A stretch of DNA of 64,000 nucleotides from Eubacterium sp. (GTDB taxonomy: Bacteria; Bacillota; Clostridia; Oscillospirales; Acutalibacteraceae): the NCBI GenBank assembly GCA_017446095.1, contig JAFSRN010000022.1, positions 20,343 to 84,342 of the forward strand, written 5' to 3'. Numbering within the stretch: position 1 is the stretch's first letter; the number at the start of each line of letters is the position of its first letter. Below, piece by piece: positions 1-64,000 of the stretch. The position numbers and the translations under genes are program-made. Below the pieces are notes generated by a model, which was given only the letters and a program-made list of their open reading frames with translations, was not told where the DNA came from and ran no database searches.

Positions 1-334
1 TTTCGCGTCCGATGTCCTCTTTTGAAATTCCTTCCTTGCGCATAGCCTCAACGATTTTAGCCTCGGTAGCGATAGACGCGTGGTCTGTACCGGGAAGCCA
101 AAGCGTGTTATAGCCGTTCATACGGTGGAATCTGATAAGTATATCCTGCAGCGTGTTGTCAAGAGCGTGTCCCATATGAAGCTGACCCGTGATGTTCGGC
201 GGCGGGATAACGATAGTATACGGTTCCTTTTCACTTTTAACATCAGCGTGAAAATATCCTTTTTCAATCCAGAACTGATAAGTCCTGTCCTCAAATGAAG
301 TAGGATTATACTGTTTTTCAAGTTCCTTTGCCAT
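1..334 (-). CDS. valS: Valine--tRNA ligase, N-terminal part (runs off the window)
   Basis: Charges tRNA-Val with valine in the cytoplasm. Only the first 111 residues are inside the window; the gene continues past base 1. The protein begins [17 protein letters not shown] and carries the class I signature PPPNITG followed by HMGH (about residues 45-56), the HIGH-type ATP-binding motif, then the [12 protein letters not shown] stretch typical of valyl enzymes. The ATG at 332-334 has a good ribosome-binding site (AAAGGAG) about 7 bases upstream. A T-box leader precedes it, so uncharged tRNA-Val should switch expression on. Identity is secure from motif order; nothing can be said about the missing catalytic C-terminal half. 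Confidence 0.95.
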
Positions 335-579
335 AATAGTTCTCCTTTAAAAATAAAAACCGCCTCACAATGAGGCGGAATAAATCCGTGGTACCACTCA
401 AATTGCACTTACGTGCCACTCAAAGCCTTTAACGCAGGCGTACGAAACGGACTACTGCTACTTCACCCGTCTGGCTCATAAACTACCTTCACCCTGCAAT
501 TATGACGGCTTGCACCTTCCGCCGCCTCTCTGAAATAATTAACAGGATTACTCCTTTTAATCACAGCCGATAAATTATT
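335..579 (-). ncRNA. T-box leader of valS (tRNA-Val sensing)
   Basis: Read on the minus strand, the leader has the Stem I hallmarks AGAGAGG and GGTGCAAGCCG. The specifier loop has AGTA on one side and GAAGGTAG on the other, with GTA (484-486), a valine codon, in the specifier position. The T-box sequence TGGTACCACGG (about 386-398) comes next, then an intrinsic terminator just before the valS ribosome-binding site. The family is well known: uncharged tRNA pairs with the specifier and with the TGGT bulge and stabilises the antiterminator. The 5' boundary is inferred from the promoter at 586-614. Confidence 0.9.
348..378 (-). terminator. T-box regulated terminator
   Basis: An 8-bp GC-rich stem (360-367 with 371-378, CCGCCTCA/TGAGGCGG) with a 3-base loop is followed on the minus strand by TTTTTATTTTT. 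It lies between the T-box sequence and the valS start, as expected for the attenuator of a T-box riboswitch. Confidence 0.9.
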
Positions 580-585
580 GTAAAT

Positions 586-614
586 ATAATAACAAATCGA
601 AAATGATAAGTCAA
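586..614 (-). promoter_or_regulatory. Sigma-A-type promoter of valS T-box transcript
   Basis: On the minus strand, TTGACT (609-614) and TATTAT (586-591) are separated by exactly 17 bases, pointing into the T-box leader. Transcription would start near 579. Confidence 0.8.
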
Positions 615-640
615 GAGTTGATTGCAACAATCGGCAAAAA

Positions 641-746
641 GTAGGGGCGGATCTCTGCGCCGGCTCGCATATTTGTAGTAGTCGTTCACGAATGACCCGC
701 ATATCAAAGCAATACACAAAAAAGGCGATTCGTAAATCGCCCCTAC
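641..746. repeat. MITE-like palindromic mosaic repeat
   Basis: The element is about 106 bp, bounded by a near-perfect inverted repeat: GTAGGGGCGG at 641-650 and the complement of GTAGGGGCGA at 737-746. It holds smaller palindromes inside (GTCGTTCACGAATGAC near 681-696; GGCGATT-CGTA-AATCGCC at 724-741). It has no coding content. Such GTAGGGGCGA-ended elements recur in clostridial genomes as I remember them, but copy number here was not checked. Confidence 0.6.
713..741 (-). terminator. Intrinsic terminator downstream of LRR gene
   Basis: A perfect 7-bp stem (724-730 with 735-741) and 4-base loop is followed on the minus strand by TTTTTTGTG. It is supplied by the right arm of the palindromic repeat and sits about 45 bases past the LRR gene stop. 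Confidence 0.65.
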
Positions 747-783
747 ACAAAATAATTTTGGGAGAGCCTCCCCTGCAACATAC

Positions 784-2418
784 TCAAATAACTTTTATAA
801 CAAACGTTTTCTTAACTGTTTTTGCTTTATATGTCGCGTTGCCTGCAGCGGTGATTTTGACTGCCACTTTGTAAGTTCCGTTTTTCAAACCCTTCTTAAC
901 GGTGATTTTTCCGTTTTTAGCAACAGCAATTTTTTTACTGCCGCTTGCTTTCTTATAAGTCACCTTGCCTTTTGCGTTTTTGATTGATATGACATCCTTG
1001 CGCGCAAAAACAACATTCTTGTTCTTTATGGTTTTATACTTAATCTTTTTTGTTTTACCCTTTGCGGTAAGCGGATTTGTCTTTTTAGCCAGTTTTGCAA
1101 GTTTGATTGTTTTAATTACTTTTCCGCAAACTGTACATTTGTATGTCTTTATGCCTGTCGAAGTATAAGTTGGCTTTTTGGTGACGGTGCCTTTGTCAGA
1201 TTTATGACCAAGCGCGTTAACCGTCCTGTGTTCTCTTGCTAATTCGTATCCGCACGTTAAGCAATATTTAACGCTGTCATAAGAACCTCCGGCAGTACAC
1301 GTAGGATTTATCACATTTTCGTCAAAAGTCACTGATGTACTATGCTCACAGGTAATTGATTCAAACGGTATTGAATACTTTTTCGCGTACTGCTGCGCTG
1401 TTGAGTTTTCATAGCCTCTGATTTTTTTCGTGTTATAAAAAGTGTATTGGCTATCATAAATTTCACAATCAGGATTATAGATTGTGGCGCTGTCAAAAGC
1501 CGTGTAGTCAAATGCACTTCCTTCTATACATTCAACGTTATACGGTATAGTTATATCCGTAATTTTGCTGCACGCCAAAAATGAGTCTCGGCTAATACGT
1601 TTAACGCTAAACGGAATTACTGTTGCATTGCAACCGTAAAGCAACGTGTTTGTAGCCGTTTCAATAATTGCGTTGCAATCATTTCTGCTGTCATACACAG
1701 GGTTATCTTTATCAACAGTTATTGAAGAAACGCTGCTGCCCTTATCAAAATAGCCGCACAAAAGAGCACCCTGACCTATTTCGGTAACGCTTGCAGGAAT
1801 GTGTATTCCCGTAAGTGAACCGCAAAAGCCAAACGCGTGCGGACCTATGCTTGTTACACCGTCGGGAATATTTATTGAAGTAAGATTTATGCATTCTGTA
1901 AACGCACTGTCGCCTATCTTTGTGACAGTATCGGGAATAACGGTGCTCTTGCATCCGACAATAAGCTCGTTATCGGCAGTCTTAATAATCGCATTACAAT
2001 TATCTCTGCTGTCATAAACCTTATTATACTTACTGACAATAATGCTTGAAAGATTATGATCTACGCCTATTGCATAGTCGCCGATTTTTGTCACTGTAGA
2101 GGGAATCGTGATGCTCTCTAAATTTTCACAGAAACAGAAATTTCTCGCACCGATACCGGTAACGCCTTCTTTAACAATAATACTTTTAATTTCAGACTTA
2201 TACGAAAGCGGACATTGCTTTGTGTACTCATAATCAGTCATATCGCCCGTGCCGCTGATTGTGAGCGCGCCAGTAGATTCATCAAATGTGTAAGTTGTAT
2301 TCTCGCCGCATTTACCGCTTGATTCAAGCGCGTATATAGTAAACGGCAGTGACATAAAAGTAGATATTATCAAAACTAATGATAATAAAACAGACAATAT
2401 TTTTATATTTCTTTGCAT
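784..2418 (-). CDS. Secreted BspA-type leucine-rich-repeat protein
   Basis: A 544-residue exported protein. Residues 1-30 form a signal peptide (basic MQRNIK, then a hydrophobic core). Residues from about 70 to 340 hold LRR_5-type repeats of the form LTSINIPDGVTSIG-x-HAF, as in Treponema pallidum/BspA-like surface proteins. Two CxxC pairs (CLTCG and CTVCG, about residues 385-430) form a small ribbon-like module. The last ~110 residues are very rich in lysine, with repeated GKITVKKG-type strands, and may bind the negatively charged cell wall; that is inference. The ATG at 2416-2418 follows AGGAGGAG. The gene stands alone between repeats, and no partner or ligand can be read. Confidence 0.85.
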   Translation of the reverse strand: MQRNIKILSVLLSLVLIISTFMSLPFTIYALESSGKCGENTTYTFDESTGALTISGTGDMTDYEYTKQCPLSYKSEIKSIIVKEGVTGIGARNFCFCENLESITIPSTVTKIGDYAIGVDHNLSSIIVSKYNKVYDSRDNCNAIIKTADNELIVGCKSTVIPDTVTKIGDSAFTECINLTSINIPDGVTSIGPHAFGFCGSLTGIHIPASVTEIGQGALLCGYFDKGSSVSSITVDKDNPVYDSRNDCNAIIETATNTLLYGCNATVIPFSVKRISRDSFLACSKITDITIPYNVECIEGSAFDYTAFDSATIYNPDCEIYDSQYTFYNTKKIRGYENSTAQQYAKKYSIPFESITCEHSTSVTFDENVINPTCTAGGSYDSVKYCLTCGYELAREHRTVNALGHKSDKGTVTKKPTYTSTGIKTYKCTVCGKVIKTIKLAKLAKKTNPLTAKGKTKKIKYKTIKNKNVVFARKDVISIKNAKGKVTYKKASGSKKIAVAKNGKITVKKGLKNGTYKVAVKITAAGNATYKAKTVKKTFVIKVI

Positions 2419-2434
2419 TGTGCTCCTCCTCAGG

Positions 2435-2500
2435 ATTTACAATCCCTCCGCCTCGCCTGTGCTCGGCACCTCCCTTTACACAAGGGAGGCTTTATTATAA
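2435..2500. repeat. Short hairpin repeat upstream of LRR gene
   Basis: GC-rich stretch with a perfect 8-bp stem, CCTCCCTT (2469-2476) and AAGGGAGG (2482-2489), followed by CTTTATTAT. A related GGGAGAGCCTCCC palindrome lies at 761-773 on the other side of the LRR gene. It looks like a dispersed intergenic repeat and carries no coding signal. Confidence 0.5.
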
Positions 2501-2579
2501 TAAAAAAATATAGCTCAACTGTGTATTCACTTGTTAGTTTATTTGTCAGTTATATTTTATCATCGATAAATGCTTTAGT

Positions 2580-2609
2580 CAAGAAAAATAGAGAGTCCGC
2601 AAACTCTCT
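2580..2609 (-). terminator. Intrinsic terminator after spoVM
   Basis: AGAGAGT/ACTCTCT 7-bp stem (2590-2596 with 2603-2609) is followed on the minus strand by ATTTTTCTT. It lies 9 bases beyond the spoVM stop and ends the long leftward block that begins at yicC. Confidence 0.8.
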
Positions 2610-2617
2610 AATCTGTA

Positions 2618-2707
2618 TTAGTCATTATATGTAATTTTCTTGATTTTAAACACTTTGCGAAGAATGGGCGCAAGAATTTTAGGACTTTTAATTAAAACGA
2701 CTTTCAC
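2618..2707 (-). CDS. spoVM: Stage V sporulation protein SpoVM (29 residues)
   Basis: Read directly from the sequence: GTG at 2705-2707 to TAA at 2618-2620 gives a 29-residue peptide starting MKVVLIKSPKILAPILRK and ending in a basic/polar tail. SpoVM is an amphipathic helix of about 26 residues that marks the convex forespore membrane and recruits SpoIVA. The peptide keeps the family pattern MK-x-x-x-IK-x-PK-x-L, with the key proline at position 9 and a hydrophobic/basic alternation. A ribosome-binding site (GGGGTG) lies 6 bases upstream. Location supports the call: in B. subtilis spoVM follows prpC-prkC-cpgA-rpe-thiN, the same order as here. It overlaps the end of the preceding 62-residue reading frame by 20 bases. 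spoIVA, its partner, is at 50.8 kb. Confidence 0.85.
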   Translation of the reverse strand: MKVVLIKSPKILAPILRKVFKIKKITYND

Positions 2708-2876
2708 AACATTCACCCCTGCCTTTGCTCTTACAGCATATTAACCCAAGGATAATGACTACAACGGCGAGGATTCGCGTTGTCCATACAGTCGGCAGGC
2801 AAAGTGCAACCGCACAGCCTGCGCCAAACGCAACATAAATAAGGTTTTTGTTGATTCTGTTCGGCTGATATTTCAT
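2688..2876 (-). CDS. Small membrane protein of unknown function
   Basis: A 62-residue protein with two hydrophobic stretches (about residues 11-27 and 32-47), then a Cys/Lys/Arg-rich tail (CCKSKGRGECC). The start ATG has an AAGGGGAG ribosome-binding site 6-7 bases upstream. It sits between thiN and spoVM, and its last 20 bases overlap spoVM in another frame. I do not recognise the family. A role in sporulation is only suggested by position. Confidence 0.6.
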   Translation of the reverse strand: MKYQPNRINKNLIYVAFGAGCAVALCLPTVWTTRILAVVVIILGLICCKSKGRGECCESRFN

Positions 2877-2919
2877 AGTATCACTCCCCTTGTGTTAGTA
2901 CATACTATGATTTTTCTGC

Positions 2920-3573
2920 TCAGTCGTTACTCTCAATTAAAAGCAATGTGCCTTTTTCGCAGGTGATTTTTGCAAATTCGCCCTCAACATAGTTACTTTG
3001 ACCGAACTGGTCACCGAGTTTTATATTGAGTTTATCGGCACCGTAAAAGCCTGCAGTGTAGTGCGCGCCTTCAATCTGTACGCCTTCACAGTCGCCGAGG
3101 AAAGCAAAAAGTGAAAACCATTGGTAATCGCGGTTTACCGTGCCTTCGCCTTCGATAAGCGAAATGCGGTTGCTTTTATTAACAATAGTGCATTTAACGC
3201 CGCGTTTTCTGCAATAATCAAGGCAAAGAATATTCGAGTAGGTGTGGTCTGCCCTGCTGCCGATTGCACCTAAGACGGTAATCTGTGTGTACCCCTTGAC
3301 CACTGCGTACTTTACTGCGGCAAAGGTATCCGTGCTGTCTTTTTCAACTTCAAGGCGGATGATTTCGGCACACATTGTGTTATCAGGACTTGACGAGGAA
3401 TCGTAGTCGCCGATTATAACATCGGGCTTTATGCCAAGTTCTTTGCATTTAAGATAGCCCGAGTCAGCGGCGATAATAAACGAATCGAGGTCAATGTTTG
3501 CGCCGATAAACTCTATATCGTCATTCGGCGCGCCCGATACGATTGTACATTTTTTAACTACTTCTTTTGCCAT
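2920..3573 (-). CDS. thiN: Thiamine diphosphokinase
   Basis: Transfers pyrophosphate from ATP to thiamine, giving thiamine diphosphate. The 217-residue protein has the ThiN pattern: a SGAP start, AADSGYLKCKELGIKPD, IIGDYDSSS, DSTDTFAAVKYA and GSRADHTYSN, which together make the nucleotide and metal site. The length is usual. Its start lies inside the end of rsgA (16-base overlap), so the two are probably translationally coupled. B. subtilis has rpe between cpgA and thiN; here rpe is missing from that slot. Confidence 0.93.
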   Translation of the reverse strand: MAKEVVKKCTIVSGAPNDDIEFIGANIDLDSFIIAADSGYLKCKELGIKPDVIIGDYDSSSSPDNTMCAEIIRLEVEKDSTDTFAAVKYAVVKGYTQITVLGAIGSRADHTYSNILCLDYCRKRGVKCTIVNKSNRISLIEGEGTVNRDYQWFSLFAFLGDCEGVQIEGAHYTAGFYGADKLNIKLGDQFGQSNYVEGEFAKITCEKGTLLLIESND

Positions 3574-4448
3574 TCCTTAATATCTTTCACTTCATTATAC
3601 ATAGCGACATAGCTTTCGTGGCGCGATTTAGCGATTTTACCGCTTTCAACTGCCTCAACCACCTTGCAGCCCTTGTCGTTAATATGCGAGCAATTTGTGT
3701 TGAACTTGCAGTCGTCGATATACGGTTCAAATTCCCTGAAGCAAAGCGGCAAATCCTCTTTATAAATCTTTTCGCACCGCTCGATGTCGAGGGACGAAAA
3801 GCCGGGCGTGTCCGCAATATAGCCGCCATCCGTTTTAAACAGCTCGCAGTGGCGCGTGGTGTGTTTACCTCTGCCAAGCTTCTTACTCGTTTCGCCGGTT
3901 TCAAGCTCAAGGTCGGGGAAAATCTGATTAAGAAGCGACGACTTGCCAACGCCTGTGTTGCCGCAAAAAGCAGAGATTTTGCCTTTAAGCAGCGCTCTTA
4001 CCTCGGCAGAGCCCTCGCCCGTTGTGTTGTTACAGAGAATCACCTTAAAACCTGCGTTCTCGTAAATATCAATATACTGCTGATAGTCAACTTCAAGGTC
4101 GATTTTAGTCAGTACGATAACCGGTTCAATGTGCTTGTACTCGGCAATTGCAACCATTTTGTCGATAATCAGCGTGTTGATTTTAGGGTCAACGAAGGAC
4201 GAAACGATGAACAGCTGATCAAGGTTTGCAAGCGGCGGACGAATCATAGAGTTTTTGCGTTCAAAAATCTTTTCTATCCGATTTTCCGCACAATTATCCT
4301 CATTAATCGAGATTTCCACATTGTCGCCGATGAGCGGTGTTATCTTCTGTTTTCTGAAATTGCCGCGTGCTTTGCACTCATAAATGACATCATCGGCGTC
4401 TACATAGTAGAAGCCGCCGATGCCTTTAACAATTTTGCCAATTGCCAT
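3558..4448 (-). CDS. rsgA: Ribosome small subunit-dependent GTPase A
   Basis: Late 30S ribosome assembly GTPase (CpgA/YjeQ/YloQ), 296 residues. An N-terminal OB-fold is followed by a circularly permuted GTPase domain, with the G4-like LTKID ahead of the P-loop GNTGVGKSS (about 163-171) and DTPGFSSLD. The C-terminal zinc knuckle has the C-x-NTNCSHINDKGC arrangement. The start ATG is preceded by AGAGGTATTT. In B. subtilis the protein is a substrate of the PrkC kinase encoded just upstream, as here. Confidence 0.96.
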   Translation of the reverse strand: MAIGKIVKGIGGFYYVDADDVIYECKARGNFRKQKITPLIGDNVEISINEDNCAENRIEKIFERKNSMIRPPLANLDQLFIVSSFVDPKINTLIIDKMVAIAEYKHIEPVIVLTKIDLEVDYQQYIDIYENAGFKVILCNNTTGEGSAEVRALLKGKISAFCGNTGVGKSSLLNQIFPDLELETGETSKKLGRGKHTTRHCELFKTDGGYIADTPGFSSLDIERCEKIYKEDLPLCFREFEPYIDDCKFNTNCSHINDKGCKVVEAVESGKIAKSRHESYVAMYNEVKDIKEWQKK

Positions 4449-4459
4449 AAATACCTCTT

Positions 4460-6547
4460 TTAAGGTGTTTTTGTGTCTTTATCTTTATTTTTGTCTTTGC
4501 TGTCTTTGTTATCTTTTTCGCTTGCAGTCTCGGTCTTTTCCTCAGCCTTGGTAACCGTGGTTTCCTTGTTGTAAGAGAATTTTGAGAAGTCGATTTTTTC
4601 CGACTTGTCGCTCTTACCGTCGGAGGAAATACTGTCTGTAGCGCCTGCGCCTGAAAGCGAAACGATAATTGTCTGCTCTTTCTTCGACTCGCCGGTTACG
4701 CTGATATACTGGCTTGTGCCGTTAAGAGTAACCTTTTGGTTCTTATAGGTTTCGCCGTCAACCTTAACGCGAAGAGTATCTGTTACATAATCGCCGTTTT
4801 CGTCAACGCACTTGGGCAGACGTACTGCGATTGAAACCTGAACTGCCTTTTCGGTAGTAGTGGTTGTAACGCCGGAAGAAATGACAACCTTAATAGAATC
4901 GGTTTCCTGTGCTACGGTGCCTGCAGCAGGTTCCTGCGAAAGAACTGTGCCCTTGGGGAATGCGCTGTCCTCTGTTACAAACGAAACGTTTTTGAAGCCG
5001 TACTTTTCAAGGAATGCCCTTGCGCCGCTCTGTGTAAGGCCGTAAACATCCGGCACCTTGAGAGATTTGATTACAGTGGTTGAAGGACCTGTTGAAAGAT
5101 AGATAGTAATCTCTGTTGATGAGCTTACAACAGTGCCTGCTTTCGGCTCTGTGTAAACTACCCTGCCGTCCTCAACCGTTTCGCTCGACATGGACAGCAC
5201 CTTATAACTGGTTAGTTTGCTCTTTTCAAGCTGGTCTTTAGCCTGCGATTCCGTCAGATTGTAAACATTAGGAACCTCTATATCGTCGGCTGAAACTGCA
5301 ACAACAAGCGTTACTGTTGAGCCCTTTTGTACCTTTGTGCCTGCTTCAGGCTTTTGCTCAAGTACTATACCAGGAGTCTGGTCTTCGGTTTTCTTTGTTT
5401 CCTGAACAAACTCGTAGTCGTAAGCCTTGCTGTTGATAATCTCGTCATAGGACGCGCCTACAAAATTTTCAAGCTTAACGGTTGCTTTGCTTACGTTGTT
5501 GGTAACGAACATAATAAGCAGCACCATTGCAGCAGCAAGCAGGATTAAGCCGATAACGGACGCGGTGACAATTTTCTTCTTCCTGTCAGGGTCAGCGTAC
5601 TCTTCCTCGTCCTCGTCGTCATACTCAGGTTCTGGCTGTGCAGCTTGAGCAATTTTGCCTGTGTTAACAACCTTGGTTGGATTGGAATCAGTCTTTGTAG
5701 CGTAGTTAAATGTAACGTTGGGGTTCTTGATAATCTCTTCAATATCAAGCAGCATTTCGGTTGCGGTCTGGTATCTGTCAAGCGCGTCCTTCTGCATAGC
5801 GTGAACGCAGATTTGCTCAAGGCCGAGCGGGATGTCAGCATTGATATCGGTAAGGCGCTTTGCGTCTGCCTGAAGCTGCATAAGCGCAACAGAAACGGCG
5901 CTGTCAGCCTCAAACGGAACTGTGCCTGCAAGCATTTCGTAAAGCACAACGCCGAGGGAGTAGATATCCGCTCTTTCGTCAGTTGTTTCGCCCTTTGCCT
6001 GCTCGGGCGCGATATAGTGAACAGAACCGATAGCCTGCTCTGTAAGCGTCTTTGTATCGCTTCTTGAAAAACGTGCAATACCGAAATCGGTAACTTTAAT
6101 CTCGCCGTTTGAGAGCAGAATAATGTTCTGCGGCTTGATGTCGCGGTGAACGATGCCCTTATCGTGAGCGTGCTGCACTGCCTTAAGAATCTGAGTCATA
6201 AAGAACAGCGCGTCGTTCCATGTGATTGCACCCTGTTTGTTGATGTACTCTTTAAGCGTGATACCGTCGATGTATTCCATAACGATATACTGCAGCTTTT
6301 CGCCAAAGTTGACGTCGTACACCTTTACAATGTTCGGGTGCGACAGAAGCGCAATCGCTTTTGATTCATTCTTAAATCTTCTTTTAAACTCCTCGTTAGC
6401 GGCAAATTCGTCCTTAAGGATTTTAACGGCAACAATGCGGTCGTCAACGTTATCATAAGCTCTGTATACAACCGACATACCGCCTACGCCGATAATTTCC
6501 TGAACCTCGTATCTGCCATCGAGTCTTTTTCCAACATAGTTATCCAT
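4460..6547 (-). CDS. prkC: PASTA-domain serine/threonine protein kinase
   Basis: Membrane eukaryotic-like kinase of 695 residues that senses peptidoglycan. The N-terminal kinase domain has the glycine loop GVGGMSVVY, catalytic HRDIKPQN and DFGIARF, and the GSVHYIAPEQ activation segment. An acidic linker and one membrane span (about residues 325-350) lead to three extracellular PASTA repeats. After these comes a further beta-rich region and a Lys/Asp/Ser/Thr-rich tail, an extension beyond the simple PrkC layout. Its stop is 11 bases before rsgA. The cognate phosphatase gene prpC lies immediately upstream. Family knowledge links the pair to cell wall homeostasis, dormancy exit and translation. 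Confidence 0.96.
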   Translation of the reverse strand: MDNYVGKRLDGRYEVQEIIGVGGMSVVYRAYDNVDDRIVAVKILKDEFAANEEFKRRFKNESKAIALLSHPNIVKVYDVNFGEKLQYIVMEYIDGITLKEYINKQGAITWNDALFFMTQILKAVQHAHDKGIVHRDIKPQNIILLSNGEIKVTDFGIARFSRSDTKTLTEQAIGSVHYIAPEQAKGETTDERADIYSLGVVLYEMLAGTVPFEADSAVSVALMQLQADAKRLTDINADIPLGLEQICVHAMQKDALDRYQTATEMLLDIEEIIKNPNVTFNYATKTDSNPTKVVNTGKIAQAAQPEPEYDDEDEEEYADPDRKKKIVTASVIGLILLAAAMVLLIMFVTNNVSKATVKLENFVGASYDEIINSKAYDYEFVQETKKTEDQTPGIVLEQKPEAGTKVQKGSTVTLVVAVSADDIEVPNVYNLTESQAKDQLEKSKLTSYKVLSMSSETVEDGRVVYTEPKAGTVVSSSTEITIYLSTGPSTTVIKSLKVPDVYGLTQSGARAFLEKYGFKNVSFVTEDSAFPKGTVLSQEPAAGTVAQETDSIKVVISSGVTTTTTEKAVQVSIAVRLPKCVDENGDYVTDTLRVKVDGETYKNQKVTLNGTSQYISVTGESKKEQTIIVSLSGAGATDSISSDGKSDKSEKIDFSKFSYNKETTVTKAEEKTETASEKDNKDSKDKNKDKDTKTP

Positions 6548-6552
6548 TTAAC

Positions 6553-7293
6553 TTACTCTCCAATATTAGTTTGTATAGCAACAACGGTGATATTATCGCC
6601 ACCGCCGTTTTTATTCGCTCTTTTAACAAGACGGTCAGCAAATGCATAGTACTGTCCGTCCTTGATGTCCTCAAGCAGTTCCGCGTTTGAAACGTAGTTA
6701 GACAAACCGTCCGTGCAAAGAATCAGTGTGTCGCCGTCGTTGAGGTCAGCCTGCGCAAAGTCAATTTCAATCGCTTTATCTATGCCGACTGCTCGAGTGA
6801 TAAGATTCTTGTTCGGGTGGTGCTCGGCTTCACTTTCGGTAATTTTGCCCCTGTTGATTAAATCCTGCACAACAGAGTGGTCAGTTGTAAGCTGATTAAG
6901 ACTGTCGCCCGACGCAATGTACGCCCTGCTGTCGCCGACGTGCGCAACAATAACGCTGCCGTTACGGACAATTGCGCATACAACGGTAGTACCCATTCCG
7001 TAGTACTCACTGTGGGAATCGGCAGTGTCGTAAACCTCAATATTAGCCGCGGTAATTGCAGAGTCAAGCAGGTTCTTAATTGAAGAATCACGCATTTTTG
7101 CATTGAAGCAGGAGGTGATTTTTTCGCTTATAACCTTAACGGCAAGTTTTGACGCGAAGTCGCCGCCTGCGTGACCGCCCATACCGTCGCAGACCACAGC
7201 CCACGCGATTTCGTTTGGCAGTTCGCCTACTGCGTATGCGTCCTGATTGCTCTCTCTGATTTTACCTTTGTCTGTTTTTGCAACTATTTTCAA
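6553..7293 (-). CDS. prpC: PP2C-type protein serine/threonine phosphatase
   Basis: Dephosphorylates PrkC targets. The protein shows PP2C metal-site motifs: RESNQDA near the start, CDGMGGHAGGD, GDSRAYI, and TDGLSNYV followed by GGGDNITVV. I place the start at TTG (7291-7293), giving 246 residues beginning MKIVAKTDKGKIRESNQD, the usual N-terminus, with AGTGGTGA just upstream. A longer frame reaching 7356 would add 21 residues that overlap rlmN and do not resemble the family. The start lies 2 bases past the rlmN stop, so the two genes are translationally close. prpC and prkC are separated by only 5 bases. Confidence 0.93.
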   Translation of the reverse strand: MKIVAKTDKGKIRESNQDAYAVGELPNEIAWAVVCDGMGGHAGGDFASKLAVKVISEKITSCFNAKMRDSSIKNLLDSAITAANIEVYDTADSHSEYYGMGTTVVCAIVRNGSVIVAHVGDSRAYIASGDSLNQLTTDHSVVQDLINRGKITESEAEHHPNKNLITRAVGIDKAIEIDFAQADLNDGDTLILCTDGLSNYVSNAELLEDIKDGQYYAFADRLVKRANKNGGGDNITVVAIQTNIGE

Positions 7294-7294
7294 A

Positions 7295-8326
7295 TTAGTC
7301 ACCACTTTTCTTTTTCCTGCGAAGCTGACCGCAGGATGCATTGATATCTTTACCAAGCGTTCTTCTTATTGTAGCATTAATTCCAAGCGATTTCAAGGTA
7401 TCTTTAAAATTATTAATTACAGAATCTGAAGAACGCACGTTTCCTCTTTCTTCAACATCATTAACGGGTATCAGATTAACGTGAGCGCCGAAGCCTTTAA
7501 GCTTTTCTGCAAGTGCTTTTGCGCACGCTTCGCTGTCATTTACGCCGTTAATCAGTGTGTATTCAAACGACACTCTGCGCGATGTTTTTTGCGCATATTC
7601 CTTGCAAGCGCTGATAATTTCATCCACGCCCCACTTATCGTTAACAGGCATCATCTTTGAGCGCATATCGTCAAACGGCGCGTGCAGCGACAGTGTGAGC
7701 GTTACGGGAATGTTCTCGTCCATAAGCCTGAAAATTCCCGGCACAACGCCGCAGGTGGAAACGGTTATGTCACGAAGCGAAATGTTAATTCCCTTTTCGT
7801 CGTTCACGGTGCGCATAAACTTTACGACATTGTCGTAATTATCAAGCGGTTCGCCAATGCCCATCATAACGATGTGGGAAATACGCACACCGAGGTCGTT
7901 TTGCGCCGAGTGTATCTGGCTTTCCATCTCTGCAGACAGCAGGTTGCGCTTGAAGCCTGCAAGTGTGGACGCGCAGAATTTGCACCCCATTTTGCAGCCG
8001 ACCTGGCTTGAAATGCAGATTGTGTAACCGTACTTGTACTTCATCACAACTGACTCAACATATTCGCCGTCGTACAGCCTGAACAGGTACTTTACCGTGC
8101 CGTCGATTTTTGAGACATATTTATCCTCAATCTCACAGGTAGCTATAAAGTAATTCTCGCAAAGCTTCGCACGCAGGTCTTTTGAGAGGTTTGTCATCTC
8201 GTCAAGCGAGTTAACGCCCTCTTTATGTAGCCATCGATAAATCTGCTCTGTGCGGAATTTCGGCAGATTCAGTTTTGATATTTCGTCTGACAGTTCGTCA
8301 AACGTAAGTGATTTTATTTCAGTCAT
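7295..8326 (-). CDS. rlmN: 23S rRNA (A2503-C2) / tRNA methyltransferase
   Basis: Radical SAM enzyme that methylates C2 of A2503 in 23S rRNA and A37 in some tRNAs. About 343 residues. The iron-sulphur motif is CKMGCKFCAST (C-x3-C-x2-C), followed by GMGEPLDNYDNV and LSLHAP. The conserved methyl-carrying cysteine lies near the C-terminus in NASCGQLR. The ATG at 8324-8326 overlaps the rsmB stop (ATGACTGA, 8 bases), giving a start MTEIKSLTFDEL that fits the family; a TTG four codons upstream is the alternative. Confidence 0.95.
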   Translation of the reverse strand: MTEIKSLTFDELSDEISKLNLPKFRTEQIYRWLHKEGVNSLDEMTNLSKDLRAKLCENYFIATCEIEDKYVSKIDGTVKYLFRLYDGEYVESVVMKYKYGYTICISSQVGCKMGCKFCASTLAGFKRNLLSAEMESQIHSAQNDLGVRISHIVMMGIGEPLDNYDNVVKFMRTVNDEKGINISLRDITVSTCGVVPGIFRLMDENIPVTLTLSLHAPFDDMRSKMMPVNDKWGVDEIISACKEYAQKTSRRVSFEYTLINGVNDSEACAKALAEKLKGFGAHVNLIPVNDVEERGNVRSSDSVINNFKDTLKSLGINATIRRTLGKDINASCGQLRRKKKSGD

Positions 8327-9566
8327 CAGTCTTTTCAATCACGGCATAGTAAAAACCGTCGCCGCCGTCTGCAGTCGGGAATATCGTTTTATCGTAAAGC
8401 AGCTTGTAACCGCTTTGCTCGTCAATAAACCTCTGCACAACCTTTTCATTTTCACGCTTATTGAGCGTGCAGGTGGAATAAACTATTCTGCCGCCCTGCT
8501 TTAAATATTCAGCAGAGGTTGTGAGTATTCTATACTGAATTTCGGGCAGTTCTTTTATGCTGTCAAGGTCTTTGTAGCGGATTTCCGGCTTGCGCCTGAT
8601 AATGCCGAAGCCCGAACACGGTACATCGCAGAGTATTCTGTCAGCCAGTGGCACATTTTCGCTGTGCTCGCAAGCGTCGTTAACAGCGGCAACAACTTTG
8701 GTTAAGCCAAGCCGCTTTGCGCCGTCATCTATGAGCTTAACGCGGTGCGGGTACAGGTCGTATGCATAAACAGTGCCTGTGTTATTCATAAACTCCGCAA
8801 GCGTAAACGTCTTTCCGCCGGGCGCAGAACAGAAATCAATAACCGTATCGCCCTGCTGCACATCGAGTGCAGTAGCGCAGGTAAACGAGCTTAAGTCCTC
8901 TATGTGAAACAAACCGTCAACAAAGGGCTTACAGTTGCTCAAATCAAACGCAGATGTTATGCGCACAACGCCACCGATAACCTCACCGTTTATGCCGCAG
9001 TTCTGCAGCTCGTACAGCAATTCATCAGCCGTAACATACAGTGTGTTCGGCACCGCAAACACAGGCGGTTTGCCGTTAATGGCGGATAGTATTGAAAGCG
9101 TATTCTCTGCGCCGTACATTTTGTTCCACATATTTATAAGATGCTCGGGGCAGGAAAAACGAACGCTCAAATCTTCGATTTTATTTATATCAACGCGGTT
9201 GCCGTCAACCTTGCGAAGCACCGCATTAATAAGCTTTTTGTAGTAACCCAGCCCGACCTCGCCTGCGAGTTCAACTGCGGTATTAATCGCCGCGCTGTCC
9301 GGCACCTTATCCATAAAGTAAAGCTGATAAGCGCCGATATACAGCAAAAGCATTACCTTGCGTTTAGGCTTTGTGGTAAGGTGTTGCTCAAGCAGGTAGT
9401 CAAGCGTAATTTTGCGTTCGCAAACGCCGTAAACAAGGCTTGATACAAACGCTTTGTTTTTACTGTCCACGCCGTCAAGCGCTTTATCAACGGCAATGTT
9501 TGAATATGCGCCGTCCTTAAATACGCTGTCAAGCACTTCAAATGCAATAAGCCGTGCGTTTTTCAT
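8319..9566 (-). CDS. rsmB: 16S rRNA (cytosine967-C5) methyltransferase
   Basis: 415 residues. An N-terminal NusB-like RNA-binding domain (about 1-130) is followed by a Rossmann methyltransferase domain with the SAM motif DFCSAPGGKTF, the DVPCSGFG motif and the YSTCTLNKREN catalytic cysteine. The length and domain order are standard for RsmB (Sun). The start overlaps the yugP-like gene by 4 bases (ATGA) and its end overlaps rlmN by 8, so translation is probably coupled along the block. Confidence 0.95.
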   Translation of the reverse strand: MKNARLIAFEVLDSVFKDGAYSNIAVDKALDGVDSKNKAFVSSLVYGVCERKITLDYLLEQHLTTKPKRKVMLLLYIGAYQLYFMDKVPDSAAINTAVELAGEVGLGYYKKLINAVLRKVDGNRVDINKIEDLSVRFSCPEHLINMWNKMYGAENTLSILSAINGKPPVFAVPNTLYVTADELLYELQNCGINGEVIGGVVRITSAFDLSNCKPFVDGLFHIEDLSSFTCATALDVQQGDTVIDFCSAPGGKTFTLAEFMNNTGTVYAYDLYPHRVKLIDDGAKRLGLTKVVAAVNDACEHSENVPLADRILCDVPCSGFGIIRRKPEIRYKDLDSIKELPEIQYRILTTSAEYLKQGGRIVYSTCTLNKRENEKVVQRFIDEQSGYKLLYDKTIFPTADGGDGFYYAVIEKTDD

Positions 9567-10261
9567 CGTCTGCGCTCGCCGATTTTAATCATAATAAGGA
9601 ATCTCAATATTGCTGCAAGCGCAGTTGCAAGGGCTGCAACATATGTAAGCGCAGCTGCAGAAAGCACCTTCTTTGCGCCGACATATTCATCCGGTGCAAG
9701 GAAGTTATTTGCCTGAATAGTTTCAAGCGCGCGCTTGCTTGCATTAAACTCAATAGGCAGCGTAGCAAGCTGAAAAAATGCTACAAAAGCATAAAGAATT
9801 ACGCCGATATACGCAAGAGTTGCGCTGTTGATAGCCAGACCTATAAAGCAAAGCGGAATGCCGATAGACGTGCCTATGCGCGTTGCAGGTATAACCGCAT
9901 TCCTTAAAGAAAGCGGAAAGTAATCGTTTGCGTGTTGGCAGGCGTGACCTGCTTCATGGCAGGCAATGCCGATTGCCGCAACACTTCTGGAATCAAACAC
10001 GCCCTGCGAAAGGCAGATTGTATTTGTTGACGGGTCGTAGTGGTCAGTAAGATTGCCGTCTATGCGCCTGATAGCAACATTGTTAATGCCGTTAAGCTGC
10101 AGCAGTCTGTATGCCGCGTCTGCGCCCGTCATTCCGCTGCGCGACATAATGCGCGAGTATTTATTGTAGTTGGATTTAACCTTAGCCTCGCAAATCAAAG
10201 CAAATATGAACGCAGGCAATATAACTATTGCGGAAACTAAATATGCGTAATTGTAATACAT
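9563..10261 (-). CDS. YugP-family neutral zinc metallopeptidase
   Basis: 232-residue membrane protein of the Zn_peptidase_2 family (B. subtilis YugP). A membrane span at the N-terminus is followed by a soluble part holding the zinc motif HEAGHACQH (about residue 104), then two or three more hydrophobic segments near 125-165 and 200-225. Substrate unknown. It is inserted between fmt and rsmB, which are adjacent in B. subtilis. The start ATG follows directly on the fmt stop. Confidence 0.88.
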   Translation of the reverse strand: MYYNYAYLVSAIVILPAFIFALICEAKVKSNYNKYSRIMSRSGMTGADAAYRLLQLNGINNVAIRRIDGNLTDHYDPSTNTICLSQGVFDSRSVAAIGIACHEAGHACQHANDYFPLSLRNAVIPATRIGTSIGIPLCFIGLAINSATLAYIGVILYAFVAFFQLATLPIEFNASKRALETIQANNFLAPDEYVGAKKVLSAAALTYVAALATALAAILRFLIMIKIGERRR

Positions 10262-11200
10262 TTAATCAACTCCTTCAAACAGAGTTCCTGTTTTTATAGG
10301 ATTACCTGCAAGGTAAGCGGATGCGCTCATACGTTTTTTACCCTCAGGCTGAAGTTCAAGAATTTCAAGGCAATTGCCGTCGCCGCAGCAGACAATGAGT
10401 CGCTTGTCGCTGCAGACAACCTCGCCTGCTTTTGCCGCACAAGGAAAATCAACATGTATTGTTTTGTGGATTTTGATACGCTTGCCGTTAAGTGATGCGA
10501 GCGCAACTGGCCAGGTCTGCAAACCGCGTACTTTGTTATGAACTGCGTCGGCAGGTTGAGTAAAATCAATCGCGCAGTCTGCCTTTGTAAGCATACGCGC
10601 ATAGCCGAAATCGCCCTGCGGCTGCGGTGTCCTGACAGCAGTGCCTGCCGCAATCATATCTATTGTATCAATAAGCGCCTTTGCGCCTATTTCCGACAGT
10701 CTGTCAAACAACTCTGCAGAGGTTTCGTCCTCGCCAATCGGGGTGGTAACAACGTTTAGCATATCGCCTGTGTCAAGCCCCTCATCCATCTGCATAACGG
10801 TTACGCCTGATTCTTTGTCACCGTTTAGAACAGCCCACTGAATAGGCGCCGCGCCGCGGTATTTTGGAAGCAATGATGCGTGAACGTTAACCGATCCGTA
10901 CTTTGCAGACTCAAGCACCTCTTTTGGCAAAATCTTGCCGTATGCAACAACCACGTTGAGGTCTGCGCTGAGGCTTCTGATTATATCTGCTGTATCGGAA
11001 TCCTTAACCCTCTGCGGCTGATATACGGGAATACCGTATTCCAACGCCGTTTGCTTAACGGGCGGCGGTGTGATTATCTGCTTCCTGCCGACAGGTTTGT
11101 CCGGCTGTGAGAATACTGCCGCAACGTCGTGACCTGCGTCAACAAGCGCTTTAAGGCACGGGACCGCAAAATCGGGCGTGCCCATAAAAACAATACGCAT
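10262..11200 (-). CDS. fmt: Methionyl-tRNA formyltransferase
   Basis: Formylates initiator Met-tRNA using 10-formyltetrahydrofolate. 312 residues. It begins MRIVFMGTPDFAVP and contains the catalytic region NVHASLLPKYRGAAPIQW, with the essential N/H residues, and VMQMDEGLDTGDML. The C-terminal domain contains the IDFTQPA and VRGLQTWPVA stretches. The start overlaps the def stop by 1 base (TGATG). Pairing with def makes the functional couple that adds and later removes the formyl group. Confidence 0.97.
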   Translation of the reverse strand: MRIVFMGTPDFAVPCLKALVDAGHDVAAVFSQPDKPVGRKQIITPPPVKQTALEYGIPVYQPQRVKDSDTADIIRSLSADLNVVVAYGKILPKEVLESAKYGSVNVHASLLPKYRGAAPIQWAVLNGDKESGVTVMQMDEGLDTGDMLNVVTTPIGEDETSAELFDRLSEIGAKALIDTIDMIAAGTAVRTPQPQGDFGYARMLTKADCAIDFTQPADAVHNKVRGLQTWPVALASLNGKRIKIHKTIHVDFPCAAKAGEVVCSDKRLIVCCGDGNCLEILELQPEGKKRMSASAYLAGNPIKTGTLFEGVD

Positions 11201-11649
11201 CAGGCATTCTCCTTAACGGTTTTTTCTGTAAACAGTATGCCTTCAAGGTGGTCAAGTTCGTGGCAGAAGCACCTTGCTTTAAGCTCTTCGCCTGTGTAGA
11301 TGTGCCACTTACCGTGCCTGTCCTGCGCCTTGACCTGCACCTTTGCAGGGCGCACGGTTACGCCGTACTGACCGGGTAACGACAGGCAGCCTTCAGACTC
11401 CCTCTGCTCGCCTTCCGCCTTTGTAATTTCGGGATTTACAAGTTCAATAGGTCCGTCGCCTACGTCGATAACAACAACGCGGCGCAGCATACCGACCTGC
11501 ACAGCGGCAAGGCCTACGCCCTCCGCATCGTACATTGTGTCGAACATATCGTCAATAAGCACTGCGAGTCTGTCGTCAAATTTTTCAACTTTTCTGCTTT
11601 TTTTTGCAAGAATCGGGTCGCCGACCTTTACTATATTTCTTAATGCCAT
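11200..11649 (-). CDS. def: Peptide deformylase
   Basis: Removes the formyl group from nascent proteins. 149 residues with the three family motifs: GVGLAAVQVG (motif 1), EGCLSLPG (motif 2 with the metal-ligand Cys), and HELDHLEG (motif 3, HExxH). The compact length and motif variants fit the short deformylases of Clostridia. The start ATG has GAGGAATT upstream, 16 bases after the priA stop. Confidence 0.97.
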   Translation of the reverse strand: MALRNIVKVGDPILAKKSRKVEKFDDRLAVLIDDMFDTMYDAEGVGLAAVQVGMLRRVVVIDVGDGPIELVNPEITKAEGEQRESEGCLSLPGQYGVTVRPAKVQVKAQDRHGKWHIYTGEELKARCFCHELDHLEGILFTEKTVKENA

Positions 11650-11668
11650 AATTCCTCAAATCCTTCAC

Positions 11669-13888
11669 TCAGGAAATATCGTTAGGGTTAATGTCAACAC
11701 TGATGCTGACCTGTTTATATTCTTTGTTTTTAGTTATGATTTTAAGTATTTCCGTAACCATAGAGCGCACGTTTTCGGAATTCTTACATTTAAGCGCAAG
11801 ACGGTAGCGGAAATGGTTGTTTATTTTTGATATTTTGGACGGTGTGGGTCCGAGTACAACGAGTTTAACTTCGCTGTATTTTTCTTTGTTGAGGCGCACA
11901 AGCTCGTCAAAAAACGCCTTTGCGCACAGCGCGGTTTTATTTTCGTCCTCGCTTGTAAACGAAACAGAGATAAGATCGCAGTACGGCGGGTAAATCATAA
12001 GGCGGCGCATCTCAATTTCGCTTTCGTAGAAGCCTTTGTAGTCCTGATCGGAAGCGTAGATAATCGTATCGTTATACGGGTTAATCGTCTGTATAACGGC
12101 TTTGCCCTTAACGTTTCTGCGCCCTGCCCTGCCGACTACCTGCGTTATCAGATCAAACGATTTTTCAGACGCGGTGTAGCTTTCGTCGTACAACGAGTTA
12201 TCAGCATTCACAACGCCAACAAGCGTAACGTTATCAAAGTCAAGCCCTTTTGCAACCATCTGCGTGCCGATTAAAATATCGTAGTCACCTGCGGCAAACG
12301 CGTCCAGAATCTTCTGGTGCGAGAACTTTGTGGTGGTTGTATCGGCATCCATACGCACAATGCGCGCAGTCGGGAAAGCCTTATACAGCTCGTCCTCAAT
12401 ACGCTGCGTGCCGAAACCGCTGTACCTAACAGAATCGCTGCCGCACTCGGGGCAGATGTTATCAAGCGGTTTGGTAAAGCCGCAGTAGTGGCACACAAGG
12501 CGGTTATTGTAACTGTGATAAGTAAGCGATATTGAGCAGTTTGGGCACATTACAATGTGACCGCACTTGTTGCAAGCAATAAACGTGTTATAGCCGCGGC
12601 GGTTAATAAGCAGAATGGTCTGCTTGCCGCTGTCAAGATTTTCCTGAATAAGGTTTTTGAGCGTGGCGGAAAGCGGCGTTTTGTTGCCGTTTCGCGCCTC
12701 GCGCTTCATATCAACGGTTATAACGTCGGGCAAGTCCGCGTCGCCGTAGCGTTCACTTAACTCACAAAGAACGTATTTGCCTTTTTTTGCGTTAGAGTAT
12801 GCCTCAATGCTCGGCGTGGCGGAAGTCATCAAAAACAGCGCTTTGTTGTAGCCTGCTCTGAAGCGTGCAACGTCCTTTGTGTTGTAGCGCGGCGTGCGTT
12901 CAGATTTGTAGGTATGCTCTTGTTCCTCGTCCATAATAATAAGACCGAGGTTGTGAAGCGGTGCAAAAATCGCAGAGCGAGTGCCTATAACTATCTTCGC
13001 GTCCCCTCTGTCGGCGCGTTTATATTCGTCGTTGCGCTCGCCGATAGAAAGCCCGCTGTGGATAACCGCGCACTTGCTGCCGTAACGCTTATGAAAAATC
13101 GCAAGCGTCTGCGGTGTTAGCGAAATCTCGGGCACAAGCACTATGGCGTCCTTGCCGCTGTTGATTGCATCGTCAATCAGTTTTAAGTAAACCTGCGTTT
13201 TGCCGCTGCCGGTTACGCCGTAAAGCAAGCCCGTTCCGCCGCCGTTTTGCATCATATTTGCATAAGTGCTGTAAGCGTTCTGCTGTTCTGCAGAAAGCTC
13301 AATCGGCGTTTGCTCGCCTTCGGTAACATCGGCATAAGGCGTGGTTAACACTTCGCGCTTATAAAACTCAACAATGCCGTTTTTCTCAAGGTTTTTGAGC
13401 ACTGTCATGCCAACGCTGCAAAATTCGCAAACCTCGTTTGCAGATGCACTGCCAACGTCAAGCAGCAAATCGCAAACGGTCTTTTGCTTTTTGGTAACGC
13501 CAAGCAGCACATCCTCGCTGTCGTCAACAAGGCGAACCATACGCTCGCTCTTGCCTTTAAACTTGCCGTAGCCGCGCGGCAGCATTTGTTTTAAGCAGTC
13601 GTAAGTAGTGCAAAAACATCTTTCACGCAACCAGAGTGCAAGGCTTACCATCTCATCGATAAGGACTTTTTTATCAATGCTGTGAATGAATTTTAACTTG
13701 TCCGTATTGCCGTTTTTAAGCGCCACAACAATACCGCTGCGCAGCACGTTGCCTGCGCCGAAAGGCACCTTAACGTCATAGCCGACTTCAATCTTATCGG
13801 CAAATTCGGCAGGTACTGCATAACTGTAATCGGTGTCAAAACTGAAAAAGGTCTTATCAACGGCAATTTCAGCAATAAGGTTATTCAT
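11669..13888 (-). CDS. priA: Primosomal protein N' (replication restart helicase)
   Basis: Superfamily 2 helicase that reloads the replisome at stalled forks. 739 residues. Walker A is GVTGSGKTQVY and Walker B is MDEEQEHTYK. The characteristic zinc-binding insert has four CxxC pairs (CNKCG, CPNC, CHYCG, CPECG). These are followed by GTQMVAKGLDFDNV and the QVVGRAGR motif VI. The N-terminal DNA-binding domain is present. The ATG overlaps the rpoZ stop by 1 base. B. subtilis has coaBC between rpoZ and priA; that gene is absent here. Confidence 0.97.
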   Translation of the reverse strand: MNNLIAEIAVDKTFFSFDTDYSYAVPAEFADKIEVGYDVKVPFGAGNVLRSGIVVALKNGNTDKLKFIHSIDKKVLIDEMVSLALWLRERCFCTTYDCLKQMLPRGYGKFKGKSERMVRLVDDSEDVLLGVTKKQKTVCDLLLDVGSASANEVCEFCSVGMTVLKNLEKNGIVEFYKREVLTTPYADVTEGEQTPIELSAEQQNAYSTYANMMQNGGGTGLLYGVTGSGKTQVYLKLIDDAINSGKDAIVLVPEISLTPQTLAIFHKRYGSKCAVIHSGLSIGERNDEYKRADRGDAKIVIGTRSAIFAPLHNLGLIIMDEEQEHTYKSERTPRYNTKDVARFRAGYNKALFLMTSATPSIEAYSNAKKGKYVLCELSERYGDADLPDVITVDMKREARNGNKTPLSATLKNLIQENLDSGKQTILLINRRGYNTFIACNKCGHIVMCPNCSISLTYHSYNNRLVCHYCGFTKPLDNICPECGSDSVRYSGFGTQRIEDELYKAFPTARIVRMDADTTTTKFSHQKILDAFAAGDYDILIGTQMVAKGLDFDNVTLVGVVNADNSLYDESYTASEKSFDLITQVVGRAGRRNVKGKAVIQTINPYNDTIIYASDQDYKGFYESEIEMRRLMIYPPYCDLISVSFTSEDENKTALCAKAFFDELVRLNKEKYSEVKLVVLGPTPSKISKINNHFRYRLALKCKNSENVRSMVTEILKIITKNKEYKQVSISVDINPNDIS

Positions 13889-14097
13889 TATACATTTTTG
13901 ATTTCGTCAGGTTCCTGAACAATATACTTGCCGTTGCAGATTTCATCAATCGCGGTGGAAACAGTCTTTTCTTCAATATGTTCCTCACGTTCGATAGCTT
14001 CATCTCTGATTTCTCTTGCTCTTTTAGCAGTGCCGATTACAAGGCTGTAACGGCTGTTAACGTTTGCAAGCATTTTCTTTAAATCCGGGTTAAACAT
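13888..14097 (-). CDS. rpoZ: RNA polymerase omega subunit
   Basis: Small 69-residue subunit that stabilises RNA polymerase beta-prime. It begins MFNPDLKKMLANVNSRYSL and continues VIGTAKRAREI, the conserved core of omega, then ends in an acidic tail typical of Firmicutes. It has an AAAGGAG ribosome-binding site. Placement between gmk and priA is the common Firmicutes order. Confidence 0.93.
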   Translation of the reverse strand: MFNPDLKKMLANVNSRYSLVIGTAKRAREIRDEAIEREEHIEEKTVSTAIDEICNGKYIVQEPDEIKNV

Positions 14098-14109
14098 AGT
14101 GGTTCTCCT

Positions 14110-14691
14110 TTATTTATCATTACGAACAGCAAGTTCGTCGTTTAATATGTTATTGATTGTTTCAACACAATCTTCAAGCACATCGTTTACAACGTTGTAT
14201 TTGTAAAGCGATGACATTTCCATTTCGTACTCGGCAGCACGGATACGGTTTTCTATATCCTCGTGGCTGTCGGTGCTGCGTTTGTGCAGCCTTCTGCGAA
14301 GTTCGTCAAGGCTTGGCGGCGAGAGGAAAATTGATACGCAGTCAGGTATCATTTTCATTATATTCTGCGCGCCTTCAACCTCGATTATAAGAAAACAGAT
14401 TTTACCTTTGGCAATCGCTTTTTCCACTCCCTCAACAGGTGTGCCGTAGTAGCAGTTATTGTAGCGCGCGTACTCAAGCAGCTTGCCGTCGTTAATCATC
14501 TGTAAAAACTCGTCGTCTGTTTTAAAGTAGTAATTGACGCCGTTAATCTCACCTTCGCGCGGCTTGCGCGTGGTGGCGGAAACGGATTCAACAATATCGC
14601 TTCTTATCTTTTTAAGTTCAGCAAAAACGGTGTCCTTACCGCAGCCGCTGGGGGCAGACATTACAACAAGCAATCCGCATTTATTTTCCAT
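14110..14691 (-). CDS. gmk: Guanylate kinase
   Basis: Converts GMP to GDP with ATP. The P-loop SAPSGCGKDT is near the N-terminus, followed by SATTRKPREGE, VNYYFKTDDEF and the GTPVEGVEKA GMP-binding region. I use the ATG at 14689-14691 (193 residues, MENKCGLLVV), which has GGAGG 6 bases upstream. The reading frame stays open for ten more codons but those overlap remA. One base separates it from the remA stop. Confidence 0.96.
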   Translation of the reverse strand: MENKCGLLVVMSAPSGCGKDTVFAELKKIRSDIVESVSATTRKPREGEINGVNYYFKTDDEFLQMINDGKLLEYARYNNCYYGTPVEGVEKAIAKGKICFLIIEVEGAQNIMKMIPDCVSIFLSPPSLDELRRRLHKRSTDSHEDIENRIRAAEYEMEMSSLYKYNVVNDVLEDCVETINNILNDELAVRNDK

Positions 14692-14692
14692 A

Positions 14693-14932
14693 TCAGACCT
14701 CCGAATTAAACCTGCTTTCAATTTGTGTAAGTTCCATATAACTTAAAATTACGTTATCTGAATCTGTGATTATAACACTCTTTGTTTTTCTGCCGTGGGT
14801 TGCGTCGATAAGAGTTCCGTTTTCCTTACTCTTTTGCACCATACGCTTTACAGGCGCAGATTCGGGCGAAACGATTGATATAACTCTGTCGGCATTAACA
14901 AGATTGCCGAAGCCTATATTAACTAATACCAT
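14693..14932 (-). CDS. remA: RemA family DNA-binding regulator (DUF370)
   Basis: 79-residue protein beginning MVLVNIGFGNLVNADRVIS and containing SPESAPVKRMVQ and DATHGRKTKSVII, the signature of RemA/DUF370. In B. subtilis RemA is a ring-forming DNA-binding activator of biofilm matrix genes and osmoprotection. It sits between yicC and gmk as in Bacillus (yloC-ylzA-gmk). The start has AGAGGAATAATT upstream. Confidence 0.93.
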   Translation of the reverse strand: MVLVNIGFGNLVNADRVISIVSPESAPVKRMVQKSKENGTLIDATHGRKTKSVIITDSDNVILSYMELTQIESRFNSEV

Positions 14933-14943
14933 AATTATTCCTC

Positions 14944-15822
14944 TTACTCGATGTTCTGAACCTGCTCTCTGATTTTTTCAATCTCGCTTTTGATGTCAAC
15001 CACTTTGCGTGCAATTTCAACATCATTAGCCTTTGAGCCGATAGTATTAGCCTCGCGGTTGATTTCCTGAATAAGGAAGTCCATCTTCCTGCCGACAGCC
15101 TCTTCGGATTCAAGGAACTTTTCAAGCTGTGCGATGTGTGAGCGCAGGCGTACGGTTTCTTCCGCAACTGCAACCTTATCGGCATAGATTGCAACTTCCT
15201 GAATCATACGCGCTTCGTCGATAGAAACGTCGCCTATGAGTTCATGCACACGGGCAGTAAGTTTATCGTTGTACTCGCGAACGGTTTCCGGTGAGCGTTC
15301 CTCAATGAACGAAACGCAGTCAAGAATGTAGTGAGCGCGGGAAAGAATATCTTCTTTCATCTTTTCGCCCTCAACCTCGCGCATTGAAATAAACTTTTCA
15401 AGCGCTTCGTCACAGACTGTTTTAACGAATTTTGTAATTTTTTCCTCGTCCTCTTCGTCCTTTCTTACAATAAGAACATCGGGAAATCTGCTGATGGTGG
15501 AAGCGCCGTAATCTTCTTTAAGACCGTAGGTGCTGCCAAGCTCTTTAAGCGCCTTTACATATGCGCTTGCAAGCGTGTTGTTAACAACAATGTCAGCCGA
15601 TTCGGTATTAAGCGCTTCAATACCGACAAAGCAGTCTACCTTGCCACGGGCAACCTTTGAGCCGATATAGGACTTAATCTTATCGTCAAGAAAGCCGTAT
15701 GCTCGCGGTATTCTTGAAGAAAACTCAAAATACCTGTGGTTTACTGATTTTAATTCAACAGTAATTATATAGCCGTCAATTTCCTCAACAGCTCTGCCGA
15801 AGCCTGTCATTGATTTAATCAT
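14944..15822 (-). CDS. YicC/YloC family endoribonuclease
   Basis: 292 residues beginning MIKSMTGFGRAV and VELKSVNHRYFE, the N-terminal signature of the YicC-like family, and ending in the DUF1732 domain (KMDFLIQEINREANTIGSK). Recent work on family members indicates endoribonuclease activity; that is family knowledge, not shown here. It is the first gene of the long leftward operon, behind a sigma-A-type promoter. A strong AAGGAGG ribosome-binding site precedes the ATG. Confidence 0.93.
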   Translation of the reverse strand: MIKSMTGFGRAVEEIDGYIITVELKSVNHRYFEFSSRIPRAYGFLDDKIKSYIGSKVARGKVDCFVGIEALNTESADIVVNNTLASAYVKALKELGSTYGLKEDYGASTISRFPDVLIVRKDEEDEEKITKFVKTVCDEALEKFISMREVEGEKMKEDILSRAHYILDCVSFIEERSPETVREYNDKLTARVHELIGDVSIDEARMIQEVAIYADKVAVAEETVRLRSHIAQLEKFLESEEAVGRKMDFLIQEINREANTIGSKANDVEIARKVVDIKSEIEKIREQVQNIE

Positions 15823-15849
15823 AGTGACGCCTCCTTATAAATTATAATT

Positions 15850-15878
15850 ATTATAGTTATCTTCAACTTACAGGTCAA
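15850..15878 (-). promoter_or_regulatory. Promoter of the yicC-to-spoVM block
   Basis: TTGACC (15873-15878) and TATAAT (15850-15855) on the minus strand with a 17-base spacer. It lies about 30 bases upstream of the yicC start and is the only clear promoter I can read at the head of this 13-kb block. Confidence 0.8.
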
Positions 15879-15924
15879 TAGTTTGTTAACAATTAGTTTA
15901 CAAATTTAATAATATATTTACAAA

Positions 15925-15957
15925 TAAGGTAAAACAGAGGGCGTTAATGCCCTCTGC
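15925..15957 (-). terminator. Intrinsic terminator after plsY
   Basis: An 8-bp stem CAGAGGGC/GCCCTCTG (15935-15942 with 15949-15956) followed on the minus strand by TTTTACC. It separates the der-plsY unit from the yicC promoter. Confidence 0.7.
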
Positions 15958-15962
15958 AATAA

Positions 15963-16631
15963 TCAATGTTTAAATTTATGCTTCTTTTCCTTCTTTTTAA
16001 AAGTAATCTTATTTTCCTTGTGTTCAAGAAGGTTAACAATATTTTCCTTGTGCTTAACTATAACGATAACAGAAAATACAAGTGCGATTACCGTCAGCGG
16101 AATACTTAAGTAAAACGCAAATGTGTATATGGGATAGAATATCGCCATAAGTATTGAGCCGAGGCTAACATACTGCGTTACCGCAACGGTTATGATGAAC
16201 ATTGCAAGCAGTATAAGCGCGATTCGCCAATCCACAAGGAACACCATTCCGCCGCTTGTAGCGACGCCTTTGCCACCCTTGAACTTGAAGAAGCACGGAT
16301 AGATGTGACCGATAACGCAGAAAAAGCCTGCAAATGACTTGAGCATAATAGTTGCGTTATCGCCGAAAAGCTTGTAGCCTGTGAGTTCCTTTTCCTTAAT
16401 CATAAGAAAAGCAATCAGAATAGCGATTCCGACCTTTGCCATATCGCCGATAATCGTCAGCACCGCAAACGCCTTGCCGTAATTGCGCAGCATATTTGTT
16501 GAGCCTGCGTTGCCGCTGCCGTGGCTGCGTACATCATCGTGCTTAATGCGAGTAGACAGAATTACGCCGAAGTTAAGGCTGCCGAGCAGATACGAAATAA
16601 TTGCTACCAAAATCAACTTGAAGATTGTCAT
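15963..16631 (-). CDS. plsY: Glycerol-3-phosphate acyltransferase PlsY
   Basis: Integral membrane enzyme that uses acyl-phosphate to acylate glycerol-3-phosphate, the first step of phospholipid synthesis. 222 residues with about five hydrophobic spans and the three conserved loops: GSGNAGSTNMLR, KGGKGVATSGG and the later YVSLGSI region. A lysine/histidine-rich tail ends the protein. The start overlaps der by 4 bases (ATGA); the der-plsY pair is common in Firmicutes. Confidence 0.95.
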   Translation of the reverse strand: MTIFKLILVAIISYLLGSLNFGVILSTRIKHDDVRSHGSGNAGSTNMLRNYGKAFAVLTIIGDMAKVGIAILIAFLMIKEKELTGYKLFGDNATIMLKSFAGFFCVIGHIYPCFFKFKGGKGVATSGGMVFLVDWRIALILLAMFIITVAVTQYVSLGSILMAIFYPIYTFAFYLSIPLTVIALVFSVIVIVKHKENIVNLLEHKENKITFKKKEKKHKFKH

Positions 16632-17959
16632 TTTCCGCCCTCACCCCGTTCTCTGATGATAAATCTTATCGGCGTGCCGTCAAGACCGAATATTTCGCGT
16701 ATCTGATTTTCAAGATACCTCTGGTATGAGAAGTGGAACAGGTCGGCGCGGTTTACAAAGAATACGAATGTAGGCGGCCTTGTGGAAGCCTGAGTCATAT
16801 AGTAAATCTTGAGCCTTCTGCCCTTATCCGTAGGCGGCTGAACTCGTGCTGTTGCAGTTGTAAGCACCTCGTTTAGCTTGCCTGTGGAAATACGCATTGA
16901 GTTTTGCGAGTGAACAAAAACAATCATTTCAAAAAGCTTGTCAATCCTCTGCCCTGTTTTGGCAGAGATAAACATAATCGGTGCGTATGACATAAACGAA
17001 AAGTCAACTGCAAGCTTTTCCCTGAATTCCTTCATCGTGTTGCCGTCTTTTTCGATAGCATCCCACTTGTTTACAGCGATAATGCACGCCTTGCCTTGCT
17101 CAAGAGCAATGCCTGCAACCTTGCTGTCCTGCTCGGTAAAGCCTTCCGTCGCGTCAATCATAATAACGCAGACGTTTGCGCGCTCAACGCTCATTCTCGC
17201 GCGGATAATCGAGTATTTTTCTATATCATCGTTAACGCGGCTCTTGCGGCGCAGTCCGGCTGTGTCAATAAAGTTGAACTTGCCGTACTCATTTTCGATA
17301 TAAGTATCGGTAGCGTCGCGCGTTGTGCCGGCAATGTCTGACACAATGGCTCTGTCCTGACCGCTGATTTTGTTAACAAGCGAGGATTTACCTGCATTCG
17401 GCTTGCCTATAACAGCAACGTTGATGATTTCTTCATCCTCCTCGTCGTCATCGCTCTGCTCGGGGAAATACTTGATGATTTCATCAAGCAAATCGCCTGT
17501 GCCGTGGCCGTGAACGGATGAAACAGCAATCGGGTCGCCGATGCCGAGATTGTAGAATTCGTAAAACTCAGGGTCGGGCTCGCCGATTTTGTCGCACTTA
17601 TTAACGCAAAGCACAACTGGTTTGTTGCTGCGCATAAGCATTGCGGCAACCTCCTGGTCACTTGCAACAACGCCGCAGTGAAGGTCGCATACAAGGACAA
17701 TAACATCAGCCGTATCAATGGCAATCTGCGCCTGTGCACGCATCTGCTTCAAAATAACATCGTCGCTGTACGGCTCAATGCCGCCCGTATCAACAAGCAG
17801 AAAATGGCGGTTAAGCCATTCGCAGTCGCCGTAAATTCTGTCGCGCGTAACGCCGGGTGTATCATCAACAATGGACATCCGTGCGCCGATAAGTTTATTA
17901 AAAAGTGTTGATTTGCCAACGTTAGGTCTGCCGACGATGGCAACTACAGGTTTTGGCAT
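16628..17959 (-). CDS. der: Ribosome assembly GTPase Der (EngA)
   Basis: Tandem-GTPase needed for 50S subunit maturation. 443 residues. The first G domain has GRPNVGKSTLFN, DTGG and NKCD; the second has GKPNAGKSSLVN, DTAGLRRK and NKWD. A C-terminal KH-like domain follows. Motif order and length are standard. Confidence 0.97.
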   Translation of the reverse strand: MPKPVVAIVGRPNVGKSTLFNKLIGARMSIVDDTPGVTRDRIYGDCEWLNRHFLLVDTGGIEPYSDDVILKQMRAQAQIAIDTADVIVLVCDLHCGVVASDQEVAAMLMRSNKPVVLCVNKCDKIGEPDPEFYEFYNLGIGDPIAVSSVHGHGTGDLLDEIIKYFPEQSDDDEEDEEIINVAVIGKPNAGKSSLVNKISGQDRAIVSDIAGTTRDATDTYIENEYGKFNFIDTAGLRRKSRVNDDIEKYSIIRARMSVERANVCVIMIDATEGFTEQDSKVAGIALEQGKACIIAVNKWDAIEKDGNTMKEFREKLAVDFSFMSYAPIMFISAKTGQRIDKLFEMIVFVHSQNSMRISTGKLNEVLTTATARVQPPTDKGRRLKIYYMTQASTRPPTFVFFVNRADLFHFSYQRYLENQIREIFGLDGTPIRFIIRERGEGGK

Positions 17960-17989
17960 AAAATCACCACCCTTTCATAATCTGATTAC

Positions 17990-18018
17990 AACAAGAAAGG
18001 CGGCTAAAAACAGCCGCC
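17990..18018 (-). terminator. Probable terminator after rpmF
   Basis: A 7-bp GGCGGCT/AGCCGCC stem (17999-18005 with 18012-18018). On the minus strand it is followed by TTTCTTGTTG, a weak T-run, so termination may be partial and allow read-through into der. Confidence 0.55.
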
Positions 18019-18029
18019 GTTACTTGATA

Positions 18030-18209
18030 TTAGTCAACTTCAATTACTTCTTTTCCGTTGTAGTAACCGCAGCTCGGGCAAACCCTGTGCGGTACTGTGT
18101 ACTCAGAGCAATTCGGGCACTTTACAAGTGTCGGCGCAGTTGCCTTCCAGACACTTGATCTTCTCTTATTCTTTCTTGTCTTTGAAGTTCTTCTAGCAGG
18201 TACAGCCAT
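18030..18209 (-). CDS. rpmF: 50S ribosomal protein L32
   Basis: 59 residues read directly from the sequence: starts [17 protein letters not shown] and continues with [20 protein letters not shown]. It is therefore a zinc-binding (C+) form of L32, with four cysteines in two CxxC pairs. A strong AAGGAGGAAG ribosome-binding site precedes the ATG at 18207-18209. It follows the DUF177 gene, the classic yceD-rpmF pairing. Confidence 0.96.
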
Positions 18210-18251
18210 TTTTCTTCCTCCTTATTATCAAAAACTAAAATCGTTAATTTA

Positions 18252-18752
18252 CTAATCATCCAGCAACTGCAGCAGCGCCGCCATACGCGGGTCAACATCT
18301 TTTGCACAGTCGCATGAACCTTCGTTAAGATTCTTGCCGCACTTCGGACAAATGCCTTTGCAGTCCTCGCTGCACAGCATTTTTTGCGGCAGAAACAGTT
18401 GAATTTCCTGATAAATAAAATCGTCAAGATCAAGCTTGCAGCCATCGATAACTACGAAATCGTCAAAATCATCGTCCTCATTTTCAAGCTTTTCAACAGC
18501 GATTTTGTTAATATCAAAGGAATATTCCCTTTCAAAATCCTCGGCACATCTGTCGCACACGCCGAAGAAATCAAAGCGTACATTCAAATCGAGGTAAACA
18601 ACGTCTGCTTTACAGTAAGCTTTACCCTTGACGTCAACACCGTTTTTGAGTGGTTGGTAGGTGCTGTATTCAAAGTCGTCAAACTTGATGTTTGTATCAA
18701 TATTGATAACTTCATTGTCAAAATTGAATAAGTTTGTAAAATCGAGTTGCAT
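18252..18752 (-). CDS. DUF177 (YceD-like) protein
   Basis: 166 residues. The middle holds the DUF177 pattern with CDRCAEDFEREY. The acidic C-terminus has several more cysteines (CSEDCKGICPKCG and CDCAKDVDPRMAAL). The family sits almost always next to rpmF and is linked to 23S rRNA accumulation in some organisms. The exact role is unclear. The cysteine pairs suggest metal binding. Confidence 0.9.
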   Translation of the reverse strand: MQLDFTNLFNFDNEVINIDTNIKFDDFEYSTYQPLKNGVDVKGKAYCKADVVYLDLNVRFDFFGVCDRCAEDFEREYSFDINKIAVEKLENEDDDFDDFVVIDGCKLDLDDFIYQEIQLFLPQKMLCSEDCKGICPKCGKNLNEGSCDCAKDVDPRMAALLQLLDD

Positions 18753-18788
18753 ACAAAATACCCCAATTATGCACTTTGCACTTAATGT

Positions 18789-18817
18789 ATTATATATACA
18801 GAAACTGCTTTTGTCAA
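18789..18817 (-). promoter_or_regulatory. Promoter of the DUF177-rpmF operon
   Basis: Near-consensus TTGACA (18812-18817) and TATAAT (18789-18794) on the minus strand, 17-base spacer, about 37 bases before the DUF177 start. Confidence 0.88.
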
Positions 18818-18837
18818 TAGTAAAATCTTAAATTAAC

Positions 18838-18870
18838 TAAAAATACTACGGGTGGGACAGTACCCACCCA
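18838..18870 (-). terminator. Terminator after clpX
   Basis: 7-bp GGGTGGG/CCCACCC stem (18850-18856 with 18863-18869), followed on the minus strand by GTAGTATTTTTAG. It lies 6 bases past the clpX stop. Confidence 0.65.
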
Positions 18871-18875
18871 TAATT

Positions 18876-20165
18876 TTATGCTTTTTTAAGTTTATCCTGT
18901 GTGAGCTGAATCGGCTCGCGCTTTTTGTTAGTCCTGATAAGCGGCTGTGTGTTGCTGCGAACGGAATCCTCCGTAACCACAATTTTTTCAATCGTGTAGT
19001 CGGAAGGTACTCTGTACATCAAATCACCGAGCACCGCTTCAAACACAGAGCGAAGTCCCCTTGCGCCCGTCTTTCTTTCAAGCGTGATTTCAGCCATAGC
19101 CTCAAGCGCGCCGTCCTGGAACTGAAGTTCAACATTGTCCATTTCAAAAAGCTTTGTGTACTGCTTAACAATTGAGTTTTTAGGCTCTGTCATAATGCGG
19201 ACAAGTGCGTCCTTATCAAGGTCGCTGAGTACCGAAACAACAGGGATTCTGCCGATAAGTTCAGGGATAAGACCGTACTTAACAAGGTCGTGCTGCGTGA
19301 TATTTTTAAGGATTTCTTCCTGCTCGAGCTTGTTCTTTTCCATATCCGATCCGAAGCCGAGCGAACCTCTGCCAAGGCGATTTTCGATAATCCTCTCAAT
19401 ACCGTCAAACGCGCCGCCGCAGATAAACAGAATGTTTGTTGTGTCAATCTGAATATAATCCTGCTGCGGATGCTTACGTCCGCCGCCGGGCGGAACGTTT
19501 GCCTGCGTGCCTTCAAGGATCTTGAGCAGTGCCTGCTGTACGCCCTCGCCGCTTACGTCACGTGTGATTGAACGGTTTTCGCTCTTGCGCGAAATCTTAT
19601 CAATCTCATCAACGTAAATAATACCTCTTTCAGCCTTTTCAATATCAAAATCGGCTGCCTGAATAAGGCGCAAAAGAATATTTTCCACATCCTCGCCGAC
19701 ATAGCCTGCTTCGGTAAGCGTGGTAGCGTCGGCAATAGCAAACGGAACGTTGAGGATTTTAGCAAGCGTCTGCGCAAGCATTGTCTTGCCGACACCGGTA
19801 GGACCGAGCAGAAGAATGTTGCTCTTCTGCAGCTCAACGTCGCCCTTGCCCTCGTAAAAGATACGCTTGTAATGGTTGTATACGGCAACGGAAAGAGTCT
19901 TTTTTGCATCCTCCTGACCGATAACGTACTCATCAAGCTTTTCCTTGATTTCCATAGGCTTGAGAAGCGTGATGTCGCCCATAACCTCTGAAGCGGAACT
20001 GTGGTTTTCCGCTGCGTCCTGCGCACGCATTAAGTCATTGCAAAGCGCAATACACTCGTCGCAGATAAATACGCCGTCCGGACCCTCGATGAGCCTGTAA
20101 ACCATTGATTCACTTTTACCGCAGAAAGAACATTTTGCCGTATGACCCATATCGTTTCTGTTCAT
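18876..20165 (-). CDS. clpX: ClpX ATPase, specificity subunit of ClpXP protease
   Basis: AAA+ unfoldase that feeds substrates to ClpP. 429 residues. The N-terminal zinc domain has CSFCGK and CDECIALC. The AAA+ core has Walker [12 protein letters not shown], Walker B YVDEIDKI and GYVGEDVE pore-loop regions. The C-terminal [12 protein letters not shown] sensor-2 arginine finger is present, and the IGF-type ClpP contact is replaced by a LGFGSD-containing loop. It lies 10 bases downstream of clpP. Confidence 0.97.
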
Positions 20166-20175
20166 CAGTTACCCC

Positions 20176-20769
20176 TTATCTTTTGTCGATTACCTTGTCA
20201 ACAAGACCGTATTCCATAGCTTCCTGCGCGGTCATCCAGTTGTCTCTGTCGGTATCTTTAACAAGAGTTTCGTAATCTTTGCCGGTGTTTTCAGCAAGGA
20301 TTCTGTTAAGTTTTTCCTTGGTTTTAACAAGGTTTCTTGCAGCGATTTCAACATCAGTAGTCTGACCTGTAATACCGCTGCCGCCAACGAGCGGCTGATG
20401 AATCAGAATCTCACTGTTTGGAAGCGCAATACGCTTGCCCTTTGTGCCGCTTGAAAGCAGGAACGCGCCCATGCTTGCAGCCATACCTACGCAGATTGTG
20501 GAAACATCGCACTTGATGTAATTCATTGTGTCGTAGATAGCCATGCCTGCGGTAACAGAGCCGCCGGGTGAATTGATGTAAAGCGAAATATCTTTGTCGC
20601 TATCCTGACTTTCAAGGAACAGAAGCTGTGCTACAACGAGCGAAGCGGTGTTATCGTCAACCTGGTCGGAAAGAACGATAATTCTGTCTGACAGAAGTCT
20701 TGAAAAGATGTCTACGCTTCTTTCGCCTGCGCTTGACTGTTCAATAACATATGGTACTAAAGATGCCAT
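20176..20769 (-). CDS. clpP: ATP-dependent Clp protease proteolytic subunit
   Basis: Tetradecameric serine protease. 197 residues with the catalytic serine in [11 protein letters not shown], histidine in [10 protein letters not shown], and the SPGGSVTAG motif. Between tig and clpX, the usual order for trigger factor plus ClpXP. An AAAGGATAG ribosome-binding site precedes the ATG. Confidence 0.97.
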
Positions 20770-20813
20770 AAAATCACTATCCTTTAAAATTATTATTGCA
20801 AATCAAAATGGCT

Positions 20814-22097
20814 TTATGCCTTTTTTGCGCTGTCAACAATAAGGTCAACAGCCTTTCTTGTTTTAATATCGTTTTCAAGCTGCTTGGTAGGAACTGCTGC
20901 TTTAATCTGCTCTGCATCCATACCGTACTGCTCTGCGAGTTTGTCAACCTCTGCAGCAACCTCATCTTCGGTTGCTTCAATGCCCTCTGCCTTAACGATT
21001 TCTTCAAGAGCAAGAGCAACCTTAACCTGCTGTGCTGCACCCTCTTCAAACTGCTTTTTGAAGTCGTCCATTGTCTGACCGAGGTACTGCAGGTATGTGT
21101 TAACGTCAATACCCTGCATCTGAAGTCTGTAGCCGTAATCCTGAACAAGCTCGTCAACCTTCTGGTCGTTCATGCACTGCGGAACTTCTGCTTCCATATT
21201 ATCGATAACCTGCTCGATAAGAGCGTTTTCAAACTCTCTCTTTGCGTCCTCAGCCTTCTTTTCGCTGATCTGCTTTGCAAGCTTTTCCTTGAGCTCGTCA
21301 AGAGTTTCAACTTCCTCGTCAACGTCCTTTGCAAATTCGTCGTCAAGCTCGGGAAGTTCCTTCTTCTTGATTTCGTGAATCTTGCACTTGAACACAGCCT
21401 CTTTACCTGCAAGGTCAGCCTGATATTCATCCGGGAAGGTAACATTTACGTCAAACTCATCGTCAACGCTGTGACCTGCAACCTGCTCTTCAAAACCGGG
21501 GATGAATGAACCTGAACCGAGTTCAAGCGGATAATTCTCGCCCTTGCCGCCGTCAAATGCTTCGCCGTCAACAAAGCCTTCAAAGTCGATTTCAGCAGTG
21601 TCGCCCATCTCTGCAGGTCTGTCCTCAACAGAAACAAGTCTGCTGTTTCTCTCCTGCATATTCTTAAGTTCTTCGGCAACGTCATCGTCAGTAGCTTCGG
21701 TTTCGCCGTATTCTGCAGTAAGTCCCTTGTACTCGCCGAGCTTAACCTCGGGATATACGGTAACCTTCATCTTCATTTCAACGCCCTCTTCCTTGCTCAT
21801 AACAGGTACGTCAAGGTCGAACGGCTGGTCAACTACGCGAAGTTCAGACTCGTCAATAGCAGCCTGAACAGCCTCGGGATATACGATTTCAAGCGCGTCC
21901 TCAAAGAACACACCTGCGCCGTATGCCTTTTCAATCATACCCATAGGTGCCTTGCCTTTGCGGAAGCCCGGAAGCTGGATTGACTTTCTCTGGCGCATAT
22001 AAGCAGACTTACAAGCGTCTGTAAAAGTCTGCGCGTCTACAGTAACTTCAATCTCGTAAACATTTGTATCAACTTTATTTGATGATTTAAGTGCCAT
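20814..22097 (-). CDS. tig: Trigger factor
   Basis: Ribosome-bound chaperone and peptidyl-prolyl isomerase. 427 residues: an N-terminal ribosome-binding domain with the signature GFRKGKAPMGMIEKAYG (about 45-61), a central FKBP-like domain (around 150-240, DTAEIDFEGFVDGEAF), and a helical, acidic C-terminal arm. Own promoter and AAGGAGG ribosome-binding site; first gene of tig-clpP-clpX. Confidence 0.96.
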   Translation of the reverse strand: MALKSSNKVDTNVYEIEVTVDAQTFTDACKSAYMRQRKSIQLPGFRKGKAPMGMIEKAYGAGVFFEDALEIVYPEAVQAAIDESELRVVDQPFDLDVPVMSKEEGVEMKMKVTVYPEVKLGEYKGLTAEYGETEATDDDVAEELKNMQERNSRLVSVEDRPAEMGDTAEIDFEGFVDGEAFDGGKGENYPLELGSGSFIPGFEEQVAGHSVDDEFDVNVTFPDEYQADLAGKEAVFKCKIHEIKKKELPELDDEFAKDVDEEVETLDELKEKLAKQISEKKAEDAKREFENALIEQVIDNMEAEVPQCMNDQKVDELVQDYGYRLQMQGIDVNTYLQYLGQTMDDFKKQFEEGAAQQVKVALALEEIVKAEGIEATEDEVAAEVDKLAEQYGMDAEQIKAAVPTKQLENDIKTRKAVDLIVDSAKKA

Positions 22098-22143
22098 TGG
22101 AATGACCCTCCTTAATAATATTATAATTTATATACGGGTTAGC

Positions 22144-22172
22144 ATTATAACATAAGAGTTGAAAAATTACAA
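22144..22172 (-). promoter_or_regulatory. Promoter of tig-clpP-clpX
   Basis: TTGTAA (22167-22172) and TATAAT (22144-22149), 17-base spacer on the minus strand. I looked for CtsR/HrcA-type operators in the gap and saw none. Confidence 0.75.
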
Positions 22173-22189
22173 CATTTTTTTGGATTTTT

Positions 22190-22873
22190 TCACCGTTTAA
22201 TAAGTTTTGGCATAAAACCGAGCCTGTCGCACGAGATTAACCCGAAGTCGCAGCCGTCGATATTGTCGTCAATCGCAAAGCGCGCCGCCGCACCGTGAAG
22301 ATGACCGTAATAGCATTTTTTGATGCCGTAATCGCTGATAACCTGCATAATTTCGTCGCACTTGCTGTCCGTTGTAACAGGCGGATAATGCAGGAATAAC
22401 AACTTTTCATCGCACGTTGCGCTGTCAAGGGACATCTTAATTCTGCCCACTTCCCTGTTAAGCACCTTTTCATCGTGCTGTTCGGTGCTGTCAAAAAGCC
22501 AACCGCGGCTGCCGCAGACCGACACACCGTCCACTTCAAAAGAATTGTTTTGCAGAATACTGATTGAATCAAAGCCGTTATCTGCGATAAACTGATTCAT
22601 CTTTGTCAGCGTGTTCCACCAGTAGTCGTGGTTACCTTTGATGATAATCTTTTTGCCGTTAAGGCTGTCTATAAACGCAAAGTCGGCGCGAAGCTCATCA
22701 AAATTCATCGCCCAGCTGATATCGCCTGCAATTACAACAGTATCGTCTGCCGTTATTAACTTGTTCCAGTTTTTTTCAATCCTGCCGACATAATCCTCCC
22801 ATCCCGGGAAAGAGTCCATTGGCTTATCAGTGCCAAAGGACAGATGCGTATCGGCAATAGCAAATAATGACAT
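22190..22873 (-). CDS. Metallophosphoesterase
   Basis: 227-residue calcineurin-like phosphoesterase. The metal-site motifs are DTHLSFG, GDISWAMN, GNHDYWW and, at the end, YGHLHG. This matches a family of clostridial serine/threonine phosphatase-like proteins of unknown substrate. Divergent from the DUF1540 gene, sharing a 58-base intergenic space. Confidence 0.85.
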   Translation of the reverse strand: MSLFAIADTHLSFGTDKPMDSFPGWEDYVGRIEKNWNKLITADDTVVIAGDISWAMNFDELRADFAFIDSLNGKKIIIKGNHDYWWNTLTKMNQFIADNGFDSISILQNNSFEVDGVSVCGSRGWLFDSTEQHDEKVLNREVGRIKMSLDSATCDEKLLFLHYPPVTTDSKCDEIMQVISDYGIKKCYYGHLHGAAARFAIDDNIDGCDFGLISCDRLGFMPKLIKR

Positions 22874-22931
22874 AGAACCACCGTATAATTAAACGTAATC
22901 TACAAACACTAAAATCGAAAGGGGTGTTTTT

Positions 22932-23105
22932 ATGGATAAAGAAATCAGAGGAATTTCCTGCGAGGTTAAGAACTGTGTGTTCCACAACAAAAACAACAAC
23001 TGCACTGCAAACCGCATAAAAGTCGGCAATCCGCAGGCAACTCATGAAAGTGAAACGAAGTGCGAAACCTTTGAATGCTGCGAAAATCCAAGTAACTACG
23101 AATAA
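22932..23105 (+). CDS. DUF1540 domain protein (57 residues)
   Basis: Read directly from the sequence: ATG at 22932, AAAGGGG ribosome-binding site 8 bases upstream, TAA at 23103-23105. Small cysteine-rich protein beginning MDKEIRGISCEVKNCVFHN, then NNNCTAN and CETFECC, matching the DUF1540 spacing of cysteines, which suggests metal binding. It is the only rightward gene in the first 40 kb and has its own terminator. Function unknown; the family is common in spore formers. Confidence 0.82.
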   Translation: MDKEIRGISCEVKNCVFHNKNNNCTANRIKVGNPQATHESETKCETFECCENPSNYE

Positions 23106-23140
23106 GAAAACAGGAGGGTTTGCGCCCTCCGTTTTTTATT
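23106..23140. terminator. Bidirectional terminator between DUF1540 gene and thrC
   Basis: GGAGGG/CCCTCC stem (23113-23118 with 23125-23130), followed by GTTTTTTATT on the plus strand and TGTTTTCTTATT on the minus strand. It serves two converging genes. Confidence 0.8.
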
Positions 23141-24635
23141 ATAATTCGAGAAGTTTAAACACCATTTCGCTCATATTCTCTTTATCGCACACATCGGTAA
23201 AGCGAACCTGCTTATCCTTGAGCGCTTTAAGCGGTGCAGGCACTTCCACGCCCGTTACCTTATTGAGTTCGTCAACGGTTTCAAACTCGTCAAGCGCGCA
23301 GTCGTCAGAGCCGTTAACGGCGCAAAGAACGCTCTTTGAGAACTTGTACGGCGAAGCGGTTGAGTCAATAACAGTCGGGATGTCGTCGCCCGTTTCGGCA
23401 ACATAGTTTTCGTAAACCTGAACTGCAACTGCGGTGTGAGTATCGCAGAGATAGTTAAGCTCTTTTTCGTACTTATGAATGGTGTTGCTTACAGACGCTT
23501 CATCACAGAAACCAGCGTCAAAAATCTGCTGAATTGTGAGCATAAGTTCCTCTGTAATTACATATCTGCCGCAATCGTTAAGGCTGTTCATAAGGTTAAC
23601 CACAAGCTTATCGTCCTCACCGCTCATATGGTACAGAAGTCGCTCAAGATTTGAGGAAATAAGGATGTCCATCGAAGGCGAAGTTGTGGTATAAAACTGC
23701 CGGTTTTTATCGTATTCACCGGACTTTAAGAAGTCTGTAAGAATGTTGTTTGAGTTAGACGCGCAAACAAGCTTTTTAATCGGAAGTCCCATCTTTTTAG
23801 CATAGTAACCTGCAAGGATATTGCCGAAGTTACCCGTTGGAACAACAGCGTTAATCTCATCACCGAGCGCAATTCTGCCCTGCTGAATGAGGTCTGCATA
23901 CGCAGAAAAATAGTACACAATCTGCGGCACAAGTCTGCCCCAGTTAATGGAGTTTGCAGATGAGAACATCATATTCTTTTTAGCAAGTTCTGCCTTGATT
24001 TCGTCGTTAGTAAATATAGATTTAACCGAGCTCTGTGCGTCGTCAAAATTACCGTTAATAGCGCACACAGCAACGTTATTACCTTCCTGCGTAGTCATTT
24101 GCAGCTTCTGCATAGGCGACACGCCGTTAACGGGATAGAACACGAGAATTTTAGTGTTTTCAACATCCTTAAAGCCTTCAAGCGCAGCCTTGCCTGTATC
24201 GCCGGAAGTAGCAACAAGAATAACAATCGTCTTGCCGTCAGCAGTCTTTTTGGCGGAAACAGTCATAAGATACGGCAGAAGCTGAAGCGCCATATCCTTA
24301 AATGCACAGGTGGGTCCGTGCCAGAGTTCAAGGATGTTTTCGTTACCGTTTACGTTTACAACGGGTGCAATCTTTGCGCTTGAAAACTTGCTTGCGGCAT
24401 ATGCGCCGTTAACGCAGTAATCAAGTTCATCTTCCGTAAAGTCGGTAAGATATTCCTTAAGCACGGTTTTTGCCCTTGTGATATAGTCCATTTCGACCAT
24501 AGAGTTGATTTTATCAAGCGAAAACTGCGGAATCTCGCAAGGTACAAAAAGACCGCCTTCCTCGCTGATTCCCTGTGCGATTGCCTTTGCGGCAGACACC
24601 TTGATATTTTTATTCCTTGTTGAAGTATAAAGCAT
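23139..24635 (-). CDS. thrC: Threonine synthase
   Basis: PLP enzyme converting O-phosphohomoserine to threonine. 498 residues, the longer (E. coli/yeast-like) class. It starts MLYTSTRNKNIKVSAAKAIAQG. The PLP-lysine is in GPTCAFKDMALQ, and ATSGDTGKAALEG and PTGNFGNILAGYYAKKMG follow. Monocistronic here: no other threonine genes lie adjacent. Confidence 0.95.
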   Translation of the reverse strand: MLYTSTRNKNIKVSAAKAIAQGISEEGGLFVPCEIPQFSLDKINSMVEMDYITRAKTVLKEYLTDFTEDELDYCVNGAYAASKFSSAKIAPVVNVNGNENILELWHGPTCAFKDMALQLLPYLMTVSAKKTADGKTIVILVATSGDTGKAALEGFKDVENTKILVFYPVNGVSPMQKLQMTTQEGNNVAVCAINGNFDDAQSSVKSIFTNDEIKAELAKKNMMFSSANSINWGRLVPQIVYYFSAYADLIQQGRIALGDEINAVVPTGNFGNILAGYYAKKMGLPIKKLVCASNSNNILTDFLKSGEYDKNRQFYTTTSPSMDILISSNLERLLYHMSGEDDKLVVNLMNSLNDCGRYVITEELMLTIQQIFDAGFCDEASVSNTIHKYEKELNYLCDTHTAVAVQVYENYVAETGDDIPTVIDSTASPYKFSKSVLCAVNGSDDCALDEFETVDELNKVTGVEVPAPLKALKDKQVRFTDVCDKENMSEMVFKLLEL

Positions 24636-24671
24636 AGTTTTATCTCCTGTAGTGAAGTTTACCTGTATATT

Positions 24672-25025
24672 TTAATCTAATTGAAAAGCATTTTCAAGAT
24701 GTTTAACGGATTTTATTTTGCCGTCCTTGCAAATTACCTCTATAACGTCAAATCTCGGCTGCAAATCGGTAGGGTTGCGCATTAAATACATCTGTGCTGC
24801 AGCAATCATTTTTTGCTGTTTTGAGTAAGTTACAAACTCTTTTGGAGAGGCAATTGAGTTTTCATCGCGCATTTTAACCTCAACAAAAACGATGTATTTT
24901 TTATTTTTAACTATTATATCAATTTCGCCGAATTTGCAGGAATAGTTGTAATCAACAAGCTTATAGTGCTTTTTCTTAAGATATTCTGTTGCTTTTAGTT
25001 CTGCGTATTTACCACGGTTGTTCAT
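24672..25025 (-). CDS. YraN family protein (UPF0102)
   Basis: 117 residues with the restriction-endonuclease-like core [21 protein letters not shown], the D-ExK pattern, preceded by [18 protein letters not shown]. Usually found next to rnhB, as here, with a 4-base overlap (ATGA). Its biological role is not established; nuclease activity is inferred from the fold. Confidence 0.9.
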
Positions 25026-25648
25026 TTTTTATTGTACCACGTTTTTAAAAATGACTGGCGGTGAAGCTCGCACGGACCGTATTCATCAAGCATCTGATAG
25101 TGCAGCTTTGTGCCGTAGCCCTTATGCTTTTCAAACTGATACTGCGGATATTTTTCAGCCATTTCAAGCATATATCTGTCCCTTGTGACCTTTGCGAGAA
25201 TTGATGCAGCGGCAATGGACATTGACTTGCCATCGCCCTTGACAATGCACTCTGCCGGAATGTCAAGCGGCGGTATTCTGTTGCCGTCAATCATAGCGTA
25301 ATCGGCAGGAATATCAAGCCCCTCAACCGCCCTTTTCATAGCAAGATAAGTAGCCTGCAGGATGTTGAGCTCGTCAATCTCTTTTTCGCTTGCAGTCGCT
25401 ATAGAATACGACAGCGCTTCCTCTTTAATCACGTCAATAAGTGCTTCGCGCTTCTTTTCCGTAAGTTTTTTTGAGTCGTTAACCCCGCTGATAATATGAC
25501 CTTTGGGAAGTATAACAGCAGCAGCGCAAACGGGACCTGCAAGCGGTCCCCTGCCGGCTTCGTCAACACCGCACACACAGGTGTAGCCTTTGGCAAGAGC
25601 GCTATTCTCATATAACAGCCAGTCGATAGTTTCAATTTCTTTATTCAT
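25022..25648 (-). CDS. rnhB: Ribonuclease HII
   Basis: Removes RNA from RNA:DNA hybrids and misincorporated ribonucleotides. 208 residues. Motif [19 protein letters not shown] carries the first catalytic Asp/Glu, and the later Asp is in [27 protein letters not shown] is also conserved. The ATG at 25646-25648 overlaps the rbgA stop by 1 base; a GTG one codon earlier is possible. Confidence 0.96.
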
Positions 25649-26511
25649 CACGGTAACTCCAATGTGATTCTTCCGAGTTTTCCGCCGCGGAATTCATCTG
25701 CAACGATTACAGCGGCACGCTCATAATCAATTTCGCCGCCCTTGATGAGGAATCCGCGCTTTTTGCCGATAAGCTCAAGGATTTCCCAGCCCTGTAAACC
25801 TTCAACGGAATCAAGCTTATAGCGCTCTTCAATCGCCTGAGGACGCGTTTTTGCAAGAGTTTCAAGCAGTCTGCAGGCAAGCGTTTCCTGGTCGGTTACT
25901 TCGTCCTTAATTGAGCCGATAAACGCAAGCTTGTCGCCGACTTCGGGATCGTCGAACTTTGGCCAAAGTACGCCGGGCGTGTCAAGCAGCTCAATTCCGT
26001 TACCTACAACAAACCATTGGTTCTGGCGCGTGACGCCTGCCTTGTCGGCAACCTTAGCCTTTGCGTTTTTGCCCATGCGATTAATAAACGAGGATTTGCC
26101 CGTGTTCGGGATACCCACAACCATAAGTCGCAGGGGCTTATTCTTCATACCCTTGCTTTCATTTTTTGCGATTACATCTGCCAGGGCGGACTTAACCGTT
26201 TCGTCAAACTTATTAAGTCCTTTACCTGTGCGGCAGTCTACTGCAAGGGCATAAAAGCCGCGCTCCTTAAAGTGTTTAAGCCAGATTGAAGTGGCGGTCT
26301 GGTTTGCCACATCGCATTTATTCAGCAGAATAATACGCGGTTTATTCTTGATTATGTCGTCAAGTTCGGGGTTGCTCGAGCTTTTTGGCACGCGTGCGTC
26401 GACAATCTCTACAACGCCGTCAACAAGGATAAGGCTCTCTTTAATAAGACGCCTTGTTTTTGCCATATGCCCCGGAAACCACTGAACGTTCTGTTTAATA
26501 TATTCAGGCAT
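25648..26511 (-). CDS. rbgA: Ribosome biogenesis GTPase YlqF/RbgA
   Basis: 287-residue circularly permuted GTPase for 50S assembly. The N-terminus has [15 protein letters not shown]4 (LNKCD) precedes G1 ([12 protein letters not shown]), followed by [10 protein letters not shown]. Next to rplS, rnhB and yraN, the same arrangement as Bacillus (rplS-ylqF-rnhB). Confidence 0.95.
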
Positions 26512-26529
26512 AATATACCTACCTAAAAA

Positions 26530-26562
26530 CTAATTAAAACGCCCCACACTGTGAGGCGTTTA
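26530..26562 (-). terminator. Terminator after rplS
   Basis: Stem of about nine pairs with one mismatch (AACGCCTCAC / GTGGGGCGTT on the minus strand), followed by TTAATTAG. It lies 10 bases past the L19 stop, so rbgA may have reduced or separate transcription. Confidence 0.65.
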
Positions 26563-26571
26563 TAAGAATTA

Positions 26572-26916
26572 TTATCTGATGTCTTCCTTAACCTTAGCAG
26601 CCTTACCAACTCTGTCACGAAGATAGTAGAGCTTAGCGCGGCGAACCTTACCCTTACGGATAACCTTAACGTCAACAACGTTGGGTGAGTGAAGCGGGAA
26701 TACACGCTCGATACCTACGCCGTAAGAAATGCGACGAACGGTAAAGGTTTCGGATACGCCCGAACCCTTTTTAGCGATAACTGTACCCTCGAACATCTGA
26801 ATTCTTTCTCTTGAACCCTCACGGATATTAACCGAAACACGAACGGTGTCACCGATATTGAACTTCGGTGCGTTATCCTTAACGGAGTCCTGTGCAATAA
26901 TTTTAAGTGCGTCCAT
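26572..26916 (-). CDS. rplS: 50S ribosomal protein L19
   Basis: 114 residues starting [17 protein letters not shown], with [31 protein letters not shown] and the basic C-terminus [20 protein letters not shown]. Standard length. An AAGGAGG ribosome-binding site precedes it, and a structured leader with its own promoter lies upstream. Confidence 0.97.
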
Positions 26917-27034
26917 TTTATTTCCTCCTTAATTTTTATATGATGTTCTTATCAGGAGTCTGACATTGGACCATCCTCTAAAATGCGTAACGCTCGCATT
27001 TTACGCGCAGACAGAGTAATCTGCGGCTAAATGC
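26917..27034 (-). ncRNA. Structured 5' leader of rplS
   Basis: The ~118-base leader forms at least two clear hairpins on the minus strand: CGCAG...CTGCG with AGATTACTCTGT-type interior (about 27005-27025) and AAAATGCG-AGCGTTA-CGCATTTT (about 26980-27002), with a weaker TCAG/CTGA stem near the start codon. Firmicutes L19 mRNAs carry a known autoregulatory leader; I infer, but cannot confirm, that this is one. Confidence 0.45.
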
Positions 27035-27040
27035 TGATAT

Positions 27041-27069
27041 ATAATAACACAAAGTTATTATAATGTCAA
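27041..27069 (-). promoter_or_regulatory. Promoter of rplS
   Basis: TTGACA (27064-27069) and TATTAT (27041-27046) on the minus strand with 17 bases between. It drives the structured L19 leader. Confidence 0.82.
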
Positions 27070-27077
27070 ATGTTTTT

Positions 27078-27743
27078 TTATTTATATTCTTCAAGGTCGC
27101 CTGTAAGCAGCCTGATACGCGATATACTTTTCCATTCAAAATCCATATCAATAATGCGGAGTATTGTGTCAAACAACAGTGACGGATTGAGGTTTTTATC
27201 AGGACCTGCAAGCAGACGTGTGTTAAGCACAACCTCGTCACCGCGAACAGAAATATTATATGACACGATGAAGTCCTTGATATTGGTTTCCTTAAGTATT
27301 CTGCGTTTGCCCTTTTTGCCCTTTTTGAGCGCCATAATCTCATCGCTGTCAAGTACAGCCTTAATCTTTTCAAGCGCAGTTTCGTTATCTTTAAACTCAA
27401 ACTTGTACACATAGTCGCTGTACATAATATCATGGCTGTCCATAAAGTCATCGTATACATCGACAATGCGTATACCCTGCGGCAGGGATTCGTTCATCCG
27501 CCGCTTGATTTCGTCGTAAGGTATATTCTCAAGTATGCGGATATCAACATTTTCGCAAAGGCTTTCAACACCGAGGGACAGCGGAAGCGAAAAGCTCATA
27601 AACGGGTGCGGATTAAAGCCCTCTGTAAACCAAAGCGGAATTTTAGCACGCGCAAACGCTCTTGAAAACACACGGTTTGTATCAAGGTGGCTGATATATT
27701 TTGCCTGGTCGGTCTTTGAAAAACGAAGTCTAATCTCTTGCAT
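27078..27743 (-). CDS. TIGR03936 family radical-SAM-associated protein (DUF2344)
   Basis: 221 residues starting MQEIRLRFSKTDQAKYISHLD, with the family hallmark WFTEGFNPHPFMSFSLPLSLG. The function is unknown; members accompany the TIGR03960 radical SAM protein, encoded just upstream with a 14-base overlap. A GGAGG ribosome-binding site lies inside the end of that gene. The pair may act on ribosome or tRNA components, but that is inference from common neighbours (rng, rplU) that are not here. Confidence 0.88.
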   Translation of the reverse strand: MQEIRLRFSKTDQAKYISHLDTNRVFSRAFARAKIPLWFTEGFNPHPFMSFSLPLSLGVESLCENVDIRILENIPYDEIKRRMNESLPQGIRIVDVYDDFMDSHDIMYSDYVYKFEFKDNETALEKIKAVLDSDEIMALKKGKKGKRRILKETNIKDFIVSYNISVRGDEVVLNTRLLAGPDKNLNPSLLFDTILRIIDMDFEWKSISRIRLLTGDLEEYK

Positions 27744-29571
27744 CGCAGTGACCTCCGTTTAACATATTTGCACCGCAACCTGCGCACTTTATGCGGCAGT
27801 GCGGCGTGGTTTTGTTTTCGTGAGCGCGCTTATTTTCCAGTTCAAGGAACTTCCTGCTGACGCCGTAGTCAAGATGATCCCACGGCAGAACCTCACTGAA
27901 ATCGCGCGTGCGCTGCGTGTAAAACAGCGGGTCTATGCCGTTTTCCTCAAACGACTGCATCCATGCGTCAAAGTTGAACTTATCATCCCAGGAATCAAAC
28001 TTGCAGCCCTTTTTAAACGCGGAATAAAGCACCTTGCCGAGCCGTCTGTCGCCGCGCGCGAGCACGCCCTCAAGCAGAGATGTAGGTGTTTCGTGGAAAG
28101 AAACTTTTATCTTGCGCGAAGGTATACTTTCAAGCAAATGCTTTTGCTTTGCTTTTAGCGAATCCATTGTGTCCTCGGGTTCCCACTGGAACGGAGTGAA
28201 CGGCTTTGGTATAAACGATGCGCAGGATATGGACACCTGCACGCCACTGCCCTTTGTGTTGGGGTTTTTGCCGAAAGTGTGAACAACCTTCATACCCAGG
28301 TCGGCAATACCTTCAATATCCTCCATAGTTTCCGTAGGAAGTCCCATCATAAAATACAGCTTAACAGAAGTCCAGCCGTTATCAAACGCCTTGTTGCAAG
28401 TATTTATAACCTCATCCTCGGTAACATTCTTATTGATAACGTCGCGCAGCCGCTGCGTACCAGCCTCGGGCGCAAAGGTAAGTCCGCTTTTGCGCACCTT
28501 GTTGAGCTTGTCCACAAGCTCGTCGGAAAAATTATCAACACGCAGACTCGGAAGCGAAAGATTGATTTTATCCTTAACAGTCCAGTCAATAAGCGAGTTC
28601 AGCATATTGTCAACATCGCTGTGGTCGGATGTAGATAGCGAGCACAGCGACAGCTCATCGTAACCTGTTGAATCAATAAGCGCCTTGCTCTGCCTGTTGA
28701 TTGTTTCAACACTTTTTTCGCGTATAGGGCGGTAAATGAAGCCTGCCTGGCAGAAGCGGCACCCGCGTATGCAGCCCCTGAAAATCTCTGTGGTTGCTCT
28801 GTCAAACACAATATTTACAAACGGCACAACGAACTTATCGGGATAATAAACCGTGTTCATATCCGCGATAACAGTCTTTTTTACCTTTGCAGGCGCGCCG
28901 TGCGTGGGCGTAATCGACTGCAGCGTGCCGTCGTCGTTGTACTTATCCTCGTAGAAAGACGGAACATAAATACCGTCAATATCCTTTGCTTTGAGCAAAA
29001 ACTCCTGCTTGGTTGCGCCGTTTTGCTTGCACTCTTTTAGTAGGTCAAGCACCTCGTTTGTGCTCTCTTCCCCTTCGCCAAGGAAGATAATGTCTACAAA
29101 ATCGCACATCGGTTCCGGATTGCAGGTGCAGGGACCGCCGACAGCGATAATCGGCGTAAGCGCTTCCCTTTCCTTTGCAAGCACGGGAAGTCCTGCAAGG
29201 TCGAGCATATTAAGCACGTTAGTGTAGCAAAGCTCGTACTGCAGCGTGAAGCCGACCATATCAAAATTCTTGATGTAGTCGCCCGATTCAAGTGCAAAAA
29301 GCGGCACGCCGTTTTTACGCATAAGTTCTTCCATATCGGTATCAGGCGCGAATACTCGCTCGCACCAAGCGTCGTCACGCTCGTTAACAACGCCGTAAAG
29401 TATCTTCATACCGAGGTGGCTCATACCTATTTCATATGTATCGGGAAAACAAAAGGCATAGCGCAAATCGACCTTGTCTGCGTCTTTAACCACGCTGTTA
29501 AGCTCGCCGCCCGTATAGCGAGCAGGCTTTTGCACATATTGCAGCAGTTTTTCAACTTCTTTTTTTATCAT
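27730..29571 (-). CDS. TIGR03960 family B12-binding radical SAM protein
   Basis: 613 residues. An N-terminal cobalamin-binding-like region (about 30-200) precedes a radical SAM core with the cluster motif CIRGCRFCQAG (C-x3-C-x2-C). It ends with a cysteine-rich CRIKCAGCGANM tail. No substrate is known. The start overlaps the site-2 protease gene by 20 bases and the end overlaps the DUF2344 gene, so the three are probably cotranslated. Confidence 0.9.
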   Translation of the reverse strand: MIKKEVEKLLQYVQKPARYTGGELNSVVKDADKVDLRYAFCFPDTYEIGMSHLGMKILYGVVNERDDAWCERVFAPDTDMEELMRKNGVPLFALESGDYIKNFDMVGFTLQYELCYTNVLNMLDLAGLPVLAKEREALTPIIAVGGPCTCNPEPMCDFVDIIFLGEGEESTNEVLDLLKECKQNGATKQEFLLKAKDIDGIYVPSFYEDKYNDDGTLQSITPTHGAPAKVKKTVIADMNTVYYPDKFVVPFVNIVFDRATTEIFRGCIRGCRFCQAGFIYRPIREKSVETINRQSKALIDSTGYDELSLCSLSTSDHSDVDNMLNSLIDWTVKDKINLSLPSLRVDNFSDELVDKLNKVRKSGLTFAPEAGTQRLRDVINKNVTEDEVINTCNKAFDNGWTSVKLYFMMGLPTETMEDIEGIADLGMKVVHTFGKNPNTKGSGVQVSISCASFIPKPFTPFQWEPEDTMDSLKAKQKHLLESIPSRKIKVSFHETPTSLLEGVLARGDRRLGKVLYSAFKKGCKFDSWDDKFNFDAWMQSFEENGIDPLFYTQRTRDFSEVLPWDHLDYGVSRKFLELENKRAHENKTTPHCRIKCAGCGANMLNGGHCDARD

Positions 29572-30112
29572 ACAAACCTCTGAAATTTATAAAATAAAAT
29601 ACAATGTATATAACAATCATTATAAGGGAAATATTGCGCAAAATCAATGCTGCAGCGAGCAAAACGGCTGTTGTGATTGCAGACACGGCAACCGTGATTT
29701 TATAAGCAACGTCGCAGTTAAACACCAAGCAAGCAAGCACGTTGAGCGACCTTCCGCCGTCGAGCGGATACACAGGTAAGACGTTAACAAGTGCAAGCGC
29801 AAAGTTGATTTCGCGCTGAACGTTAAATAGCACAAACAGCAGGTTAACCGCAACGCCGCAAAGGAGGAATATGAGTTCCTGCAGCGGACAAAGCTGCGCC
29901 GACTGCTTCATCCCGATTCCGTAATACGAAACGGTGATTAATTCTATCTTACCGCCAAATATCATAATGGCGAGTATATGCCCGATTTCGTGCAGCGAGG
30001 AGAACACAACAAGCCATAACAGGCTGTTGTTGCCCACTAATAGCGAAAGAAAAATTATGAGAAGAAACGAAAATTCGATTCTGAACCTGATATTAAACAA
30101 CGTAAACGCCAC
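29552..30112 (-). CDS. Site-2 (M50) membrane metalloprotease, SpoIVFB-like
   Basis: 186 residues, almost wholly hydrophobic. The zinc motif HEIGHI is at about 41-46, and the third ligand in NVLPVYPLDGGRSLN is near 118. Size and layout match SpoIVFB-like intramembrane proteases, which cleave pro-sigma-K in Bacillus. Whether this one does so cannot be told, because no SpoIVFA or BofA partner is in view. The start is GTG, with GGTGAT upstream. Confidence 0.85.
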   Translation of the reverse strand: MAFTLFNIRFRIEFSFLLIIFLSLLVGNNSLLWLVVFSSLHEIGHILAIMIFGGKIELITVSYYGIGMKQSAQLCPLQELIFLLCGVAVNLLFVLFNVQREINFALALVNVLPVYPLDGGRSLNVLACLVFNCDVAYKITVAVSAITTAVLLAAALILRNISLIMIVIYIVFYFINFRGLYDKKRS

Positions 30113-30152
30113 AGTATCACCATAAATTGATACGGTGACAAAGCGCGGATAA

Positions 30153-30563
30153 TTACTTGTTTTTATCCAGATAGCTCTGCAAAATCATAACGGCAGACAC
30201 GGCGTCCACAGTCTGCTTGCGCTTTTTGCCGCTGACGTTATTCTGACTCAGAACATTGTGCGCCATAACGGTTGTAAGGCGTTCATCCTGATACTCAATA
30301 GGAACGTCACATTCTGCGCATAAAGCGTCGCCGAGGGCTTTACATTCGTCGCAGCGATAGCCGTAAGAGCCGTCCATATTACGCGGCAAGCCGATAATAA
30401 TCTTTGACGGCTGTTCTTTATTAACGATTTCCGCAATTTTTGCAACGAGTTTTGGCATATACGTTTCGGTAATAACGCTGTGAGGCGACGCAAGCATTCC
30501 CCTTACGTCTGACATTGCGATGCCCGTGCGCGTATCGCCGTAATCAATTGCCATAAGTTTCAT
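30153..30563 (-). CDS. ruvX: Putative pre-16S rRNA nuclease / Holliday junction resolvase
   Basis: 136 residues, YqgF family. RNase H-like fold with MAIDYGDTRTGIAMSD at the N-terminus, GLPRNMDGS, YQDERLTTVMA and a final DAVSAVMILQSYLD. Implicated in 16S rRNA 5' maturation. An AAAGGGTTATT ribosome-binding site precedes the ATG. Confidence 0.93.
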   Translation of the reverse strand: MKLMAIDYGDTRTGIAMSDVRGMLASPHSVITETYMPKLVAKIAEIVNKEQPSKIIIGLPRNMDGSYGYRCDECKALGDALCAECDVPIEYQDERLTTVMAHNVLSQNNVSGKKRKQTVDAVSAVMILQSYLDKNK

Positions 30564-30573
30564 AATAACCCTT

Positions 30574-30612
30574 TCTAAAAGAACGGAAAACCGAAAACTC
30601 GATTTTCCGTTC
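30574..30612 (-). terminator. Terminator after the class A PBP gene
   Basis: A perfect 10-bp stem (GAACGGAAAA at 30581-30590 with its complement at 30603-30612), followed on the minus strand by TTTTAGAAAG. It lies 7 bases past the PBP stop and just before ruvX. Confidence 0.8.
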
Positions 30613-30619
30613 CCAAAAA

Positions 30620-33130
30620 CTAATTAGTCTTTTTATCCTCAACAGGCTTTGCGTCATTGCCGGATGGAGCAACAGCGGAAGTGCTTGGCTGAGTCTGTGT
30701 TTCTGTTACTGCAGAGGTCTGCGGCTGCGTAACTGTAGGCGCAGGTGCAGTAGAGTTGTTACTTCTTGTGGTACTGTTCGACTTTGTCGATGATTCCTTT
30801 GTGGACGAAGGCTCGGTTGTAGGCGGAACGTAGGTTGTTGTACCCGGAAGGTTATCCTTATCGTACCAGCCGTACATGTTACTGCCTGTGCAGATTTTAC
30901 CGTTGTGCGGGCTGTACTGCAGCTGAACAATGCCGTCAGGCTGCTTGAACTCGTACTTCTTAACGCCCTTCTTTTCGTAAATATTCTGCATTACGAGATT
31001 CCAGAGCGTACCGCTTGGATTGTAGGAAAGGTTGTATACAACTTCTTTAGGTGTATCGTAGCCGTACCAAACGCCTGCAATGTATTCAGGTGTGCCGCCC
31101 ATGAACCAACGGTCCTTATCCTCGGTTGTTGTACCTGTTTTGCCGTAGCACTGGATACCGCTGAGCTTGTAGTACATACCTGTACCCTCTGTCATAACGG
31201 TCTGCAGCAGCTTGTTCATAATGCCTGCTGTGTCCTCAGAGAGTGCGGCTTCCTTGGTTTCCTCAGGCTTCTTTTCAATAATAACGTTGCCCTGCGAGTC
31301 CTCAATCTTATAGTAAGCGTAGCCCTCGTAGTAGTAACCGCCGTTACCGAATGCCTGGTATGCGGTAGTCATTTCAAGCGTTGTAACGCCGTTTGTCAAA
31401 GCGCCGGTAGCCATAGGCGCGTAGTTTTCGTCCTGAACGTCAAGCGTGGAGATGTGGAATCTGCTTGTGATGTAGTCGTAAGAATACGACGGGCCAATCA
31501 TATCAAGCGTTCTTGCAGCGATGGTGTTCATCGAGTTCGCAAGACCTTTCTGGATTGAAACCGTGCCGTTTGAGTAAACGCCGCCTTCGTTGGTAGGCCA
31601 CGGCTCGCCGTCCGGCAAAGTCATAAGCGGTGCGTCCTTAACAGGCGTTGACCAGTAAATCTTTGTATCCTTATCCTGCAGACTCTTTTCAAGCGCAGGT
31701 CCGTAAACGGAAAGAGGCTTGATTGTAGAACCGGGCTGACGCGTTGACTGCGATGCACGGTTGAGGGTACGGTTCGCCTTCTTTTTGCCCGTACCGCCGA
31801 CAATGCCGAGGATTCTGCCCTTGTAGTTCATTACTACGCACGCACCCTGAACGGTTTCGTCAGGCATTCTGCGGTAGTTAACATAAACGTCCTCAATAGC
31901 GTCCTGAACGTCAAAGTCGATAGCAGAGTAAATCTTGAGTCCGCCGCCGTAAATCATATCCCTTGACTTCTTGGCGCTGTAACCCATCTTCTGCAGGTCG
32001 TCGATAACCTCTTCAATAACATAGTCCGTGTAGTAAGAGTTGATCGCCTGCTTGCCCTTTTTCTTGTTCTTATTCTTAACGGTTGAACCCTTGTAATTTT
32101 TAGAGTTCGTGTAAACCATTTCGTAATTAATAGCTTCGTTATACTGACTTTCGGTGATAAAGCCCTTTTCCTTCATCTTACCGAGAATCCAGCGGCGCCT
32201 TGAAACATTGTTTTCAGGGTTAAGCTGGTCGGGATTGGTAAGCGGATCGTAACGTGAAGGATACTGCGTAATCGCAGCGAGGCACGCACATTCTGCAATG
32301 TTAAGATTTTCAACATCCTTACCGAAGTAGGTTTCCGCCGCGGTTCTGACCCCGTAGCAGCCGTTTGAAAGGTAGATTGTGTTGAGGTACGCCTCAATAA
32401 TCTCGTCCTTTGAATAGTGCTTTTCAATATTTAGTGCGGAAAGTATCTCATTAAACTTACGAACGAAGGTAACGTCGTTCTGGTCTGTAAGGTTCTTAAT
32501 CAGCTGCTGCGTGATTGTTGAACCGCCCTGACCCTGATTGCCGCGTACAAGGATTACGCCGCCGACACGCCGCCAGTCAACACCGTGGTGAGTCTGAAAA
32601 CGCTCGTCCTCGCAGGCAATAAATGCAAGCGGAAGATACTTGGGCATCTCTTTTTTGGAGAGCCAGATACGGTTTTCCTCACCGTGCAGACGTGTGATTT
32701 CCACAGGCTTTTTCTTATTATTCTTCTCATAGCCGTAAATAAACGAAGTCTGGTTCTGGCTGTATTTTTCCTTATCAAGGTCAAAAACAGGGTCGCCGTT
32801 AATAACGCTTATGCCGTAAATAGCAATAACCGATGAGCACACAACGGCAACAACGCCGACAACCATAATGAGTGCAAGCAGTGTTTTGCCGAGTTTGCCG
32901 AAGAACGAGGCTGCTGCGCTTTTCTCCTTAACCGCAGTCTTTTTAGGCGGCTTCTGCTTTGGTGCAGGCTTTCTGTTGCGTGTGCCGCGGTCGGAACGTT
33001 TTTCGGAATTCCTGACATTGTAAGAACTCGGAAGGTTGCCCTTGCGCTGCTTGTCCTTGTCATCATTATAAACTTGTTGCGAATTATTCATAAAAGATTC
33101 GAGTAAATCATCATAATTCTTGGAAGCCAT
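30620..33130 (-). CDS. Class A penicillin-binding protein (PBP1A type)
   Basis: Bifunctional peptidoglycan glycosyltransferase and transpeptidase, 836 residues. A basic, Pro-rich cytoplasmic N-terminus (about 1-80) leads to one membrane span (about 85-115). The GT51 domain has EDERFQTHHGVDWRR and GQGGSTITQQLIKN. The transpeptidase domain has SxxK in RQPGSTIKPLS, SxN in GLANSMNTIAAR and KTGTTTEDKDRWFMGG. The last ~80 residues are Ser/Thr/Pro-rich, disordered and extracellular. It is well separated from neighbours by a terminator. Confidence 0.95.
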   Translation of the reverse strand: MASKNYDDLLESFMNNSQQVYNDDKDKQRKGNLPSSYNVRNSEKRSDRGTRNRKPAPKQKPPKKTAVKEKSAAASFFGKLGKTLLALIMVVGVVAVVCSSVIAIYGISVINGDPVFDLDKEKYSQNQTSFIYGYEKNNKKKPVEITRLHGEENRIWLSKKEMPKYLPLAFIACEDERFQTHHGVDWRRVGGVILVRGNQGQGGSTITQQLIKNLTDQNDVTFVRKFNEILSALNIEKHYSKDEIIEAYLNTIYLSNGCYGVRTAAETYFGKDVENLNIAECACLAAITQYPSRYDPLTNPDQLNPENNVSRRRWILGKMKEKGFITESQYNEAINYEMVYTNSKNYKGSTVKNKNKKKGKQAINSYYTDYVIEEVIDDLQKMGYSAKKSRDMIYGGGLKIYSAIDFDVQDAIEDVYVNYRRMPDETVQGACVVMNYKGRILGIVGGTGKKKANRTLNRASQSTRQPGSTIKPLSVYGPALEKSLQDKDTKIYWSTPVKDAPLMTLPDGEPWPTNEGGVYSNGTVSIQKGLANSMNTIAARTLDMIGPSYSYDYITSRFHISTLDVQDENYAPMATGALTNGVTTLEMTTAYQAFGNGGYYYEGYAYYKIEDSQGNVIIEKKPEETKEAALSEDTAGIMNKLLQTVMTEGTGMYYKLSGIQCYGKTGTTTEDKDRWFMGGTPEYIAGVWYGYDTPKEVVYNLSYNPSGTLWNLVMQNIYEKKGVKKYEFKQPDGIVQLQYSPHNGKICTGSNMYGWYDKDNLPGTTTYVPPTTEPSSTKESSTKSNSTTRSNNSTAPAPTVTQPQTSAVTETQTQPSTSAVAPSGNDAKPVEDKKTN

Positions 33131-33224
33131 AAGATATCTCCTTAAATTTACTGCCTTATATTATAATATATTACAACGAAAAAATAAAGAAAAAATTACA
33201 AAAATTAATAATTGTTTACAATTT

Positions 33225-34106
33225 TTAGGGAAAATTTATCTTTCTGGCACGTTTTTTATTCATTTCTACGTACCGTGTTTTGACAATTACGTCGTCATAC
33301 GTCTTTTTAGCCCTGATGAACACCCAGTAGGTCTGGTGGCATCTGCGGCACTTTGCAGCGCCTTTGAACGCCTTGTTCTGCACCGTGTATTCCCCGCTGT
33401 TGCGCAGTTTTTTGCCGCACTTCGGACAGGCAAGTTCGGCTTCATCTACCTTAAAAACGGATGAATCAAGCGACGTGATGTAGTACGGCTTAAACAGCAG
33501 CCTTTCAAAAAATGAGGAATCGCATTGCTTGACATATGCATTAAGCTTGTCCTTATCATACACGCGCTTAAAGCACTCTGCAGTGACATAGCAGTCGGCA
33601 AGCGCTCTGTGCAGCTTCTCTATGTCAATCTCAACGCCAAATTCCTCTGCGCATTTTGACAGCGCAATCTGGTTGTTTTTATGTTCTTCGTCACGCTCAA
33701 CAAAAGCCATGCAGTATTTTTGCACATCGCAGTAATTGCGCATAAAATCGACCTTGCAGTTGCCGAAATGCTGCAGGAAATTGCCTGAAAGAACGTATAA
33801 GTCGGAATTGCTCCAGCTCATAAAGACATTGTCATCGCCTGCGCCCCACCTTGCAAAATCGGAAAATGCGTCCTTAAAACGAATACCGTTTTCCTTAAGT
33901 TCCTCGTTGGTAATGCCGGTGAGGTTTTTGCATCTGCCGGACAGCTTTTTGGTGAGTTCAGGCGTAATCATCTGCTTGAAAGTGTCGACTATATTTAATT
34001 TTTCGTCAAGCTTAACAGCGCCGATTTCAATAATCTCGTTCATAAAATTATGGACGATATGGCTGTAAGCATTGTTCCATTCAAAGTCAAAAATAATATA
34101 GTACAC
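33225..34106 (-). CDS. DEDDh 3'-5' exonuclease with C-terminal zinc ribbon
   Basis: 293 residues starting MYYIIFDFEWN, which supplies the first Asp/Glu of an RNase T/DnaQ-like exonuclease. NEIIEIGAVKLDE and later HRALADCYVTAECF hold the remaining catalytic His/Asp. The C-terminus has two CxxC pairs (CPKCG and CRRCHQ), a ribbon that could bind nucleic acid. Start is GTG with GAGGAT upstream. Substrate unknown (KapD-like). Confidence 0.83.
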   Translation of the reverse strand: MYYIIFDFEWNNAYSHIVHNFMNEIIEIGAVKLDEKLNIVDTFKQMITPELTKKLSGRCKNLTGITNEELKENGIRFKDAFSDFARWGAGDDNVFMSWSNSDLYVLSGNFLQHFGNCKVDFMRNYCDVQKYCMAFVERDEEHKNNQIALSKCAEEFGVEIDIEKLHRALADCYVTAECFKRVYDKDKLNAYVKQCDSSFFERLLFKPYYITSLDSSVFKVDEAELACPKCGKKLRNSGEYTVQNKAFKGAAKCRRCHQTYWVFIRAKKTYDDVIVKTRYVEMNKKRARKINFP

Positions 34107-34141
34107 GTTTTATCCTCAAAAGTTCAAACCTATTGAACCAA

Positions 34142-34177
34142 TAAAAAACAGCCTTGCAACTGCAAAATTGCAAGGCT
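34142..34177 (-). terminator. Terminator after secG
   Basis: A perfect 10-bp stem (AGCCTTGCAA 34150-34159 with 34168-34177), followed on the minus strand by GTTTTTTATT. Confidence 0.88.
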
Positions 34178-34189
34178 ACTTACTGAATG

Positions 34190-34438
34190 TTAAACAAAAA
34201 GGAATACAAGAAATGCTGCAAGTACTACAACAAAGAAGAGTACTATTAAGTACTTTGTAAGTCTTTCAAGTTTGCCTTCGATTGTTCTGCCTTTAGACCT
34301 GTTGTCAAAGTTATTTGCACCGCCTGTGATAGCGCCCGAAAGGTTTTGTGAACGACCTTCCTGCATAAGAACTACAACAGTAATAACAATTGATGCAACG
34401 ATAAGTACGCCGCCGAATACATAATGATACCAAAGCAT
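34190..34438 (-). CDS. secG: Preprotein translocase subunit SecG
   Basis: 82-residue membrane protein with two spans (about 8-26 and 64-82) and the central motif GRSQNLSGAITGGANNF, typical of SecG. Part of SecYEG. Single-gene unit with its own promoter and terminator. An AGGATTAATT ribosome-binding site precedes the ATG. Confidence 0.93.
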   Translation of the reverse strand: MLWYHYVFGGVLIVASIVITVVVLMQEGRSQNLSGAITGGANNFDNRSKGRTIEGKLERLTKYLIVLFFVVVLAAFLVFLFV

Positions 34439-34492
34439 AATTAATCCTCCGAATTATATAAAAGTCAATAATCTATAATTTTACGCCCGTTA

Positions 34493-34521
34493 ATTATAGC
34501 ACAAGTGATATTATAATGCAA
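34493..34521 (-). promoter_or_regulatory. Promoter of secG
   Basis: TTGCAT (34516-34521) and TATAAT (34493-34498), 17-base spacer on the minus strand. Confidence 0.7.
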
Positions 34522-34537
34522 GTATTTTTTTCAATTA

Positions 34538-36778
34538 TTAAAATGTGATTTGTGCGGTGTTGTCGGCAGGACTCGGAAGTGCGCCCGCTGCAGGCAGATT
34601 CTTTGTCCTGAAGCGCCATGCTTTTTCAAACTCGCCTTCCTGATAAAAATGCATAGATTCAAGCACGTGCTTTTTCTTTTGCGTCATAACGGACACGCCG
34701 ATTGTATCCTTTGTGGTTTTGGCTGCAAGCGCGCCTGTGTTGAGCAGCAGCATCCTGCCGCTTGACGAGCAAAGCACGAGTTCGGTATCTTCTTCAATGT
34801 ACTCACAGGCAACAAGCGGTACCTTGTCGGAATACGCTTTAAGCAGCTTTTTGCGGTTAGTTTTGGTCTGATAAGCAGAGATGTCAACCTTCGCAATCTT
34901 GCCGTTTTCAAACGCAAAAATCATATAGCCCTTGTACTCGTGAATTACGCAGATATATACAGTTTTTTCGTCGGGCTCCATGCCTAGCTTTGTGGCAACA
35001 TATGTGCCGAGAAGCGATGCCTTGGAGTCTGCAAAATCGTCAACCTTTGCTTTGTATACCTGCGCTTTATCTGTAAAGGCAAGGATTTCGTCGCGGTTTG
35101 AGCACTCGAATACACGCTGAACCTCGTCGCCCTCTTTAACCTTCTGGTCTCCTGACATACGCAGGTTTGCCGTGCGGATTTTGTTGAGGTAACCCTCTTT
35201 GGTGATAAACAGAGTAACGGGATAATCAGGCACTTCAACAACTGCATTGTCGTCAAACTGCTCAACTTCGTAGAGAATCTGCGTTTTCCTTTCGCCCGAA
35301 TACTTTGCGCTGACCTCCGTGAGTTCCTTGATGATAATCTTCTTGAGCTTGTTCTTGCTTGCAAGGATACCCTCAAGTTCGGCAATCTCTTTTTTAAGCG
35401 TTTCAATATCCTTGGTGCGCTTTAAGATGTACTCTTTATTGAGGTGGCGGAGTTTGATTTCCGCAACAAATTCAGCCTGAAGCTTGTCGATACCAAAGCC
35501 AATCATAAGGTTTGGTACAACGTCGGATTCCGACTCTGTGCCGCGGATAATCTTAATTGCTTTGTCGATGTCAAGCAGTATCTTTTCAAGACCTTCAAGC
35601 AGGTGCAGCCTGTCCGCCTTTTTATTAAGCGTAAACTGCGTTCTGCGGCGTACGCACTCAAGGCGGAAGTCAATCCACTCTTTGAGTATTGAGTTAACGC
35701 CGAGCACCTTCGGCGTGCCTTTGATAAGCACGTTGAAGTTGCAGGAAAATGCGTCCTCAAGCGGAGTCATCTTATATAGCTTCGCCATAAGCTTGTCGGG
35801 GTCAGTTCCCCTCTTGAGGTCAAGCGTGATGCGCAGACCTTTGAGGTCGGTTTCGTCACGGATGTCGGACAGTTCCCTAACTTTATTAGATTTAACCAGC
35901 TCAACAATTTTGTCGATAATCGCTTCGGAAGTGGTAGTAGGCGGAATCTCCGTTATATCAATGCAGTTGTACGACTTATCATAAGTGTACTTTGCGCGCA
36001 CCTTAACAGAGCCCCTGCCGGTGGAATAAATCTTTTCAAATTCTTCCTTATCATAGATAACGTAACCGCCGCCGACGAAATCGGGCGCAAGCAGCGTTTC
36101 CGAAATCTCGTGGTCGGGATTCTTGATAAGAGCAATCGTAGTTTCGCAGAGCTCGCCAAGGTTAAACGATGCGATTGAGGAAGCCATTCCTACTGCGATA
36201 CCCGTTGTTACGTTAGACAGAATTGACGGGAACGTTACGGGCAGCAGCGTAGGCTCTTTCATCGTGTTATCGTAGTTGTCGACAAAGTCAACCGTGTCCT
36301 TGTTGATATCCTCAAACAGTTCTTTTGAAATAGGCGCTAACTTCGCCTCTGTGTAACGCGAAGCGGCGTACATCATATTTTTTGAATACGCTTTACCGAA
36401 GTTACCCTTCGACTCAACGTATGGGTAAAGCAGGCTTTCATTACCGCGCGACAGACGAATCATCGTCTCGTAAATCGAAGCGTCGCCGTGCGGATTAAGC
36501 TGCATTGTTCTGCCGACGATGTTTGCGCTTTTTACCGTGCCGCCCTGCAGCAAGCCCATATTGTACATAGTGTACAGCAGCTTCCTGTGTGAGGGCTTGA
36601 AGCCGTCGATTTCCGGAATTGCACGGGAAATAATTACGCTCATCGCGTAAGGCATAAAGTTTTCTTTTAAAGTATCGGTAACCTGTTCGTCCTTAATGCT
36701 GCCTGCGCCCTGAATGTGGACGTTATCAGCAAGCGGATTAACAGCAGTTTCGGGTGTATTCTTTTTTCTTCTTGCCAT
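34538..36778 (-). CDS. parC: Type IIA topoisomerase subunit A (topoisomerase IV-like)
   Basis: 746 residues. DNA-cleaving subunit: the winged-helix region has NPHGDASIYETMIRLS (quinolone-determining region), and the catalytic tyrosine is Tyr142 in AASRYTEAKLAP. The C-terminal beta-propeller is present, but I see no GyrA-box (QRRGGKG), which argues for topoisomerase IV rather than gyrase. It lies 12 bases after the ATPase subunit gene. A second A-subunit gene (gyrA) is expected elsewhere. Confidence 0.88.
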   Translation of the reverse strand: MARRKKNTPETAVNPLADNVHIQGAGSIKDEQVTDTLKENFMPYAMSVIISRAIPEIDGFKPSHRKLLYTMYNMGLLQGGTVKSANIVGRTMQLNPHGDASIYETMIRLSRGNESLLYPYVESKGNFGKAYSKNMMYAASRYTEAKLAPISKELFEDINKDTVDFVDNYDNTMKEPTLLPVTFPSILSNVTTGIAVGMASSIASFNLGELCETTIALIKNPDHEISETLLAPDFVGGGYVIYDKEEFEKIYSTGRGSVKVRAKYTYDKSYNCIDITEIPPTTTSEAIIDKIVELVKSNKVRELSDIRDETDLKGLRITLDLKRGTDPDKLMAKLYKMTPLEDAFSCNFNVLIKGTPKVLGVNSILKEWIDFRLECVRRRTQFTLNKKADRLHLLEGLEKILLDIDKAIKIIRGTESESDVVPNLMIGFGIDKLQAEFVAEIKLRHLNKEYILKRTKDIETLKKEIAELEGILASKNKLKKIIIKELTEVSAKYSGERKTQILYEVEQFDDNAVVEVPDYPVTLFITKEGYLNKIRTANLRMSGDQKVKEGDEVQRVFECSNRDEILAFTDKAQVYKAKVDDFADSKASLLGTYVATKLGMEPDEKTVYICVIHEYKGYMIFAFENGKIAKVDISAYQTKTNRKKLLKAYSDKVPLVACEYIEEDTELVLCSSSGRMLLLNTGALAAKTTKDTIGVSVMTQKKKHVLESMHFYQEGEFEKAWRFRTKNLPAAGALPSPADNTAQITF

Positions 36779-36790
36779 AATAATACCCCC

Positions 36791-38773
36791 TTACGATACG
36801 TCTGCGGCATCAAGATACAGATGCCCGTAGTTTGATATGAATTCGCGCCTGTCCTCAAGATTATCACCGAGAAGCAGGTCAAATATTTCGCTTGTTGCTT
36901 CAGCGTCGCTCGGCGTAACCTTAATCAGCCTGCGAGTTGCAGGATTCATAGTGGTAAGGCTCATCATCTCCGCCTCGTTTTCGCCAAGACCCTTTGAACG
37001 CTGAACTGTGTACTTTTTGTCGCCGATTTCCTTGCGGATTTCGTCCATCTCAACTTCGTTATACGCAAAATAAGTCTGGTCTTTGCAGGTAACTTCGTAT
37101 AGCGGCGACTCTGCGATAAACACCTTGCCCTCCTCAATGAGCTTGGGCATAAGGCGGTAAATCATTGTGAGAATAAGTGTTCTGATATGGAAGCCGTCAA
37201 CGTCGGCATCGGTACAAATCATAATCTTGTTCCAACGCAGAGCGTCCATATCGAAAAGCGAAACGTCCTTTGCAGCCTTGCTTTTAACCTCAACGCCGCA
37301 ACCGAGAACCTTGATTAGATCGGTGATGATTTCACTCTTAAAAATCTTGTCGTAATCGGACTTAAGGCAGTTGAGAATTTTACCCCTTACAGGCATAAGC
37401 GCCTGGAAGTTCGCGTCGCGCGCCTGCTTGCAGGCGCCGAGAGCGGAATCACCCTCTACAATAAATATTTCGCGTTCGCTTACGTCCTTTGAGCGGCAGT
37501 CAACAAACTTCTGGATACGGTTGGTCATATCGACCTTCGCCTGCAGCGTTGTTTTAAGGTTTTTCCTCGTCTTTTCCGCCTTAACGCGCGAGCGCATATT
37601 AATAAGAATCTGGTCGGCAATCTTGTCCGCGTCCATCTTATTTTCAATAAAATAGATTTCAAGCTGCTTGCGGAAGAAGTCCGTCATAGCTTCCTGAATA
37701 AACTTGTTTGTTATCGCCTTTTTTGTCTGGTTTTCGTAAGATGTCTGCGTTGAAAAGCTTGACACAACAAAGATTATGCACTCTTCAACGTCCTGAATAT
37801 TAACCTGCGGGTCAGTTTTATTAAACTTATTATTCGCCTTCATATACGCGTTAATCTGGTTAACAAACGCGCTGCGAAAAGCCTTCTCCGGCGCACCGCC
37901 GTGCTCAAGAAAGCTTGAGTTGTGGTAGTATTCTTTAACCTGCGTTTTTTGCGAAAATGCAAGCGCAGCCTTGATTTTTAGCTTGTAGGTGTCAAGGTCT
38001 TCCCTGTCCTTGCCTTCGCGGTCACACTCCCAGTACTGCGGTGTGGTAAATGCGGTTTCGCCGGCAAGCTCTTTAACGTAATCCTGAATACCGTTTTCAT
38101 AGCAGTATTCCGTGGTTTCAAACTGAGATGCGCTCGTCTGGTTTTTGAACACAAACTTTATGCCGTCGTTAACGATTGCCTGATGCTTCATTGTCTGCAA
38201 AAAGTATTCAGGCTGAACGTTAATATCAGTAAACACCTTGAGGTCGGGCTTCCACCTGATTTTTGTGCCGGTGTCGCCGCGCCTGCCGTAAGGCTCTTTT
38301 GTAAGTCCTCCGATATTTTCGCCCTTTTCAAAATGAAGCGTGTACTTGAAGCCGTCGCGCTTGATTTCCGCATCCATATACTCACTCGCAAACTGCGTAG
38401 CGCAGAGTCCGAGACCGTTAAGTCCAAGTGAATACTGGTAGTTGGAAGCGCTGTTATTATCGTACTTACCGCCTGCATAGAGCGTGCAGAACAGCAGTTT
38501 CCAGTTCCATTCATCTTCGTTTTTATTGAACTCTACGGGGATGCCGCGGCCAAAGTCCTGCACCTCAACAGAGCCGTCAAGAAAACGCGTAACAACAATT
38601 TTGTTACCGTGGCCTTCACGCGCCTCATCTATAGAGTTACTCATAATCTCAAATATAGAGTGCTGGCAGCCCTCAATGCCGTCTGAACCGAATATAACAG
38701 CAGGACGAAGTCTGACCTGATCAGCACCTTTTAACGACTTAATACTGTCGTTACCGTAAGCCTTTTTTGCCAT
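36791..38773 (-). CDS. parE: Type IIA topoisomerase subunit B (topoisomerase IV-like)
   Basis: 660 residues, ATPase and TOPRIM subunit. GHKL ATP site IMSNSIDEAREGHG, then DFGRGIPVEF and YSLGLNGLGLCAT. TOPRIM motifs are EGDSALG and CTDADVDGFHIRTL. I start at the ATG 38771-38773 (MAKKAYGNDSIKSLKG), which follows GGAGG; a longer frame adds 12 residues with no support. Paired with parC as one operon behind its own promoter. Confidence 0.9.
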   Translation of the reverse strand: MAKKAYGNDSIKSLKGADQVRLRPAVIFGSDGIEGCQHSIFEIMSNSIDEAREGHGNKIVVTRFLDGSVEVQDFGRGIPVEFNKNEDEWNWKLLFCTLYAGGKYDNNSASNYQYSLGLNGLGLCATQFASEYMDAEIKRDGFKYTLHFEKGENIGGLTKEPYGRRGDTGTKIRWKPDLKVFTDINVQPEYFLQTMKHQAIVNDGIKFVFKNQTSASQFETTEYCYENGIQDYVKELAGETAFTTPQYWECDREGKDREDLDTYKLKIKAALAFSQKTQVKEYYHNSSFLEHGGAPEKAFRSAFVNQINAYMKANNKFNKTDPQVNIQDVEECIIFVVSSFSTQTSYENQTKKAITNKFIQEAMTDFFRKQLEIYFIENKMDADKIADQILINMRSRVKAEKTRKNLKTTLQAKVDMTNRIQKFVDCRSKDVSEREIFIVEGDSALGACKQARDANFQALMPVRGKILNCLKSDYDKIFKSEIITDLIKVLGCGVEVKSKAAKDVSLFDMDALRWNKIMICTDADVDGFHIRTLILTMIYRLMPKLIEEGKVFIAESPLYEVTCKDQTYFAYNEVEMDEIRKEIGDKKYTVQRSKGLGENEAEMMSLTTMNPATRRLIKVTPSDAEATSEIFDLLLGDNLEDRREFISNYGHLYLDAADVS

Positions 38774-38808
38774 AAGATTCCTCCATAAGAAGTGTACATA
38801 CATTGTCA

Positions 38809-38838
38809 ATTATACAATATGTTGTATATAAAAGTCAA
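38809..38838 (-). promoter_or_regulatory. Promoter of parE-parC
   Basis: TTGACT (38833-38838) and TATAAT (38809-38814) on the minus strand with an 18-base spacer, 35 bases before the parE start. Confidence 0.78.
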
Positions 38839-38892
38839 GAATGAAATTATATTTTAATTATAATATCTGCTTTGCACTAAAATTGTCGCATA

Positions 38893-38923
38893 AACAAAAA
38901 ACGGACAGCATAGCGCTGCCCGT
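38893..38923 (-). terminator. Terminator after the 38-residue peptide gene
   Basis: A 9-bp stem with one mismatch (ACGGACAGC 38901-38909 with GCTGCCCGT 38915-38923), followed on the minus strand by TTTTTTGTTTA. Confidence 0.82.
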
Positions 38924-38935
38924 AAATGTATTAAT

Positions 38936-39052
38936 TCAGATCTGACCGCTTGTGTCGCCGTCCTCAAGTCCGCCTTCGGTACTTGTGGTAAGCACGTCAA
39001 CTTCGTCATATAACTCAAGTTCTACTGATGGTGTTTCATATCTTTCTTTCAC
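38936..39052 (-). CDS. Monocistronic 38-residue acidic peptide
   Basis: Read directly from the sequence. A GTG start (39050-39052) with GGGAGTG 7 bases upstream encodes 38 residues beginning MKERYETPSVELELYDEVD, then VLTTSTEGGLEDGD and a polar end. It is strongly acidic, has no cysteine and no membrane span. The gene has a near-consensus promoter, a short 5' leader of about 27 bases and its own terminator, so it looks like a real expressed gene. The layout K-x-Y-x-x-P, then an acidic stretch, then D-V-x-T-T-S recalls small clostridial peptides of unknown role and some RiPP-like leaders. No modification enzyme lies nearby. Function unknown. Confidence 0.7.
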   Translation of the reverse strand: MKERYETPSVELELYDEVDVLTTSTEGGLEDGDTSGQI

Positions 39053-39085
39053 AATATTCACTCCCAAACAAATTATTACGCTTAT

Positions 39086-39114
39086 ATTATACAACTTTTG
39101 CAATATTTCGTCAA
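39086..39114 (-). promoter_or_regulatory. Strong promoter of the 38-residue peptide gene
   Basis: TTGACG (39109-39114) and TATAAT (39086-39091) on the minus strand, 17-base spacer, transcription predicted from near 39079. Confidence 0.85.
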
Positions 39115-39199
39115 GTGTCGATTAAAAGAAAATACATAATGCCTGTTACAAAAAACAGACCACAATAGTGATTTATCAGAAAGCTGAAAGTATCCGTTT

Positions 39200-39745
39200 T
39201 TATCTTATTTTTAAAACAGGACTATTTTTATGATAGCGGTCCACTAAAGAAACAAAATTAGTAAAATCTTTAAACATCGGATCGTAAAAGCTTTCGGTAA
39301 TATTAATATTAAGTTTTTCCATAGAACCAAAAATTTCAATTAAAGCGTTAAAAATTATTTTACTATAATTATTATCGAGCATTTCTTTAACATATGCTCT
39401 TATTAAGACGCCAAAACCTAATCTATAAACATATTCATTATCAATTCCTTCTTCTTCTTTTTCTTCCTCTGTCATAGAATCATAATAATCAAACCCGCCC
39501 CAATCTTCATGGCGCGTATAATCAGGAAAGTTTTCTGCAATTGGATCGTTGTACAAATAATCATATTTACTTGCAACTTCTACTGCTTTTTCTTCAAAAC
39601 TAAAATACAATTCCTCCGTATCTGTTATATTTGAATTGATAATTTTTTTCTCATATTCTTCACATATCGCTTTAACAGCGAGAAACGGAACTTCTTCGTA
39701 GTATTCTTTTTTTTCGGGTAATTCAATCGTTATCGTTTTCTTCAT
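39200..39745 (-). CDS. AT-rich orphan gene, 181 residues, unknown function
   Basis: No family recognised. The protein is soluble and acidic (pI probably low), starting MKKTITIELPEKKEYYEEVP, with a middle rich in Tyr/Asp/Glu (DWGGFDYYDSMTEEEKEEEG) and a C-terminal helix-rich part. The ATG at 39743-39745 is at proper distance from AAAGGA; the one three codons upstream is too close to it. Codon use is far more A/T-rich (AAA, AAT, ATA, GAA) than the flanking genes, which suggests recent arrival. It lies between parE and the tRNA-Trp repeat pocket, with its own promoter. Confidence 0.72.
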   Translation of the reverse strand: MKKTITIELPEKKEYYEEVPFLAVKAICEEYEKKIINSNITDTEELYFSFEEKAVEVASKYDYLYNDPIAENFPDYTRHEDWGGFDYYDSMTEEEKEEEGIDNEYVYRLGFGVLIRAYVKEMLDNNYSKIIFNALIEIFGSMEKLNINITESFYDPMFKDFTNFVSLVDRYHKNSPVLKIR

Positions 39746-39781
39746 TTTATTCATTTCCTTTCGTTATTGATTACACATATA

Positions 39782-39810
39782 ATTATATAATAGATTATAA
39801 AAAATAACAA
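39782..39810 (-). promoter_or_regulatory. Probable promoter of the AT-rich orphan gene
   Basis: TTGTTA (39805-39810) and TATAAT (39782-39787), 17-base spacer on the minus strand, in very AT-rich sequence, so chance matches are more likely. Confidence 0.5.
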
Positions 39811-40083
39811 GTATTTTGTAGTTTGCACAAAAAATCGCACATAAAAAATGCAACAAATCTTAATTTTCTCACCTCTACTTTATTTACTGTTATTGTACCT
39901 GAAATAAGCGAAAAAAAGCGTATTTACGCAATATTTTAAATTGCCTCACTTTTTGCCTCATAAATTCGCTGTTATAAGCGACAATAAGCGGTTAAATAAG
40001 TAATAAAAAGGTAATGTTGCATTGATGAAAAGCAAAAAAACAACCATTATGCACAATATATAGTGTAAAATGGCTGTTTTTTA
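39811..40083. other. AT-rich non-coding stretch with short repeats
   Basis: I see no gene here. The heptamer ATAAGCG occurs at 39904, 39974 and 39984, with an inverted TCGCT/AGCGA pair around 39967-39981, and TTGCCTCA is repeated at 39941 and 39953. Next to duplicated tRNA 3' ends, such iterated short motifs could be old recombinase arm sites; this is inference. Confidence 0.4.
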
Positions 40084-40255
40084 TGGCAGGGGCAGAAGGA
40101 CTTGTTCTCGCCTGCCGGCTCGGTCGGTGCTTCTGAACACAAGTGTTCAGAGGTCTCCACCGGAGACCCGCACCCCTCGATACGCTTCGCATGCCTTGGT
40201 TCAAGCATATTTAGTCAATGTCGCAAAAAAAGACCGCAACTGCGGTCTTTTTTTA
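40084..40255. repeat. 172-bp tandem repeat, copy 1
   Basis: Begins with a copy of the tRNA-Trp 3' end (TGGCAGGGGCAGAAGGACTT on the plus strand) and ends with the tRNA terminator hairpin. Inside it are a TCTGAACAC/GTGTTCAGA stem and a GGTCTCC/GGAGACC stem. It matches copy 2 at all but two positions (GATACG...GCATGCC versus GACACG...GCATGTC). Confidence 0.9.
40225..40254. terminator. Terminator hairpin in repeat copy 1
   Basis: AGACCGCA/TGCGGTCT 8-bp stem flanked by A7 and T7, so it can act in both directions. Confidence 0.7.
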
Positions 40256-40427
40256 TGGCAGGGGCAGAAGGACTTGTTCTCGCCTGCCGGCTCGGTCGGT
40301 GCTTCTGAACACAAGTGTTCAGAGGTCTCCACCGGAGACCCGCACCCCTCGACACGCTTCGCATGTCTTGGTTCAAGCATATTTAGTCAATGTCGCAAAA
40401 AAAGACCGCAACTGCGGTCTTTTTTTA
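40256..40427. repeat. 172-bp tandem repeat, copy 2
   Basis: Same length and content as copy 1, ending exactly where the tRNA-Trp CCA end begins at 40428. Thus the tRNA 3'-end segment occurs three times at a 172-base period (40084, 40256, 40428), only the last being part of a complete tRNA. Confidence 0.9.
40397..40426 (-). terminator. Terminator of tRNA-Trp (repeat copy 2)
   Basis: AGACCGCA/TGCGGTCT stem with T7 on the minus strand directly after the tRNA-Trp CCA end. Confidence 0.85.
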
Positions 40428-40503
40428 TGGCAGGGGCAGAAGGACTTGAACCCTCGGCACGCGGTTTTGGAGACCGCTGCTCTACCAACTGAGCTATACC
40501 CCT
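40428..40503 (-). tRNA. tRNA-Trp (anticodon CCA)
   Basis: 76 nucleotides with encoded CCA. Acceptor stem AGGGGTA/TGCCCCT pairs throughout with one G-T. D-loop AGCTCAGTTGGTAGAGC, anticodon loop TCTCCAAAA with CCA, T-loop GGTTCAAGTCC. It has its own promoter and a terminator. Confidence 0.97.
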
Positions 40504-40572
40504 GTATAGAATCAAAAATTAGCATCGCTACTTTTTGATTTGAATAATCTGCTCTTGATAAGCAACGCAAAT

Positions 40573-40601
40573 AATATAACAAATTTCAACTGCAATTGCA
40601 A
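40573..40601 (-). promoter_or_regulatory. Promoter of tRNA-Trp
   Basis: TTGCAA (40596-40601) and TATATT (40573-40578) on the minus strand, 17-base spacer. Confidence 0.65.
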
Positions 40602-40630
40602 GTGTTTTTTGAAAATAATTTAAATACTTA

Positions 40631-40659
40631 TTGCAAATCGCCATATAATGTGTTATATT
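40631..40659 (+). promoter_or_regulatory. Promoter of the hydrogenase-maturation operon
   Basis: TTGCAA (40631-40636) and TATATT (40654-40659), 17-base spacer. Transcription would begin near 40666, right at the first base of the leader's first stem. Confidence 0.65.
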
Positions 40660-40665
40660 ATTAAC

Positions 40666-40761
40666 AATCTGACGGAAAGCAGATACTGACCGAAAGATGC
40701 AAAACAATCAGTTTAACTGCATCTACGGGTGCAGTTATTTTTATTTGAAAGGAATTTTATT
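40666..40761 (+). promoter_or_regulatory. Structured leader / candidate attenuator before the TM1266-hydEGF operon
   Basis: Two stacked stems start at the predicted first nucleotide: ATCTG/CAGAT (40667-40671 with 40680-40684, loop ACGGAAAG) and ACTGA/TCAGT (40685-40689 with 40708-40712). A terminator-like hairpin follows. GATGCA (40696-40701) can pair with TGCATC (40718-40723) and would break that hairpin, so two exclusive folds exist. It matches no riboswitch class I recognise. Confidence 0.5.
40715..40747 (+). terminator. Terminator-like hairpin in the operon leader
   Basis: AACTGCATC/GGTGCAGTT stem closed by a TACG tetraloop, followed by ATTTTTATTT, ending just before the GAAAGGA ribosome-binding site of the first gene. 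Position suggests regulated rather than final termination. Confidence 0.55.
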
Positions 40762-41007
40762 ATGGAAACAAGAGTAGCGGTTATCGGAATTATCGTTGAA
40801 GAAATGGAAAGCGTTGGCGAGCTTAACAACATCCTTTCCGAATACGGCGACTACATCATCGGCAGAATGGGTATTCCCTATGCTAAAAAAGGCATCAACT
40901 GCATCACTGTAGTTGTTGACGCTGAAAGCGACAGGATTAACACCCTTTGCGGCAAGATCGGCAAGCTTGACGGCGTGTCGACAAAGGCTGCGTTCAGCAA
41001 TGTATAA
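40762..41007 (+). CDS. TM1266-family putative iron-only hydrogenase system regulator
   Basis: 81 residues starting METRVAVIGIIVEEMESVG and including the ACT/ferredoxin-like pattern YGDYIIGRMGIPYAKKGI and a C-terminal GKIGKLDGVSTKAAFS. The family has a NikR-like ACT fold and is encoded beside HydEFG or [FeFe]-hydrogenases. It is presumed regulatory, with ligand unknown. GAAAGGA ribosome-binding site; it is the first gene of the operon, and its stop overlaps hydE by 8 bases. Confidence 0.9.
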   Translation: METRVAVIGIIVEEMESVGELNNILSEYGDYIIGRMGIPYAKKGINCITVVVDAESDRINTLCGKIGKLDGVSTKAAFSNV

Positions 41008-42043
41008 CGGATTAATCGACAGGCTTGAACGCGACTGCGTGCTGACGTTTGATGAGTACCTTACGCTGATTGAACACCGCGACGAGTGCAGAGATTACCT
41101 TGCACAAAAAGCTGCCGCGGTGCGCGACAGAATTTACGGCAAGCGTGTGTTTATACGCGGGCTGATTGAGTTCAGCAACTACTGCAAAAACAACTGCTAT
41201 TACTGCGGTATACGCGCTGAGAACAGGAATTTGCAGCGTTACAGGCTGACTGTTGATGAAATACTGAATTGCGCTGACAGCGGGTACTCGCTTGGCTTTC
41301 GCACCTTTGTGCTGCAGGGCGGCGAGGATACGCATTACAGCGACGAGGACTTTTGCAAAGTTATCACAACTATAAAACAAAAGTACCCCGAATGTGCTGT
41401 TACGCTATCGCTTGGCGAAAGGTCGTTTGAGTCATACAAGGCGCTGAAAGAAGCAGGCGCGGACAGGTATTTGCTACGGCACGAAACGTGCAACAAAGAG
41501 CATTACGAAAAGCTGCACCCTGCGGCTATGAGTTATGCAAACCGTATGCGCTGCATTGACGATCTGAAGTCGCTTGGATATCAAGTTGGCGTGGGGTTTA
41601 TGGTGGGTTCGCCTTACCAGACAAACGACGACCTTGCAAACGAAATGCTGTTTATCAAGCAGGTTAATCCGCAGATGGTCGGCATTGGTCCGTTCATCCC
41701 CCACCGCGACACACCGTTTGGCGACAGAACGGCAGGAACGGCAGAGCTGACAACATTTATGCTGTCACTCATCAGGCTGACATTGCCGAACGTGCTTTTG
41801 CCTGCAACAACGGCTCTTGGCACGATTGACCCGATGGGGCGCGAAAAAGGCATTATGGCAGGTGCAAACGTGCTGATGCCGAACTTATCCCCTGCCGACG
41901 CAAAAAGCAAGTATATGCTGTATGACGGCAAAATCTGTACAGGCGATGAGGCGGCGCAGTGCGTTGAATGTTTAAAACTAAGAATAGAAAAAACCGGCTG
42001 CCACATTGTGACAGACCGCGGAGATTACATAAATCAGAGGTAG
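41000..42043 (+). CDS. hydE: [FeFe]-hydrogenase H-cluster maturase HydE
   Basis: Radical SAM enzyme that helps build the 2Fe subcluster of the H-cluster. 347 residues from the ATG at 41000. The cluster motif is CKNNCYYCGIR (C-x3-C-x2-C). It then has YSLGFRTFVLQGGED, LLRHETCNKEHYEKLHP and VGFMVGSPYQ, all typical of HydE. The frame is open further upstream, but the 8-base overlap ATGTATAA with the preceding gene marks the true start. Confidence 0.96.
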   Translation: MYNGLIDRLERDCVLTFDEYLTLIEHRDECRDYLAQKAAAVRDRIYGKRVFIRGLIEFSNYCKNNCYYCGIRAENRNLQRYRLTVDEILNCADSGYSLGFRTFVLQGGEDTHYSDEDFCKVITTIKQKYPECAVTLSLGERSFESYKALKEAGADRYLLRHETCNKEHYEKLHPAAMSYANRMRCIDDLKSLGYQVGVGFMVGSPYQTNDDLANEMLFIKQVNPQMVGIGPFIPHRDTPFGDRTAGTAELTTFMLSLIRLTLPNVLLPATTALGTIDPMGREKGIMAGANVLMPNLSPADAKSKYMLYDGKICTGDEAAQCVECLKLRIEKTGCHIVTDRGDYINQR

Positions 42044-42046
42044 AAT

Positions 42047-43465
42047 ATGGAATACAATCCCAAATCACTAAAGGCGGAAGAATTTATTAACGACGGCGAA
42101 ATACGCGACACAATCGCATATGCCCAGGCACACAAGAACGACACCGCTTTAATTGACAAAATCATTGAAAAAGCGAAGCTGCGTAAAGGTCTTGACCACC
42201 GCGAGGCAAGTGTTTTGCTTGCTTGCGACGATGAAGAAAAGGTTAAAGAAATCTACGACCTTGCAGAGCAGATTAAGAAGGATTTTTACGGCAACAGAAT
42301 CGTGCTGTTTGCGCCGCTGTACCTCAGCAACTACTGCGTAAACGGCTGCCTTTACTGCCCGTATCACCTAAAAAACAAGACAATTCCGCGTAAAAAGCTT
42401 ACGCAGGAAGAGGTTGCAAAAGAGGTTATTGCGCTGCAGGATATGGGGCACAAGCGCCTTGCGATTGAAGCCGGCGAGGACCCTGTCAACAATCCGATTG
42501 AGTACATACTTGACTGCATCAACACGATTTACTCAATCAAGCACAAAAACGGCGCTATTCGCCGTGTAAACGTTAATATCGCGGCTACGACTGTTGAGAA
42601 TTACAAAAAACTCAAGGACGCAGGAATCGGCACATATATTCTGTTTCAGGAAACATACAACAAAAAGAACTACGAATACCTGCATCCGACCGGACCGAAG
42701 CACAACTACGACTACCATACAGAGGCTATGGACAGGGCTATGGAAGGCGGCATTGACGATGTTGGTATCGGCGTACTGTTCGGGCTTGACAACTATCAGT
42801 ACGAATTTGCAGGACTGCTCATGCACGCAGAGCATCTTGAAGCTGTACACGGCGTCGGTCCGCATACAATCAGCGTACCGCGCGTTAAGCACGCAGACGA
42901 CATCGATCCAAATGAGTTTGACAATTCGCTCAGCGATGAGATGTTCTGCAAGATTGCGGCATGCATACGAATTGCCGTGCCGTACACGGGTATGATTATC
43001 TCCACGAGAGAGAGTCAGGAAGTACGTGAGAAGATTATCCGCCTCGGCGTTAGCCAGATTAGCGGCGCATCAAGGACTTCGGTAGGCGGTTACACGGAAA
43101 AAGAGCGTCCGCACGACACAGAGCAGTTTGACGTATCGGACAACAGAACGCTTGATGAGGTTGTAAACTGGCTGATGCGCAACGACTACATCCCCTCTTT
43201 CTGCACAGCGTGCTACCGCGAAGGCAGAACGGGCGACAGATTTATGGCGCTTTGCAAATCGGGACAGATTCAGAACTGCTGCCATCCTAATGCGCTGATG
43301 ACGCTTAAGGAATTCCTTATGGACTACGCTACAGAGGACACAAGGAAAATCGGCGAAGCGATGATTGAAAAGGAAATCGCAAATATCCCCAAAGAAAAGG
43401 TGCAGAACATAGTAAGAGAACGCCTTGTAAAAATTGAGCAGGGCGACAGAGATTTCAGATTTTAG
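42047..43465 (+). CDS. hydG: [FeFe]-hydrogenase maturase HydG (tyrosine lyase)
   Basis: Radical SAM enzyme that cleaves tyrosine to give CO and cyanide for the H-cluster. 472 residues. SAM cluster motif CVNGCLYCPYH (C-x3-C-x2-C), then IEAGEDP, and VPRVKHADDIDP. The C-terminal domain carries the second cluster site in CTACYREGRTGDRFM and KSGQIQNCCHPNAL. AGAGGT ribosome-binding site overlaps the hydE stop. Confidence 0.97.
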   Translation: MEYNPKSLKAEEFINDGEIRDTIAYAQAHKNDTALIDKIIEKAKLRKGLDHREASVLLACDDEEKVKEIYDLAEQIKKDFYGNRIVLFAPLYLSNYCVNGCLYCPYHLKNKTIPRKKLTQEEVAKEVIALQDMGHKRLAIEAGEDPVNNPIEYILDCINTIYSIKHKNGAIRRVNVNIAATTVENYKKLKDAGIGTYILFQETYNKKNYEYLHPTGPKHNYDYHTEAMDRAMEGGIDDVGIGVLFGLDNYQYEFAGLLMHAEHLEAVHGVGPHTISVPRVKHADDIDPNEFDNSLSDEMFCKIAACIRIAVPYTGMIISTRESQEVREKIIRLGVSQISGASRTSVGGYTEKERPHDTEQFDVSDNRTLDEVVNWLMRNDYIPSFCTACYREGRTGDRFMALCKSGQIQNCCHPNALMTLKEFLMDYATEDTRKIGEAMIEKEIANIPKEKVQNIVRERLVKIEQGDRDFRF

Positions 43466-43473
43466 GTGACAAT

Positions 43474-44652
43474 ATGGGACTTAACGACACCCCGTCTGCA
43501 GAGAGGATACATATTGGCTTTTTCGGCTTGCGCAACGCCGGCAAAAGTTCGCTTGTAAACAGGATTGCAAATCAGGATATCTCTGTTGTAAGTGAGGTAA
43601 AAGGCACCACCACAGACCCTGTGCGCAAGACTATGGAACTGCTGCCGCTCGGCGCTGTTGTGATTATTGACACGCCCGGATATGACGATGTTGGCGCGCT
43701 CGGCGAATTAAGGGTTAATACAACAAAAAAGGTGCTTGATTCGTGCGATATTGCAGTTCTTGTTACCGAAAATACAGAGATTTCCCCTGCCGAAAACGAG
43801 CTTATTGGAATATTCGGTGAAAAGAAAATCCCTTATATTGTTGCGCATAATAAGTCGGATATTAACGGCTTTTCTGCCAATACAAAAACCGATATTTACG
43901 TCAGCGCGACAGACAATAGAGGCATTGAGGAACTGAAGGAAGCAATAGGCAAAAACCTCAACATCAAGGCAAAAACGGTTAAGCTTGTTGCGGATTTTAT
44001 CAGCGAGGGCGACACGGTTATTCTTGTTACGCCGATTGACGCTTCCGCACCTAAAGGCAGGATGATTCTGCCGCAGCAGCAGGCAATTCGGGATATAATT
44101 GACCACAACTCGGTTTGCGTTGTAGTGCAGGTTGGCGAGCTTGCGGCTGCAATTAACAACCTTAAAAATCCCCCTGCCCTTGTTGTTACTGATTCGCAGG
44201 CGTTTAAAGAGGTTGCGCAGATTGTACCGCGTGAGATTCCGCTAACATCCTTTTCAATTCTGCTTGCTCGTTATAAAGGATTCCTTGACATCGCAGTTAA
44301 GGGCGCGCACGAGATTGACAAACTCAAAGACGGCGCAAAAATCCTTGTTAGCGAGGGTTGCACGCATCACAGGCAGTGCGAGGATATCGGCACGGTTAAG
44401 CTACCAAAACTGCTGAAAAAGTTCACAGGCAAGGAATTTGATTTCACTTTTTCATCAGGTCACGGTTTTCCTGATAACCTTGAGGAATTTGACTTGATAC
44501 TTCACTGCGGCGCGTGCATGCTTGGCGACAAAGAAGTGATGTCGCGTATGAATAAGGCTGGTGACAGTGGTGTACCGATTACAAACTACGGCACCGCAAT
44601 TGCACATATGAACGGAATACTTGACAGAAGTATTGAGGTTATTTATAAATAA
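43474..44652 (+). CDS. hydF: [FeFe]-hydrogenase maturation GTPase HydF
   Basis: Scaffold that assembles and hands over the 2Fe precursor. 392 residues. The GTPase domain has GLRNAGKSSLVN, TPGYDDVG and HNKSD. A dimerisation domain follows, and a C-terminal cluster site with CTHHRQCED plus HCGACML supplies the conserved cysteines. The operon has all three maturases but no hydrogenase structural gene in the window. Confidence 0.97.
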   Translation: MGLNDTPSAERIHIGFFGLRNAGKSSLVNRIANQDISVVSEVKGTTTDPVRKTMELLPLGAVVIIDTPGYDDVGALGELRVNTTKKVLDSCDIAVLVTENTEISPAENELIGIFGEKKIPYIVAHNKSDINGFSANTKTDIYVSATDNRGIEELKEAIGKNLNIKAKTVKLVADFISEGDTVILVTPIDASAPKGRMILPQQQAIRDIIDHNSVCVVVQVGELAAAINNLKNPPALVVTDSQAFKEVAQIVPREIPLTSFSILLARYKGFLDIAVKGAHEIDKLKDGAKILVSEGCTHHRQCEDIGTVKLPKLLKKFTGKEFDFTFSSGHGFPDNLEEFDLILHCGACMLGDKEVMSRMNKAGDSGVPITNYGTAIAHMNGILDRSIEVIYK

Positions 44653-44664
44653 AACAAACTACAT

Positions 44665-44705
44665 AAAAGAAAACCCGGGGCTTTGCAGCCCCGGGAATTT
44701 TGTTA
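44665..44705. terminator. Bidirectional terminator between hydF and oppA
   Basis: 8-bp CCCGGGGC/GCCCCGGG stem (44674-44681 with 44688-44695) with AATTTTGTT on the plus strand and TTTTCTTTTATG on the minus strand. It closes two converging operons. Confidence 0.88.
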
Positions 44706-44712
44706 TTTGCAA

Positions 44713-46551
44713 TTAGTCTGCAAATGTGCAGTACATGAAGTACTTGTAGCCAAGCGGGTTGGAGAAGAAGCCCTTAACGTTCTTGTCAAGCATAAACTTA
44801 TCTGTGTAGTAGTAGATAGGTGTAATGCAGCCTGACTGCATAAGCATATCTTCTGCAACGTGCATCATTGCATAGCGGTTGTTATCGTCTGTGCAAGCCT
44901 TGATTTCCGAAATAAGAACATCATAAGTCTCTGCCCATGTGCCGTTTTCAACCTTAACTTTTGAACCGTACTTTGTAAGATCTACGCTGTAGCCCTTAAC
45001 ATCCTTGTGGTCGCCCTTACCGAACTGAACGTCGTTGTTACCGGAAGCAGTTGTCCACATATCAAGGAATGAAATCGGGTCGTTGTAGTCTGCAAGCCAG
45101 CCGTTACGAGCGATAGAGAAGTTACCGTCCTTACGTGTGTTGAGGAAGGTGTTCCATTCCTGGTTCTCCATGCTGATTTCGATACCAACGTTTGCAAGTG
45201 TTGACTGGATGTACTCACCGATTGCCTTGTGGTTCTCGTCTGTGTTGTAGAGATAAGTGAGTTTCGGGAAGTTTGTGAACTTCTTGGTAGCGTCGTCGTA
45301 CTTGTAGTACTTCTTAAGGGTTTCAATAGCTGAATCGTAGTTAGACTTAACAGCTTCCTTAGAAGCGTCAAAGTAACCGTCGAAGTCCTTGCTAACGCCT
45401 GTGTTCTGATAGAACTGAGTTTTGCCGTCAGCGTCTGTAAGACCCATAGCTACAAAGGAAGAAGCAGGAACTTCACCGCCCTGTGAGATAGATTCAACGA
45501 TGTAGTTTCTGTCAAGAAGAAGTGAAACAGCGTTTCTGATTTCAGCCTTTGCCTTTTCAGCCTCTTCACCTGTGAGAGTTGAATCCTCGGGAAGAATCTT
45601 TTCGTTAATGTTCCAGCATACATAGTATGTACCAAGCTGACCGTTAACGATGAATTCATCAGGATACTCTTCCTTAAGAGAAGCGATTTCGTTGTTCGGG
45701 ATAGAACTGATGAGGTTCCATTCGCCGTTCTTGAAGTTAGAAAGCTGGTTGTTAGCGTCGTCTGACAGATAGAAGTTAATCTTGTTCATTGTAACTTCGC
45801 CTGCGTCCGGATGCTCAGCATTCTTTTCAAGAGTGATGAGTGAGTTGTGTTCCCATGAAGAAAGTTTGTAAAGACCGTTGCATACATAAGTAGCAGGATC
45901 AGTTGCCCAACCGTCGTTCTTAACAACATCTTCACGTACCGGGAAGTAAGTCGGGAATGCAAGAAGCTCGTTCCAGTAAGGGATAGCGTTCTTAAGAGTT
46001 ACTTCGATAGTCTTGTCGTCAACAGCCTTAACGTTGAGCTTGGCATCCTTGTTTACAGGGTTGCCGTCCTTGTCAGCCTCGGTAACTTCGTCGTAACCGT
46101 CAACAACCTCAAACATGTAGCCGTAGTCAGCTGCGAGTTCGAGAGAAGCCGCTCTCTGCCATGCGAATACGAAATCGCCAGCAGTTACGTCTTTACCGTC
46201 CGACCATTTAAGACCGTCTTTGAGTGTGTAGGTGTAAGTAACCTTACCGTCATCGCCCTTTACGCCTTCAGGAAGCTCTGTTGCTGCGTCAGGAACGATA
46301 ACGAGCTTGCCGCTGTCATCCTGTGACCACTTTGCAAGACCTGAGAACAGGTGTGTAAGCAGAGTAGCGCCGTCAACCGCAGAGTTGAGAGCAGGGTCGA
46401 TTGTGTCCGGCTCAGAAGCCAGACATACTGAAATTGAGTCTTTTGCAGTCTCCTTTTTGCCATCGTTTTCGCCGCCCTTAGAGCAAGCCGCAAAGCTTAA
46501 CACTACGAACATAACAGCTAAAACGAGAGCTATGATTCTTTTTGTTTTCAT
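44713..46551 (-). CDS. oppA: Oligopeptide ABC transporter substrate-binding lipoprotein
   Basis: 612 residues. Lipoprotein signal peptide with lipobox LSFAAC, cysteine at position 23, anchoring the protein outside. The body is an SBP_bac_5 fold (DPALNSAVDGATLL, YTLKDGLKWSDGKDVTAGD, and NGLYKLSSW). Last gene of the opp operon and separated from oppF by 67 bases, in which an imperfect hairpin could favour higher oppA levels. Confidence 0.93.
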   Translation of the reverse strand: MKTKRIIALVLAVMFVVLSFAACSKGGENDGKKETAKDSISVCLASEPDTIDPALNSAVDGATLLTHLFSGLAKWSQDDSGKLVIVPDAATELPEGVKGDDGKVTYTYTLKDGLKWSDGKDVTAGDFVFAWQRAASLELAADYGYMFEVVDGYDEVTEADKDGNPVNKDAKLNVKAVDDKTIEVTLKNAIPYWNELLAFPTYFPVREDVVKNDGWATDPATYVCNGLYKLSSWEHNSLITLEKNAEHPDAGEVTMNKINFYLSDDANNQLSNFKNGEWNLISSIPNNEIASLKEEYPDEFIVNGQLGTYYVCWNINEKILPEDSTLTGEEAEKAKAEIRNAVSLLLDRNYIVESISQGGEVPASSFVAMGLTDADGKTQFYQNTGVSKDFDGYFDASKEAVKSNYDSAIETLKKYYKYDDATKKFTNFPKLTYLYNTDENHKAIGEYIQSTLANVGIEISMENQEWNTFLNTRKDGNFSIARNGWLADYNDPISFLDMWTTASGNNDVQFGKGDHKDVKGYSVDLTKYGSKVKVENGTWAETYDVLISEIKACTDDNNRYAMMHVAEDMLMQSGCITPIYYYTDKFMLDKNVKGFFSNPLGYKYFMYCTFAD

Positions 46552-46618
46552 AGAACCATCCTTTCATATTTTTTACGCAGCACTGCTACTGCGCAGTTTA
46601 CAAATCTGTGTACAAAGA

Positions 46619-47602
46619 TTAATCGTTAATCTCTGCTGTTCTGAAGCAGGCAACAAAGTGACCTTTTGAAACCTCTTCAAATTCGGGCATTTTTTCAGCG
46701 CACTTGTCTGTAGCGTACTGACAGCGCGTTCTGAACGGGCAGCCCGAAGGTGCGTTGAGAGGGCTTGGAATATCGCCCTTAAGCACAATGCGCTTGTTTT
46801 CCCTTGCGATTTTCGGATCGGGAATCGGTACTGCGGAAAGCAGCGACTTTGAATACGGATGAAGCGGATGATTATAAATCTCATCTGCATCCGCGAGCTC
46901 AACTATGTGACCGAGGTACATAACAGCGATTCTGTCCGAAATATGGCGGACTACAAGCAGGTCGTGAGCGATGAACAGGTATGTAAGCTCAAGCTTGTCC
47001 TGCAGTTCGTCAAACATATTGATAACCTGCGCCTGAATGGAAACGTCAAGCGCGGATACAGGCTCGTCGCAGACAATAAAATCGGGATTAACCGCAAGTG
47101 AACGTGCAATACCGATTCTCTGGCGCTGGCCGCCCGAAAACTCGTGCGCATACCTTGAAGCGTGCTCGCTGTTAAGTCCTACATAGTCCATAAACTGAAG
47201 GATTTTTTCTTCCCTCTCCTTTCTGTCCTTGTAGAGCTTGTGAACATCAAGCGGCTCACCGATGATATCGGATACCGTCATTCTCGGGTTAAGCGAAGAA
47301 TACGGATCCTGGAATACCATAGTCGCTTTTTTGCGGAATTCGTTGATATCGGAACGCGATTTAATCTGCTTGCCGTCGTACCAGATTTCGCCGCCGGTAG
47401 GCTTATAAAGGTGAAGAATAGTTCTGCCGACTGTGGTTTTGCCGCAACCCGACTCACCTACAAGGCCAAGCGTTTCGCCCTTCTTTATCGTAAACGAAAC
47501 GCCGTCAACCGCTTTAAGCGGTGTTGAACGGAACCAGCCTGTGCTGATCGGGAAATATTGCTTTAAATCTTTTACTTCAATAAGCGGCTTATTTTCAGAC
47601 AT
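46619..47602 (-). CDS. oppF: Oligopeptide ABC transporter ATP-binding protein OppF
   Basis: Cytoplasmic ATPase, 327 residues from the ATG at 47600-47602. Walker [13 protein letters not shown], signature [11 protein letters not shown], Walker [13 protein letters not shown]. The C-terminal oligopeptide/dipeptide domain ends with [14 protein letters not shown], a cysteine-rich cluster region found in Opp/Dpp ATPases. It overlaps the oppD stop by 8 bases. Confidence 0.93.
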
Positions 47603-48614
47603 TATCTTCACCGCCTTCCTCGTCAATTACAATTTCTCCGCTGTCAATGCCCTTTTTGACATTCATCCAGCAGGAAGCGGAATGAACATCGTTAATCTGC
47701 ATACGCTCTGCCTGATGATGGATGCAAATCTTCATAGCATTGTCGCACCTTGGTGCAAACGGACAGCCCTTTGGCATATTGAGCAAGTCGATTGGCGTGC
47801 CGGTAATAGGCTGCAACTTCTGACCTGCTGTGTCCGTAGTAGGAATAGAGCGAAGAAGTCCCTTTGTATACTCGTGGCAGGGGTTGTAGAAAATCTCGTC
47901 TGCAGTTCCCTGCTCGCAGATTGAACCTGCGTACATAACTATGATATCGTCGCACATCTGGGCAACAACGCCGAGGTCGTGCGTAATCATAATAATTGCC
48001 ATGCCGAGTTCTTTTTGCAGGTCGGTCATAAGCTCAAGAATCTGCGCCTGAATTGTAACGTCAAGCGCTGTGGTAGGCTCGTCCGCAATAAGGATATCAG
48101 GCTCGCAGGCAAGCGCCATAGCAATCATAATACGCTGACGCATACCGCCCGAATGTTCAAACGGATACTGCTTCATACGCTTTTCAGGCTCGTTGATGTT
48201 AACGAGGCGAAGCATCTCAACAGCGCGTTCATATGCCTGCTTACGGTCTCTGTCCGTATGCAGAGTAATAGCTTCAATCAGCTGCCTGCCGATTGTATAT
48301 GTTGGGTTAAGCGAGGTCATAGGATCCTGGAAAATGATGGAAACCTTGTTACCTCTTACCGTTTTCATTACCTTTTCGTCTGCGCCGATGAGTTCCTGAC
48401 CGTCAAGTTTAACGGAACCGCCGACAATTTTGCCCGCAGGCGCAAGAATCTGCAAAATCGAGTAAGCCGTTACGGATTTACCCGAGCCCGACTCACCTAC
48501 AATGCCGAGCACCTTGCCCCTGTCAAGCGAGAAAGAAACGTCATTTACAGCCTTAACTTCACCTGCGTCAGTGAAGAAGGAAGTCTGAAGATTTTTAACT
48601 TCTAACAATGCCAT
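47595..48614 (-). CDS. oppD: Oligopeptide ABC transporter ATP-binding protein OppD
   Basis: 339 residues. Walker [14 protein letters not shown], signature [12 protein letters not shown], Walker [13 protein letters not shown]. The C-terminal oligopeptide domain includes [22 protein letters not shown]-rich ribosome-binding site precedes the ATG. Partner of OppF in the transport ATPase pair. Confidence 0.93.
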
Positions 48615-48626
48615 AGTGCGCCCCCC

Positions 48627-49685
48627 TTAGTCGTTAAGCTTCGGGTCGAAGGCATCTCTGAGACCGTCGCCGAAGAGGTTGAGGCTAAGCACTATCAGCG
48701 AGATAATGATTGCCGGAATGATTAATCTGTACGGATAACTTGTAAGTCCGTTAAGCGCTTCCGAAGCGAGCGAACCGAGCGACGGCATAGGCGCGTTAAC
48801 ACCAAGACCGAGGAAGGAAAGATAACTTTCCGTAAAGATCGCTGACGGAATCTGCAGCGCTGCGGAAATGATGACTACGCTGATGCAGTTAGGGATAAGA
48901 TGCTTTGTAATAATCCATCTGCCCTTTGCACCCGTTGAACGCGCAGAAAGCACGTATTCCTGCTCACGAAGGGAAAGAATCTGTCCGCGGATAAGGCGCG
49001 ACATACTAACCCAGTAGAGCAGCGCAAAAACAATGAACAAGCTTATGATATTTGCGCCTATACTCTCAAGTGCAGTGCCCTGAATAACAGGCGTTAGCGT
49101 TAACTTGAACACTGCAGAAAGCAGGATAACCATAAGCATATCGGGCAGCGAGTAGATGATATCTACCAATCGCATAATTATAAGGTCGACCTTGCCGCCG
49201 AAGTAGCCCGATATTGAGCCTATAAGCGTACCTATAACAAGCACGATAATGCTGGCAAAGAAGCCAACCGCAAGCGATACGCGTGTACCGTAGATAACAC
49301 GGATAAAGTAGTCGCGACCTGCGGCGTCAGTACCGAAGATATGCGGGAAAACCTTTTTGCCGCTGTCAATAAGTTCCTGTTCCGTAGCGCCGTACTGGAA
49401 CGGCTTGAGGTTGTTATATGACGCGTCAACAAGCTGACCAGGCTGAACGCCCAGCTGATCCTCGTAAGAATACGGCCAGAACACGGGAATTATGATACTG
49501 CCGATTGTAATAAGAATAATTATGATAAGGCTTACAAATGCAACTTTATTCTTATATAGACGCTTCATACCGTCCTTAAAGAATGTTGATGAAGGGCGCA
49601 TCTGAACCATATATTCCTTTTCCTTATCGGTTGCAGGAATAAACATATCAAGGTCCACATGGAAGGTGAATTTTTTCTTTTGCAT
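48627..49685 (-). CDS. oppC: Oligopeptide ABC transporter permease OppC
   Basis: 352 residues, starting MQKKKFTFHVDLDMFIP at the ATG preceded by GGAAGGGGGAG. A cytoplasmic N-terminus, then about six membrane spans. The EAA-type loop is near the C-terminus (EQEYVLSARSTGAKGRWI). Dpp/Opp permease C family. Confidence 0.92.
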   Translation of the reverse strand: MQKKKFTFHVDLDMFIPATDKEKEYMVQMRPSSTFFKDGMKRLYKNKVAFVSLIIIILITIGSIIIPVFWPYSYEDQLGVQPGQLVDASYNNLKPFQYGATEQELIDSGKKVFPHIFGTDAAGRDYFIRVIYGTRVSLAVGFFASIIVLVIGTLIGSISGYFGGKVDLIIMRLVDIIYSLPDMLMVILLSAVFKLTLTPVIQGTALESIGANIISLFIVFALLYWVSMSRLIRGQILSLREQEYVLSARSTGAKGRWIITKHLIPNCISVVIISAALQIPSAIFTESYLSFLGLGVNAPMPSLGSLASEALNGLTSYPYRLIIPAIIISLIVLSLNLFGDGLRDAFDPKLND

Positions 49686-49701
49686 ATAAACTCCCCCTTC
49701 C

Positions 49702-50631
49702 TTACTCAAAGTTGATGCGCGGGTCAACAACCTTGTACAGAATATCGGTAACAAGGTTCATGATAACGATTAACGCCGCGAGGATAATTGTAGTACCCAT
49801 AATCATCGGATAATCACGGTTTGTAATGGAGCTTACAAACGCCCTGCCTATACCGGGAACGGCAAAAATCTGCTCTACAACAAGCGAGCCGGTAACGATA
49901 TACGCAAGCATAGGTCCGAAATATGTAAGCACGGGGATGAGCGAGTTTTTAAGTGCATGACCAAAAATTATCTTTGTGCCTGAAACGCCCTTTGCCTTTG
50001 CGGTTCTGATGTAATCCTGACCGAGTACGTCAAGCATTGAAGAACGCGTAAGACGTGTGATGTAAGCCATTGGATAAAGTGCAAGCGTGATAATCGGTAG
50101 CACAAGACCTGACGAGGTAGAACCGTTTGCAGGCAACCACTGCAACTTGATTGCAAACAGCGCAAGCAGCAGCGAACCCATAATAAACGAAGGCATAGAC
50201 ACAAACGCGGTTGTGATAACCATAATAATTCTGTCTATAAGTTTATTACGGCGCAGCGCGGCAATAGCGCCGAGCACAATGCCGACTATTGCGGAAAGAA
50301 TTGCGGCAATTACACCGAGCTTTGCAGACGTGCGCATACCATCCATAATGATATCGGACACCATTCTGCCCCTCTGCTTAAGTGAAGGACCGAAGTCAAA
50401 CTTTGTTACAATGTCCTTAAGGTATGTACCGTACTGCACCATTAAAGGCTTGTCCAGTCCGTATTTAGCTTCCATTGCCTTTTGCACTGCAACGGTAGTA
50501 GCTTTTTCACCAACGAACGGTCCGCCCGGTACGGCGTGCATTACGAAAAACGTAATCGTAATTACCACCCATATTGTGAATATCGAAAGCAGTATACGCT
50601 TTACGATATACATCAGATTCTTTGAATTCAT
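49702..50631 (-). CDS. oppB: Oligopeptide ABC transporter permease OppB
   Basis: 309 residues, six membrane spans, with the conserved loop GQDYIRTAKAKGVSGTKII near the C-terminus and VIVITFFVMHAVPGGPF at the start. First gene of oppBCDFA, behind a promoter; the GAGGAAAA ribosome-binding site lies 5 bases before the ATG. Confidence 0.92.
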   Translation of the reverse strand: MNSKNLMYIVKRILLSIFTIWVVITITFFVMHAVPGGPFVGEKATTVAVQKAMEAKYGLDKPLMVQYGTYLKDIVTKFDFGPSLKQRGRMVSDIIMDGMRTSAKLGVIAAILSAIVGIVLGAIAALRRNKLIDRIIMVITTAFVSMPSFIMGSLLLALFAIKLQWLPANGSTSSGLVLPIITLALYPMAYITRLTRSSMLDVLGQDYIRTAKAKGVSGTKIIFGHALKNSLIPVLTYFGPMLAYIVTGSLVVEQIFAVPGIGRAFVSSITNRDYPMIMGTTIILAALIVIMNLVTDILYKVVDPRINFE

Positions 50632-50685
50632 TTGGTTTTCCTCTATTCAATCATAATAAGCGCATAGTAGCACTAAATTATAAAC

Positions 50686-50713
50686 ATTATACCAAATATA
50701 CAAATTATTTCAA
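50686..50713 (-). promoter_or_regulatory. Promoter of oppBCDFA
   Basis: TTGAAA (50708-50713) and TATAAT (50686-50691), 16-base spacer on the minus strand, in AT-rich sequence. Confidence 0.6.
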
Positions 50714-50747
50714 TAAATAAATTATATTATTTAGACAAATTTAACAA

Positions 50748-50788
50748 ATTATAAAAAATAATAGACAGTATCCTAAGAATACTGTCTG
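50748..50788 (-). terminator. Terminator after spoIVA
   Basis: 9-bp AGACAGTAT/ATACTGTCT stem (50763-50771 with 50779-50787), followed on the minus strand by ATTATTTTTTATAATTT. Confidence 0.85.
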
Positions 50789-50793
50789 TTACT

Positions 50794-52269
50794 TTAAAGA
50801 ATTATGCAGATTAATCCGCTGCAGCCCTCGTTAATTACACGCTCTATTGTTTCCCTGAACTTATCGCGCGCGTCCTGCGGCATACGGTACAGTTTATTGT
50901 TAAGTCCCTCGCTTACAAGCGAGTGCAAAGACTTGCCGAAAATGTTTGTGTTCCATATTTCCGCAGGGTTATTTTCAAACTCACCGAGCAGATACATAAC
51001 AAGTTCCTCGCTCTGCGATTCGCTGCCCACAATCGGCGCAACCTCCGTATAAGTGTTGCATTTAATCATATGGATAGACGGCGCCTGTGCTTTAAGACGA
51101 ACACCATATTTGCCGCCCTGCTTCATAATCTCGGGCTCTTCAAGCGAAAGTTCATCCATAACGGGCATCACGATACCGTAGCCTGTGCTGTTAACCTGTT
51201 CAAGCGCATCGGCAATGCGCTGATACTTCTCTTTAACCTGCGCAAGTGCAACAAATTCTCGAAGCAGCGCTTCCTCATCAGCAATCTCAACACCGCATTT
51301 TTCGCTCATTATCTCAAACAGATGCGCGTTGTCTACATCAATATTAACAACAACCTTGCCGTCCGACAAATCCGCGTCCGTAACCACCGACGAAATGATA
51401 TTCTCGTTTTGCCCGATGTTATACGCAAAACCTACTACCGAACGCATTGTTGATACGCTTGCGCACTCATCTTTTATCTGTGCGATGATTTCCCTGCGCA
51501 GTGAATCATCAGCCTCAAGCGAGCCGAACCAATTTGGAAGGTCAATGCCTATTGAGGTTACGGGGAATTCATACAGCACATTCTGCAGGATTTTCTTTAT
51601 ATCGTCTTCGCCGATTTCAAGGATGTTCAGCGGTATAACAGGCACATCGTACTTATCCGTCATCTGCACGGCAAGGTTTTTTACGTCCTGCGAATCGGGC
51701 GCGGTTGTGTTCATAAGTACTACAAACGGCTTGCCGAGTTCTTTAAGCTCGTTGATTACGCGTTCTTCCGCTTCCTCATATTCCTCGCGCGGTATCTGAC
51801 TTATTGAGCCGTCTGTTGTGACTACAAGTCCGATCGTTGAATGTTCTTCTATTACCTTTTTGGTGCCGATTTCCGCCGCCATATTAAACGGTATTTCTTC
51901 CTCATACCACGGCGTCATCACCATGCGCGGCTGTTCGTCCTCAATATAGCCTTCGCTGCTCGGTACTATGTAGCCAACGCAGTCAATCATGCGCACTTTA
52001 AGGCGCAGGTTATCCTGCATTGAAATTTCGATTGATTCCTCAGGTATGAACTTCGGCTCGGTTGTCATAATAGTTCTGCCTGCTGCAGACTGCGGCAGTT
52101 CGTCTTTTGCGCGCTCTTTCTGAAAGTCACCCTCAATATTTGGTATAACGAGCGTATCCATAAAACGCTTGATAAAGGTGGATTTGCCTGTGCGGACAGG
52201 TCCGACCACGCCTATGTAAATATCCCCTTGCGTGCGGGATGAAATGTCGGAATAAATATTATCAGTCAT
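50794..52269 (-). CDS. spoIVA: Stage IV sporulation protein A (coat morphogenetic ATPase)
   Basis: 491 residues. It polymerises on the outer forespore membrane to form the base of the spore coat, recruited by SpoVM. N-terminal Walker A is GPVRTGKSTFIKRFMD, with PQSAAGRTIMTTEPKF and DCVGYIVPS following. The C-terminus ends in a conserved hydrophobic segment (INEGCSGLICIIL). Lies 11 bases after the sipL-like gene; AAGGTGA ribosome-binding site. Confidence 0.97.
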   Translation of the reverse strand: MTDNIYSDISSRTQGDIYIGVVGPVRTGKSTFIKRFMDTLVIPNIEGDFQKERAKDELPQSAAGRTIMTTEPKFIPEESIEISMQDNLRLKVRMIDCVGYIVPSSEGYIEDEQPRMVMTPWYEEEIPFNMAAEIGTKKVIEEHSTIGLVVTTDGSISQIPREEYEEAEERVINELKELGKPFVVLMNTTAPDSQDVKNLAVQMTDKYDVPVIPLNILEIGEDDIKKILQNVLYEFPVTSIGIDLPNWFGSLEADDSLRREIIAQIKDECASVSTMRSVVGFAYNIGQNENIISSVVTDADLSDGKVVVNIDVDNAHLFEIMSEKCGVEIADEEALLREFVALAQVKEKYQRIADALEQVNSTGYGIVMPVMDELSLEEPEIMKQGGKYGVRLKAQAPSIHMIKCNTYTEVAPIVGSESQSEELVMYLLGEFENNPAEIWNTNIFGKSLHSLVSEGLNNKLYRMPQDARDKFRETIERVINEGCSGLICIIL

Positions 52270-52280
52270 TGTGTCACCTT

Positions 52281-53768
52281 CTATGCTCTTGGGATAATCA
52301 GTACTTTTGATGAGTCGAGAGTGTCGCTTTTCAGGGCATTTTCCTGAATAATCTTGCTTTCGTCAGACAAAAAGGATTTTGCAATATCCCATACTTTTTC
52401 ATTTTCTTTGGCAAAATAAACGGTAAGCGCGTGGTTATTCTTAATCTCGTCGCCGATCGTTATATCTGCCAGAACAGGAATTGTACTCACATTGAAGTAG
52501 TAAGCATTGATTTCAAGGTTAAGGCGCATGTCAATTCTGCCGTCGGCAGCCAGCGTATAGTCGTAATCGTCAATGCAAAGGCTAACTATCGCGTCATCAT
52601 ACTTTTCGGCAGGAATATCAACGTCAGCAGATGCGCTGACAGAACTTAATCCGCCGTCGTTGCTTACAATTGCAACCGCGTCAACAGTCGTATGAATCGC
52701 ACCTTTTTTATAATTTGGCGATTTAAGCTTAAGGCCGAGTTCCTTGATTTCCGTAATCTCGCCGTTCAGCATAAGCGGAACATCAACGAGTTTGCGCTCT
52801 GTGACAAATCTGCCGTCTGTGCTTGCAGTAAACTCTGTGTATTCTCCAGTGCTTTCCCTGCCTGCAGCGTAACCGTCGGTTACGAGTTCAGCCGTGTTTT
52901 CACGAATAACAGTAAGCCCTAACGCGATGTCGCCGAATATATTTATAACGGAAACCTTTTCGCCCGCCGTGCCTTTGATTTTGAAGAAAACCGAACCGAG
53001 CGCAACATCTGCAATAACAGTGTCATCATCCTCAAGTCCGCTTCTGTCAACAATCTTTGAAAGTGAAAACGAGTACGATGCCTTTTCTATGCCGCCGTCA
53101 TCGTCATCCGCGGTGTAAAGAATTGTGGTTTTAAGCTCGGCCTTGATGAGCATTTTGTCCTTGATTACCTTGACGTCAGTGACTGTGGGATAAGTTGACG
53201 AGCTAATTATCCTGCCGATTGCCGCAGCGTCCGACGGAAGCGTAACCTCTTCGTCAAAATCTATTTTATCAATGTACGACGCGGCAACATCTGAAGTGGC
53301 AACGCTGCGTGTTTTGAGCTTTGCCGAATCGAACGACTTAACTGTCGGGAACTTAACGCGGTCGTATACCGAGATGTTGAGCACGGACATTGTGCGAACA
53401 TCAATACGGCGCTGGTTAATCACTCTGAAGTTTGTGTACTTGTCGCAAATCACGGCGCGTACAAAAGATGACTCCGTGAGATTATCAAGCGTAAATACCT
53501 TTGAAAAATCCTCCTCAAAATCCGCAAAACACAGGCGGGATTTTTCGTTGTAATACGTAATCTGAATTGCACACTTGCCGTATATCTTAACCTCGTTAAA
53601 GCTGATATCCGCTGAAGTAACATAGCTGTTTGACGTGCATTTTACTACGCGGTAAATATCGTCAAGATAAGCCGGCAGGGATTCCTGATAATCCCCCTCT
53701 ATATCGATTACTTTTGTAAAGATTTTGCAATTCTTTTCCAAACATGAGTATTCTTTTTGCATATCCAT
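52281..53768 (-). CDS. sipL: SipL-like spore coat protein (SPOCS/DUF3794 and LysM)
   Basis: 495 residues from the ATG at 53766-53768 (AAAGGAG upstream); a longer frame adds 33 hydrophobic residues without a ribosome-binding site. Tandem SPOCS/DUF3794 domains fill most of the protein, with VTSADISFNEVKIYGKCAIQ in the first. The end is a LysM domain (YFAKENEKVWDIAKSFL). In C. difficile SipL binds SpoIVA through its LysM domain. Adjacency to spoIVA makes that role likely here. The symbol is assigned by domain layout and context. Confidence 0.88.
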   Translation of the reverse strand: MDMQKEYSCLEKNCKIFTKVIDIEGDYQESLPAYLDDIYRVVKCTSNSYVTSADISFNEVKIYGKCAIQITYYNEKSRLCFADFEEDFSKVFTLDNLTESSFVRAVICDKYTNFRVINQRRIDVRTMSVLNISVYDRVKFPTVKSFDSAKLKTRSVATSDVAASYIDKIDFDEEVTLPSDAAAIGRIISSSTYPTVTDVKVIKDKMLIKAELKTTILYTADDDDGGIEKASYSFSLSKIVDRSGLEDDDTVIADVALGSVFFKIKGTAGEKVSVINIFGDIALGLTVIRENTAELVTDGYAAGRESTGEYTEFTASTDGRFVTERKLVDVPLMLNGEITEIKELGLKLKSPNYKKGAIHTTVDAVAIVSNDGGLSSVSASADVDIPAEKYDDAIVSLCIDDYDYTLAADGRIDMRLNLEINAYYFNVSTIPVLADITIGDEIKNNHALTVYFAKENEKVWDIAKSFLSDESKIIQENALKSDTLDSSKVLIIPRA

Positions 53769-53795
53769 TGATTTTCTCCTTTCTGTTTCTATCAC

Positions 53796-53822
53796 ACTAT
53801 ATGCAGTAATTAAGGAATATAT
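53796..53822 (-). promoter_or_regulatory. Possible sigma-E-like promoter of sipL-spoIVA
   Basis: CATATAGT (53796-53803) resembles the sigma-E -10 CATACANT, and ATATATT (53816-53822) resembles its -35. The spacer of 12 bases is shorter than usual, so this is tentative. No sigma-A promoter is obvious here, and sipL and spoIVA are expected to be mother-cell genes. Confidence 0.3.
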
Positions 53823-54012
53823 AACTACAATTATTGGTGTATAAAACATTAATTTAATTATTTTCATTTATATAGAACACTTGCATACGCCACCGCGAAA
53901 AAGTTACAATTTGGTTACAAAATGCAAAAAAGTGTGATTTTAGGGTGCCTAAATGTGACTATTATATAGAGGGGTAAATAATCACAACCCTTTGAAAGGA
54001 GGTGCAGCACTG

Positions 54013-54540
54013 ATGAATCGTAACCGGAAAGCTACGGCGGACGCCGAATTCCAAAGGATTTACAAGGCGTATTACAGCTCGATTTACAAGTTTTGCTACT
54101 CAAAGCTACTTGACGACACTTCGGCTGTGGACGATATAATGCAGGAAGCATTTATCATCCTGTATAACCGACTTCTGAACGGCGAAGAGGTTGAATACGT
54201 TTACGCATTTATGCTGAAAACGGCGGACAACCTGATTCAGCAGCATTACCGAGAGCTGAAAAAGGCGAACCGAAACATAAGCCTTGATGAAATAATCAAG
54301 CTTCCTTCGCAAAACGACAGCCTTGATGAGCGAGTTGCATTTGAGCAGTACTCAAAAGAATTCAGTGCCGCACTGAGAGATGATGAAGCGGAACTGTTTT
54401 CCATGCGATACATAGAAGAATTAGAAATTAACGAGATAGCCGAGCTAACCGGAATGACTATTACAAACATTTCAACACGGCTGCACAGAATACGAGAAAA
54501 ATTAAGAAAACTCTACGGCGAGGATTTTAATTACAGATAA
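54013..54540 (+). CDS. ECF-type RNA polymerase sigma factor
   Basis: 175 residues from the ATG at 54013 (GAAAGGAGGTG upstream). Region 2 spans about residues 15-75 (FQRIYKAYYSSIYKF; DDIMQEAFIILYNRLL). Region 4 spans about 115-170 with the helix-turn-helix INEIAELTGMTITNISTRLHRIREKL. It lacks regions 1 and 3, as ECF factors do. First gene of a three-gene rightward unit, with the membrane LRR protein 32 bases downstream. Its own promoter is not evident; autoregulation is likely by analogy. Confidence 0.92.
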   Translation: MNRNRKATADAEFQRIYKAYYSSIYKFCYSKLLDDTSAVDDIMQEAFIILYNRLLNGEEVEYVYAFMLKTADNLIQQHYRELKKANRNISLDEIIKLPSQNDSLDERVAFEQYSKEFSAALRDDEAELFSMRYIEELEINEIAELTGMTITNISTRLHRIREKLRKLYGEDFNYR

Positions 54541-54572
54541 ACTCTTGTCCGCGTTTTCGGAAAGGAGATAAT

Positions 54573-56738
54573 ATGGCTCACATTGATATGAACACAAGAA
54601 TTATAGATAATATTAATAACGACAATATTGCCGCTGCGCTCAATTATATGATTGACAGCGAGCTTTCAAAAGATGTAAGCCAGATGAACACAGCTTTGAT
54701 TGACGAGTGTGTTAACGCTCTTCTTGAACTTGAAAGCGATAAGGATAATAACTTCGCATTGATGATTCCGATTATTTCGTCAAAGGAATACCTTAAGATG
54801 ATTCAGCCGAAGAAAGCTATAAATTGGAAAGATATAAACGTATTTACAAGAGCTGCGCTTATTGCTGCGCTGCTCGCGTCAACAACCCTGACGGTTAACG
54901 CCGCATACGAGGTAATTACAGGCAACAAGCTTTTGGATGATGTAAGCAACTCCCTGCACAGCAAGCTTGTAGATTGGGGCTTGATTGATGACGAAATGAG
55001 CGAAATTCTTCCTATTGATACCCCGCACATAAAAGAAGAACCTACTACTGTACAGGAAGCTGCTACCGATGACAGCGAGGAGGTAAAAACAGTCAGACTG
55101 AAAAAGCCTGTAGCTTCTAAAAATATTGAACAGTTTAACGGCGTTGACGACGACAACGAGGAAACGACTACGCATCACTATATTGAGCAGTTTAACGGTG
55201 ATGATGACGATGATGAGGAAACCACAACCAAGCCAGCTATTGAACAGTTTAACGGCGAGGATGACGACGATGAGGAAACTACAACACGTCGCAAGCCCGA
55301 ACCTACAACCGTTACACCCGCAGCAGAGCCCACAACGCATAGCGATGAGGAGGCTGTATTGATTTCGCTTGAAGCGGATTATGACGACTCCTTTAAGCTT
55401 GACTATGTATACGGCGAAGCGCTCTCCTACGACGGACTGACGCTAACTGCTAATTACAGCGACGGCTCAAGGAAAAATGTTGACATCAAGGATACAAATC
55501 ACACAGAGAGCGTTAATATGAACGTAACTGCCGACTACACGCTGCGCATAATTTACAAGACCTGCGTTGTGACAATCGACATTACGGTACGTCCTGACGA
55601 CGACACACGCGGTGCGCAGGTATGCGAGAACGAGCTTTACGACTATATGCTCACCAAGAAGGGCGTGTACATCACAAAATACAAGGGCGATGAAACTAAC
55701 ATTGACATTGACAAGCTTGACGGTGAGCCGGTATTTGCAATAGGCGCAGGCGTTTACAGCGGCAAGAACATTGAACACGTGACTGCTGAAAATGCTCAAA
55801 AGATTTTTGCAAACGCGTTTAAGGATTGCGTGAACCTTGAAACCTGCTACACGCCGAGGGCAAAATACATTGGCAATTCGGCGTTTGAAAATGACGTTAA
55901 GCTTAAGCACCCTGTATTCAGTAACGATTTGAGTTATCTCGGCACAGCGGTTTACAAAAACAGCGGCATAACGGAGATTTCGCTGACTGAAAACATCAGC
56001 GAAGTGCCTGATGAACTTTGTGAAAACTGTGCGGATTTGGCTAGTGTGAACCTCCTTGGTGCCGAAGCAGTCGGCAAATATGCATTTTCCGAATGCACCT
56101 CGCTTGTTCAGGTGAGCGGCACCGACGTTCTCACAAAAGCTGGCGACTTTGCGTTTTACAACTGCAAGAGTGCGGAGTTTACGGAAAAGCCTTCAAAGCT
56201 CACAGCAGCCGGCGACAACGCGTTTGCGTACTGCAACAACATTGACTTTGGCAAGCTTTATATAACAGAGGTTGCGCCTTATGGCTTCCTTTACTGCCAC
56301 AAGCTGACAAACGTTGAGATTGACGGCAGAGTAAGCGTTATTCCCGAGGGCGCGTTCAGAGGCTGCCATATTGACACACTTAAACTCAACGAGGGTGTGA
56401 GTGTGATTGACGACACGGCGTTTATGAGCATCAACATAACGGAAGTTCATCTGCCGTCAACGCTTGATAAGATCGGCACGTACGGTCTGTATTCAACCAG
56501 ACTGCGCGACCTGTACTGCCCGAGAGCGCTTAATTCAATCGGCAGTTCGGCGTTTTACAAAACCCGCCTTACAATGCACGTTTACAAAAACAGCTACGCC
56601 CACACATATGCATATGAAAATAATATAAAATATGTTATTATAGAAGACGGGCATGAAATCGTGCAGCTACAGGGCGAGGACGACGTTGACGACGAGACAC
56701 CCGGCGGAATTATCAACCTCAACGGCGAGGATGATTAG
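54573..56738 (+). CDS. Membrane-spanning LRR protein, candidate anti-sigma/sensor
   Basis: 721 residues. Residues 1-80 are cytoplasmic and helical with the motif ALIDECVNALLELE (41-54). One hydrophobic span is at about 91-110. Outside come three 19-residue repeats, IEQFNG followed by an acidic run and ETTT, starting at 185, 204 and 223. Next is a Big_3-like bacterial Ig domain (about 262-345, YDGLTLTANYSDGSRKNVDI), then LRR_5-type repeats (about 380-690). Two more QxxGEDD-type acidic motifs lie at the C-terminus. The layout (sigma gene, then single-pass protein with inside N-terminus) matches anti-sigma sensors. No known anti-sigma domain was recognised, so the role is inference. Confidence 0.8.
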   Translation: MAHIDMNTRIIDNINNDNIAAALNYMIDSELSKDVSQMNTALIDECVNALLELESDKDNNFALMIPIISSKEYLKMIQPKKAINWKDINVFTRAALIAALLASTTLTVNAAYEVITGNKLLDDVSNSLHSKLVDWGLIDDEMSEILPIDTPHIKEEPTTVQEAATDDSEEVKTVRLKKPVASKNIEQFNGVDDDNEETTTHHYIEQFNGDDDDDEETTTKPAIEQFNGEDDDDEETTTRRKPEPTTVTPAAEPTTHSDEEAVLISLEADYDDSFKLDYVYGEALSYDGLTLTANYSDGSRKNVDIKDTNHTESVNMNVTADYTLRIIYKTCVVTIDITVRPDDDTRGAQVCENELYDYMLTKKGVYITKYKGDETNIDIDKLDGEPVFAIGAGVYSGKNIEHVTAENAQKIFANAFKDCVNLETCYTPRAKYIGNSAFENDVKLKHPVFSNDLSYLGTAVYKNSGITEISLTENISEVPDELCENCADLASVNLLGAEAVGKYAFSECTSLVQVSGTDVLTKAGDFAFYNCKSAEFTEKPSKLTAAGDNAFAYCNNIDFGKLYITEVAPYGFLYCHKLTNVEIDGRVSVIPEGAFRGCHIDTLKLNEGVSVIDDTAFMSINITEVHLPSTLDKIGTYGLYSTRLRDLYCPRALNSIGSSAFYKTRLTMHVYKNSYAHTYAYENNIKYVIIEDGHEIVQLQGEDDVDDETPGGIINLNGEDD

Positions 56739-56752
56739 AAAGGAGTAAGATT

Positions 56753-59700
56753 ATGAAAACTAAAAGATTAATTTCGATACTGCTTTCAGTATTATTAATA
56801 ATGACGTCCTTCCCTGTTACCGTACTTGCTGACGATAACAACGACGATAGATTTACAAAAACGACTGAAGGATATATCATCTGCGACAATATTGAGGATC
56901 TGAATCTTACCGAGGACGACGACCTCGACGGACAAGTTAACATATATAATTTTGTTGGTGCAAACTGGTTTTATGAAGGCGAAACAAGAACGGTTAAATT
57001 TATGTATTATAACCGATCTCATCCTAACATTGCCGATACCACAAGTATTAACTGCTATAACAAAACTTGTATGCAGATAACGTATTTTCGCACGCTGTCG
57101 TTTGAAACGTGGGTTGAAGAGAATCCCGAATATTATGAGGATTATAAGAGCAACGGCTACACTGATGAAAGCATTTATGACGATGTATTTATGACCGTTT
57201 ACGATGAAGACGGAAATGAATACAGAGGCACATATGAATACTATCAGTTCCCGTTTTTTGACTCGGTGCAGAAGGTTATAATCGGCAACAACATATCAAA
57301 AATTGAGAGTCTGCCGTTAAATCTTTTGTTTAAAAACCTTAACTGCATTGAATTTGAGGAAAACTCAGTTCTGACGGAAATTGCCGAAATGTTTGGAGGC
57401 ACGGTTTATGCCGGAGAGGATCCAATTTCTGTTGCCGAGGTTACATTGCCCGCGTCAGTTACTAAAATTAGTGGTGGCTTTTCAGGTTCTAACTTTGTAT
57501 CGATAGACCTGAGCCAGACGCAGATAACGGAGATACCTGACTATGCGTTTTACAACACGGGTAATCTAACAGAACTCAAACTCAACGACAAGATTACAAC
57601 CATTGGCAGCTACGCGTTTAAAGAGAGTTCTATTAAATCAATTGAACTGCCATCAACGCTTAACACATTAGGAAACGGCGTATTCTACAATTCAAGTATT
57701 GAATCAATCGACCTTGAAAACACAGAGGTTCTTGATATTCCAAACAATGCATTTTACGGCGCAGAGATTAAAACAATCAAATTAAACCCGTGCACCGAAA
57801 CGATAGGAACATCTGCATTCAGATTATCCGCGTTAAAGGAAATTGATATACCGTGCTTCGTAAATGAAATCGGCGGAAGTGCTTTCCGCAGCACTACAGA
57901 CCTTGAGAGAGTTACAATTCATTGTAATGGCGACATAGATAACTTTGCATTCAGGGATTCGGGACTGAAACATCTCGATATGAGCGATAGCGATCCAACC
58001 CTCGGCAAGCAGGTATTCAGAGGCTGTAAGTTTGAAGAGGTACACTTGTCAAGCAATCCTTGTTTCAGTATTACCGGCGAAGGCACCTTCAGCTACTGCA
58101 CAATAAAAACGCTCGATATGCCAAGCGTGCAAACAATCGGCACTAATACATTTAGCAATTCGATAATAGAAAACGTGATTATTCCGGAAAACTGCGGTAA
58201 AATGAACGATTGCTTTAGCGGTGCAGACATTAATTATATCTGTATAAGGTCGCCGTATGTAAATATTTACACAACGGACTATTTTGCCAATATCAGCAAT
58301 CTCAAAACGATTGTTTATCTCAATACAAATAACTTTGGTCTGTCGAATGATTTCACGGGGCTTGAGGAATACAGCAAGTTTATGGATAAAAGCATTGCCA
58401 TTTACGGATACGCTGACACTCCGCTGTACAGGCACTGCCTTAAGAACGGCATCCCTTTCCACGAGATTACCGAGGAAAACGGCTATCCTCAGAACGCACA
58501 GGAATCTGCAGAGGAAAACAGTTTTGCTATAATCACCAACCCTGATGAAGAAGAGCCTGACGACGAGGAACCCGGCAACAATAATACATACCCGACGACA
58601 ATAGGCTTAAAAGGTACATATGAAGGCGGCAGATGGTCAGCAATCTGTGGACACAGCATAACCTTCAGCGGCAAAGGTGCTATTCAATCGAATATCATTA
58701 CCGATTCAAACGGCTATCAATACACTCTCGGCGAATATATAAACCTTGCAAATATTGAGCTTGTTTATATAAACGACGGTATTACCTCTATACCGGAAGA
58801 CTTTCTGTACATTGATGATGAAACAACGGCTGCTGTACAGCGAGTTGTGCTACCGAACGACCTTAAAACAATCGGCGACAACGCGTTCAGAAACACAAAT
58901 GTCAATGTAATAATCCCAAGAACGTACTGGTGCTACTATGAATCTTTACCGAATACTAATACCTTCCTTAACGCTCACAAATGCGTGCTGCCGGAAGGCG
59001 TTACATCCATCGGCAAGTATGCGTTTGCTGACACAAAGAACCTTACGGATATGATGGTTATTATGCCGAAGGATTTGCAGGTTATCAGCGAAGGTCTGTT
59101 CTACGGCAGCAACGTTAAAAGCGTTTACTTCCCGAGCAATAAGGCTACTGCGATTGAAAAGAAGGCTTTTGCTGCCTGCGATAACCTTGTAGGTCTTACA
59201 CTGCCGTTCACGATTGAGAGCGTTTACACCGACTATGTTGACGGCGAGGAAAATGTTACCGCTAATGCTTTTGGCTACCTGTCAACAGGCGGCAGGAACA
59301 CGCGGCTGACTGTGTCCTGCGCAAAGCTTGACGGCGCAGTTGCAGAGTATTGCAGCAACAATAACATCTCGTTAGTAATGAACAACGACTACAACGAGTG
59401 CGGCACGGTTAAAGCCGGTAATTCGGCAGGCTACTTTAATTGGTATTACTACGAATACAATAACAGCGTAACCTATGAATTTGTTCCGCGTGATCCAAAG
59501 ATCTACAAACAGGATAACAAGGAAGACGCAATTGCCAACTACTCGCTAATCACTAACGGCACTTTTGACAAAGCGGTTGTAACACAGAAAATTAACTGGT
59601 TTAAAGGCATTGAAGATTTACCCGACATAGGCGGCTCAGCCTACCCGACAACTAAAGAACTTAACGACGGTGACTTTAACGTCAAGAGAGTAAATGTAGG

Positions 59701-61837
59701 CAACGGTATCAGATTGATTTACGCATCGGGCGTGTTCTCAAAGTTCAACCCCGAGAGCATTAATCTGCCCGACACGATGCAGTATATGGACTACGAAATC
59801 TTTAGTAACTGCACAAGGCTTAAGTCAATTGCAATCCCCGACAGTGTATATGAAATTGGCTCTAAAATGTTTACAAACTGCAGCAGCCTTGAGTATGCTA
59901 AGCTCAGCGACAGCATTGACCACGTTCCGCCAAAGCTTTTTTACAACGTTAAATCGCTGCGATTTGTCGATATTGGCGAAAAGGTTGTCAGAATCGAAAG
60001 CCAGGCATTTTACAACTGCACAGCACTCGAGGAAATTGTTATTCCGAACAAGGTTGAGCAGATACAAAACGAAGCGTTTTACAACTGCATCAGCGCGCAG
60101 ACAATATCAATCGGCAAGAGTGTTACATGGCTCGGTGAGGACTCGTTCAAAAATTCTGTTTACTGCGAAAACATTACTATTAACAGCAACAGCATTATTA
60201 CGCAGGATATTGAAACCGCATTTAAAGACGTGGGCATTTATACTAACGGAATTACGCTGACTTATGGCTTTGGCGCGGAAAAGATAGACTTTAAGCTGGT
60301 TAAAAATCTTGATATTAAAAAGCTTGTAATCAGCAAGACCGTGCATAACATAAGGTATGTCAGGTACGTGCCAAACACACTCGAAACTATTGAAATTGAT
60401 GATGAGAATACTACATTCTATGTGCGTAGCGGCTGCCTTTACCAGGAAAACTGCCTGATACTCGCGCCCAGAACGTTAAGAACCGTAACTATTGACGAGG
60501 ACGCTACTGCGATTGGCACATACGCCTTTGCAGACAGCGCTATTACAAAAATTACGATTCCCGACAAGGTTTACTTCATCCACAATTACGCCTTTTTGAA
60601 CTGCGATCAGCTAAAGTCCGTTAAGCTCGGCGACGGAATAGGCGTTATCCAGGAAGGTGCATTTATGAACTGCAGGCAGCTTAGGCTTATGTTCTTCCCT
60701 GCCAACCTTTACCAGATCGGCGACTACGCCTTCAAGAATTGTGAAAGCCTCGCAAACGCAACGTTTGTGTTTGACAGCGAGAATTTTGCAACAGTTGGAG
60801 TTGAAGCGTTTAACGGCTGCAAATCGCTTAAATGTATTGTTCTTCCCGAAAACACAAAGCGCATAAAGGAACGTGCTTTTGCTAAATGCACAGGGCTTGA
60901 AGCAATTTACATCTGGAACGCCGATGTTTACGACAACGCAATTACAAAGCAGGCAGGATTTGAAATATATACAATTGCAGGCTCACCTGCTCACGCTTAT
61001 GCACGCACTAACGATATTACTGTTCACGCCTTTATGGATGAGGATGCATTCCTTGAGGAATGTGCAATTAAGCTTGATGAGCTTGCAGGATACATCGGCT
61101 ACTGCAACGGCGAACACGGCAACATTGAGTATCTGACTGTTTATGAAGCTGACTGCGAGCACGAAGGATATGCAGTAGGCGTTTGCGAATACTGCTGGGA
61201 GATTCTTGAAGAAGTCCACACGCCTGCAATCGGTCACGACAAAAAAGTTATTGCAGATGTTCCGCCTACCGCAACGACAAAAGGCTTCAAAATAGAAGAG
61301 TGTAAAAACTGCGGCGAAACGTACAAAACCGAATATGCACCCACGAGCGATGAGGTTCTGCACGAAACGCACACAATTAAAGGCAAAGTAACCGTTGCAA
61401 GGAACAAGAACGGCGACTTTACAAACTGCGGCGTGGTCGGCGCAAAGATTATGATTGATGACTCGGTTGCAGCAACAACAGATGATAACGGCGTGTTTGT
61501 GCTGACGCTCGACACAGGCACCTACGAAGCGGAAATCAAGTACGCCTACGGCTTTACACGTAAGATTTACATTATTGTTGAGGATGAGGATATAACGCTA
61601 AATCAGCCCATACCGATTATCGCCTGCGACTTCAACAAAGACGGAGTTATAAACAACGACGATATGAGACTGTTCTCAATGGTAATATCCTCAAAGAAGG
61701 ACGATGTGGCTTATCTGCGATATGTCGATCTTAACAACGACGGCTATATTAACGGCAAAGACCAGGCGTACATAAGAAGCTGTATTGACGCTCATAGCAA
61801 GAATTTTGAATACGAAACCATTATTATGCACAAGTAA
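56753..61837 (+). CDS. Very large secreted LRR protein with C-terminal dockerin
   Basis: 1694 residues. Signal peptide with likely cleavage after VLA (residue 27). Two long blocks of LRR_5/BspA repeats (consensus like LKSVKLGDGIGVIQEGAF) cover about 150-570 and 650-1430, separated by an acidic EEPDDEEPG linker. Around 1450-1520 are two CxxC-bearing modules (CEYCWEI and CKNCGE), and then a carboxypeptidase-regulatory-like domain. The last ~70 residues form a type I dockerin: calcium loops DFNKDGVINNDD and DLNNDGYINGKD. It should dock to a cohesin on a scaffold. No catalytic domain was seen. It follows the membrane LRR gene by 14 bases and is probably in the same operon. Confidence 0.88.
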   Translation: MKTKRLISILLSVLLIMTSFPVTVLADDNNDDRFTKTTEGYIICDNIEDLNLTEDDDLDGQVNIYNFVGANWFYEGETRTVKFMYYNRSHPNIADTTSINCYNKTCMQITYFRTLSFETWVEENPEYYEDYKSNGYTDESIYDDVFMTVYDEDGNEYRGTYEYYQFPFFDSVQKVIIGNNISKIESLPLNLLFKNLNCIEFEENSVLTEIAEMFGGTVYAGEDPISVAEVTLPASVTKISGGFSGSNFVSIDLSQTQITEIPDYAFYNTGNLTELKLNDKITTIGSYAFKESSIKSIELPSTLNTLGNGVFYNSSIESIDLENTEVLDIPNNAFYGAEIKTIKLNPCTETIGTSAFRLSALKEIDIPCFVNEIGGSAFRSTTDLERVTIHCNGDIDNFAFRDSGLKHLDMSDSDPTLGKQVFRGCKFEEVHLSSNPCFSITGEGTFSYCTIKTLDMPSVQTIGTNTFSNSIIENVIIPENCGKMNDCFSGADINYICIRSPYVNIYTTDYFANISNLKTIVYLNTNNFGLSNDFTGLEEYSKFMDKSIAIYGYADTPLYRHCLKNGIPFHEITEENGYPQNAQESAEENSFAIITNPDEEEPDDEEPGNNNTYPTTIGLKGTYEGGRWSAICGHSITFSGKGAIQSNIITDSNGYQYTLGEYINLANIELVYINDGITSIPEDFLYIDDETTAAVQRVVLPNDLKTIGDNAFRNTNVNVIIPRTYWCYYESLPNTNTFLNAHKCVLPEGVTSIGKYAFADTKNLTDMMVIMPKDLQVISEGLFYGSNVKSVYFPSNKATAIEKKAFAACDNLVGLTLPFTIESVYTDYVDGEENVTANAFGYLSTGGRNTRLTVSCAKLDGAVAEYCSNNNISLVMNNDYNECGTVKAGNSAGYFNWYYYEYNNSVTYEFVPRDPKIYKQDNKEDAIANYSLITNGTFDKAVVTQKINWFKGIEDLPDIGGSAYPTTKELNDGDFNVKRVNVGNGIRLIYASGVFSKFNPESINLPDTMQYMDYEIFSNCTRLKSIAIPDSVYEIGSKMFTNCSSLEYAKLSDSIDHVPPKLFYNVKSLRFVDIGEKVVRIESQAFYNCTALEEIVIPNKVEQIQNEAFYNCISAQTISIGKSVTWLGEDSFKNSVYCENITINSNSIITQDIETAFKDVGIYTNGITLTYGFGAEKIDFKLVKNLDIKKLVISKTVHNIRYVRYVPNTLETIEIDDENTTFYVRSGCLYQENCLILAPRTLRTVTIDEDATAIGTYAFADSAITKITIPDKVYFIHNYAFLNCDQLKSVKLGDGIGVIQEGAFMNCRQLRLMFFPANLYQIGDYAFKNCESLANATFVFDSENFATVGVEAFNGCKSLKCIVLPENTKRIKERAFAKCTGLEAIYIWNADVYDNAITKQAGFEIYTIAGSPAHAYARTNDITVHAFMDEDAFLEECAIKLDELAGYIGYCNGEHGNIEYLTVYEADCEHEGYAVGVCEYCWEILEEVHTPAIGHDKKVIADVPPTATTKGFKIEECKNCGETYKTEYAPTSDEVLHETHTIKGKVTVARNKNGDFTNCGVVGAKIMIDDSVAATTDDNGVFVLTLDTGTYEAEIKYAYGFTRKIYIIVEDEDITLNQPIPIIACDFNKDGVINNDDMRLFSMVISSKKDDVAYLRYVDLNNDGYINGKDQAYIRSCIDAHSKNFEYETIIMHK

Positions 61838-61892
61838 TCTTTCAGGATAATCTCTGAACCTGATTAGATAAATGGAAAGGCTAAAATCAAGG

Positions 61893-61925
61893 AAAACCGT
61901 CGAGTAAAATCGGCGGTTTTTCTTA
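61893..61925 (+). terminator. Terminator of the sigma/LRR/dockerin unit
   Basis: 11-bp stem AAAACCGTCGA/TCGGCGGTTTT (one G-T pair) at 61893-61903 with 61910-61920, then TTTTTCTT. Confidence 0.88.
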
Positions 61926-61934
61926 CGAAAAGTA

Positions 61935-61963
61935 TTGACTTGATGTGTAAATAATGGTATTAT
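61935..61963 (+). promoter_or_regulatory. Promoter of the CAT tRNA
   Basis: TTGACT (61935-61940) and TATTAT (61958-61963), 17-base spacer, 17 bases before the tRNA 5' end. Confidence 0.82.
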
Positions 61964-61980
61964 ATTTGCGCTGGGTTTGA

Positions 61981-62057
61981 GGGCCATTAGCTCAGTTGGT
62001 TAGAGCCACCGGCTCATAACCGGTCGGTCCGGGGTTCGAGTCCCTGATGGCCCACCA
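61981..62057 (+). tRNA. tRNA with CAT anticodon (tRNA-Ile2 or elongator tRNA-Met)
   Basis: 77 nucleotides with encoded CCA; acceptor GGGCCAT/ATGGCCC pairs perfectly. The anticodon loop is GGCTCATAACC. That loop context is closer to the lysidine-modified Ile2 tRNA of Bacillus than to its elongator Met tRNA, which has GGTTCATACCC. Identity stays open without tilS recognition analysis. It is not initiator tRNA, since the anticodon stem lacks the three G-C pairs. Confidence 0.9.
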
Positions 62058-62060
62058 AAA

Positions 62061-62096
62061 AAGCAAGTACGCTAAAACGTACTTGCTTTTATTTTT
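62061..62096 (+). terminator. Terminator after the CAT tRNA
   Basis: Perfect 11-bp stem (62061-62071 with 62078-62088), followed by TTATTTTTA. On the minus strand, the T-run TTTTTTGG also makes it a plausible end for the converging membrane protein gene. Confidence 0.88.
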
Positions 62097-62787
62097 ACAT
62101 AAACATAATTGATGCGGCGATGAGGTACTGACCTGCGTAATATGTCAGGTGGTTTGTAAAGAAATAAAATGGCTTTTCTTTACCTCTGCCAAAGAATGTG
62201 CCGGACAGAATTGCATCAGACAGCGTGAACAGAATAAGACCGATTGCAAGAACCGTGTAGCCTGCAAGGAACTTGGTGTAAATCGCTGATGCGATGGCAA
62301 GCAGCATTGACAGCGCGAGCACCGATGTGTAGATGAATACAATCGTTCTGTACGCGCCATAATGCACTTTCATTATCTTTGCTGACGCGATTATCAGATA
62401 GCCGAAAAGCAGCGCCCCAGCAGCGCACAGAAGGATTATCCACCACTTCAGCCGCAGCGAATAGATTGTTGCCGATGAATAAAACAGGTGCCCTACTAAA
62501 AAGAATATAAAGCCGCCTTTGAGGTAGGCGCTCTCGTCCTTACGGTATATACCTTTCAGGTCAAGAAGTATGTCGCCAACAAGTCCGAGCGCGCCGCCGA
62601 AGATAATCAGCGAACCGTAAACAGATGCTTTGGGATTGGAAATAACCGCAAAAACAGCAGTCAGCAAATAACAAAGGCTCGAAATGGATTTGAGCATTAA
62701 GTTCCTGATGCTGAAGCCTTTTGCGCGGCTGATGCAGAATATCAGGGACATAACGCAACCAAGCGGTAATACGATATAATATGCCAT
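62095..62787 (-). CDS. YhhN/TMEM86 family membrane protein, lysoplasmalogenase-like
   Basis: 230 residues with about eight hydrophobic segments. The GLVGDILLDLKG motif and FLVGHLFYSSATIY near the middle carry the conserved Asp residues of the family. A second pair, LSDAILSG, is close to the C-terminus. Human TMEM86B hydrolyses lysoplasmalogens; activity in bacteria is less clear. Plasmalogens are common in anaerobic Clostridia, which fits. AAGGAG ribosome-binding site and its own promoter. Confidence 0.85.
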   Translation of the reverse strand: MAYYIVLPLGCVMSLIFCISRAKGFSIRNLMLKSISSLCYLLTAVFAVISNPKASVYGSLIIFGGALGLVGDILLDLKGIYRKDESAYLKGGFIFFLVGHLFYSSATIYSLRLKWWIILLCAAGALLFGYLIIASAKIMKVHYGAYRTIVFIYTSVLALSMLLAIASAIYTKFLAGYTVLAIGLILFTLSDAILSGTFFGRGKEKPFYFFTNHLTYYAGQYLIAASIMFM

Positions 62788-62830
62788 AAATTTACTCCTT
62801 ACAATATTATTAGACTTCTGTCTATTACAT

Positions 62831-62859
62831 ATTATACCATATTTAAATCATTTTGTAAA
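62831..62859 (-). promoter_or_regulatory. Promoter of the YhhN-family gene
   Basis: TTTACA (62854-62859) and TATAAT (62831-62836), 17-base spacer on the minus strand. Confidence 0.65.
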
Positions 62860-62866
62860 GGAATTA

Positions 62867-63295
62867 TTATATAACGTTCCTTTTCTTCAACTCGACAAAC
62901 AGTTTTTGTTGAATTTCAGGGTATGTCCAATTATCCGGTAAATCGTCTGTTATAAAGATACTTTCAATCTCGCTATAAAGTTTATTTTCAAATTTTGCAA
63001 TATCAGCATAACAAAGTAATCCATAAGTTTCCTCACCGCCAAAGCTGTTTTCGTCCTTAATAGAATAATAGCAAATCGATTTAATACAGAAATCTATTGC
63101 ACCTGTTTCCTCATGAAGCTCACGTTTGGCTGTTTCAAGTGGAGTTTCGCCACGTTCTCTGTGACCTCCAGGAACTTCAAAGGTTTCTCTATCCTTGTGC
63201 TTACAAAGCACCCATTTACCGTCAACCGTTCTGCTGATAATAACTGCAAACTTTATTAAATTATCAGGAATATTATTGTAAAATTCTATAATCAT
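62867..63295 (-). CDS. Nudix hydrolase
   Basis: 142 residues with a Nudix box, GGHRERGETPLETAKRELHEETGA, matching Gx5Ex7REUxEExGU. The N-terminus is short, beginning MIIEFYNNIPDNLIKFA. Substrate cannot be told from the sequence. It starts inside the end of the other Nudix gene (4-base ATGA overlap), so the two are cotranslated. Confidence 0.9.
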   Translation of the reverse strand: MIIEFYNNIPDNLIKFAVIISRTVDGKWVLCKHKDRETFEVPGGHRERGETPLETAKRELHEETGAIDFCIKSICYYSIKDENSFGGEETYGLLCYADIAKFENKLYSEIESIFITDDLPDNWTYPEIQQKLFVELKKRNVI

Positions 63296-63747
63296 AATAT
63301 CCTTTTAATCCATTCTCCCTTTTTCTTAACCCACTGGAATTCCTGCAGGTCGTCGTTCATAAAAATATCAAACATATCATAAAAGTCGTCAGCAATGTCA
63401 AGTGACTTTACCTCGTCAGCCTTGACCCAAAACATCTTGCCTTCTCTCGATGACTTAAGCTTGCCTTCAAATTTATTTGTTTTATAAAAGAATACTATAT
63501 ATCTTATTCCCTTGCGGTATTCAAACTGCTTTACACCACAGAGTTTAGGCGACTTAATTGTAAGTCCAGTTTCTTCTTTTATCTCGCGTATTACAGAATC
63601 AACAAACGCTTCATTTTTCTTGATATGACCTCCAGGAAACGTAACACCGCCCCATTCCTTATGAATCTTATCCTGCACAAGCACATTGCCTTCATTATCA
63701 TATATCATACACATATTAGTGAGAATACATTTTTCGTCCTTAATCAT
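63292..63747 (-). CDS. Nudix hydrolase, 8-oxo-dGTP diphosphatase-like
   Basis: 151 residues with Nudix box GGHIKKNEAFVDSVIREIKEETGL. The start MIKDEKCILTNMCMIYDNEG and the WVKADEV region resemble the MutT/YtkD-like 8-oxo-dGTP diphosphatases. First gene of the pair, behind a promoter, with TTGAGGTGATT ribosome-binding site. Confidence 0.88.
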   Translation of the reverse strand: MIKDEKCILTNMCMIYDNEGNVLVQDKIHKEWGGVTFPGGHIKKNEAFVDSVIREIKEETGLTIKSPKLCGVKQFEYRKGIRYIVFFYKTNKFEGKLKSSREGKMFWVKADEVKSLDIADDFYDMFDIFMNDDLQEFQWVKKKGEWIKRIL

Positions 63748-63764
63748 ATAATCACCTCAAGAAT

Positions 63765-63793
63765 ATAATAGCACGTTTGTTTCACAATGTAAA
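63765..63793 (-). promoter_or_regulatory. Promoter of the Nudix gene pair
   Basis: TTTACA (63788-63793) and TATTAT (63765-63770), 17-base spacer on the minus strand. Confidence 0.6.
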
Positions 63794-63861
63794 GTAAAAT
63801 TGGTATATGATTACACATTGAAAACACTTGGCGGGCAGCATGCAAAAGTAAATGAAGATAA

Positions 63862-63888
63862 AGAAAAAAGTCACTCATAAGAGTGACC
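63862..63888 (-). terminator. Terminator of the rRNA operon
   Basis: GTCACTC/GAGTGAC stem (63870-63876 with 63881-63887), followed on the minus strand by TTTTTTCTTT, 11 bases past the 5S 3' end. Confidence 0.88.
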
Positions 63889-63898
63889 TTTTCTTTAT

Positions 63899-64000
63899 GT
63901 CGGCATCGACCTATTTTCCCAGGCAGCTGCCCGCCAAGTATTTTCGGCACGCGTGAGCTTAACTACCGTGTTCGGGATGGGAACGGGTGGACCCTCAGCG
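63899..64000 (-). rRNA. rrf: 5S rRNA, 3' part (5' end outside the window)
   Basis: Read on the minus strand: CGCTGAGGGTCCACCCGTTC, CCATCCCGAACACGG, GTTAAGCTCACGCGTGCC and CTGGGAAAATAGGTCGATGCC, the universal 5S landmarks. About 102 nucleotides are present; roughly 15 at the 5' end are missing. It marks the 3' end of an rRNA operon coming from the right. Confidence 0.95.

What the first reader, a model, noticed from the sequence alone, without database searches (positions are those of the whole stretch)
54013..61837. Candidate surface-sensing regulon: ECF sigma, single-pass LRR sensor, giant LRR-dockerin protein
An ECF sigma factor is followed at once by a protein with an 80-residue cytoplasmic N-terminus, one membrane span and an extracellular Ig-like plus LRR region, then by a 1694-residue secreted LRR protein with a dockerin. 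Known polysaccharide-sensing systems of Clostridia (SigI/RsgI) use an inside anti-sigma domain and an outside carbohydrate-binding domain. Here the outside module is an LRR of the same kind as in the downstream protein, so sensor and effector may read the same ligand or each other. The N-terminal motif ALIDECVNALLELE is not a known anti-sigma domain to me and could be a new sigma-binding element.
Basis: partly seen in the sequence, partly recalled or inferred. Interest (0 to 1): 0.72.

Follow-up and report, generated by a model that had tools for sequence, protein, structure and literature searches.

The report
Sigma/anti-sigma operon controlling surface LRR proteins
A bacterium related to gut Clostridia carries a three-gene switch (a sigma factor, a membrane protein that probably holds it in check, and a giant secreted leucine-rich-repeat protein), and similar switches with a shared type of promoter occur in its relatives, which points to a so far undescribed way of controlling surface proteins.

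Summary
An ECF sigma gene (54013-54540), a single-span protein with Ig-like and LRR ectodomain (54573-56738) and a 1694-aa secreted LRR protein with a marginal dockerin (56753-61837) look like one operon, with a predicted promoter at 53933-53965 and terminator at 61889-61924. The N-terminus of the membrane protein is a helical hairpin without a significant Pfam match. Of 79 longer ORFs carrying it in the same bacterial family, 76 lie directly behind an ECF sigma gene (9 of them built the profile). In the window's branch the next gene encodes a BspA-type LRR protein in 22 of 26 readable loci, and 29 sigma genes share a two-block promoter. A 31-of-42 match to the window promoter precedes a distant LRR gene. 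I read the membrane protein as an anti-sigma factor, released by RsiV-like proteolysis, controlling surface LRR proteins. Sigma-hairpin contact, cleavage and the cue are inferred. No special kinship of sensor and effector LRRs was found, and no cohesin in the genome. New variant of a known kind; the anti-sigma domain looks undescribed.

The parts
53933..53965 (+). predicted promoter of the operon (TGTGATTTT-N14-TGACTATTAT)
   Evidence: two-block motif from 29 sigma loci; exact position; near-copy ahead of another LRR gene in the same genome
54013..54540 (+). ECF sigma factor, 175 aa
   Evidence: Sigma70_r2, r4_2 and ECF over cut-off; TIGR02937 over cut-off
54573..56738 (+). membrane-anchored putative anti-sigma factor and sensor, 721 aa
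54618..54737 (+). putative anti-sigma domain: helical hairpin, residues 16-55
   Evidence: AlphaFold model, block pLDDT 70-94, lower in the full-length model; E30 and K33 at least 90% conserved in 52 rows; no significant Pfam match
54840..54896 (+). transmembrane segment, residues about 90-108
   Evidence: hydropathy, helix in model
54894..54902 (+). candidate signal-peptidase-like site V-N-A (residues 108-110)
   Evidence: read by eye from the sequence, by analogy with RsiV; inference
54930..54974 (+). juxtamembrane amphipathic helix, residues about 120-134
54993..55346 (+). disordered acidic linker with three IEQFNGxDDD repeats
   Evidence: pLDDT below 50; repeats
55356..55592 (+). Ig-like domain (Big_3)
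55617..56642 (+). BspA-type LRR ectodomain of the sensor
   Evidence: LRR_5; best Foldseek matches are LRR surface proteins such as 4fd0 and 4fs7
56753..61837 (+). secreted giant LRR protein, 1694 aa, predicted effector
   Evidence: LRR_5 E 1e-128
61628..61768 (+). dockerin-like segment (marginal)
   Evidence: Dockerin_1 23.2 bits against cut-off 22.9
61889..61924 (+). predicted intrinsic terminator of the operon
   Evidence: -21.3 kcal/mol, z -5.98

Best explanation
This is a self-regulating ECF sigma/anti-sigma switch for surface LRR proteins. The cytoplasmic hairpin (residues about 16-55) of the membrane protein binds and silences the sigma factor encoded just upstream (inferred). The ectodomain (Ig plus LRR) senses an unknown outside cue (inferred). 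Binding lifts the juxtamembrane amphipathic helix off the membrane and exposes a signal-peptidase-like site at the end of the span; an RseP-type protease then cuts within the membrane and the sigma is freed (inferred by analogy with B. subtilis RsiV). The freed sigma transcribes its own operon from a conserved two-block promoter, making more sigma, more anti-sigma and the giant secreted LRR protein, and probably one more secreted LRR protein elsewhere in the genome (sequence evidence only).
For: Adjacency: a profile of nine N-termini found 89 places in 49 of 398 family genomes (at most 10 candidates per genome were scored, so a lower bound). Of these, 79 are ORFs over 110 aa and 76 of the 79 lie directly behind an ECF sigma gene on the same strand; 9 of the 76 built the profile. 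The three membrane-bound copies of the own genome each follow an ECF gene and precede an LRR gene. Effector link: among 29 window-type loci, 26 have a readable next gene and 22 of these carry LRR_5. Promoter: likelihood 209 for 29 loci against 64-68 in 5 shuffles. Regulon: two more near-copies of the C10 sigma's promoter lie just downstream of the C10 operon; a 31-of-42 match to the window promoter ends 29 nt before the start of a 489-aa LRR protein with a signal-like N-terminus. Structure: hairpin, span, amphipathic helix. An M50 protease is encoded: 3 places, best E 3.7e-57. RsiV precedent: PMC6066255, abstract and passages.
Against: No contact between hairpin and sigma was modelled or measured. 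Foldseek gave 41 matches to E 10 and none at or below 0.001; the PDB profile search gave 12 to E 10, best 0.03, none an anti-sigma factor. DUF4179 matches 3 of 29 relatives (best E 0.0014) and Sigma_reg_N 1 (E 0.0081), not the window protein. My neighbour control (1 of 751 other genes) is biased low, because in these stretches the place behind the sigma is already taken by the hairpin gene. The 3-mismatch promoter search gave 3 hits and 3 control hits, so the C2 copy rests on position and spacer identity. Three of 79 longer ORFs lack a sigma neighbour. In 6 of 29 window-type loci no LRR gene follows in what I could read; by the stricter repeat count, 17 of 29 have one within 2.5 kb. Sigma-70-like matches also lie just ahead of the third gene (35 found in the region, shuffles 16.8), so separate transcription is not excluded. 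The cue is unknown.
Confidence: 0.7

Rival explanations
1. The membrane protein is a surface protein co-expressed with the sigma factor and does not bind it; the sigma is controlled in another way, for example by transcription alone.
For: No direct contact evidence; no fold or profile match to known anti-sigma domains. The window protein's ectodomain resembles an ordinary surface LRR protein.
Against: What recurs next to the sigma gene is the cytoplasmic N-terminus, not the ectodomain: ectodomains vary between Big_3, Big_3 plus LRR, Flg_new repeats and DUF4367 while the sigma neighbour stays.
Confidence: 0.14
2. The hairpin binds the sigma but is needed for its activity (as recalled for some FecR-type regulators) rather than being a simple inhibitor.
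For: Adjacency and co-transcription fit either sign; nothing computed here gives the sign.
Against: The juxtamembrane amphipathic helix next to a small-residue, cleavage-like site is the layout of the inhibitor RsiV (PMC6066255, passages read).
Confidence: 0.1
3. One reading: sensor LRR and effector LRR bind the same ligand or each other, so the sensor monitors its own product. It can be true together with the best explanation.
For: In the window and its closest relatives the sensor and the next protein both carry LRR_5.
Against: No special similarity in cognate pairs: own effector is best in 1 of 6 sensors (rough). Of 29 window-type sensors I find LRRs in 4, while 22 of 26 next genes carry LRR_5.
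Confidence: 0.1
4. It is a member of the SigI/RsgI polysaccharide-sensing family of Clostridia.
For: Same layout: sigma gene, then single-span protein with outside domain; dockerin nearby.
Against: Sigma is ECF type. No RsgI_N match in 9 N-termini at E 0.1 or 29 proteins at E 0.01. No carbohydrate-binding family in the window sensor at E 0.1. No cohesin found in the genome.
Confidence: 0.02

Closest known systems
SigV-RsiV of Bacillus subtilis (DUF4179 anti-sigma factors, ECF30)
   Same: ECF sigma with a single-span partner whose span is followed by a cleavage site and amphipathic helices; in RsiV these gate signal-peptidase cleavage (PMC6066255, abstract and passages)
   Different: The cytoplasmic hairpin has no significant Pfam match; the window protein does not match DUF4179; ectodomain is Ig plus LRR; the neighbouring gene encodes a surface LRR protein
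SigI-RsgI of Clostridium thermocellum
   Same: Layout of inside sigma-binding part, one span and outside sensor; control of extracellular proteins (search listing, and recall)
   Different: Sigma is ECF type; no RsgI_N; no carbohydrate-binding module detected; no cohesin detected
Class II anti-sigma domains (CnrY, NepR)
   Same: Short helical element that embraces an ECF sigma (PMC8103513, passages); that it consists of about two helices is recalled
   Different: No sequence or fold match found; not compared directly
Second branch found here: hairpin proteins with smaller ectodomains, DUF4367 in some
   Same: N-terminal profile match, ECF sigma gene upstream, one span
   Different: Next gene mostly a small protein with a signal-like N-terminus (by reading); the motif search on their upstream regions returned a different, ambiguous motif
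BspA-type LRR surface proteins
   Same: Effector and sensor LRRs match LRR_5; closest solved structures are LRR surface proteins
   Different: The paper searches showed no BspA protein under an anti-sigma switch (27 and 42 found 0 papers; 87 listing only)

Membership tests
ECF sigma factors | sigma regions 2 and 4 only, short protein | tested here: met
   175 aa; Sigma70_r2 and r4_2 over cut-off; TIGR02937 71.4 against 42.9 bits
Membrane-bound anti-sigma factors of ECF type | gene adjacent to and downstream of the cognate ECF gene | tested here: met
   window and 75 more of 79 longer ORFs; for scale, the own genome has 11 Sigma70_r2 places in 2.09 Mb
Membrane-bound anti-sigma factors of ECF type | cytoplasmic domain that binds the sigma factor | not testable with these tools
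   no complex prediction or binding data; only conservation and the hairpin model
Membrane-bound anti-sigma factors of ECF type | known anti-sigma domain recognised by profile or fold | tested here: not met
   9 N-termini: only single-member Pfam matches at E 0.019 or worse; no fold match; no PDB profile match
RsiV / DUF4179 family | DUF4179 match | tested here: not met
   window protein not matched; 3 of 29 relatives, best E 0.0014
RsiV / DUF4179 family | amphipathic helix just outside the span with a cleavage site beside it | tested here: inconclusive
   helix modelled at residues about 120-134 and seen in sequence; cleavage not testable
SigI/RsgI | SigI-type sigma and RsgI_N domain | tested here: not met
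   sigma is ECF (best 25 of 73 NCBIfam rows seen); no RsgI_N
SigI/RsgI | carbohydrate-binding or enzymatic ectodomain | tested here: not met
   only Big_3 and LRR_5 at E 0.1
Cellulosome system | dockerin with a cohesin partner | tested here: not met
   Dockerin_1 marginal; cohesin PF00963 in 0 of 1 own genome, 96.99% complete; 5 dockerin places, 3 over cut-off
BspA-type LRR proteins | LRR_5 repeats over cut-off | tested here: met
   LRR_5 E 1e-128 effector, 4.9e-49 sensor

The most novel reading that the evidence does not exclude
A previously unnamed helical-hairpin anti-sigma domain defines a large family of ECF switches in one Clostridia family. Its window branch is devoted to BspA-type LRR surface proteins, with each paralogue using its own promoter variant, exchangeable sensors outside (Ig, Ig-LRR, Flg_new repeats), and in places a free-standing soluble copy of the domain. 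One such copy lies at the end of an operon and could act as a feedback brake. Gut bacteria would thus choose among surface LRR proteins by parallel one-cue sigma switches.
Probability: 0.45. Interest if true: 0.72.

Novelty: new variant of a known kind. Interest (0 to 1): 0.6.

Why it matters
BspA-type LRR proteins are a large surface family of gut bacteria (recalled); this genome alone has 31 ORFs over the LRR_5 cut-off by my grouping of the rows. The paper searches showed nothing on how they are switched on by sigma factors. If true, this gives a testable promoter and regulator for some of them, a new anti-sigma domain to add to profile libraries, and a way to find what a surface LRR protein responds to by reporter assay.

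Tried and rejected
Rejected: SigI/RsgI membership, cellulosome membership and special kinship of sensor and effector LRR (reasons in the tables). Rejected: the first promoter choice for the window by my EM script (23 loci, likelihood 142 against 68-84 in 6 shuffles), which picked a GTTACAATT site 78 nt ahead of the ATG; with the sigma starts re-anchored the site moved to 53933-53965, in line with the orthologue L072, whose spacing I read by eye. For L074 no site was sought by script. Rejected: 62059-62090 as the operon terminator (tRNA gene in between). Led nowhere: Foldseek on the N-terminal model, PDB profile search. Class-wide (44 of 291 genomes) and order-wide (67 of 295) searches: many of the weaker hits cover only the span part of the profile (positions about 60-140), so I make no claim on spread beyond the family except that several order-level hits, such as G601:C76 and G563:C31, reach the hairpin. 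The split into window-type (29) and other (47) loci uses a sigma profile score of 130 that I set after seeing the data; 9 of the 29 built the profiles. The motif search on the 47 others gave likelihood 132 against 66-78 in shuffles with ambiguous sites, which I do not interpret. Control shuffles were few, had fewer restarts (12) than the real runs (40 and 30), and were shuffles of 2-base blocks. The LRR background (8 of 796) used a stricter repeat count than the Pfam count of the effectors.
Full report
What is there. The three ORFs are real and in order. The sigma factor is ECF type. The second protein has a helical N-terminus, one span at about residues 90-108, an amphipathic helix, a disordered acidic linker (141-258), an Ig-like domain and BspA-type LRRs. 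The third is a 1694-aa LRR protein with a signal-like N-terminus and a marginal dockerin. Gaps are 32 and 14 nt with ribosome-binding sites. A strong hairpin with a T-rich 3' side follows at 61889-61924. Rfam at gathering thresholds finds only a tRNA in 53600-62200. Sigma-70-like matches are frequent in the region (35, shuffles 16.8), some just ahead of the third gene, so a second promoter there is not excluded.

The N-terminal domain. Nine N-termini gave only single-member Pfam matches between E 0.019 and 0.083, one of them DUF4179 at 0.054. A profile of the nine found 89 places in 49 of 398 genomes of the same family (at most 10 candidates per genome were scored). I held DNA around all 89 and read the neighbours by script: 79 are ORFs longer than 110 aa, 9 are short ORFs of 65-110 aa without a span, and 1 had no ORF. 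Of the 79, 78 have a hydrophobic span starting at residues 60-140 and 76 have an ECF sigma gene directly upstream on the same strand. The three exceptions are G008:C62, G379:C91 and G021:C30, the last matching the span part only. Nine of the 76 had built the profile. In the held stretches, 1 of 751 genes that are neither sigma nor hairpin genes has such a neighbour, but this control is biased low because the place behind the sigma is already taken. A fairer scale is that the own genome has 11 Sigma70_r2 places in 2.09 Mb, so well under one gene in a hundred could have such a neighbour by chance (my estimate). The 52-row model has helices at residues 16-31 and 40-55 with block pLDDT 70-94; the rest is uncertain (mean 63.6, pTM 0.41). 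Structure and sequence searches found no known anti-sigma domain. PMC8103513 (passages) names three classes of anti-sigma domain and says that soluble anti-sigma factors arose by truncation of membrane-bound ones, which fits the nine short copies; one of them follows the sigma/sensor/LRR operon on contig C19 of this genome. Other ECF-type genes of the genome (C19:65584, C3:29785) have other single-span neighbours.

The operon type. I split the 76 loci by sigma score into 29 window-type and 47 others. In window-type loci, 26 have a next same-strand gene within 700 nt and no opposite gene between; 22 of the 26 carry LRR_5, and in L063 the second gene does, so 23 of 29 loci in all. The remainder: L014 and L016 (no same-strand gene close by), L045 (contig end), and L052, L066, L078 (other genes). 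By the stricter repeat count, 17 of 29 have an LRR gene within 2.5 kb. Background at that stricter count: 8 of 796 other genes, 3 of the 8 being sensors. Sensors differ outside. Of 29 full proteins scanned, drawn from both branches, 14 match Big_3, 4 DUF4367 and 1 (the window's) LRR_5. Of sensors left out of that set, L014 and L052 carry Flg_new repeats, L016 Big_3 and L053 LRR_5 with Big_3. Six LRR-bearing sensors are aligned. L072 keeps the neighbourhood including the genes upstream.

The promoter. A two-block motif, TGTtAnATT then tGACTACaTa 12-14 nt on, was found upstream of the 29 window-type sigma genes with likelihood 209 against 64-68 in five shuffles. I judge the C10 site of that run misplaced; a better one came out. 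The L013 site lies 172 nt from the anchor, far for a promoter. A pattern drawn from the three own-genome sites found those three by construction, two more on C10 and one on C22, against one control match. The two extra C10 sites are nearly identical to the C10 sigma's own promoter and lie just downstream of that operon, one ahead of a 77-aa and a 236-aa ORF, one ahead of a 239-aa ORF and a pair of 452-453 aa proteins. The window promoter with up to three mismatches gave itself and two others, with three control matches, so counts alone say nothing. One of the two, on C2, ends 29 nt before the start of a 489-aa LRR_5 protein with a signal-like N-terminus and matches the window region in 31 of 42 bases at equal spacing; an independence model with 0.29 per base expects about 0.01 such matches per genome.

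How it probably works. PMC6066255 (abstract and passages) reports for RsiV that amphipathic helices just outside the span block signal peptidase until lysozyme binds. PMC8844934 (abstract and passages) reports signal-peptidase site-1 cleavage of RsiP, which lacks such a helix. The RsiV layout, span, small-residue site, amphipathic helix, is read here in sequence and model, and M50 proteases are encoded. Cleavage, the sensing event and sigma binding are inferred. The dockerin has no detected cohesin in this genome, so a cellulosome role is unlikely, though the assembly is 96.99% complete.

Literature. Searches returned 0 papers; others (18 listed; 2; 1; 8; 12; 12 listed of 48) showed none on this arrangement by title and start of abstract. 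Only open-licence PubMed Central papers were searchable, so a description elsewhere is possible.

Noticed in passing
L010 7392-7640 (own genome, C19) and eight other loci: Free-standing 65-110 aa copies of the hairpin without a membrane span; the own-genome copy follows the sigma/sensor/LRR operon and might be a soluble feedback anti-sigma.
   Followed up: partly
47 loci such as L065, L067, L080: A second branch: sigma, hairpin protein (DUF4367 in some), then mostly a small protein with a signal-like N-terminus; the motif search upstream gave a different, ambiguous motif.
   Followed up: partly
window 54993-55346; L013; L014: Short repeated linker motif (IEQFNGxDDD or IEDMNVGFDDD) in sensors with and without LRRs, in an otherwise variable linker; function unknown.
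   Followed up: partly
window 50794-53867, minus strand: spoIVA next to a SPOCS/LysM protein of SipL type, divergent from the sigma operon; the same order appears in L072.
   Followed up: no
L011 13371-16102 (own genome, C10): Two similar proteins of 452-453 aa in tandem with signal-like N-termini, the first with a marginal CAP domain, downstream of an extra copy of the C10 sigma promoter.
   Followed up: partly
window 61981-62057: tRNA-Met gene directly behind the operon, followed by its own terminator-like hairpin.
   Followed up: yes
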